DNA of 32,433 nt from Chloroflexota bacterium. Its GTDB lineage: Bacteria; Chloroflexota; Anaerolineae; UBA1429. The position numbers were made by a program, and so were the translations under genes. The notes beneath the pieces are model-generated. The model saw only the letters and a program-made list of their open reading frames with translations. It was not told where the DNA came from and searched no databases. The stretch spans positions 1 through 32,433 of the forward strand of contig JAJFUJ010000199.1 of the NCBI GenBank assembly GCA_021372475.1. Reading direction: 5' to 3'. Below, in pieces: positions 1 through 32,433 of the stretch (positions within the stretch are counted from its first letter, which is position 1; each line of letters begins with the position of its first letter).

Positions 1-657
1 CACAGGGGTATAGTAATCGGGCACGCAGTCGCCATAGAGCGAAAAGGTCGTCAGCTTTTGGCCTAACAGCCCGGCATTGACGCCATCCCAGCCCTCGTAA
101 ATCCAGGCGATATCCGCGCGTTTACCAAACAGCGCTGGCAGCAGGTCAAAACCCACATCCACAAACTGCACCTTGCTGATGTCGCCGCCGTCGCAGGCCA
201 TCAGCGCACCGAGAATAGGACGCTCAATGGGCAGGCCGACCGAGGCATAGGTTTTGCCTTCGAAATCCTTCGGACGGGTGATGCCGCTATCAGCGAGCAC
301 CGCGAATGCCGAGGTATTGTGCTGGAGGATGGCGCCAAGCGAAACCACGGGGATATCGTTGGAGCGGGCGATGGTCAATTCATCTTCAAAACTCACGCCG
401 AATTCGGTATTGCCGGCTGCTACCTGCTTGAGCGCCGCCGAAGGATCGGAGGGGACCTGGATTTCCAAGTCGATTCCCTCTTCAGCATACCACCCTTTGT
501 CCAGAGCAACGTAGAAGCCGGTATGGTTGGTGTTTGGTACCCAGTCCAGTGAAAGCACGGCTTTGGTGAGTTCAGACTGCTGCGAACGGCAGGCGGTTAC
601 AACCGTACCGAGAACGACTAGTAACGCCAGTACAAAATACCTATTCCTGTTTTTCAT
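1..657 (-). CDS. thiY: Thiamine-precursor ABC transporter substrate-binding lipoprotein (NMT1/THI5-like), partial
   Basis: The first 219 codons are present and the C-terminus lies beyond the left edge. The protein opens with a basic stretch, a hydrophobic segment and a lipobox (VVTAC), so it should be a lipoprotein anchored outside the membrane. Straight after comes the hallmark of NMT1/THI5-like binding proteins (LDWVPNTNHTGFYVALDKGWY-like, residues about 37-57), then PSDPSAALKQVAAGNTEFGVS. Family members capture pyrimidine precursors of thiamine such as formylaminopyrimidine or HMP. The ATG overlaps the stop of the permease gene in an ATGA junction, so the two are translationally coupled. 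Downstream position in a TPP-riboswitch operon supports the thiamine role. The ATPase subunit is not in the window and may lie further left. The exact ligand is inferred. Confidence 0.85.
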   Translation of the reverse strand, partial: MKNRNRYFVLALLVVLGTVVTACRSQQSELTKAVLSLDWVPNTNHTGFYVALDKGWYAEEGIDLEIQVPSDPSAALKQVAAGNTEFGVSFEDELTIARSNDIPVVSLGAILQHNTSAFAVLADSGITRPKDFEGKTYASVGLPIERPILGALMACDGGDISKVQFVDVGFDLLPALFGKRADIAWIYEGWDGVNAGLLGQKLTTFSLYGDCVPDYYTPV

Positions 658-1502
658 TTTGTGCTCCTAGATTCACGTAATTCTTCCCAGCTTTCCTGAC
701 GTACGGCGCTGTAATACCAACGTAAAGTGGCGTGCTCAATCAGGCTCACCAGGCCGAAGAGAGCCAGGCTGAGAACAGCCGTGATGGCAATGCTCACAAA
801 CACCCAGTCGGTGCGAAAAGAGTTCGTGGCGCGCAGCATAAAAATGCCCAATCCCTGGCTGGCGCCCACCCATTCGCCGAGGATAGCGCCCACCACGCTG
901 TAGGTGATGGCGATGCGGATGCCTGAATACAACGAGGGCAGCGCTCCGGGCAAGCGCACCTTGAAAAAAATAGTGCTGCGGGAAGCGCCCATCGTGCGCA
1001 GCAGGTTTATCAGGTCCGGATCGGCAGCGCGCAGCCCGTCTGCGGTGCTGACGACGATGGGGAAGAAACAAATCAAGCCTACTACCAGCACCTTTGGGAG
1101 GAGTCCGTAGCCGAACCAGATGACCAGCAAGGGGGCAATCGCCACAGTAGGCACCGTCTGCGAGGCCACCAGGAGCGGATACAGCGCATTGCGCAGCAGC
1201 TTGGAATAATCGATCAGGAATCCCAAGCCTATCCCCACAACAAGCGCCAGGCAGAATCCGAGCAGCGTCTCGAGCGCGGTCTGTATGATGTGCGGGCCCA
1301 ACAAACCGCGCGCTTCCCAGCCCGCCCGCAGGATGGCCGAGGGGGAGGGGAGCAGCCATTTAGGCACCTGCGTCCAGCGCACGGCTAACTCCCAGAGGAC
1401 TAACGCGGCTGCAACCAGCACAAACGGCGGCGCCCAGCGGGCCGCCTGGCGATTGATGCGCATCTGCCGAATCAGTGCACTTTGCTGTCCCTGGTCAGAC
1501 AT
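654..1502 (-). CDS. thiX: ABC transporter permease for thiamine precursor uptake (ThiX/SsuC/TauC type)
   Basis: A 282-residue integral membrane protein of the BPD-transport inner-membrane family. About six hydrophobic segments follow a short basic N-terminus. The cytoplasmic EAA-type coupling loop is visible as GASRSTIFFKVRLPGALPSL, with the typical following segment YSGIRIAITYSVVGAILGEW. The length matches SsuC/TauC/ThiX permeases. Its start overlaps the 3' end of the pyrophosphokinase gene by 8 bases, and its stop overlaps the start of the binding protein, so it is the middle gene of a tight operon. The family alone cannot separate sulfonate from pyrimidine uptake. The assignment to thiamine precursors rests on the riboswitch, the kinase and the NMT1-like binding protein. 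Confidence 0.85.
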   Translation of the reverse strand: MSDQGQQSALIRQMRINRQAARWAPPFVLVAAALVLWELAVRWTQVPKWLLPSPSAILRAGWEARGLLGPHIIQTALETLLGFCLALVVGIGLGFLIDYSKLLRNALYPLLVASQTVPTVAIAPLLVIWFGYGLLPKVLVVGLICFFPIVVSTADGLRAADPDLINLLRTMGASRSTIFFKVRLPGALPSLYSGIRIAITYSVVGAILGEWVGASQGLGIFMLRATNSFRTDWVFVSIAITAVLSLALFGLVSLIEHATLRWYYSAVRQESWEELRESRSTK

Positions 1503-2157
1503 CTTGCCACTCCCGAGGAGTGTGAACCATCCAGAGCAATCCGGAGCTAAGCCAAACCTGCGCCTTGCCCGCTAGTAACACGTTGCTGATGCCGCGCGCG
1601 GGGCCAAAATGCAGCGTTTCGTTGCGCAGCGGGTATTCGAGCCCGGCCGTGCGCACTCCCAGGGCGTCGCCGGCCAGGGGAATCAGCGAAAGCAGGTCGC
1701 CCGGGCTTCCCTCGACCTCGGCATACTCGCGCACCAGTGTGATGAAAGAGCTGCCGGTGAATAGAGCAGCGCGACGATTGGCCAATTCCGGCAGCGCCAA
1801 AAGCAGCAGATTCGCCAGCGTATGGTCGATGCGCCCCCCCACGGCGCCCAGAAGGGTTATCTGTTCAGCGCCCAGGCGCACCGCCTCGAGCAAAGCTAAC
1901 TCAGTATCGGTCTCATCTTTGCCCGCAGGGAACCGCCGTAAACGGCAGCCCTGCCGCTCACAGGCAGTCAGGATATCCGGCTCGACGGAATCCATATCGC
2001 CGACAAGCACCTGCGGATATACGGCCGAGCGGGCCAACGCATTAGCACCGCCATCAGCCGCGATGAGCAGCTCTGCGCTGCGGATAATCGGCAGGACGCG
2101 TTCCGGCCAGGTTAACTCACCGTTGGCAACCACCACGCAATGTCGGATATTGCTCAC
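1495..2157 (-). CDS. thiN: Thiamine pyrophosphokinase
   Basis: A cytoplasmic enzyme transferring pyrophosphate from ATP to thiamine to make TPP. Recognisable blocks are ADGGANALARS near residue 35, GDMDSVEPDI (metal/pyrophosphate site), FPAGKDETDTELALLEA, and GAVGGRIDHTLANLLLL (thiamine-binding region). A longer reading frame starts upstream at 2274, but that part runs through the riboswitch and terminator. The better start is the GTG at 2157, preceded by AGGAG with a 5-base gap, giving 220 residues, the usual size for the family. The Shine-Dalgarno lies immediately after the U-tract of the leader terminator, so termination in the leader would remove the gene from the transcript. It is first of three genes, overlapping the permease by 8 bases. 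Confidence 0.93.
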   Translation of the reverse strand: MSNIRHCVVVANGELTWPERVLPIIRSAELLIAADGGANALARSAVYPQVLVGDMDSVEPDILTACERQGCRLRRFPAGKDETDTELALLEAVRLGAEQITLLGAVGGRIDHTLANLLLLALPELANRRAALFTGSSFITLVREYAEVEGSPGDLLSLIPLAGDALGVRTAGLEYPLRNETLHFGPARGISNVLLAGKAQVWLSSGLLWMVHTPREWQDV

Positions 2158-2167
2158 CTCGTCTCCT

Positions 2168-2215
2168 AAAAAACAACAACCGCTGGACCGGATAGGCCCA
2201 ACGGTTGGCGGTTGT
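2168..2215 (-). terminator. Riboswitch-controlled intrinsic terminator
   Basis: On the minus strand an 8-base stem (ACAACCGC pairing with GCGGTTGT, 2215-2208 with 2183-2176) closes an imperfect inner hairpin. It is followed by TG and six T (2173-2168). It sits between the TPP aptamer and the pyrophosphokinase ribosome-binding site, the expected place for the expression platform of a transcription-terminating riboswitch. The mechanism (terminated when TPP is bound) is inferred from known TPP riboswitches. Confidence 0.8.
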
Positions 2216-2220
2216 GTGCA

Positions 2221-2309
2221 TCGCTTCCCTACGCTGGCATTATCCAGGTCAGGTTCGTGGGGTCGATGGGTCAACCATCCTCTCAGCCCTGCGCGGGCTC
2301 CCCCAGCAG
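2221..2309 (-). promoter_or_regulatory. TPP riboswitch (THI element)
   Basis: Read on the minus strand, the leader carries the diagnostic TPP aptamer sequences: GGGGGAGCCC, GGGCTGAGA, then GAACCTGACCTGGATAATGCC and AGCGTAGGGAAGC. These match the conserved CUGAGA and ACCUGAUCUGGAUAAUGCCAGCGUAGGGA core almost base for base. It lies just after a strong promoter and ahead of the pyrophosphokinase, permease and binding-protein genes. Binding of TPP should switch off all three. Confidence 0.97.
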
Positions 2310-2317
2310 TTTTCTAT

Positions 2318-2346
2318 ATTATAAAACAGATGCTTACAGGCGTCAA
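2318..2346 (-). promoter_or_regulatory. Promoter of the thiamine operon
   Basis: On the minus strand TTGACG (2346-2341) and a perfect TATAAT (2323-2318) are separated by 17 bases. Transcription should begin near 2311, right at the first bases of the TPP aptamer. It lies within 10 bases of the copA stop codon, so the thiamine operon is started independently of copA. Confidence 0.85.
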
Positions 2347-2352
2347 CCTTGC

Positions 2353-4800
2353 CTACGGCTTGATATTGCTGCGCCGCAGCAAATTCGCGTTGGTCACCAC
2401 GGTAATTGAACTGGTAGCCATAGCAATCTCCGCCATCACCGGATGTAATAAGCCCAGAACAGCCAGTGGGATCATCACCAGGTTGTAGAAAAAAGCCCAA
2501 AACAGGTTTTGCTTGATTTTGCGGAAGGTCGCCAAGGAAAGCTTGACTGCACTGACAACGCCACTCAGGTCGCCGCGCACCAGCGTGATATCGGCGGCCT
2601 CGATGGCGATATCGGTGCCGGTGCCGATGGCGATGCCTACATCCGCCTGCGCCAGAGCAGGGGCATCATTGATGCCATCGCCCACCATCGCAACTACACC
2701 CGCCTCCTGCTGCAGGCGTTTGATCTCGGCCACCTTCAACTCGGGCAGCACCTCGGCCACCACCATATCGATGCCGGCCTCGCGCGCGATCGCCTCGGCG
2801 GTGCGGCGGTTATCGCCCGTCAACATCGCCGTGCGAATGCCCATATCACGCAGTGCCGACACGGTTTCCGCCGCGTGCTCCTTGAGGGTATCCGCAACTG
2901 CCAGCACCCCCAGGATGCGGTCGTCCAGCGCCACCGCCATGGTCGTGCGCGCGGCGCTCTCCAATCGCGATATCTCGGCATTGGCTGCGGCGGTATCGAT
3001 CCCTGCAGCCTCCAACAGCCGCAGCGAACCCACCAGTACTTCTCCCTCCGGCAGCTTTGCGCGGATGCCCTGGCCGCCCACAGCCTCAAAGACGCTCGCC
3101 TCGGAGAGGGTCAGCTTCCTTTCCCGGGCTGCTTGCACTACTGCCTGAGCAATGGGATGTTCACTGCTTTGCTCGGCCGATGCCGCCAGGCGTAAAAGCT
3201 CAGCTTCACTCCCCGTAAGTGCTAGCGCATCGGTGAGCCGGGGTTTGCCCAGCGTCAGCGTGCCGGTCTTATCAAAGACTATCACCTTGACGCTGCGCAT
3301 CGCCTGAATGGCCGCGCCGTCGCGAATGAGAATGCCGTTCTCGGCGCCCATGCCGCTGCCGACCATTAAGGCAGTGGGAGTAGCCAACCCGAGCGCGCAG
3401 GGGCAGGCGATCACCAGCACAGCAATCGCCGCTGCCAGAGCCAGCGTCACCGGGGAGAGGCTGGCATCAACCCACGGTAGAGCGGGCTGCACAGTCGTCA
3501 ACAGAGCGCGCAGCGAGCTGCCAAACGCCAGCCAGGCGATCAAGGTAGCGCCAGCTATGCCTAAAATGACCGGCACAAAAATGCCCGTCACGCGGTCAGC
3601 GAATTCTTGGATGGGCACGCGAGTACCCTGAGCTTGTTCGACCAGGCGGATTACCTGGGCTAGGAAGGTATCCGCGCCAACCCGGGTGGCGCGGATCTGC
3701 AGCGCTCCGGCCTGGTTAACCGTAGCGCCGATCACCTCGTCGCCCGGGCGCTTATTGATGGGCAGCGATTCGCCGGTAGCCATCGATTCGTCAACGCTGC
3801 TCTCACCCACCTCAATAATGCCATCAGTGGGGATTTTCGCGCCCGGGCGCACCAGCAAGCGGTCGCCCACCTTGACCTGCGATAGCTTGATCTCGTATTC
3901 CTGACCATCCAGGAGCAAGGTGGCCGTCTTGGCGCCCAATTGCAGCAGCTTACGGATGGCTTGGGAAGCCCTGCCTTTAGCCTGGGCTTCGATATACCGC
4001 CCCGTCAGGTGGATAGCCATAATCATCGCAGCCACGCCGGCATAACTCGAGATAGGCGCGGCAAAGGAGAGCGGGCCGCTCAGCCAGGAGACGCCGGTGC
4101 CAATGGCGATGAGCACATCCATATTGGCGCTGCCGTGCGTAAGCGAGTTCCAGGCGCTGCGGTAAGTAGGTCGGCCGGGCCACACCAGCACCGCCAGGGC
4201 GCAGGCAATCACCGCCAGGTCAAACGCCATCATCATCATATCGGTGAGATGCAGCGTCATGTGCAGGATCATGATGATGATTACGGGTGCAGTAAGTATC
4301 CAAGCAGTCATCATCCGTCGCTGCGCGGCCAGGCGCTTGAGTTCATCCTGATCCTGTCCCGCTTCATCGACAGCTTCCTGTTGATCGAGCACCTGGTAAC
4401 CGGCGTCGGCCACGGCCTTCGCCAGAACATCCAGGGTAGCGATGGTCGGCAGATAGAGCACGCTGGCTCGCTCGGTAGCCAGATTGACGCTGGCATCCAG
4501 CACACCCTCGGTGCGCTTGAGCGCACGTTCAACCGAACGCACACAAGCTGCGCAGGTCATCCCGCCGATTGGCAAGAGCACGCGCTGCGGCGCGGCATCG
4601 TAACCTGCGTCACGCACGCCTTGCACGAGAGCGCTGATGTCCACCTGGGCAGGATCAAAGGCAACTGTGGCGCGTTCCGTAGCGATATTCACGTTGGCGC
4701 TCGAGACGCCGTTAAGGTGCTGCAAACCGCGTTCGACCGAGCGCGCACAGCTAGCGCAAGTCATACCGGCAATGGGGATTTCGACTATTTTTGTGGCCAT
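2353..4800 (-). CDS. copA: Copper-translocating P1B-type ATPase
   Basis: An 815-residue membrane ATPase that exports Cu(I) from the cytoplasm. Two N-terminal heavy-metal-associated domains carry GMTCASC (Cys15, Cys18) and GMTCAAC (Cys83, Cys86). Next come the paired membrane helices, with a Met/His-rich stretch ([15 protein letters not shown], about 177-191). The actuator TGES is at 342-345, the transmembrane CPC metal site at 466-468, the phosphorylated Asp510 in DKTGT, and then the GDGINDAP hinge. The CPC motif and the two CxxC domains indicate copper rather than zinc or cadmium. A Shine-Dalgarno-like GAGG precedes the ATG. The promoter is overlaid by a palindrome, which suggests metal-responsive repression. 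No copper regulator or chaperone gene is visible nearby. Confidence 0.95.
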
Positions 4801-4809
4801 CTGAACCTC

Positions 4810-4859
4810 GCATAATATGCTCAGATGATATTATGCGTATTGTTGACCAATTTTGTCAA
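4810..4859 (-). promoter_or_regulatory. copA promoter with overlapping palindromic operator candidate
   Basis: On the minus strand TTGACA (4859-4854) and CATAAT (4835-4830) are 18 bases apart, just upstream of copA. A perfect inverted repeat, GCATAATAT and ATATTATGC with a 9-base spacer (4810-4836), covers the -10 box and the expected start site. A second small repeat, TTGAC and GTCAA (4843-4859), overlaps the -35 region. The arrangement fits binding of a dimeric repressor of the ArsR/SmtB or similar metal-sensing type. The regulator is not identified. Confidence 0.65.
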
Positions 4860-4878
4860 TTATTGGTTTTGGGCTTTC

Positions 4879-5670
4879 TTACATCAATCCCTGGAAGTAG
4901 CCGCCGTCGCATTGAATTGTGGCGCCGGTGATATAGGCGGCCTGCTCGGAAGCCAGGAACGTTATCAGCGCCGCCAGCTCCTCGGGTTTGCCCAGACGGT
5001 GCATAGGGATGCTGGCTTCCATCGCAGTGATGACCTCCTCGCTAGTCTTGCCGGTCTGTGAAGCGGTGTTGGCAGCCAAAGCAAGCACGCGTTCGGTCAT
5101 CGTATAACCGGGGCAAACGTTATTTACCGTAATGCCGAAAGACGCTACCTGGCCGGCCAGCGTCTTGGACATGGCCACCAGGCCGGTGCGCACTGCGTTG
5201 GATAATACCAGGTTGGGCATCGGCTGCTTGACGCCGATGGAAGTGATATTGATGATGCGGCCCCAGCGCCTTTCACGCATCGAAGGCAGCACCATGCGGC
5301 TGAGCCTGGCGGCGCTCATAAAGTTCAGGTTGAACGCCTGGAGCCAATCCTCATCGCTCATCTCAACAAACAGCCCAGGACGGGGGCCTCCGGCATTGTT
5401 GACCAGGATATCGACAGCTCCCAGCTCCTGACGCACCGCTTGCGCCAGACGTTCGAGATCGTGGCGCGAGGAAACATCTGCCGGCACTGCCAATACCCGT
5501 ATGGAGGTATGCTGACGGATTTCTTCAGCCGTCTGGTTCAACGTGTTCACATCTCTGGCAGCAACGCAGATATTGACGCCTTCCTGCGCCAGTGCTAGCG
5601 CGGCTGCCTTGCCCAGGCCTCTGCTGGCGGCGACTACCAGGGCAGTTTTACCCTGAATATGCAGGTCCAT
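4879..5670 (-). CDS. Short-chain dehydrogenase/reductase family protein with non-canonical active site
   Basis: A 263-residue Rossmann-fold protein of the classical SDR group. The nucleotide-binding segment is present but altered (VVAASRGLG, residues 12-20, where TGxxxGxG is usual). NNAGG is at 91-95, and Ser144 (ITS) sits where the catalytic Ser should be. Thirteen residues on, where the catalytic Tyr belongs, is Ser157, and the +4 Lys is Arg161 (SNAVR in place of YxxxK). The C-terminus (SEQAAYITGATIQCDGGYFQG) is normal for the family. A strong AAGGAGG lies before the ATG and a TATAAT at 5706-5701. The substrate cannot be told. It may be an active variant of an SDR subgroup lacking the YxxxK, or a non-catalytic member. 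It stands alone, with the copA promoter directly downstream. Confidence 0.85.
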   Translation of the reverse strand: MDLHIQGKTALVVAASRGLGKAAALALAQEGVNICVAARDVNTLNQTAEEIRQHTSIRVLAVPADVSSRHDLERLAQAVRQELGAVDILVNNAGGPRPGLFVEMSDEDWLQAFNLNFMSAARLSRMVLPSMRERRWGRIINITSIGVKQPMPNLVLSNAVRTGLVAMSKTLAGQVASFGITVNNVCPGYTMTERVLALAANTASQTGKTSEEVITAMEASIPMHRLGKPEELAALITFLASEQAAYITGATIQCDGGYFQGLM

Positions 5671-5777
5671 TAAGCCCCTCCTTATCTATCGACACAGAGT
5701 ATTATATAGCACAAACAGGGAGGGTGTTGAAAAAGAGGTTCTTTCCTTATACTGGCCCACTGGGAAACAGGAAGCGT

Positions 5778-5887
5778 CATTCCGGCGCAGGCTGGAATCC
5801 AGTATTGATCTGATATATAATGTAATATATCATATAATAACAAGAATAAAAGTAAGACTCGGATGGGTTCCTGCTTGCGCGGGAATG
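5778..5887. repeat. Pair of inverted REP-like hairpin repeats
   Basis: Two 24-base units, 5778-5801 (CATTCCGGCGCAGGC...) and 5864-5887 (in reverse), match at 20 of 24 positions when one is reverse-complemented. Each unit can itself fold (ATTCC...GGAAT). Between them lies an AT-rich inverted repeat, TGATATAT and ATATATCA, at 5811-5832. Translation through one unit gives the WIPACAGMT string commonly seen when dispersed bacterial intergenic repeats of the CATTCCCGCGCAGGCGGGAATCC type are misread as protein. It lies in the intergenic space between divergent genes. It is probably a dispersed palindromic element or small non-autonomous mobile repeat. No other copy was seen in this window. Confidence 0.65.
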
Positions 5888-5970
5888 CTATGTGAGTTCG
5901 CAAGTCGGTCTTTCCAGACACTATGGTGTCTCCAACTGGCTACTTTTTCCATACCCTCCAAACAGGGTGT

Positions 5971-5999
5971 TTGTCTCGTACTAGGCGAAAAGGTATAAT
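5971..5999 (+). promoter_or_regulatory. Promoter of the glycosyltransferase/rsgA gene series
   Basis: TTGTCT (5971-5976) and a perfect TATAAT (5994-5999) are separated by 17 bases. The expected start site near 6006 leaves a leader of about 25 bases before the ATG at 6031. Confidence 0.75.
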
Positions 6000-6030
6000 C
6001 GGCAGGCATCATCAAGATGAAAGCTGCTGT

Positions 6031-6801
6031 ATGCACGAGAAGAGCATTGAGCCGAATATATTAGTTGTTATCCCGACCTATAATGAATGTGAAAATATCG
6101 AGCCTCTCGTACGCCTTATCCTTCACCAACAGCCTAATTTGCACATCATGATCGTGGATGACAATTCACCCGACGGCACTGGTGAGATTGCGGATACTTT
6201 GGCACGCCAGCAGGAGCGCGTTCAGATATTTCACCGTGCCAAGCGGATGGGTTATGCTTCGGCCTATAAACTCGGATTTGAGTACGCGCTGCGTTACGCC
6301 TACCCTTATGTTCTGACAATGAACGCGGATTTTTCTCACAATCCGCGCTATATCCCTTATCTTGTTGCCCTTGCCAGGGCGAACGATGTGGCGATTGGCT
6401 CTCGCTATGTGCAAGGTGGTGGCACGGTTGGCGCGAACTCTGCTCATGTTTGGTTGAGCGGGATAGCCAACCGCGCGATACGTAGGCTTCTGGCACTCAA
6501 TCCCGAGGACTGCACCAGCCGTTTTCGCTGTTACCAAACATACCTGCTGCCCTACATCCACTATGAGACGGTTCGTGCCGATGGATTAGGATTTGGCGTT
6601 GAGATATTGGAACGTTGCTCGCGCAGCGGCTTCAGAACAGCCGAACTGCCCATTCTTTATGATTACCGGCTTTGGCCTGGAAGCCGATCCCGATACCACT
6701 GGCTGCAGTTGAGCGCCGAACTCGTATGGATGCGTATTGCGCGAACCAAGATATCTCAACTTGCGCAGCCTACTGTAGAAAAATCAAGCAAGCTCGATTA
6801 A
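6031..6801 (+). CDS. Polyprenol-phosphate mannosyltransferase-like glycosyltransferase (GT2, DPM1 type)
   Basis: The reading frame is open from 5923, but the ATG at 6031 directly precedes the conserved N-terminus (NILVVIPTYNECENI) and lies just after the promoter, giving 256 residues. The GT-A nucleotide-sugar site is seen in VDDNSPDGTGEIA (about 42-54), SHNPRYIPYL after the metal-site strand, and GSRYVQGGG further on. These order it with dolichol/polyprenol-phosphate mannose synthases, which move mannose from GDP-mannose to a lipid phosphate at the inner membrane face. No membrane helices are present, as in soluble DPM1. The metal-binding DAD appears as NAD (residues 98-100). It is followed 57 bases on by a second GT2 gene. 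The sugar and acceptor are inferred from the family. Confidence 0.82.
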   Translation: MHEKSIEPNILVVIPTYNECENIEPLVRLILHQQPNLHIMIVDDNSPDGTGEIADTLARQQERVQIFHRAKRMGYASAYKLGFEYALRYAYPYVLTMNADFSHNPRYIPYLVALARANDVAIGSRYVQGGGTVGANSAHVWLSGIANRAIRRLLALNPEDCTSRFRCYQTYLLPYIHYETVRADGLGFGVEILERCSRSGFRTAELPILYDYRLWPGSRSRYHWLQLSAELVWMRIARTKISQLAQPTVEKSSKLD

Positions 6802-6858
6802 CCGTTGCGGTATATAATATGATGCAAGTGCATTTATAATACGTGTGTAGGTGATCGG

Positions 6859-7530
6859 ATGAAATTATCTGTATTAATGCCCGTTTACAATGAGGAACAG
6901 GATATCGCCCAGATTCTCGGCTTGGTCGATGCGGCACCGGTTGATAAAGAGATAATCGTTGTCGACGACTGCTCGAGCGATGGTACGGCGGGAATCCTGA
7001 GCAGACTCGTTATGCCCGACCTGCACGTCATCCGCCATGCCGTAAATCGCGGAAAGGGAGCAGCTATCCGCACCGCGCTTGAGGCCGCCAGCGGCGATGC
7101 AATTATTATCCAGGATGCGGATATGGAATATGACCCGGGCGATTACCCGGCGCTTTTAGAGCCGATTCGTTCGGGGAAGGCGCGCGTCGTATATGGGGTG
7201 CGCAGCTTTGAGGGGCAAAAAGCGCTGCTGCGTTGGGGCAACAAACTACTGACAGTCGCAACCAATACAATCTATGGCGTCCACCTCCATGATATGGAGA
7301 CCTGTTACAAGGTAATGACCCGAGACATAGCTCAGAGGCTGCGGCTAGAGTGCGACCGCTTTGATATGGAGCCGGAGATAACCGCGAAAATCGTGCGTAT
7401 GGGCGAGGTAATCACCGAAGTCCCGATATCGTATCAGCCGCGCGAGGCAAAAAAACTCTCGCCCTGGCGCGACGGATTGCCGGCGCTGCAGGCGCTGCTG
7501 CGTTACCGGCGCTGGCAACCTTTGGTATAG
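6859..7530 (+). CDS. Glycosyltransferase family 2 (dolichol-phosphate glucosyl/mannosyltransferase-like)
   Basis: A 223-residue GT2 protein with [14 protein letters not shown] at the start, [21 protein letters not shown], and an intact DXD metal site in [20 protein letters not shown]-like and METCYKVM elements typical of DPM/DPG synthases follow. It is soluble, with no membrane segment. A weak GTAGGTGAT precedes the ATG. It is not a recent copy of the preceding gene: the two share fold and motifs but little sequence, so they probably act on different sugars or acceptors. rsgA starts 25 bases after its stop, so the genes are probably co-transcribed. Confidence 0.85.
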
Positions 7531-7555
7531 TAGATCAGATCACATCCGAGGAGTG

Positions 7556-8461
7556 ATGGAAGCGATTCAAGGCCTCGTTATCCGCACCCACGGCGGACAC
7601 TACTATGTACAAGCCGAACAGGGACTCTTCGATTGTACCTTGCGCGGCAAGCTCAAGCATGAGCGCAGTGCCAGTGATATCATCGCTATTGGCGACCAGG
7701 TGATGCTTCTGCCGGAAGCGGGCGGTCACGGCGCCATCACGCGGGTGTTACCGCGTAAATCTGCCTTTTCGCGCTGTCCGCCTCCCCCCAGGCGCCCGAT
7801 GGAACAGGTCATTGTGGCCAATCCGGACCAGGTGTTGATTGTCTTTGCCGCCAGTTCACCCCCTTTGAACCCGTTGATGCTGGACCGCTATTTGGTGGTT
7901 TGTGAAGCCGCTCGGCTCAAGGCGCTCATCGCTATTAACAAAATGGATGAAACCGATGATGACACAATCGAGGAACTGATGGCGCTCTATCGCCAAATTG
8001 GATATGCCGTTTGGCCGGTAAGCGCGGTCAGCGGCCAGGGTTTGGCCGAACTGCACGCGCAACTGCGGGATAAACTGACGGTTGTTGTTGGACCTTCCGG
8101 GGTAGGCAAATCAAGCCTGCTGAACGCCTGGTGGCCGGAGCTAAACCTCAACACCGGGGAAATCAGCACTTATCACGACCGCGGGAAACACACCACGGTT
8201 GTTGCTGAGCTGTTGCATCCGGAGCCCCCTGTATATATCGCCGATACTCCCGGCCTGCGTCAGCTTCGCTTCTGGCACGTTTCTCCCGCCAGCCTAGCGC
8301 AACTATTCATCGAGTTTGAACCTTGGATCGGTGACTGCCAGTTCGAGCCGTGTTCGCATATCACCGAGCCAGGGTGCGGCGTACGCGCCGCCGCTGAACG
8401 CGGCGACATTTCCGCATCACGGTATACTAGTTATTGCCGTATGATTGAACTCGGTTTCTAA
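7556..8461 (+). CDS. rsgA: Ribosome small-subunit-dependent GTPase RsgA
   Basis: A circularly permuted GTPase that helps mature the 30S subunit. An N-terminal OB-fold (about 1-70) is followed by the permuted G domain. G4 NKMD is at 128-131, G1 GPSGVGKSS at 179-187, and G3 DTPG at 230-233. A C-terminal zinc knuckle has Cys and His residues in CQFEPCSHITEPGCGV. All nucleotide-binding motifs are intact and the 301-residue length is usual. GTG at 7553 and ATG at 7556 are adjacent in frame. GAGGAG ends only 2 bases before the ATG, so the exact start is slightly uncertain. It sits 22 bases before the next gene. The functional link to its neighbours is not evident. Confidence 0.95.
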   Translation: MEAIQGLVIRTHGGHYYVQAEQGLFDCTLRGKLKHERSASDIIAIGDQVMLLPEAGGHGAITRVLPRKSAFSRCPPPPRRPMEQVIVANPDQVLIVFAASSPPLNPLMLDRYLVVCEAARLKALIAINKMDETDDDTIEELMALYRQIGYAVWPVSAVSGQGLAELHAQLRDKLTVVVGPSGVGKSSLLNAWWPELNLNTGEISTYHDRGKHTTVVAELLHPEPPVYIADTPGLRQLRFWHVSPASLAQLFIEFEPWIGDCQFEPCSHITEPGCGVRAAAERGDISASRYTSYCRMIELGF

Positions 8462-8484
8462 CTGCTCCTATGTGAGGAGGCAAG

Positions 8485-9462
8485 ATGCCCTATCCGCTCT
8501 TTGACCGCTCTAAACTACACCTGAGGCCGCTGCATGAGCGCGCACATGATGTGCAATATGCGCAACTGGCGCAGCTCACGGACGCCATCGACCCATTTGA
8601 CCATCCTGACCTGCATAAACTTGCCCAAGCGGTGCAGGCAGCCCGCCAGAGCGGGGCTGCAACTATCCTGATGATGGGCGCTCATGTCATCAAGAGCGGT
8701 CTATCGCGGTATATCATCGACATGATGGAGCATGGATGGATCAGCCTGGTAGCACTGAACGGCGCAGGGATGATTCACGACTATGAGCTTGCCACCAGCG
8801 GTGCCACCAGCGAGAGCGTCGCCCGCTACATCCGCGAAGGCCAGTTCGGCCTGTGGCAGGAAACGGGACGCTTGAATGACCTTGCCAGCGCAGCAGCGCA
8901 TGCAGGGCTTGGACTGGGTGAAATGGTCGGTCGCACGTTGCAGGAAGAAAATGCGCCGTATCGAGATATCAGCATCCTGGCAGCCGGTTACCGACTCGAG
9001 ATTCCGGTAACTGTGCACGTCAGCCTGGGCTATGACATAATCCACGAACATCCCAACTGCGACGGCGCGGCGCTAGGAGCCGCCTCGTATACCGACTTCC
9101 TGGTATATGCGCAGATGGCCACCCGGCTCGAAGGCGGAGTGATGATTGCAGCGGGCACAGCGGTAATGGGGCCGGAAGTGTACCTAAAAGCCTTATCGAT
9201 GGCGCGCAATGTTGCTTATCAGGAAGGAAAATCCCTCAGTCATTTCACTACCGCAGTATTCGACCTGCAGCCGCTAGGCGACGACTTGCATCGCGAGGTT
9301 CCTAAAACGGACGCACGTTATTATTTCCGCCCCTACAAGACGATTCTGGTGCGCACTGTGCAGGATGGCGGCACGAGCTATTATATTCAGGCCGAGCACC
9401 GTCAAACGCTGCCGAGGCTGCATCACTTGTTATGTTGTTCAGCGGAGCAGGCCAATGGATGA
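8485..9462 (+). CDS. Deoxyhypusine-synthase-like protein of unknown function
   Basis: A 325-residue soluble protein with no membrane segment. It has segments reminiscent of the NAD-dependent deoxyhypusine synthase fold: MMGAHVIKSGLSRYIIDMM (about 53-71), VALNGAGMIHDYELA, ATSGATSESVARYI, IPVTVHVSLGYDIIHEHP, DGAALG and a late GTAVMGPEVYLKAL. The usual deoxyhypusine synthase catalytic Lys region is not obvious, and no bacterial target protein is in the window, so that activity should not be assumed. A strong GAGGAGG precedes the ATG. Its end overlaps the PfkB kinase start by 8 bases, so the two are made together and probably act in one pathway. My unverified recollection is that homologues often sit beside heptose-type sugar kinases. 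Confidence 0.7.
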   Translation: MPYPLFDRSKLHLRPLHERAHDVQYAQLAQLTDAIDPFDHPDLHKLAQAVQAARQSGAATILMMGAHVIKSGLSRYIIDMMEHGWISLVALNGAGMIHDYELATSGATSESVARYIREGQFGLWQETGRLNDLASAAAHAGLGLGEMVGRTLQEENAPYRDISILAAGYRLEIPVTVHVSLGYDIIHEHPNCDGAALGAASYTDFLVYAQMATRLEGGVMIAAGTAVMGPEVYLKALSMARNVAYQEGKSLSHFTTAVFDLQPLGDDLHREVPKTDARYYFRPYKTILVRTVQDGGTSYYIQAEHRQTLPRLHHLLCCSAEQANG

Positions 9463-10489
9463 AAAGCGCTTACAGGAAATCCTGGGCAAGTTCAAGCGCG
9501 AGCACATTTTGGTCGTGGGCGATTACTTTTTGGACAAGTACTTGCAAATAGATGGCAGCCTTGGCGAAATATCGCTCGAGACCGGCTTAGTTGCTCATCA
9601 GGTGACGTCCATCAATACCAGCCCGGGGGCGGCTGGTAACGTGGCCGCCAATGTCTGCGCCCTTGGGTCGCAAGTGGCAGCCCTCACCGTGCTCGGTGAC
9701 GATGGCGAAGGCTACGACCTGCGCCGTCGACTGACCGAACTCGGTGTGGACCTCAGCGGGGTAGTTACCAGCCCTCTACGCTTTACGCCCACCTATACCA
9801 AGCCGATGATGCACGAGGCGGATGGACAGGTCCGCGAAATGTCGCGCATCGACCATAAAAACCGCACCCCGCTTGCGGAAGATCTGGAGAGGCAGGTCAT
9901 CGCAAAGCTGGACAAATTAATTGCCGATGTCGACGGGGTTATCGTTACTGACCAGGTACAGGAGCGCAACTGCGGCGTGGTGAGCGACCGGGTGCGCGCC
10001 AGGCTGAGCGAGCTAGCTGAGAAACGCCGCGACATTCCCTTTGTGGTCGATTCACGGCTCAGACTGGGAGAGTACCGCGGGATGTACCTGAAACCCAATG
10101 AACACGAGGCGTATCGTGCTCTCGGCTGGCAAGCAGAGGGGGCCATCGGCATTACAGAGGCCAGCACTGCCGGCCTGGAGCTGAGTTCGCGCAGCGGCAT
10201 TGCCGTTTTTCTGACTATGGGCCCGCAAGGCATCCTGGTATGCGCGAACAGCCGCGCGCAGCGCGTGCCGGCCGTGCCCGTTGAGGGACCAATCGATATT
10301 GTCGGTGCCGGCGATAGCGCTATCGCCGGCATCACCAGTGCCCTGTGCGCCGGCGCAAGCCCGGTTGAGGCGGCGTTGGTTGGTAACCTGACGGCCTCGG
10401 TAACAATCCGCTGTATCGGCACCACCGGCACTGCCAGTCAGGCGCAGGTGCACGCGGCCCTGGCTACGTGGCAGGCTGGGTTAAAGTAA
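9455..10489 (+). CDS. PfkB/ribokinase-family sugar kinase (HldE/RfaE kinase-domain-like)
   Basis: The ATG at 9455 is chosen because GGAG lies 7 bases upstream and the upstream part of the open frame is shared with the preceding gene. This gives 344 residues. Motifs in order: ILVVGDYFLDKY (about 18-29), SPGAAGNVAANVCALG (PfkB signature-1 region, 57-71), LGDDGEGYDLRR, PTYTKP, IKNRTP-like and VDSRLR segments, KPNEHEA, and the anion-hole/catalytic-base motif GAGDSAIAG near the C-terminus. This order matches the kinase half of heptose-phosphate kinases. The nucleotidyltransferase half of HldE is absent. The substrate is likely a sugar or sugar phosphate. It is the last gene before a strong terminator, translationally coupled to the deoxyhypusine-synthase-like gene. 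Confidence 0.83.
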   Translation: MDEKRLQEILGKFKREHILVVGDYFLDKYLQIDGSLGEISLETGLVAHQVTSINTSPGAAGNVAANVCALGSQVAALTVLGDDGEGYDLRRRLTELGVDLSGVVTSPLRFTPTYTKPMMHEADGQVREMSRIDHKNRTPLAEDLERQVIAKLDKLIADVDGVIVTDQVQERNCGVVSDRVRARLSELAEKRRDIPFVVDSRLRLGEYRGMYLKPNEHEAYRALGWQAEGAIGITEASTAGLELSSRSGIAVFLTMGPQGILVCANSRAQRVPAVPVEGPIDIVGAGDSAIAGITSALCAGASPVEAALVGNLTASVTIRCIGTTGTASQAQVHAALATWQAGLK

Positions 10490-10514
10490 CTGCGAAAAGC
10501 TGCACAACAAACGG

Positions 10515-10540
10515 CAGCCGCGAGTTTTAACTCGCGGCTG
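10515..10540. terminator. Bidirectional intrinsic terminator
   Basis: A 26-base near-perfect palindrome (CAGCCGCGAG...CTCGCGGCTG, 12-base stem with AT-rich centre). It is followed by TTTATG on plus and by CGTTTGTTG on minus. It lies between the end of the kinase gene (+) and the end of the tRNA gene (-), so it can end both transcripts. Confidence 0.82.
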
Positions 10541-10548
10541 TTTATGTG

Positions 10549-10630
10549 TGCCCCCGGCTGGATTTGAACCAGTACGTCCAACTGGACACAGGCCCTCAAC
10601 CTGCTGCGTATGCCATTCCGCCACGGGGGC
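10549..10630 (-). tRNA. tRNA-Leu (anticodon GAG)
   Basis: The minus strand folds as a class II tRNA of 82 bases. The acceptor GCCCCCG pairs with CGGGGGC, with discriminator A. The D arm is TGGCGGAATGGCATACGC. The anticodon stem GCAGG/CCTGT encloses the loop TTGAGGG (anticodon GAG, reading CUC/CUU). The long variable arm is GTCC-AGTT-GGAC, and the T arm is CTGG-TTCAAAT-CCAG with one A-C mismatch at its base. The CCA end is not encoded, so it must be added afterwards. Confidence 0.96.
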
Positions 10631-10640
10631 AGCGGATGAT

Positions 10641-10669
10641 AGTATAGCAAGCGCAGCCTGGCTTGTCAA
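10641..10669 (-). promoter_or_regulatory. tRNA-Leu promoter
   Basis: On the minus strand a perfect TTGACA (10669-10664) and TATACT (10646-10641) are separated by 17 bases, with the tRNA 5' end 10 bases beyond the -10 box. Its -35 box overlaps that of the divergent plsX promoter. Confidence 0.85.
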
Positions 10670-10690
10670 TTGGCGCATTCGCTGTACAAT
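10663..10690 (+). promoter_or_regulatory. plsX promoter
   Basis: TTGTCA (10663-10668) and TACAAT (10685-10690) are separated by 16 bases. The expected start is near 10697, giving a leader of about 32 bases to the plsX ATG. The -35 box shares five bases with the tRNA-Leu -35 box on the other strand. Confidence 0.75.
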
Positions 10691-10728
10691 CTCATAAGCT
10701 AAAATACTGACCGGACGGAGGGAGCCTA

Positions 10729-11766
10729 ATGCGTATAGTCTTGGACGCGATGGGCAGCGACCATGCCCCTCAGGTAGATGTAGCGGGCGGCGTACGTGCA
10801 GCGCGTCGTTTTGGGCAGGAGATAACTCTTGTTGGCGACCAAAAGCGCATCCAGCAGGAGCTGGACCAATATGATACGGCAGGGCTCAAGCTGACGGTTG
10901 TCCATGCCGACCAGGTGATTGAAATGGGTGAACACCCCAGCGAGGCGGTACGCAATAAGCCAGGCTCTTCAATGGTGGTGGGGATGAAGCTCGTGCGCGA
11001 TGGCCAGGCCGATGCTTTTGTTTCGGCGGGCAACTCTGGCGGGGTATTGGCCACAGCGCTTGTTTCCGCCGGGCGGCTGGAGCGCATTCATGGCGTTCAG
11101 CGTCCAGCGATATCCACCCTGGTACCGACCGCCGGCGCCAAAACGCTGCTATTGGATATCGGCGCCAATACGGATTGCAAACCGGATTGGCTCGTGCAGT
11201 TCGCCCTTATGGGATCAGCCTACGCTAAGGTGCTGGGAGTAACGAATCCGCGCGTAGCCTTGTTAGCTAACGGCGAGGAAGACACAAAGGGCAATGCCGC
11301 GGTACAAGCAGCCCATGCGCTGCTGCGGCAGTTGCCGCTTAATTTCGTGGGCAACGTCGAAGGCAAAGATATCGTGCGCGGCATTGTTGATGTGATAGCC
11401 TGCGATGGTTTTGTGGGGAATGTGGCGCTCAAGACGGCCGAAGGTGTTTTTTCGATGATCCTTAGCCAGATCAAACAAGAGATTAAGGCTAAGCCGCTGA
11501 CTAGCCTCGGTGGATTGCTGGCAAAACCGGCTTTTAAAACGGTGAGCAAAAAGCTCGATTATCGTGAGTATGGCGGTGCGCCACTGCTCGGTGTCAATGG
11601 TGTTGTCATTATTGCCCATGGACGTTCGGATGCGTTGGCCATGGAGAATGCTATCGGCGTGGCAATCAACTGCGTAGAGAACAAATTAGTTGAAGGGGTA
11701 CGCAGCGATATCGAAGCCAGCCTGCCTACCCTGACCCGTTTGATGCAACCGCAGCAACAAACCTAG
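10729..11766 (+). CDS. plsX: Phosphate acyltransferase PlsX
   Basis: This enzyme converts acyl-ACP to acyl-phosphate, the first step of phospholipid synthesis with PlsY. The 345-residue protein opens with RIVLDAMGSDHAPQ, the family signature. GDDxRI-like ITLVGDQKRI, GMKLVRDGQADAFVSAGNSGG, LLDIGANTDCKP, LLANGEEDTKGN, NFVGNVEGKDI and CDGFVGNVALKTAEG follow, all in normal order. It is a peripheral cytoplasmic enzyme without membrane helices. GGAGGGAGC precedes the ATG. It is often found with fabH/fabD/acpP, but here it is followed 7 bases on by a small NERD-like membrane protein, forming a two-gene unit ended by the hairpin at 12505. Confidence 0.96.
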   Translation: MRIVLDAMGSDHAPQVDVAGGVRAARRFGQEITLVGDQKRIQQELDQYDTAGLKLTVVHADQVIEMGEHPSEAVRNKPGSSMVVGMKLVRDGQADAFVSAGNSGGVLATALVSAGRLERIHGVQRPAISTLVPTAGAKTLLLDIGANTDCKPDWLVQFALMGSAYAKVLGVTNPRVALLANGEEDTKGNAAVQAAHALLRQLPLNFVGNVEGKDIVRGIVDVIACDGFVGNVALKTAEGVFSMILSQIKQEIKAKPLTSLGGLLAKPAFKTVSKKLDYREYGGAPLLGVNGVVIIAHGRSDALAMENAIGVAINCVENKLVEGVRSDIEASLPTLTRLMQPQQQT

Positions 11767-11773
11767 GAGTCCA

Positions 11774-12478
11774 ATGGAAGCATTTGTTAATCAGCCATTT
11801 TTAAGCCGGCGGGCTAAAATCAGCCAATACTGCACTTGGGGAGGGATGGCTGCCTTGCTGCTCGGTCTTTTTATGGCGCAGCGCAACCTCCTGGTTTCTT
11901 ATATCGGTTTGCTGATAGGTATGGTTGGCGCGATGGTCGGTGCTCACTATACCTCAACCTATGTGCGCGAGCCGCGGGCTGACCAGGTATTTACTCATCT
12001 ACTGGATGGATTGGATAAACGTTACGCCCTTTACTGCTACTATTTACCCTCGAATATAGTCGTTCTATCGCACTACGGCCTGACAGTGTTGCTGCCCAAG
12101 GCACAAAAAGGGCAGATTACCTATCAAAATGGGCATTGGCAACACAAAGCAGGCATTCGCAAAGCGCTGCAGTTGGTCGGAGAACCCGGCCTAGGTAACC
12201 CGGAAAAGGAGCTCAATACCGAGGTCGAATGGGTTAAAGCTTGGGTTATAAAAAACATGCCCGAGATCGAAGTGCCTGTGCAAGGGGTGGTAGTCTTTAC
12301 GCATCCCGAAGCCGTCGTGGATGTACATGACGCCAGTGTTCCCGCGATGGTCTCAGTTGAGCTGCCCGAATATCTCAAGGTGGGTATGAAGGGCCAGACA
12401 ACCTTGACCACGGCCAACCAGAAGGAGCTGCGGCGCAGATTAGACGCGGTAGTCGCCGCAGGGAAACGAGTGAGCTAA
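11774..12478 (+). CDS. Two-helix membrane protein with degenerate NERD-like domain
   Basis: A 234-residue protein with two adjacent hydrophobic helices (about 22-36 and 38-57) and a soluble C-terminal part. The soluble part resembles the nuclease-related NERD domain: LPSNIVVLSHYGLTVLLPK (about 91-109), KGQITYQNGHWQ, GNPEKELNTEVEWVKAW (the family's NP...L segment) and a GVVVFTHPEAVVDV strand. The acidic ExK-type nuclease motif expected at the GLTVLLPK strand is missing, so nuclease activity is doubtful. The domain call is from pattern only. AGGAG before the ATG and the 7-base gap to plsX imply co-transcription. The role may be membrane-associated, with no substrate suggested. Confidence 0.68.
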   Translation: MEAFVNQPFLSRRAKISQYCTWGGMAALLLGLFMAQRNLLVSYIGLLIGMVGAMVGAHYTSTYVREPRADQVFTHLLDGLDKRYALYCYYLPSNIVVLSHYGLTVLLPKAQKGQITYQNGHWQHKAGIRKALQLVGEPGLGNPEKELNTEVEWVKAWVIKNMPEIEVPVQGVVVFTHPEAVVDVHDASVPAMVSVELPEYLKVGMKGQTTLTTANQKELRRRLDAVVAAGKRVS

Positions 12479-12504
12479 ATTTACAGTTTCATGGCCGGTA
12501 AAAG

Positions 12505-12531
12505 AGAACGCCATTTCAGGCGTTCTTTTTT
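12505..12531 (+). terminator. Intrinsic terminator after plsX unit
   Basis: An 8-base stem AGAACGCC/GGCGTTCT with loop ATTTCA is followed by a run of T (12526-12531). It lies 26 bases past the NERD-like gene and abuts the 3' end of the HNH gene on the other strand, so it probably limits read-through between the convergent units. Confidence 0.85.
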
Positions 12532-13036
12532 ATATACCAGAGATATACTTGCCCCACACTTCGCTAGCTGATTGCTGCCCCAGCAGCACCATTGCCACGT
12601 AACGCGGGCGTCTCGGGCTGGAAAGCAAGTGCATGCCCGCTTCTTCGGGCAGGCGGCTTCCCTTACGCTGGTTGCAGGCTTTGCAGGCACAGACTACGTT
12701 TTCCCAGGTAGTGCCGCCGTTACGCACCCTGGGAATGATGTGGTCGATTGTCAGGTTCGTTTTGGGTGGCTGCGCCCCACAGTATTGGCAGGTATAGTTG
12801 TCGCGCAGCAATACGGTGCGGCGAGAGAGCGGTATATTCATGCGGGCTGGTACCTGCACATAATAAACCAGGCGGATAACAAGCGGCACTGGGACCGACA
12901 TCCCGGCGGAGCGGATACGCTGCTCGGTAGCCTCCAGCAGTTCAGCCTTATCTTTGAGCAGCAAAATAATCGCGCGGCGCAGACTGACCACACTCAAAGG
13001 CTCATACGAGGCATTCAACACCAGGACTGTGTCCAA
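12530..13036 (-). CDS. HNH endonuclease family protein
   Basis: A 168-residue soluble protein. An N-terminal segment (VLVLNASYEPLSVVSLRRAI) typical of a widespread bacterial HNH subgroup is followed by the zinc-bound nuclease core: CQYCG, LTIDHIIPR (catalytic DH), NGGTTWENVV and CKACNQRKG. Both CxxC pairs and the His/Asn residues are intact. The start is a TTG at 13036, preceded by AGGAG with 7 bases between. No in-frame ATG or GTG fits as well. It has its own strong promoter and no restriction-modification or mobile-element partner. Members of this subgroup are common, chromosomally fixed and of unknown role. Confidence 0.88.
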   Translation of the reverse strand: MDTVLVLNASYEPLSVVSLRRAIILLLKDKAELLEATEQRIRSAGMSVPVPLVIRLVYYVQVPARMNIPLSRRTVLLRDNYTCQYCGAQPPKTNLTIDHIIPRVRNGGTTWENVVCACKACNQRKGSRLPEEAGMHLLSSPRRPRYVAMVLLGQQSASEVWGKYISGI

Positions 13037-13081
13037 GGTGAACTCCTGTGGGCAAGAGTATAACCTGCTTATATGGGAGTT

Positions 13082-13110
13082 AGTCTAGCATGCAGATGAT
13101 ATGGTGTCAA
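13082..13110 (-). promoter_or_regulatory. Promoter of the HNH gene
   Basis: On the minus strand TTGACA (13110-13105) and TAGACT (13087-13082) are separated by 17 bases. It begins 11 bases after the glgP stop and leaves a leader of about 40 bases to the TTG start. Confidence 0.8.
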
Positions 13111-13121
13111 TCACTGCCCTT

Positions 13122-15686
13122 TTAGGACCACACGATCATACCGGGCAAGGGTGAACTGCCCAATAGATGGTGCGCCGGCTGAATACGCAGGGTATAGCCT
13201 TGCAGGCCGCTTTGGACGCAGTAGATATCGCCCTCATACAGCCAACTGCCGTCCGTCTCCTGACTAGCGGCGTCCAGCGCGACGGTGCCTTGTCGTTTGA
13301 TTTGCCCCTCGGGATCCACCGCGCCGTAGTAGGCCTGAACCTGGATATCCGCTGGTGTGAGGGCGCCAGTTCGAATGTGCGCTTTGAGATGGATCGTGCT
13401 GCCAACCGTGATCCCCTCACGGTCATCGCCTTCAACGGAGTCAATATGCAGTTCTTGCCAATGCTGCTGCAGGTTGACGAACCACTGGTTCAGCTCTTTA
13501 GCATGAGCATAATCGTCCTCAATCAGGCTATTGTAGCGCCGTTCCGAGGGCAAATAGAAGCGCTCTGCATATTCCTGAACCATACGATGCGTATTAAAAA
13601 TAGGGGCGACAGTCCGCATAGCCGATTTCATTTTAGCGATCCAGCCATGAGGCAGGTTCTGGCCATTTCGTTTATAGAAAAGCGGTATGACTTCTTGTTC
13701 CAGGATACTGTACAGCGCTTCCGCCTCGACCTTGTCGCCGTATTGATCATCCGTGTATACTTCTCCACGGCCAATCGCCCAACCAGTATCGGGCGAAAAT
13801 CCTTCGCACCACCAGCCGTCCAACGTGCTGACGTTGATGCCGCCGTTGGCGGCTGCCTTCATCCCGCTAGTGCCACTGGCCTCCATGCGATGCCGTGGCG
13901 TGTTTAGCCAAACATCGCTGCCCTGAACCAGGTAGCGCGCCAGGTTGATATCATAATCCTCCAGAAAGACCACGCGGTGATATAGGTCTTCTCGCCGCGA
14001 AAGGCGCACAATCTGACGAATAAACTCTTTGCCGGGGTTATCATGAGGATGTGCTTTGCCGGCGAAAATGATTTGCACAGGCCGCTTGGGATCGTTCAGG
14101 ATGCGCGCTAGGCGGTCGGGGTCCGAGAATAGGAGCGTTGCGCGTTTATACGTCGCAAACCGCCGCGAAAAAGTAATTGTGCAGACCTCCGGGTTAAGTA
14201 TCTCATCGGCTTGAGCGATTTCCACTGCAGTTGCACCGCGTCGTTCGAGTTGGCGGCGCAGCCTGGTGCGCGCAACCGCCACCAGGCGTTCACGGCGACG
14301 TTCGTGCGTACGCCACAACTCCTCATCGGGGATGCGGTCGATCTGGCTCCATACCGAATGGTCATAAGGGCGTTCCAGCCAGCGGGGTCCCAGGTAGCGC
14401 GCAAATAATCCTGTCATATCGTTTGATATCCAGGAGCATATATGCACTCCATTGGTGATTGAAGTGATTGGAACCTCATCGGGCGGCAACTGCGGCCACA
14501 GGCTTTGCCACATTTCACGTGCGACCTGGCCATGCAATTCACTCACACCATTGGCGTGCGCAGCAAGCCTTAAGGCCAACACCGCCATCGAAAAGTTGCC
14601 ATCGTTCGGATTGTCGCGGTTCTGCCCCAGTTGCAGGAATTCATCCCGTCCCAATCCAAGCTGCTCGTAGTAAGCACCAAAGTAATAGTCCATCATCGAA
14701 GGCGGGAAAAGGTCGATGCCGGCCGGCACGTTGGTATGGGTTGTAAATATGTTCCCAGCTTGTGTAGCCTGCCTGGCTTCATCGAACTTGAGGCCGTGTT
14801 CGTGCATCGCCGACCGGATACGCTCCAGCGCAAGGAAAGCGGAGTGACCTTCGTTCATATGGCAGATGCTCGGCGAAATTCCCAGCAGTTTGAGCGCGCG
14901 GATGCCGCCGATACCGAGCATTATCTCCTGTCTAATGCGCATATCCAGGTCACCGCCGTATAGACGCGAGGTTATCATGCGGTCTTCCGGACGGTTGACA
15001 GCCAGGTTCGTATCCAGCAAATAAAGCGAAACTCTGCCTACCAGCACCTTCCAGATTTGCGCTGATACTTGTCGGCCGGGGTAATCCACCACCACCAGGC
15101 TCGGTCGGCCATCCGCTCCGCGCTGCAGCTCCATCGGCATGTTGGCAAAATCGTTCAAAGGATAAGATTCCTGCTGCCAGCCGTCGGCATTCAGATACTG
15201 CCGGAAATATCCCTCCTGGTATAGCAAACTGACGCCTACCAGCGGCAGATCGAGATCGCTGGCGGATTTCAAGTGATCGCCGGCCAACACGCCCAGGCCG
15301 CCGGAATATATCGGCAAACACTCGCTGATGCCGAACTCGGCCGAAAAGTAGGCTACCAGGTGGTTGGGATGGGTGTCAGCATAAGTGCGCTTGAACCATG
15401 TATCTTGGGCGCCTAGATATTGCGTTAGCGACTGATAGACGCGATTCATGTGCGCCAGGAAGCCGTCATCAGCCGCCACTTCTTCCAGACGATCCTGGTT
15501 GATGGTGCCGAGAATCAGGATCGGATTATGTCCAGCCGATTCCCAGAGGTCGCGGTCCAGGCGACGGAAAAGGTCCACTGCATCCAGGTTCCAACTCCAC
15601 CAGAGATTCCGGGCTATCTCGCGCAGCGGAGCAAGCTTATCGGGCAGTGAGGGGATAACCGTAAAGACATGATTCGGACGGGGCAT
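13122..15686 (-). CDS. glgP: Alpha-glucan (glycogen/maltodextrin) phosphorylase
   Basis: This enzyme releases glucose-1-phosphate from alpha-1,4-glucans with inorganic phosphate and pyridoxal phosphate. The 854-residue protein belongs to the bacterial/archaeal GlgP branch with an N-terminal DUF3417 region (PLREIARNLWWSWNLDAVDLFRRLD). YFSAEFGISECLPIYSGGLG follows, then CHMNEGHSAFLALERIR, TTHTNVPAGIDLF, TFSRRFATYKRA, IIFAGKAHPHD and the PLP-lysine motif SGTSGMKAAANGG with LDGWWCEG. A GTG two codons earlier is possible, but the ATG at 15686 has AGGAG 5 bases upstream. The gene is last in a five-gene minus-strand series and starts 28 bases after the DUF1848 gene. Confidence 0.95.
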   Translation of the reverse strand: MPRPNHVFTVIPSLPDKLAPLREIARNLWWSWNLDAVDLFRRLDRDLWESAGHNPILILGTINQDRLEEVAADDGFLAHMNRVYQSLTQYLGAQDTWFKRTYADTHPNHLVAYFSAEFGISECLPIYSGGLGVLAGDHLKSASDLDLPLVGVSLLYQEGYFRQYLNADGWQQESYPLNDFANMPMELQRGADGRPSLVVVDYPGRQVSAQIWKVLVGRVSLYLLDTNLAVNRPEDRMITSRLYGGDLDMRIRQEIMLGIGGIRALKLLGISPSICHMNEGHSAFLALERIRSAMHEHGLKFDEARQATQAGNIFTTHTNVPAGIDLFPPSMMDYYFGAYYEQLGLGRDEFLQLGQNRDNPNDGNFSMAVLALRLAAHANGVSELHGQVAREMWQSLWPQLPPDEVPITSITNGVHICSWISNDMTGLFARYLGPRWLERPYDHSVWSQIDRIPDEELWRTHERRRERLVAVARTRLRRQLERRGATAVEIAQADEILNPEVCTITFSRRFATYKRATLLFSDPDRLARILNDPKRPVQIIFAGKAHPHDNPGKEFIRQIVRLSRREDLYHRVVFLEDYDINLARYLVQGSDVWLNTPRHRMEASGTSGMKAAANGGINVSTLDGWWCEGFSPDTGWAIGRGEVYTDDQYGDKVEAEALYSILEQEVIPLFYKRNGQNLPHGWIAKMKSAMRTVAPIFNTHRMVQEYAERFYLPSERRYNSLIEDDYAHAKELNQWFVNLQQHWQELHIDSVEGDDREGITVGSTIHLKAHIRTGALTPADIQVQAYYGAVDPEGQIKRQGTVALDAASQETDGSWLYEGDIYCVQSGLQGYTLRIQPAHHLLGSSPLPGMIVWS

Positions 15687-15714
15687 GAGCACTCCTGCAT
15701 CCTAAATATAAAAA

Positions 15715-16560
15715 TCACCCTGCATAGCAATATACACATCTATGACAATGTGTCCAATGGCCATAGCTGCCGATGTCATAGTATGGTGCGCATCCGCAGC
15801 CAGGCCGGCTGCCCTTGCCTGGGGGAATAGCGGGCTTTCTACCGGAAAGCCGGTAGAACCATTCGGCGTCGCCGCATGCCGCGCGCCCCAGACCAGGCAC
15901 CAGCTCCGCAAGCTGGGAGGATTCGGCGCAGCAAGCCAGATGCAGCCCATAAGGCTCAGCCAAGGCAACTAGCTCACGAGCAGTGCCGGCTCGCCAGGCG
16001 TCATCATAAGCGGGCATACCCGCTGCCCAATCGGGCAGTTTTTGGGCGAGACGGCTGTCGACACGCTTGTAACTGCCGGGCGGCGCCAGGAAATTGATGA
16101 CACCGCGCCTGACGCCGTACGAAGCTATCTCGGCAGCCAACTGCTGAAAAATCTCCGGTTTGTGCACCGTCGGGATGACGGGGTCATAGCGCCAGCAGAT
16201 ATGGTCGACGCCGCCAAGGACGCGCGCAAGCAGAGGGATGCCGGACGCGCTTGATCGTGGCACCAGGGGCTCCCATATGCTACCTGCCAAGCCGGTTACC
16301 GTCACTTGAGCGGTAATGGTAGTGCCTGCCGTCGCCAACTCGCTGAGGATAGCTTCCCCCTGACGCAGCATACCTAGGGGATCCTTTGTCCAGAGCTGCA
16401 GGACCCATGGCGCGCCAAAGGTGTCGAGCACTTGCCTGAGCGCCAGCCAACTGAGCGGTGAGCGCGCCGGATCGGTGCGGCGGGTAAGATCAATATAGAC
16501 CGCCTCGCCGACACGCGCTTTATATTGTCCGAAACTTGCAAGTGAAAACGAGAGTGGCAT
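15715..16560 (-). CDS. DUF1848 family protein with C-terminal Cys cluster (shortened end)
   Basis: A 281-residue protein whose N-terminal part (ARVGEAVYIDLTRRTDPARSP, WTKDPLGML) and middle (PVIPTVHKPEIFQQLA, INFLAPPGSYKRV) follow DUF1848, a family of unknown function. The end carries GCGCAPYYDIGSYGHW then CHRCVYCYAG. Family members, as I recall them, have a CxxxCxxC arrangement like radical-SAM clusters and extend some 20 residues further. Here the spacing is CxxCxxC and the protein stops one residue after YCYA. It starts 1 base after the nagA stop, so it is translationally coupled to an amino-sugar gene. A metal-binding or iron-sulfur role is inferred only. Confidence 0.72.
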   Translation of the reverse strand: MPLSFSLASFGQYKARVGEAVYIDLTRRTDPARSPLSWLALRQVLDTFGAPWVLQLWTKDPLGMLRQGEAILSELATAGTTITAQVTVTGLAGSIWEPLVPRSSASGIPLLARVLGGVDHICWRYDPVIPTVHKPEIFQQLAAEIASYGVRRGVINFLAPPGSYKRVDSRLAQKLPDWAAGMPAYDDAWRAGTARELVALAEPYGLHLACCAESSQLAELVPGLGRAACGDAEWFYRLSGRKPAIPPGKGSRPGCGCAPYYDIGSYGHWTHCHRCVYCYAG

Positions 16561-16561
16561 C

Positions 16562-17743
16562 CTAGTAGCGATAAACTATCTTGCCGGCCAGCATCACCAT
16601 CTTGCATGCGAGGCCAGCGCGGTCGAGGATAAGCACATCCGCTGGGTATCCAGGGGCGAGCGCGCCAATCTGATCGTCCAGATGCATAATATGCGCCGGA
16701 GTTTCGGTAGCCATCCGCAGCGCATCGGTAAGGGATATGCCGACAACTTGCACCATTTGTTGCACGCACTGCAGCATCGTAGCCACCGATCCGGCAAAAG
16801 CCTTACGATCCTCAGTGAATGCCACCATCTGGTCAGGATCTACATATACAGTACGTTCAGCCACCGTATAGGTGCCCGGCCCAAGGCCTGAAGCGCGCAT
16901 GGCATCGCTCACCAGCGCGAGCTTATCGGGGCCTTTGAGGCGGTAGGCCATACGCATCAGGCTGCTGGGCAAGTGATAGCCATCGGCGATTATCTCGGTT
17001 GTCAGGCCTTCCTCCATCAGAGATGCCTCCACCATACCCGCATACCGCTTGGCATTGATGCGCCTTACGGTTGACATGCCGCTCCAGCAGTGCACAGTGT
17101 GGGACATGCCAAGGTTCATCGCCTCGCAAACCTGTTCATAGGTGGCATCGGAATGGCCGCCCGCCGCGATAACACCGCGCTTGACCAACGCCGATATCAA
17201 CTGCAGCCCGCCTTCGCGCTCAGGGGCAAGCGTCACCGAGTGGAGCAAAGGCACATAGCTAAAGAGCTTGTCGCGTTCGGCAGCATTGGGCATCCGCAAC
17301 AGCTCAGGCGGATGCGCGCCGCGCTGCTCGAGCGAGAGAAAAGGACCCTCCATATGAATGCCCATCAACCGGGCTTCATCCTGGCGCTGGTTCTCCATCA
17401 CTTCACGGATGCAATCAAACGCCTGCCAGATATGTTCAAGCTCTGCGCTCGATGTAGTGGCCAGCATACTGGTGGTGCCAGCGCGCAAGTGACGCCGTGC
17501 TGTCGTGCGGACAGCCTCAGTCGCGCCATCCACATAATCCGCGCCGTCGCCCGCATGTCCGTGGATATCCACCAGCCCGGGGCAAACAATTTGCCCTTGA
17601 GCATCAATTATTTTGGCTTGCTCCGGCACAGGCACCTGGGCGCGCGTACCAACTGCCAGTATTTTGCCGGCGTCGTAAAGCAGCACACCTTGTGGGATTA
17701 AGCGAGTCGGCGTGTAGATGACCCCATTGACGATTGCTTGCAT
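16562..17743 (-). CDS. nagA: N-acetylglucosamine-6-phosphate deacetylase
   Basis: A 393-residue cytoplasmic metal-dependent amidohydrolase that deacetylates GlcNAc-6-phosphate, feeding amino sugars to glycolysis or recycling cell wall. Motifs: CPGLVDIHGHAGDGADYVDG (metal His pair; about 56-75), GTTSMLATT, IHMEGPFLSLEQRGAHPPELL (substrate and metal Glu), AAGGHSDATYEQ, HTVHCWSGMS (where many members have FNAM), and VSDAMRASGLGPGTY with the catalytic Asp. GTG at 17746 directly precedes ATG at 17743. The ATG has AGAAGG 7 bases upstream. It follows the disulfide oxidoreductase gene by 51 bases and is coupled to the DUF1848 gene. Confidence 0.92.
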   Translation of the reverse strand: MQAIVNGVIYTPTRLIPQGVLLYDAGKILAVGTRAQVPVPEQAKIIDAQGQIVCPGLVDIHGHAGDGADYVDGATEAVRTTARRHLRAGTTSMLATTSSAELEHIWQAFDCIREVMENQRQDEARLMGIHMEGPFLSLEQRGAHPPELLRMPNAAERDKLFSYVPLLHSVTLAPEREGGLQLISALVKRGVIAAGGHSDATYEQVCEAMNLGMSHTVHCWSGMSTVRRINAKRYAGMVEASLMEEGLTTEIIADGYHLPSSLMRMAYRLKGPDKLALVSDAMRASGLGPGTYTVAERTVYVDPDQMVAFTEDRKAFAGSVATMLQCVQQMVQVVGISLTDALRMATETPAHIMHLDDQIGALAPGYPADVLILDRAGLACKMVMLAGKIVYRY

Positions 17744-17794
17744 CACATTACCTTCTCGTCATATAGATTCAGGCAAACCCGGTTATTGCGGCCG

Positions 17795-18496
17795 TCATGG
17801 CGCTGGTTTCGCAGCATCTGCAAAGAGCTCATCGACCTCTTCCTTGGAGCGCAACCCGACAGCCTGTAGGATGCGTGCCAGTAAAAGCGGTTCGGGCGCA
17901 GCTCCCTCGATGGCTACCGTCTCGTTGATGATGATGCGGGGCACGCCCTGTACCTCATATTTATGGGCCAGGTGCGGGAACTCGATCGCCTCGACCATAT
18001 CGGCGCGCACCTTGTCGCTGGCGACGGCCAGCGCATGGGCAAGCTGCACGGCTGCCGGGCAATATGGACAAGTAGGAGTCACCAGCACTTGGATGTGAAC
18101 CGGCTCGGTTATATCGGCTAATGCTTTGAGGGTCTCGTCAGAGAGCTTGGATTTACCGCGAGATACCATGATGATTGTCTCTACCAGTGAGGTGAATTCG
18201 TACCCCGAGGGAATGCCGTAGAAACGCACACCATAATCGGTATCCCCTATCACAACAGTGGCCGGGATTTTGTCTATGCCATATTGCGCAGCGATATCTG
18301 CATTGGTGACGAAATCGAACACTTCAACGGTTATTTTATCCGAGAGACCGGCGACTTCACGCAGAATGGCTTCAGTCTCACGACAAAACTGGCAGGCAAC
18401 CGTTTGAGTAAAAAAGAGTAGCTTGACAGGATTGACCATATGCTCTGCCAAATGCCCTTGCAGAAATTTGTTATCCTTCTCTGATAGTAGCGCCAT
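17795..18496 (-). CDS. Protein disulfide oxidoreductase (two tandem thioredoxin/glutaredoxin-like folds)
   Basis: A 233-residue cytoplasmic redox protein of the PDO/glutaredoxin-like family common in thermophiles and Chloroflexota. The first fold carries CQFC (Cys35-Cys38), the second CPYC (Cys143-Cys146). cis-Pro signatures follow each (KIPATVV and GVPRIII). No signal peptide is present. An ATG at 18511 is in frame, but its downstream sequence contains the AGGAGT that serves the ATG at 18496 with a 7-base gap, so the later start is chosen. It lies 18 bases after the GH2 stop. Why a redox protein sits in a carbohydrate operon is unclear. It could maintain thiols of the neighbouring Cys-rich DUF1848 protein, which is speculation. 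Confidence 0.88.
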   Translation of the reverse strand: MALLSEKDNKFLQGHLAEHMVNPVKLLFFTQTVACQFCRETEAILREVAGLSDKITVEVFDFVTNADIAAQYGIDKIPATVVIGDTDYGVRFYGIPSGYEFTSLVETIIMVSRGKSKLSDETLKALADITEPVHIQVLVTPTCPYCPAAVQLAHALAVASDKVRADMVEAIEFPHLAHKYEVQGVPRIIINETVAIEGAAPEPLLLARILQAVGLRSKEEVDELFADAAKPAP

Positions 18497-18514
18497 TTCT
18501 TGACTCCTCATCCA

Positions 18515-20248
18515 CTACTTTTCGATCGCGGCCGGCTGACTATTGATAGCGTGAAGCAGCGCCGGATCGAACTTGCGTTTGCGAGTGTAGGTATACAGCC
18601 CGTTCACCTCTTGCTCAACATCGGTGAGCTGGGTATAACAAAATGCGCACATCCGCGGGTGGTTGAGCAAGGCCTCGGTAAGCGCCCGATAACGCGCCAG
18701 GAACTCGGCTTCGGAACGCGGGCGTCCGGCAACTCCACCGTACCCCCAACTCTCGCCATCGGTCTGCCCCGGATTCCACCAGATGCCGCCGTATTCACTG
18801 CAGAAATACGGTTGGCCGGCGTAGGGGACATCCAACTGAGGGCGATTGATAAACGGCTCTCCGCCCTCGGCAAACGGTGCAAAGAGCTGCGCAAACGCCG
18901 CAGGGTTTTGCTCATAGTTATGGCAATCATAGATATCAGTCTCAACATGCTGATACCCGCTCGTGTCGATAACCGGCCGCGTGCGGTCGAATGCCTTGGT
19001 CAGGTGGTAGATATTGCGCAGTACCTCGGGATTTTGATCGGCCTGGGTTTCGTTGAAAGGGCACCAGCCGACGAGCGAGGGATGGTTATAATCGCGCCGC
19101 AGCTCCTCGAGCCACTGTAGTTGGAAAACCTCCAGCGCCTTAGCTTGCCCGAGATCCAACCCCCAACTGGGGAACTCGCCCCACACCAGATAACCCAGCT
19201 TATCTGCCCAGTAGAGATAGCGCGGATCGAATACTTTTTGGTGCAGCCGCGCGCCGTTAAAACCCATCTCCTTTGAAATGACTATATCATTGCGCAGCGC
19301 ATCATCACTGGGCGCAGTATATATGCCGTCAGGGTAAAAACCCTGGTCGAGTACCAACCGTTGATAGAGCGGTTGGTCATTCAGGCGCAGCGCATAGCCC
19401 TGGATGCCCAGCGAACGCAGCCCAAAATAACTTGACACGTTATCAGGGGCGCCGCCGGCGGGCGCGAGAGTCAGTTGTAAATCATACAGCGTTGGGCTGA
19501 CGGGCGACCAGGCGGCCGGCTCTTTTAGGTGAATGCTGCCGCTGGCGTGCGCACCCGCATAACGCAATTCCGCCTTGCCGACCACTGCTCCATATAGCAG
19601 AGCAATCGCTTGCAGAGTGCCCTTGCTCCAAGCCCCCCCCAACTCGGCCTCGATAAAGAGCGTGCTGTTGGGCAGGTCAGGCGTCAGACGCAGGCTGGCG
19701 ATGTAGCTGGCGGGAACTGGCTCCAGCCAAACGGTTTGCCAAATGCCGGTAGTGCGAGTGTACAAGCAAGCGTAGGAGTGATAATGATCGGACTGTTTGC
19801 CGGTCGGTTGCAGGGGCGAGCGCGTATCGTCGCAAGCGAATATGGTCAGCACGTTTTCACCGCGCTGCAGCCAGGCGGTGATATCCAGGCTAAAGGGTGT
19901 GTAGCCACCGATGTGGCTGCCGGCCCGAGTACCGTTAATGAAGACTATCGCCTGGTAGTCGATGGCGCCAAAGTGCGCCAGCACGCGCTGGCCTTGCCAT
20001 CCATCCGGCACTTGAAACGTGCGGCGATACCAGACGCCCGGATGGAAATCGGTATCCGCAATACCTGAAAGTCGGCTCTCGGGGCAGAACGGCACCAGGA
20101 TCTCGCGGTCCAGTTTTTCAGCCTGCCCTAAACCACGGGCTTCGCCGCTTAAACTTGGATCAAAAGTGAAATCCCACACCCCGTTGAGGTTAAGCCAGTC
20201 CGAGCGTCTCATCTGCGGCCATGGATATTCCGGAAAAGGGACTATCAT
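18515..20248 (-). CDS. Glycoside hydrolase family 2 protein (beta-galactosidase/beta-glucuronidase-like)
   Basis: A 577-residue intracellular retaining glycosidase without signal peptide. A jelly-roll sugar-binding domain (about 15-180: LNLNGVWDFTFDP, GVWYRRTFQVP, INGTRAGSHIGGYTPFSLDIT) is followed by an immunoglobulin-like domain (about 180-285) and the TIM barrel. The barrel has acid/base Glu400 in PFNE and nucleophile Glu485 in SEYGG. The frame opens at 20350, but the ATG at 20248 has AAAGGAG 6 bases upstream and starts where homology begins. The fold cannot tell galactosidase, glucuronidase or mannosidase apart. It is first of the five-gene series ending with glgP. Confidence 0.9.
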   Translation of the reverse strand: MIVPFPEYPWPQMRRSDWLNLNGVWDFTFDPSLSGEARGLGQAEKLDREILVPFCPESRLSGIADTDFHPGVWYRRTFQVPDGWQGQRVLAHFGAIDYQAIVFINGTRAGSHIGGYTPFSLDITAWLQRGENVLTIFACDDTRSPLQPTGKQSDHYHSYACLYTRTTGIWQTVWLEPVPASYIASLRLTPDLPNSTLFIEAELGGAWSKGTLQAIALLYGAVVGKAELRYAGAHASGSIHLKEPAAWSPVSPTLYDLQLTLAPAGGAPDNVSSYFGLRSLGIQGYALRLNDQPLYQRLVLDQGFYPDGIYTAPSDDALRNDIVISKEMGFNGARLHQKVFDPRYLYWADKLGYLVWGEFPSWGLDLGQAKALEVFQLQWLEELRRDYNHPSLVGWCPFNETQADQNPEVLRNIYHLTKAFDRTRPVIDTSGYQHVETDIYDCHNYEQNPAAFAQLFAPFAEGGEPFINRPQLDVPYAGQPYFCSEYGGIWWNPGQTDGESWGYGGVAGRPRSEAEFLARYRALTEALLNHPRMCAFCYTQLTDVEQEVNGLYTYTRKRKFDPALLHAINSQPAAIEK

Positions 20249-20285
20249 CTCGGCTCCTTTTGTTTTATACTCATACTCACCGCTC

Positions 20286-20330
20286 ATTATACGCAGCTTG
20301 TTTACCGAGCGCCAGTATTGTCTATACTGG
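20286..20330 (-). promoter_or_regulatory. Leader and operator candidate of the GH2 operon
   Basis: On the minus strand a perfect TATAAT (20291-20286) lies 38 bases before the GH2 start, but no good -35 box is at the usual spacing. Upstream is a perfect inverted repeat CCAGTAT and ATACTGG with a 5-base spacer (20312-20330). It sits where a regulator could act on both this promoter and the divergent M20 gene promoter, whose -10 box is inside the right half of the repeat. Confidence 0.5.
20301..20328 (+). promoter_or_regulatory. Promoter candidate of the M20 peptidase gene
   Basis: TTTACC (20301-20306) and TATACT (20323-20328) are separated by 16 bases. The expected start near 20335 is about 38 bases before the chosen ATG. 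The -10 box is embedded in the palindrome at 20312-20330. Confidence 0.5.
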
Positions 20331-20372
20331 ACGGTATCATCTTTCTGCACTCTGCTTGCTCAAAGGATGGCG

Positions 20373-21725
20373 ATGCGGCCTATACCAGAGCGCTACCAGA
20401 ACCTGGCTATCGAACTATTACGCGACCTGGTGCGAATCGACACCTCGAATCCGCCAGGCAATGAACTTGCTGCCGCCGAATATCTACAGCAACGGCTCAA
20501 CCTCTGTGGCATCACAACCACTCTTCTAAAAACTGCCCCTAAACGAGGCAACCTGATAGCGCGCTTGCGAGGGGATGGCCTGGCGGCGCCGCTCTTGTTG
20601 GTTGGTCATTTGGACGTGGTGCCGGCTGCCGAGCAGGATTGGATTCATCCGCCGTTCTCAGCCGAAATTCATGATGGCATGGTCTGGGGACGCGGCACCA
20701 CCGACATGAAGCATATGGTAGCTGTATCGGCGGCGATACTTGTAGCCCTTGCCGAATCAGGCATCAAGCTCAAGCGGGATATCGTGCTGGCTGCTACAGC
20801 AGACGAGGAGCAGGGCAGCACTTACGGGATGGCCTGGCTAGTTAAACACGCACACGAGTTGCTCAATGCTGAATGCGCTATCAACGAGGGCGGCGGCAAT
20901 TGCATACATATCAACAATCGTCCGTTTGTTACCTTCCAGGTGGCAGAGAAGGGCGTCTGCCGCACAGAATGGACGGCGCGCGGCAGCGACGGGCATGCTT
21001 CGCAGCCAAGTGCGGAGCTGGCTACGATTCGCCTGGCTCGGGCATTAGCAACATTGGGGGATGGGTATATTCAGAGCGGAGTGAACGACACGATGCGTCT
21101 GGCGCTCTTACAAATCGCTTCCTTTCGTTCTCCCGAAGCGCGAGAACAGGTAGCCCGCTTGCTGGAACAGCGGCGTATCGAAGCAGCCCTTATGAGCGCC
21201 GGGCTCGACCAGGGCGCTATACGCGCCGTGCGGCCGCTTTTTTATACTACCGCCGCCGCAACTGCGCTGCAGGCCGGCGACATAAAGGCGCTTAATGTGC
21301 TGCCTGCCAAAGCTCAAGCCTGGATAGATGGACGTATCCTGCCCGGCCAGAGCCGGACTGATTTTGTAGCGCTTTTGCAACAACGCTGTGGCAGGAATGT
21401 CTCAATCCAGCCTATACAACAGCAGTACAGCCCCGGCCAAGAGCTGCCCGCTGAGTCGCCCTTGTTTCAGATCGCAGAGAAAGTAATGGCGCAAGCGCTG
21501 CCGGGTGCAGTGTTAGTGCCATGGATGTGCGCGGGCGCGACGGACGCCATCCATCTCTATGATTGCGGTATCCCGGCGTATGGTTTTGTGCCTATGTTGG
21601 CTATCCAGAATGAACAGAACAAAACCGGGCCGCACGCTGCCAATGAGCGCATCAGCATCGCGAATGTGCAGACAGCCTTGCACGTTTTATATCATGTTGT
21701 GCGCGATTATTGCGGTTATGCTTAA
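20373..21725 (+). CDS. M20 family metallopeptidase/deacylase (ArgE/DapE/CPG2-like)
   Basis: A 450-residue cytoplasmic di-zinc hydrolase acting on peptide or N-acyl amino acid bonds. The metal and catalytic residues are intact: GHLDVVP (His ligand and Asp), WGRGTTDMK (bridging Asp), ADEEQGS (general-base Glu and ligand Glu), AINEGGG, and the C-terminal CAGATDAIHLYDCGIP (last His ligand region). The lid/dimer domain lies between. The frame is open far upstream, opposite the GH2 gene. Two close ATGs exist at 20367 and 20373. AAAGGA lies 5 bases before the second, so that one is chosen. The substrate cannot be read from the sequence. It ends 4 bases from the stop of the convergent amidohydrolase gene. 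Confidence 0.9.
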   Translation: MRPIPERYQNLAIELLRDLVRIDTSNPPGNELAAAEYLQQRLNLCGITTTLLKTAPKRGNLIARLRGDGLAAPLLLVGHLDVVPAAEQDWIHPPFSAEIHDGMVWGRGTTDMKHMVAVSAAILVALAESGIKLKRDIVLAATADEEQGSTYGMAWLVKHAHELLNAECAINEGGGNCIHINNRPFVTFQVAEKGVCRTEWTARGSDGHASQPSAELATIRLARALATLGDGYIQSGVNDTMRLALLQIASFRSPEAREQVARLLEQRRIEAALMSAGLDQGAIRAVRPLFYTTAAATALQAGDIKALNVLPAKAQAWIDGRILPGQSRTDFVALLQQRCGRNVSIQPIQQQYSPGQELPAESPLFQIAEKVMAQALPGAVLVPWMCAGATDAIHLYDCGIPAYGFVPMLAIQNEQNKTGPHAANERISIANVQTALHVLYHVVRDYCGYA

Positions 21726-21729
21726 ACTG

Positions 21730-22611
21730 CTAGACAGAAATACCGTACAGGTTGGCGGCATTGCGCCAGGCTATCATCTCGAATGTCTGACGGCTGATTT
21801 TGCCCTGTTCGACTGCAGCGTTTAGATGCCTGACCAGCGGCGTATCATCCGTGGGAGCGCAGATATCCAAGGCAAAGAGCAGGCGCTCGCGGTATTGCTC
21901 CAGGAAAGCATAACCAAATTCCGGGTCGCGGCTGATGGCGTTATATCCGCTGCCGGCTGAAAGGTCGCCGTACAGGTTGGGATAACGCTCGAAGAGCTGC
22001 GGCAGCCTCCCGCCGGGGAGCACTTTGCCCTTGGGGTAGCCATTGCGGCCGACCGGTCCATAATCGGTGCTCATCTCGGCCCAAAAAGGCTGCGAGTGCC
22101 CCAGAATTTTGCAACCCGGGAAGCGCTTGAGGGTGTTTTCCAGACCGGGCAAACCCGGGGCATCTACCAAGCCGTAATAACCGCCTTGCTCGGGGGCAAT
22201 GTGAATCGTTACCGTAAGCATGCAAGCCTGGCAGGCAGCGAACAGGTTGAGCACGCGCGGGTCATCAAACGGCAGGTTGCAGGTAACCTCGCCTAGCCCC
22301 TTGCAACCCGCAGCGCTATAATAATCTAGGTAACGGTGTAAGTCGGTTTTAGCGGAATTGCCATCAATCCGCGGGTCAACATTGCAGAAAGGGATAAACC
22401 GGCCAGGATAATCATGCGCGACAGCGAGCATCTCTTCGGTGGTGGTATAGCATATACCGCATTCGGGGCTTACCAGCGGAAGCAGCATCCCTTTGGCAAT
22501 GCCGAGGCGGTCCATCATCGCGATGAGTTCCTCGGGCGTCGCAAAGGTGCTGCCATTCGTACGCCGGACGCCCGAAATCCTGGTCGTATGCATATGCAGA
22601 TCGATAAACAT
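21730..22611 (-). CDS. Amidohydrolase-2 family metal-dependent hydrolase
   Basis: A 293-residue TIM-barrel protein. The N-terminal metal pair is DLHMHT (His5 and His7). Later ligand candidates are His in TVTIHIAPEQ, His in KILGHSQPFW, and Asp in LFALDICAPTDDTP. GDLSAGSGYNAI and NAANLYGI at the end are typical of the ACMSD/gamma-resorcylate decarboxylase-like superfamily. Members perform decarboxylation or C-O/C-N hydrolysis. The actual substrate is unknown. A near-consensus GGGAGGTG precedes the ATG, with a good promoter upstream. It is probably a single-gene unit, convergent with the M20 peptidase gene. Confidence 0.85.
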   Translation of the reverse strand: MFIDLHMHTTRISGVRRTNGSTFATPEELIAMMDRLGIAKGMLLPLVSPECGICYTTTEEMLAVAHDYPGRFIPFCNVDPRIDGNSAKTDLHRYLDYYSAAGCKGLGEVTCNLPFDDPRVLNLFAACQACMLTVTIHIAPEQGGYYGLVDAPGLPGLENTLKRFPGCKILGHSQPFWAEMSTDYGPVGRNGYPKGKVLPGGRLPQLFERYPNLYGDLSAGSGYNAISRDPEFGYAFLEQYRERLLFALDICAPTDDTPLVRHLNAAVEQGKISRQTFEMIAWRNAANLYGISV

Positions 22612-22638
22612 GGCACCTCCCCAATATGAGCTTGAGCA

Positions 22639-22667
22639 AGATTAGCAATGTTAATGCGTTGAGTCAA
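22639..22667 (-). promoter_or_regulatory. Promoter of the amidohydrolase gene
   Basis: On the minus strand TTGACT (22667-22662) and TAATCT (22644-22639) are separated by 17 bases. The expected start near 22632 leaves about 20 bases to the ATG. No comparable promoter for the divergent plus-strand gene was found in this 72-base gap. Confidence 0.65.
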
Positions 22668-22683
22668 CCAAGAGCACAGCGCT

Positions 22684-23190
22684 ATGTGGGATGACTACGT
22701 CATCGAAGGGACCTTCGGTGCACCTTCGCCCGTGGAGCGGGTGCTGGTTGTGATTGTGCCTTCCCAGCGTGATTGGGAATTGGTGCAGCACGAGCGTTGG
22801 TATCGCATCCCGGTCGCGCGAGCACCGGCGCGCCTTGCTGCAGAATACCTGGCCTTCTATCACACCAGCAAGATGGAAGAGCGCTGGTCCATCTGCCACT
22901 ATGCGCCGGTGCGCGGTTACCGCCTGTGCAAACGGCGCGAGCTGCTGCCGGCAGAGGCCAATCACCCGCGCGCCGAGCAAGCCTATTACAAAATCGAGCT
23001 TGGCCCGCTCGAAACGCTGCCCCAGCCTATTCCAAGCCTTAAGCTGCGCCGCATCACTTTTATCGCTACGACGATGGAACGCCTGCTCCAAGCGCGCGAT
23101 GTAAGCGAGCTGTGGGAGCACGATTCGCGCACAGATCAACTGCGCCGCGTGCTGGCTATTAGCGACTGGCTGTGGTGGCAGTATTACTGA
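22684..23190 (+). CDS. Conserved hypothetical protein, 168 residues
   Basis: I do not recognise a named family. The protein looks truly coding: a balanced composition with aromatic-rich, regular blocks such as RVLVVIVPSQRDWELVQHERWYRIPV (about 19-44), YLAFYHTSKMEERWSICHYAPV, RRELLPAEANHPRAEQAYYKIELGPLE and RRITFIATTMERLLQA. The pattern of a Trp/Tyr-rich RIP motif followed by beta strands resembles small RNA-binding ASCH/PUA/EVE-like folds, but this is only an impression. No membrane segment or metal motif is seen. The ribosome-binding site is weak. Its 3' end overlaps that of the rarA fusion gene by 7 bases in a tail-to-tail arrangement. Confidence 0.7.
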   Translation: MWDDYVIEGTFGAPSPVERVLVVIVPSQRDWELVQHERWYRIPVARAPARLAAEYLAFYHTSKMEERWSICHYAPVRGYRLCKRRELLPAEANHPRAEQAYYKIELGPLETLPQPIPSLKLRRITFIATTMERLLQARDVSELWEHDSRTDQLRRVLAISDWLWWQYY

Positions 23191-25430
23191 GGTTCGGCGG
23201 TTTTGGCAACAACAAAAGCAACCTGACTGTGCCAGTTGACTACTTTGCCGGCTAACTGGCTGATATAGAGTTGCTGCAGCGCTTGCAGCGTCTGCTCATC
23301 CAGCATAGAACGCATTTGGTCAGCATAACTGGGTTTAGCTCCTCCTGAGCTAAACCAGGCCTCCACCAGCTCCGGCGCGATATACTGCTCGCGTGTAAAA
23401 GGCACAGCTTCCAACCTGGCTATCTGCAGGCCAGCTTGCTCTAGGGCGGCTTGTAAGTCATTCAAGCCCCAGGCAGTCGAAGGATTATCGGGGTCATTGT
23501 ATATCGCTGCCTCAGCCTGCGTAATGGCAGCGGCCAAATCCTGCGGCAGTGAGCTCAGGTCTGCCAGGTCGGAAAGGCGCTGAGCCAGCGAGGGGATCAC
23601 CTCGGCCAGGCTAAGGCGCCCGCCAAGGGCAAGCAGATGGACAAGCACCTGCAGCGTTTGAGCCCGGGCGTGAGGCTGCGCCAGGGCGTTTCGCCCGATT
23701 ATTGCATCAAAGCGCAGTTCTCCCTCGCCTGATGCAGCCAACAGCTCCGGCAGTTCCTGGATAGCGCCGTACAGCACGTGCGGGCGTTCGATTTCGGCCA
23801 GCAGCTCACAGCCCTGAGATATCGTTTCTGCAGCGGCCGCATCGTGCGCCAACGTATACACACCGCCTTCTGGCGCCTGGCGCAATGCTTCCCATGTCAG
23901 CAAGCCGGTTGTAGCATTGATATCGAGCACCGTATCGTAACGGTGCAGCGCCAGGGGAGCAAAGACTTGTTCGCGTATTTCAGCCAGGTAGCGGCTGGCA
24001 GCCTGGGTAGTGCGCTGCAGCCAGCGGTCGCGCGTGCGGGTGGGCGGGGAGTAAGTGAGGGAATCGTCGGGTGAGGTTGTCTCTATCATCGCGGCCAACT
24101 GCTCCTCACGACGCCTAGCAACGTGTTCGCGCAGCTTGGCCTCATACCCCTGATCGCTCGGATGATAAAATACTTTGCCTTGAAGGCTGGCCGGCAGATA
24201 CTGCTGGGCTACCCAGTGGTCGCGGTAGGCGTGCGGATAGAGATAGCCTTCGCCATGGCCAAAGCTCTCACGGTCGCGCGAGGCATCCTTGAGGTGCGTT
24301 GGCACCTCGCCCTCCCCTTCCTGCTCCACACCAGCCAGGGCGTCAAAAAAGCCCATGGCGGAATTGGATTTCTCGGTCGTGGCCAGATACAGCGCCGCCT
24401 GCGCCAGGTGGAAGCGCCCTTCTGGCAGGCCGACACGCTCGAACGCCTCCGCAGCAGCCGTCACCACACCTAGGGCGAAAGGATCCGCCAGCCCGACATC
24501 CTCGCTGGCCAGGATTAACATGCGCCGAAAGATAAAGCGCGGATCCTCGCCGGCATATACCATGCGCGCTAGCCAATATAGGGCGGCATCCGGGTCGGAG
24601 CCGCGCAGCGACTTGATGAACGCGCTGATGGTATCAAAGTGATAATCGCCCTCCGGGTCATAGAGCACGGCGCGCTGCTGAATAGATTCCTCGGCAACAG
24701 CCATATCGATATGGATGATACCGTCGGCGGTGGGAGGGGTGGTCTCAACCGCGAGCTCCAGAGCATTGAGCACTGAACGCGCATCGCCATTGGCCACCCG
24801 CACGAGATGGTCAAGCGCATCCGAATCGAGCTGCACCCGGCGCTTGCCATAACCGCGTTCCGGGTCAGCCAAAGCATGCAGCGCTACCTGGCGCAGGTTG
24901 TCCTCGGTCAAGCGCAGCAGTTGGAACACCCGGCTGCGGCTGAGCAGCGCGCTGTTGACAGAGAAGTAAGGATTTTCAGTCGTGGCGCCAATCATGATAA
25001 TCGTGCCGTTCTCAACCCAGGGCAGCAGGGCGTCCTGTTGGGCTTTGTTCCAACGGTGCACCTCGTCGATGAATAGAATCGTGCGCTCGCCGGCCATGCT
25101 GCGCACCTGCTGAGCTTCGGCGGTAATAGCGCGGATATCTGCCACACCCGCCAGGACGGCGTTTATCGTCACAAAGCGCGAGCGGGTAGTATTGGCAATG
25201 ACTCGCGCGAGGGTGGTCTTGCCCGAGCCGGGAGGCCCATAAACGATTAACGAGGAGAGCTGGTCAGCCTGGATGGCACGGCGCAGCAACCGGCCATGCC
25301 CCAGGATATGCTCCTGCCCGACGAACTCATCCAGGGTGCGCGGCCGCATGCGAGCCGCTAGAGGCGCTTCTCGCTCGATGCGCTCCTGGTTGGCTTGTGA
25401 AAACAGGTCATTGCCCTTTTGCTTAGCCAC
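23184..25430 (-). CDS. rarA: RarA/MgsA recombination factor fused to a C-terminal methyltransferase-like domain
   Basis: A 748-residue protein; ordinary RarA is about 430-450. Residues 1-440 are a complete replication-associated AAA+ ATPase: [18 protein letters not shown], Walker [10 protein letters not shown] (65-73), Walker [11 protein letters not shown] (118-127), [19 protein letters not shown] sensor region, and the C-terminal [20 protein letters not shown] and [15 protein letters not shown] blocks. After a linker, residues about 470-748 look like a class I SAM-dependent methyltransferase, with motif [20 protein letters not shown] (499-515), [10 protein letters not shown], and [16 protein letters not shown]. 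Motif I lacks the usual glycines, so catalysis is uncertain. The start is GTG, overlapping the DUF4129 gene by 8 bases. It is the last gene of the moxR operon. Confidence 0.9.
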
Positions 25431-27102
25431 GATCGCCCTCAGCTTTTTGCTGCGCCAGACGGCGTTTGCGCTCGTTCAGCGCCCGTCGGGCGCTACGCCA
25501 ATTCTGCTGAGCCACTGCCACGAGCTCATCATCGACGATATGCTCTGAATACCGCGCCACCATAAAGCTGTCGGTTAGCTGGTGAGCCGCTTGACCGCTT
25601 TCCGGCAAACTAGCAGCGAGGCTCTGTTCATATTCAAGGGGCGTCGCCGAGTGCGGCCGCGTCAATCCCTGGTCTTCTGCATACTCCAGCAGCGCGAGGT
25701 ATAGAAAGCGCACGCGTTCACGCGTAGTCATTCGGTTCCAATTGACGCGGCGCGTCCGTGGGCGCGTGCGCCTGGCCTGGCGTAGCGCCACTACCTGGCG
25801 CTGCAGGCCGCTCTTGAGGGTCCGCCATAGGCGCGCAGATCCCTTGCCCAAACCCCTGAATAGATCTGCCAACCATTTCAGAATACGCAAGTCTTTTAAG
25901 CGTCTGAATAGATCCCAACGGTCATTTAGAAACCGCAGGATGGCATAGGTGGCGACGGCCAGCAAAACACCCCAGAAGATCATCGAGCGGGCAACCTGCA
26001 GCCAGCTTGCCGTCCCCGCCGCCCCGCCGACAACGTCGGGCGGAATGGGGGTCGCGACCGGAACGGGCGTCACGCTCGCTTCCATGGGTTGGTTCTTGAA
26101 CAAGCTACCCAAAAACATAACGATATATGTTACGGCGGCGATGATAAAGTAAACCAAATTGAGCACAACATAAGCGATCCAGCGTACCACTGTGCTGATG
26201 ACGCTGATTACGCCAACGGAATAGCTGACGGGCAAAAGCGCCGAAATAACGCCCACCAAACCAAGGAAGAGCAGCACATATATCGTCCAGCGCTGCCCCA
26301 ACGCTGGTGCGACGGAAATCCCCTGGTTTTCCCAGGTAGCCTTGAGGGTGGTGTACTGCACCTGGCTGATAAGCAGCAAGCCAATAGCGTAATACAGCAT
26401 AATATTAAGGATAGCGGGTGTTGCCGGTTTGCCAACGAGCGCCATGTTACGGATATCCATCTGGGTCAATCCGGCCAGCGCTATCATCAGGGCGCCACCG
26501 ATGAAATATGTAGTGGTGATCCCATGGATGCGCGAACGTCGATCAACCTGGCCATGCTGCGGGATCGTCACCCGCAAATAAAAATCTGGATCGGTAACAA
26601 CCGGCGGCTTCTCGAACGGCGAGCTTTCTAGCTCCTGAATTGCCTTCGAGAGATATGCGGCGACAGCCCAAAAGACAAATATCAATAGCGCTTCCATTAT
26701 AAACTCGGCGCTAAAAAAGGTGGCTACATCAGTGCCCCAATCCGACATATCCTGTAAAAGCCGCTGGCTGCCGTATGTGAAATACATACCAAAGCGAATA
26801 ACCAACAAGATAACCACCCACTCGACGAACCGGAAGCGGAATACATCGCGCTGGCCTGCTTCACGACGGTTTAGCAGTCGCTGGGCGTGGATACTTTCCA
26901 GAGAGACAAGAAAAACCAGGATAACGATGAAATCGGCCGGCCAGTTGGGGGACATGATAGACACAAACATGGCCACAGATTTGGCTATGCAAGTCATCAT
27001 TCCCGCAATGGCTAGCGGGCGGATGATCTCCTCCATAGCAAACTGGCTGGCAGGGCGGGCACTGCCAGCCAGCGCTTCACGCGTTGAGTTACCGCCAGAC
27101 AT
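25423..27102 (-). CDS. Polytopic membrane protein with C-terminal DUF4129-like domain
   Basis: A 559-residue protein with at least eight hydrophobic segments in the first 420 residues, including one before a Pro/Val-rich extracytoplasmic-looking stretch (VTPVPVATPIPPDV). A strongly basic cytoplasmic region (RQARRTRPRTRRVNWNR) follows, then a DUF4129-type helical C-terminus (RVRFLYLALLEYAEDQGLTRPHSATPLEYEQSLAASLP...LTDSFMVARYSEHIVDDELV). DUF4129 ends many transglutaminase-like membrane proteins, but no transglutaminase Cys-His-Asp core is visible here. It overlaps DUF58 by 14 bases and the rarA fusion by 8. In related clusters such proteins act with MoxR and DUF58, probably at the membrane. 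Confidence 0.8.
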   Translation of the reverse strand: MSGGNSTREALAGSARPASQFAMEEIIRPLAIAGMMTCIAKSVAMFVSIMSPNWPADFIVILVFLVSLESIHAQRLLNRREAGQRDVFRFRFVEWVVILLVIRFGMYFTYGSQRLLQDMSDWGTDVATFFSAEFIMEALLIFVFWAVAAYLSKAIQELESSPFEKPPVVTDPDFYLRVTIPQHGQVDRRSRIHGITTTYFIGGALMIALAGLTQMDIRNMALVGKPATPAILNIMLYYAIGLLLISQVQYTTLKATWENQGISVAPALGQRWTIYVLLFLGLVGVISALLPVSYSVGVISVISTVVRWIAYVVLNLVYFIIAAVTYIVMFLGSLFKNQPMEASVTPVPVATPIPPDVVGGAAGTASWLQVARSMIFWGVLLAVATYAILRFLNDRWDLFRRLKDLRILKWLADLFRGLGKGSARLWRTLKSGLQRQVVALRQARRTRPRTRRVNWNRMTTRERVRFLYLALLEYAEDQGLTRPHSATPLEYEQSLAASLPESGQAAHQLTDSFMVARYSEHIVDDELVAVAQQNWRSARRALNERKRRLAQQKAEGDRG

Positions 27103-28270
27103 TCAGATCACTCTCCTGCCACACCTCAAAAGTTTCGATGCCCGCCTGCTCCATACGGCGCTTGATGGCCGCAAATGAGGCCTGCGGATCAACCAGGATA
27201 AGGATAATATTCAAGCCGCTGCGCTTGAGCAGGAGCAAGATAGAGACCAGCTCGTCTGTGGCGTGTGGTGTAACGACCACTCCGGTTCCGCCCCAGCGAA
27301 GCTGCAGGCGCGCTTCCCGCAGGATGACCTCGAACGGCACCTGTTCGTTCAGTTCGATGCGCGCCAGCACGTCCAGAATCGCGGTAAGCTGCGCAGCCCC
27401 GCGGTTAGGCCGCAGGTTAATGGCGCTGTCCTCGTCCACCAGCGGGTCGCTGCCATTGCTGGATATGCCAACGGTCTGGCGCTGCTGGGTAAGCACAGCG
27501 GCGAACGATGCTGCCGTCTCGATTGCCAACTCACTGGCCGTGGCCAGACGCTGTACACTGTAATCCGCGCGGTTCAGGTTAAGATAAATCTGGGCTTCTA
27601 CGGAGATTGCCGGTTCAAAGCGTTTCGTCTGCAGTTGCCCGCTGGAAGCGGTCATCTTCCAATGGATGTGGCGCAAGCTGTCGCCATCCATGTACGGCCG
27701 GACGCCCAGCAATCGGCTGGGGTCTTCCATCAGGCTTTGCTTGCGCCGTATCGTACCGTAAGGCGTTTGAGCCGGAAGGCTGAGGTCGGTCAAAGACACA
27801 ATACGCGGGTACACTGCAATATTATGCTTGTGAATAACCTGACGCTCCTCGGAATAGATGCCAAACAGGTCGCCCGCCTCAATAGTCATCGGGCCTAGCA
27901 AGTATAACCCGCGGTGACGGCAATCCAGCTCATAGTGCATGGTGGCACTTGAGCGCGGGCTCATAGATAAGACCGCCCGCTCAAAATTAGGCGTCTTGAG
28001 GCGAGCCGGAACACTCTCGTGCACACGTAGATAGGGGATCGGCAGCCAAGAGCGGTTGGTTACCGTTAAGGTGACAGGCACCTTTTCTCCGTTGAGGGCG
28101 CGGCCTTCGTAGGTACGTTCGCAAACGATGCGTTTCAGCACAGCATCGATCCAGGCGCGCGAAAGCAGGTAAACAAAGAAAAAGATATAGACAACGTAGA
28201 ATATAAAATCAAAGCGAAAGAAAGCTGCTAACGCTATCACGCCGAGAAGGAAAACCATTAAATTCGGCAT
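27089..28270 (-). CDS. DUF58 domain protein
   Basis: A 393-residue protein with two hydrophobic N-terminal segments (MVFLLGVIALAAFF and FIFYVVYIFFFVYLL), an Ig-like beta region (VPVTLTVTNRSWLPIPYLRVHE, RGLYLLGPMTIEAGDLFG), and the DUF58 signature DSLRHIHWKMTASSGQLQTKRFEP (about 198-221). A vWA-like remainder follows. The signature resembles the usual GDPLRRIHWKATAR form with minor changes. DUF58 proteins accompany MoxR ATPases, which are thought to remodel or insert metals into partner proteins. The ATG lies 15 bases after the moxR stop. The gene overlaps the DUF4129 gene by 14 bases. Confidence 0.92.
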   Translation of the reverse strand: MPNLMVFLLGVIALAAFFRFDFIFYVVYIFFFVYLLSRAWIDAVLKRIVCERTYEGRALNGEKVPVTLTVTNRSWLPIPYLRVHESVPARLKTPNFERAVLSMSPRSSATMHYELDCRHRGLYLLGPMTIEAGDLFGIYSEERQVIHKHNIAVYPRIVSLTDLSLPAQTPYGTIRRKQSLMEDPSRLLGVRPYMDGDSLRHIHWKMTASSGQLQTKRFEPAISVEAQIYLNLNRADYSVQRLATASELAIETAASFAAVLTQQRQTVGISSNGSDPLVDEDSAINLRPNRGAAQLTAILDVLARIELNEQVPFEVILREARLQLRWGGTGVVVTPHATDELVSILLLLKRSGLNIILILVDPQASFAAIKRRMEQAGIETFEVWQESDLNVWR

Positions 28271-28285
28271 CGTGCTTCCGCCGTC

Positions 28286-29239
28286 CTAGGCCGGCTCGCT
28301 CAAATCAAGCCGGGTCTCTTCAAGGATGGTGCTTAGAATGGCATGGCTGTCGCGGCCACGCAAGGCGCTCTCCGGCTTGATAATAAGCCGATGGCCGATA
28401 ATTGCGGGTGCAAGCAGCTTCACGTCATCCGGCAGCACGTAATCGCGCCCGCGGATGGCAGCCAGCGCCTGAGCAGCCTTGAATAAACCCAGGCTGCCGC
28501 GCGGGCTGACGCCCAGCGCCAGATCATAGTGTTCGCGGGTAGCGCGAACCAGGCGCAGGATGTAGTGGCTCACAGTTTCATCCACGGTAATATCCCACAG
28601 CTCGGGCTGCAGACGCAGCAGGTCTTTAATATCGACAACCTGAGTCAGGCTCTCAATCGGATGGGCGCGCCGCAGGTTGATAAGGATTTGCTGCTCCTCC
28701 TCGAAGGTTGGGTAACCCAAAGAGATGCGCATCAGAAAGCGGTCAAGCTGCGCTTCGGGCAGAGGAAAGGTGCCTTCATATTCGATTGGGTTTTGGGTAG
28801 CAAGCACCATAAAAGGATGCGGCAGGTGGCGCGTGTTGCCATCCACCGTAACCTGGCTCTCGCCCATCGCCTCAAGGAGCGCAGACTGAGTTCGGGGGGT
28901 GGCGCGGTTGATCTCATCCGCCAACAGGATGTTCACAAAAGCAGGGCCGGGGCGGAACTCGAATTCGCCGGTCTTTTGGTTAAAGACAGAAACGCCGGTG
29001 ACGTCATTCGGCAACAGATCCGGCGTACACTGCAGCCGTTTGAATGAACAGCCCAGTGAAAGCGCCACAGCGCGAGCGAGCATCGTTTTCCCCACCCCGG
29101 GGATATCCTCAATGAGCACATGGCCGTCGCACAGCAGCGCTACCATCACCAGTTCGATGGCCTGGCGTTTACCTACAATGACGTGTTCGACATTATTGAT
29201 GACGGTATCGACAAACTGTGCGATTTCTTTGACAGACAT
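28286..29239 (-). CDS. MoxR family AAA+ ATPase
   Basis: A 317-residue cytoplasmic ATPase. VIVGKRQAIELVMVALLCDGHVLIEDIPGVGKTMLARA carries Walker A (GVGKT, about 48-52). LLADEINRATPRTQSALLEAM carries Walker B and the arginine region, ATQNPIEYEGTFPLPEAQLDRF holds sensor 1, and the ending (SPRGSLGLFKAAQALAAIRGRDYVLPDDV) is sensor 2, all normal for MoxR. MoxR proteins act as chaperones for enzyme or membrane complexes. It leads a four-gene operon, with AGAAGG 10 bases before the ATG and a promoter upstream. No vWA-domain partner other than the DUF58 protein is visible. Confidence 0.95.
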   Translation of the reverse strand: MSVKEIAQFVDTVINNVEHVIVGKRQAIELVMVALLCDGHVLIEDIPGVGKTMLARAVALSLGCSFKRLQCTPDLLPNDVTGVSVFNQKTGEFEFRPGPAFVNILLADEINRATPRTQSALLEAMGESQVTVDGNTRHLPHPFMVLATQNPIEYEGTFPLPEAQLDRFLMRISLGYPTFEEEQQILINLRRAHPIESLTQVVDIKDLLRLQPELWDITVDETVSHYILRLVRATREHYDLALGVSPRGSLGLFKAAQALAAIRGRDYVLPDDVKLLAPAIIGHRLIIKPESALRGRDSHAILSTILEETRLDLSEPA

Positions 29240-29274
29240 CTCTATCAGCCTTCTTTCGCTAGTGAGGTAGCCTT

Positions 29275-29303
29275 ATTCTAGGCATGCAATACATCCTAGG
29301 CAA
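29275..29303 (-). promoter_or_regulatory. Promoter of the moxR operon
   Basis: On the minus strand TTGCCT (29303-29298) and TAGAAT (29280-29275) are separated by 17 bases. The expected start near 29268 leaves about 28 bases to the moxR ATG. Confidence 0.68.
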
Positions 29304-29578
29304 GTGTTTGCACGCGACGATGTTCAGTTTACCCCATATTGTCCCATCTGGAGCAACGCGCTACCGATGCTTGCGTATAGAAAGCAGAGTTTTCACAGCC
29401 AATGCTGTAAGATAGCTGAGTGACACTGTACTGAGTTGTTGGGAACGCTGTGCCGCGAGCATTTACTAACAACTAACGCACAACAGAGCTACCTGCATTA
29501 GGTAGGATGTACAGCGGTATCGTATGCTTGGGCACGGGCGCTTTGCTCAGGCAAGTCGCGATTTGGGGGAATTGCCTA
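29304..29578 (+). other. Non-coding stretch between moxR and the DUF4013 gene
   Basis: No convincing reading frame is seen on either strand in this roughly 275-base stretch. It contains a small hairpin CTACCT/AGGTAG (29489-29505) and several ACAAC/TTGTTG-like short repeats, but no clear terminator, repeat family or RNA signature that I recognise. It may be an untranslated or regulatory spacer. Confidence 0.4.
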
Positions 29579-29607
29579 TTGAAGATGATAAAAGAATAAC
29601 TTATAAT
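29579..29607 (+). promoter_or_regulatory. Promoter of the DUF4013 gene
   Basis: TTGAAG (29579-29584) and a perfect TATAAT (29602-29607) are separated by 17 bases. Transcription should start near 29614, giving a leader of about 46 bases that ends in GGAGGG, 5 bases before the ATG. Confidence 0.78.
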
Positions 29608-29659
29608 CATTTATGCAGAGAGTACCAGAGTCGTTTTCAGGCACTTACAGGAGGGAAGT

Positions 29660-30364
29660 ATGGATGCAAGTCGGTCTTTCAAGTACGTTTTTGAGGACAA
29701 GGACTGGATCAAAAAGGTGCTTATCGGCGGTGTATTGAATATCATCCCAGTGGTTGGCTGGGCGTTTACATTAGGTTACGGGATGCGGCACTTTAAGAAA
29801 ATACGCGAGGGCCAGGAATTGCCGCTCCCCGAATGGGACGACTGGGGAGGAGATTTCCAGCGAGGTATTATGATCCTGGTGGGCTTCCTCGGTTACGCCG
29901 TGCCATTTATTATCCTGGGCATCTTCTCTAGTATTTTCGGTGCAGCCGGCGATGATGCAATCCAGCGCGGTAATAGCGGCGGTGTTTGGATGGTTTGCAC
30001 CGGCTTGATAACATTTGTTGAAGTTATATATGGAATTGTCCTTGCCGCTTGGTCACCCGCGGCGCTCTTGAGCTATTTGAAAGAAGAGAAACTGGCAGCC
30101 TTCTTCAAATTCGCTGATATTTGGGCGATTATCAAGACCAACAGTAAAGAATACATTACTCTGGTGCTGATGTGGTTGGTCGCCATGGTTGCTGCCAGCA
30201 TTATCGGCACAATTCTCTGCGGTGTCGGCAACTGGTTTACGTGGTTTATCGCTACCCTGATATGTATGCACCTGCTCGCGCAGTTCTATAACATTATCTG
30301 GGGCGCCGGGACCCCATTCAGCAGCACGCCGCCAGCCGACAACTCGTTCCAGATTCCTCAATAA
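29660..30364 (+). CDS. DUF4013 domain membrane protein
   Basis: A 234-residue polytopic protein. The family start SFKYVFEDKDWIKKVLIGGVLNIIPVVGWAFTLGYGMRHFKKI is followed by LPLPEWDDWGGDFQRGI (about 54-70), then four to five membrane segments and a conserved AWSPAALLSYLKEEKLAAFFKFADIWAIIKTNSKEYI loop. The end is a short Pro/Ser-rich tail. DUF4013 has no known function. It occurs in archaea, Chloroflexota and other groups, often as solitary genes. Here too it forms a single-gene unit with its own promoter and terminator. No signal peptide cleavage site is apparent. Confidence 0.85.
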   Translation: MDASRSFKYVFEDKDWIKKVLIGGVLNIIPVVGWAFTLGYGMRHFKKIREGQELPLPEWDDWGGDFQRGIMILVGFLGYAVPFIILGIFSSIFGAAGDDAIQRGNSGGVWMVCTGLITFVEVIYGIVLAAWSPAALLSYLKEEKLAAFFKFADIWAIIKTNSKEYITLVLMWLVAMVAASIIGTILCGVGNWFTWFIATLICMHLLAQFYNIIWGAGTPFSSTPPADNSFQIPQ

Positions 30365-30380
30365 CGCGCTTATGCCGGTT

Positions 30381-30417
30381 CAAGAGGCGGAGATATATGT
30401 CTCCGCCTCTTGCGTTT
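30381..30417 (+). terminator. Intrinsic terminator after the DUF4013 gene
   Basis: A 13-base perfect stem (CAAGAGGCGGAGA pairing with TCTCCGCCTCTTG, loop TATATG) lies 16 bases after the stop codon and is followed by CGTTTCC. The U-run is short, but the stem is very strong. Confidence 0.75.
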
Positions 30418-30474
30418 CCTATGAATGATAGCTGCTGAAAGCGAGTCTGACAGTTTTTGGCAGTTATCGCACGT

Positions 30475-30507
30475 TATAATGGTGCTGTCTGGTTGCCGTA
30501 AAGGCAA
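30475..30507 (+). promoter_or_regulatory. mvaA -10 box and leader hairpin (tentative)
   Basis: A perfect TATAAT at 30475-30480 lies 42 bases before the mvaA ATG, but no good -35 box is at 16-18 bases. In the leader, TTGCC-GTAAA-GGCAA (30493-30507) can form a small hairpin just ahead of the AAGGA ribosome-binding site. Confidence 0.45.
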
Positions 30508-30522
30508 GCAGCTCTAAGGAAG

Positions 30523-31824
30523 ATGGACATTAAAACATCCAGGATCCCCGGTTTTTACAAGCTCTCTGTGTATGAACGCCGCCGGCTCGTAGCTGAGTTT
30601 GCCAGCCTGGGCTCGGCAGAGAGTCAACCGAATAACGAGATGCCTGCGCTCGAGCTTGAACAGGCTGAACGGATGATCGAGAACGTCATCGGCACTTACT
30701 GCCTGCCTTTTGCTATCGCCACCAACTTTACCATCAATGGCCAGGACCGTCTGGTACCGATGGTCATCGAAGAACCATCTGTCGTGGCGGGCCTCAGTTA
30801 TGCCGCCCGCCTGGTGCGCGACGGCGGCGGTTTTCAAACCACAAGCGATGAGCCGCTGATGATCGGCCAGATGCAGATTCTGGATGTCCCCAATCCTGCC
30901 GCTGCCCGCCTCCGTTTGCTTGGCGCTAAAAGCGAGCTGCTCGAACAAGCCAATACGATTGACCCTGTGCTGGTGCGTTTAGGCGGTGGCGCGCGCGATA
31001 TCGCGGTGCACCTGATACCCGCAAGCCCGATCGGGCCGATGCTGGTGTTGCACCTTATCTATGACGTGCGCGATGCGATGGGTGCCAACGCCGTAAATAC
31101 TGCGGTGGAATCATTGACTGCAACCGTGGAGCGCCTGAGCGGCGGGAGAGTAGGCTTGCGCATCATCTCTAACCTGGCTGACCGACGCTTGGCGCGCGCC
31201 TGGGGACGGGTGCCCAAGGAATCGCTGGCACTGGAAGGGTTACCGGCCGAGGAAGGCGTCCAGCGCGTGCTCGAAGCGCACGCCTTTGCCGAGGTTGACC
31301 CGTACCGCGCAACTACCCATAACAAAGGTATCATGAACGGCATCGATGCAGTAGCCTTGGCGACCGGCAACGATTGGCGCGCCATCGAAGCCGGAGCGCA
31401 CGCCTATGCTGCGCGTTCAGGAGTTTACAAACCCCTCACCACCTGGGAGCGCTCCGCCGAAGGGGACCTCATCGGTTCGATCGAGCTGCCTCTCGCCGCG
31501 GGCACAGTGGGCGGCGCTACCAAGAGCCATCCGCAAGCACGCTACGCGTTGCAAATATTGGGGGTGGAGCACGCTCGCGAGCTGGCCGAGATTATGGCGT
31601 CCGTCGGGTTGGCTCAGAACCTGGCAGCGCTGAGGGCGCTGGCGATGGAAGGCATCCAGCGCGGACATATGCGGCTGCATGCCCGCCAGGTGGCTATGGC
31701 TGCGGGTGCAGAAGGTGAATTAGTCGACCTGGTAGCCGATAGAATGATCCAGGCGCAGACGGTGCGTTCCGATGCTGCCGAAACCATTCTAAAGGCACTG
31801 CGCGTCCAAACGGGGAGCGTATAG
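30523..31824 (+). CDS. mvaA: Hydroxymethylglutaryl-CoA reductase, class II (bacterial type)
   Basis: This enzyme makes (or, in degraders, consumes) mevalonate from HMG-CoA. The 433-residue cytoplasmic protein matches the class II Pseudomonas-type enzyme with a constant offset of one. Catalytic Glu84 is in [21 protein letters not shown] (184-193) is the nucleotide region, Lys268 is in THNKGIMNG, Asp284 is in ATGNDWRA, and His382 is in the GHMRLHARQ flap domain. The N-terminal [17 protein letters not shown] (53-69) binds HMG-CoA. No membrane anchor is present. AAGGA precedes the ATG by 5 bases. mvaS starts 1 base after its stop, which argues for a biosynthetic mevalonate operon rather than mevalonate catabolism. 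Confidence 0.97.
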
Positions 31825-31825
31825 C

Positions 31826-32433
31826 ATGCAGGTAATGAAGCCTCTGCGTACAGTAGGCATCATGGGATATGGGGCGTATATACCACGTTACCGTTTGCCG
31901 GCCAGCGAGATTAGCCGCATCTGGGGCGGGGAGACTGAGGGAACGGCTGCATTCAAGAGCGTGCCAGGCCTGGACGAAGACACCATCACCATTGCCATCG
32001 AGGCGGCGCGCAACGCTAGCACTCGTGCGGGCATCGACCCATGTGCATTACGCGCGGTATGGGTCGGCAGCGAATCACATCCTTATGCCGTCAAACCCAG
32101 CTCAACGTTGGTCGCCGAAGCCATCGGCGCCGGGCCGGGCTGCCTGGGTGCGGATTGGCAGTTCGCCTGTAAAGCCGGCACCGAAGCGCTGCAGGCCGGC
32201 ATTGCGTTGATTGGCTCAGGTATGGCGGATTATGCTATGGCGATAGGCGCAGATACCGCACAGGGACGGCCAGGCGACGCATTGGAATATACCGCCGCTG
32301 CCGGCGGCGCGGCCTTTATCCTCGGTCCGGCCGAGCAAAGCGCGGCTGTGCTGGAAGGCTCGTACTCCTATATCAGCGACACCCCCGATTTCTGGCGCCG
32401 ACCGCAGCAGCACTTTCCGCGCCACGGCGGGCG
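31826..32433 (+). CDS. mvaS: Hydroxymethylglutaryl-CoA synthase (archaeal-type), partial at right edge
   Basis: About 202 codons are present and the gene continues past the window. This enzyme condenses acetyl-CoA with acetoacetyl-CoA. The start [36 protein letters not shown] (catalytic Glu region), [21 protein letters not shown] and the nucleophilic Cys115 in [15 protein letters not shown] resemble archaeal HMG-CoA synthases, which usually work with a thiolase and a DUF35 protein. Those may lie just beyond the edge. GGGGAG lies 8 bases before the ATG. A second in-frame ATG at 31835 is possible. It follows mvaA with a 1-base gap. Confidence 0.92.

Follow-up and report, generated by a model that had tools for sequence, protein, structure and literature searches.

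A GSU2086-family protein with the deoxyhypusine synthase fold and its PfkB kinase neighbour: a conserved gene set probably linked to sugar-phosphate metabolism

The stretch of 32,433 nucleotides from a Chloroflexota genome that was analysed here (the window) contains a gene encoding a protein similar to deoxyhypusine synthase (DHS), and the end of this gene overlaps the start of a gene for a PfkB-family kinase. The question is which reaction the DHS-like protein could perform beside such a kinase. The original prediction regarded the two genes as a candidate for an undescribed two-enzyme system of one pathway that perhaps makes a phosphorylated sugar. The features of the locus are as follows.

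7553-8461: rsgA, upstream of the DHS-like gene
8474..8480, plus strand: Shine-Dalgarno-like GAGGAGG before the DHS-like gene (sequence)
8485..9462, plus strand: GSU2086-family protein, DHS/AgrE-C fold, predicted NAD-binding, 325 aa (NF052581, AlphaFold, VIA-align)
9455..9462, plus strand: stop/start codon overlap of 8 bases, ATGGATGA (sequence)
9455..10489, plus strand: PfkB-family sugar kinase, heptose-7-phosphate kinase type, 344 aa (PF00294, TIGR02198, 4e84 profile match)
10548-10630, minus strand: tRNA-Leu, downstream of the kinase gene
10729-11766: plsX, downstream of the kinase gene and tRNA-Leu

Both predicted ORFs and their 8-base overlap were confirmed from the sequence. The DHS-like ORF begins with ATG, and the GAGGAGG motif lies just 5' of it. 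The kinase frame is open from position 9365 in the longest ORF and ends at 10489; its start was placed by homology at the ATG at 9455, where the matches of related kinases begin (codon 1 or 2), and a Shine-Dalgarno-like GGAG is located 7 bases 5' of this codon. The overlap ATGGATGA is consistent with translational coupling of the two genes. As for the upstream gene, RsgA was ruled out as a pathway partner: its relatives were called in none of the 80 loci described below, so the position of rsgA appears to be local. No phage match was found. In another part of the window (15715-16560), a gene for a DUF1848 protein is flanked by an amidohydrolase gene and a DUF3417/phosphorylase gene.

Family, fold and conserved residues of the two proteins

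The product of 8485-9462 belongs to the NCBIfam family NF052581, with a full-length match (residues 6-314) of 386.8 bits, far over the cut-off of 250. This family already bears a name (GSU2086 family protein) and has no reaction assigned to it, in line with the prediction of an undescribed reaction. The score of the same product with Pfam DS (PF01916) is 19.3 bits, below the gathering cut-off of 27, and no PF01916 match was detected in the window genome at an E-value of 0.001.

The AlphaFold model of the protein, built from 61 sequences, has a mean pLDDT of 91.2 and a pTM of 0.91. In the VIA-align comparison, the solved folds closest to the model were those of the cyanobacterial AgrE/ArgZ C-terminal domain (Z about 19), followed by deoxyhypusine synthases at a Z of about 18; the DHS fold was found with Z values of 18-18.9 across ~250 residues. 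A profile search of PDB sequences gave weak matches (E 0.001-0.03) of the N-terminal third to AgrE/ArgZ and to an archaeal LOR/SDH protein, and two relatives of the DHS-like protein score above the Pfam threshold of PF21570 (ArgZ-like_C_2nd), a C-terminal domain of the ArgZ-like type. Profile and fold searches were needed here, as the search of the PDB with the single protein sequence returned matches at chance level only; aligning the profile with individual DHS sequences gave weak results that omitted the C-terminal half. Since deoxyhypusine synthases are among the nearest solved folds, the predicted likeness to DHS is right as to fold, with the ornithine cyclodeaminase half of AgrE/ArgZ equally near; the protein itself is not a DHS, being below the Pfam cut-off and without the catalytic lysine. 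From the fold and the conserved residues we infer that the protein may use NAD. In addition, some DHS-like proteins of Chloroflexota MAGs (L047:276-1418, L051:7866-9035, L059:7962-9068) carry ~13-33 extra residues inserted around position 157.

Catalysis by human DHS proceeds through an imine formed on Lys329 (PMC7226451). The equivalent lysine is retained in CdmS, a bacterial homologue of DHS (PMC10981699). The lysine is also kept in a DHS relative (L115, GGGSPK) of another genome of the same class as the window genome, whose gene adjoins an agmatinase-like gene. MAFFT did not align the C-terminal half reliably with DHS, and the register of the Lys329 segment was therefore assigned manually, guided by the conserved strand-glycine pattern. 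In this register, lysine occupies the catalytic position in none of the 61 GSU2086-family relatives, and none lies at 222-234, the Lys329 segment. The equivalent segment reads GTAVMGPEVYL (family pattern G-T/S-A-V-M-G-P-E), the site itself being occupied by M/I/T and G/A throughout the 61 sequences. Invariant in these relatives are H67, N92, D99, E101, H178, D184, H187, H189 and D193, as well as E231, K235, R241, R282, K285 and R290, among ~50 invariant positions in total; the many basic residues may suit an anionic substrate. A third kind of DHS-fold protein was observed in a genome of the same class (L117:1450-2430): it is above the PF01916 cut-off, apparently lacks the catalytic lysine (GGGIAGDF), and its gene adjoins an agmatinase-like gene.

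A true DHS or homospermidine synthase was thus ruled out by the score, the missing lysine and the gene context. DHS and the DHS-like homospermidine/caldomycin synthases (PF01916) share with the window protein the fold (~250 residues) and the N-terminal nucleotide-binding region, but the window protein is 11-14% identical to them and has neither the catalytic lysine nor a context of polyamine genes. The C-terminal ornithine cyclodeaminase part of AgrE/ArgZ and the archaeal LOR/SDH protein (TIGR00300 type) share the fold (Z about 18-19) and, at residues 41-108, show a weak similarity in sequence, and some GSU2086-family members pass PF21570; however, identity is ~14-16%, and the window protein has no arginine dihydrolase domain and has sugar-phosphate gene partners.

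The kinase matches PF00294 with 109.8 bits and TIGR02198 with 163.6 bits, the latter under the equivalog cut-off of 345. Its best PDB relative in the profile search is the heptose 7-phosphate kinase 4e84 (E 4.7e-27; next best, 9e-18), and the GAGD motif (G284, A285, G286, D287) is invariant in 34 kinase relatives. The kinase was therefore rightly described as heptose-kinase-like, HldE/HldA, with which it shares the PfkB domain and the GAGD motif, being nearest, though the equivalog cut-off is not reached.

Gene neighbourhood and co-occurrence

A scan of GTDB genomes yielded 80 loci, the titles of which name Chloroflexota, Armatimonadota, Acetothermia, Latescibacterota, Acidobacteriota, Planctomycetota, Omnitrophota and Bacillota. 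The kinase gene lies directly downstream of the DHS-like gene on the same strand in 59 of the 76 loci with enough flank, in about eight phyla, so the adjacency is not due to chance and the predicted pair is conserved. An adjoining kinase is missing at the next-door position, the one examined, in 17 loci, many of them from Planctomycetota or Bacillota MAGs. Directly upstream of the DHS-like gene, a HAD phosphatase of ~275 aa is encoded in 54 of 78 loci; this family (alignment A2) is distantly related to phosphatases of the phosphoserine and phosphoglycolate types.

A minority of the loci also encode a GmhA-like SIS protein near the DHS-like gene, frequently together with a ROK sugar kinase. In Flexilinea, Leptolinea and four further genomes (G029, G036, G037, G040), one version of the DHS-like protein carries a fused SIS domain. 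According to the search for PDB relatives, the SIS domains are nearest to phosphoheptose isomerases (E 3e-35). The SIS/DHS-like fusion, kinase and HAD genes form one run in G037, and on the Chloroflexota plasmid CP069395 the genes for the HAD, DHS-like, kinase and SIS proteins follow one another without interruption. The conserved unit is consequently larger than the two enzymes first proposed and comprises the HAD phosphatase, the DHS-fold protein and the PfkB kinase, to which a GmhA-like SIS isomerase is often added.

Some loci have additional neighbours. In Flexilinea and Leptolinea (L088:11239-13460, L089, L095), a second, SIS-fused DHS-like gene stands beside separate SIS and ROK kinase genes, close to the HAD-DHS-kinase trio. 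The trio is preceded by genes for a Gfo/Idh oxidoreductase, an IolE-like TIM barrel and an SDR protein in L073:4140-8957 and other Roseiflexaceae loci, neighbours hinting at a possible link to inositol-like or sugar catabolism.

The HAD phosphatase gene of the window genome lies on another contig (C147, L113 7715-8548); its product is 56% identical to an armatimonad copy and has no NCBIfam match. A long-insert SIS protein is encoded on contig C125, where the GmhA-like SIS protein scores 100.6 bits against the GmhA cut-off of 209. All four parts are therefore present in this genome, two of them linked. In the same genome (98% complete), no match was found to the HldE adenylyltransferase domain (TIGR02199), nor, at an E-value of 1e-15, to GmhB (TIGR00213). 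Ordinary ADP-heptose synthesis is thus unlikely, the standard pathway was rejected for this genome, and the activation step is not visible.

Co-occurrence was analysed in 59 related genomes, 20 of which have the DHS-like gene; the p-values assume independent genomes, some of which share a genus or family, and some of the exceptions are fragmented assemblies. The DHS-like and HAD genes occur together in 19 genomes (DHS-like alone in one, HAD alone in two; p 3e-12). When the kinase family was defined strictly (E below 1e-70, set after the score gap was seen), joint presence was found in 17 genomes, with the DHS-like gene alone in three and the kinase alone in none (p 4e-12); at the looser preset E of 1e-50, the kinase is also found in seven DHS-negative genomes (p 8e-7). 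The long-insert SIS protein is present in 10 of the 20 DHS-positive vs. 1 of the 39 DHS-negative genomes (p 3e-5), and neither SIS type was detected in five of the 20 at the thresholds used. HldE-C and GmhB showed no association with the DHS-like gene over the 59 genomes. Together with the conserved pair, these data support the earlier proposal of one pathway and a phosphorylated sugar.

Possible reaction and rival explanations

The gene partners suggest that the DHS-fold protein probably performs an undescribed NAD-dependent step in the synthesis of a phosphorylated sugar. We give an even chance to the full reading, namely that the pair belongs to a cytoplasmic sugar-phosphate pathway, most likely of heptose, in which the DHS-fold protein would carry out an NAD-dependent alteration of the sugar phosphate. 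The class of pathway is fairly well supported, and the partner enzymes, the SIS fusion and the invariant basic residues all point to such a substrate. Heptose itself is likely but left open, because both the kinase and the isomerase are below the equivalog cut-offs and, at the thresholds used, no SIS protein was detected in a quarter of the DHS-positive genomes.

The cassette resembles the ADP-heptose pathway (GmhA, HldE, GmhB) in its GmhA-like isomerase, HldE/HldA-like kinase and phosphatase. It differs in the additional DHS-fold protein, in a HAD protein outside the family of GmhB, the phosphate-removing enzyme of that pathway, and, for the window genome, in the missing HldE adenylyltransferase domain. 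In a tentative order of steps, the GmhA-like SIS protein would interconvert ketose phosphate and aldose phosphate, the PfkB protein would phosphorylate C1 to give a bisphosphate, and the dedicated HAD protein would take off the other phosphate, leaving a sugar 1-phosphate. The GSU2086 protein would act on one of the sugar phosphates with bound NAD+ as a prosthetic group: a carbinol would be oxidised, inversion or rearrangement would follow, and NADH would reduce the product back, yielding a heptose phosphate that is epimerised or otherwise altered. In characterised relatives with the DHS fold, NAD+ serves to oxidise an amine transiently; by analogy, the same use is proposed for a hydroxyl of a sugar phosphate, with epimerisation as a guess. 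The wider generalisation, that GSU2086 proteins are NAD-dependent epimerases or rearranging enzymes of sugar phosphates in an alternative heptose-phosphate pathway of many phyla, including lineages without ADP-heptose machinery, is possible and somewhat less probable than the reading for the pair.

Genetic data come from Geobacter sulfurreducens, where hldE, GSU2086 and gmhA bear consecutive locus numbers. Transposon fitness values on electrodes were -3.1 for GSU2085 (hldE), -3.2 for GSU2086 and -3.7 for GSU2087 (gmhA), and the study describes GSU2086 as a hypothetical protein belonging to an operon for sugar biosynthesis (PMC5585712); such scores can also arise from polarity within a single operon. 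In Solidesulfovibrio, genes for a nucleotidyltransferase-PfkB fusion, a DHS-like protein and a SIS protein are adjacent in a nonulosonate-type glycan cluster. On plasmid pDCAR1 of this genus (L128:9561-18067), a gene for a NeuB-type synthase is followed by these three genes, with three radical SAM genes after them; this could be an unusual sugar cluster. The literature searched contained no papers tying the GSU2086 family to heptose enzymes and no biochemistry for any of its members.

The DHS-fold protein could instead act on an amine, for example an amino sugar or a sugar-amine conjugate shared with the kinase and phosphatase. The characterised relatives found here (DHS, homospermidine/caldomycin synthases and the AgrE/ArgZ ornithine cyclodeaminase) are all amine enzymes, with spermidine, agmatine and ornithine as substrates, and the kinase has a weak match of 49 bits to fructoselysine 6-kinase. 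This explanation is nevertheless unlikely, given the absent catalytic lysine, partners that are phosphosugar enzymes, the many basic residues among the invariant ones, and a neighbourhood of the GSU2086-type gene free of polyamine genes, unlike the lysine-bearing bacterial DHS genes of relatives, which adjoin agmatinase-like genes. We consider equally improbable a catabolic cassette, in which the cell would import a sugar, phosphorylate and isomerise it, and have the DHS-fold enzyme alter it on the way into central metabolism, with no nucleotide sugar made. Several loci have sugar ABC transporters, ROK kinases, deoC and Gfo/Idh oxidoreductases in their vicinity, which would fit it, as would the missing HldE adenylyltransferase of the window genome; a kinase with a dedicated phosphatase is, however, typical of a bisphosphate biosynthetic relay such as that of ADP-heptose synthesis, and the Desulfovibrio-type and Geobacter copies accompany a nucleotidyltransferase-kinase in sugar or surface-glycan operons.

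A non-catalytic partner that binds NAD(H) or a sugar phosphate and regulates the kinase or isomerase would agree with the tight gene linkage and the SIS-domain fusions, and DHS pseudoenzyme subunits are known in trypanosomatids (according to a title cited in PMC10981699). The family's invariant positions, several of them His, Asp, Glu or Lys, resemble those of a catalytic site more than structural ones, and this role seems very improbable. The NAD-dependent alteration of a sugar phosphate is the reading preferred here.

The gene set is a real, conserved and biochemically unassigned system; its central family has a name, and no pathway was proposed for it in the literature searched. The core of the original prediction thus stands, corrected and extended to more enzymes. 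If the preferred reading is true, it would provide a function for a widespread family and extend the DHS/ornithine cyclodeaminase fold from amines to sugars. It would also indicate a modified heptose-type pathway in environmental phyla, e.g., Chloroflexota, Acidobacteriota and Planctomycetota, and would explain the importance of GSU2086 for the growth of Geobacter on electrodes, where the defects of hldE and gmhA are similar.
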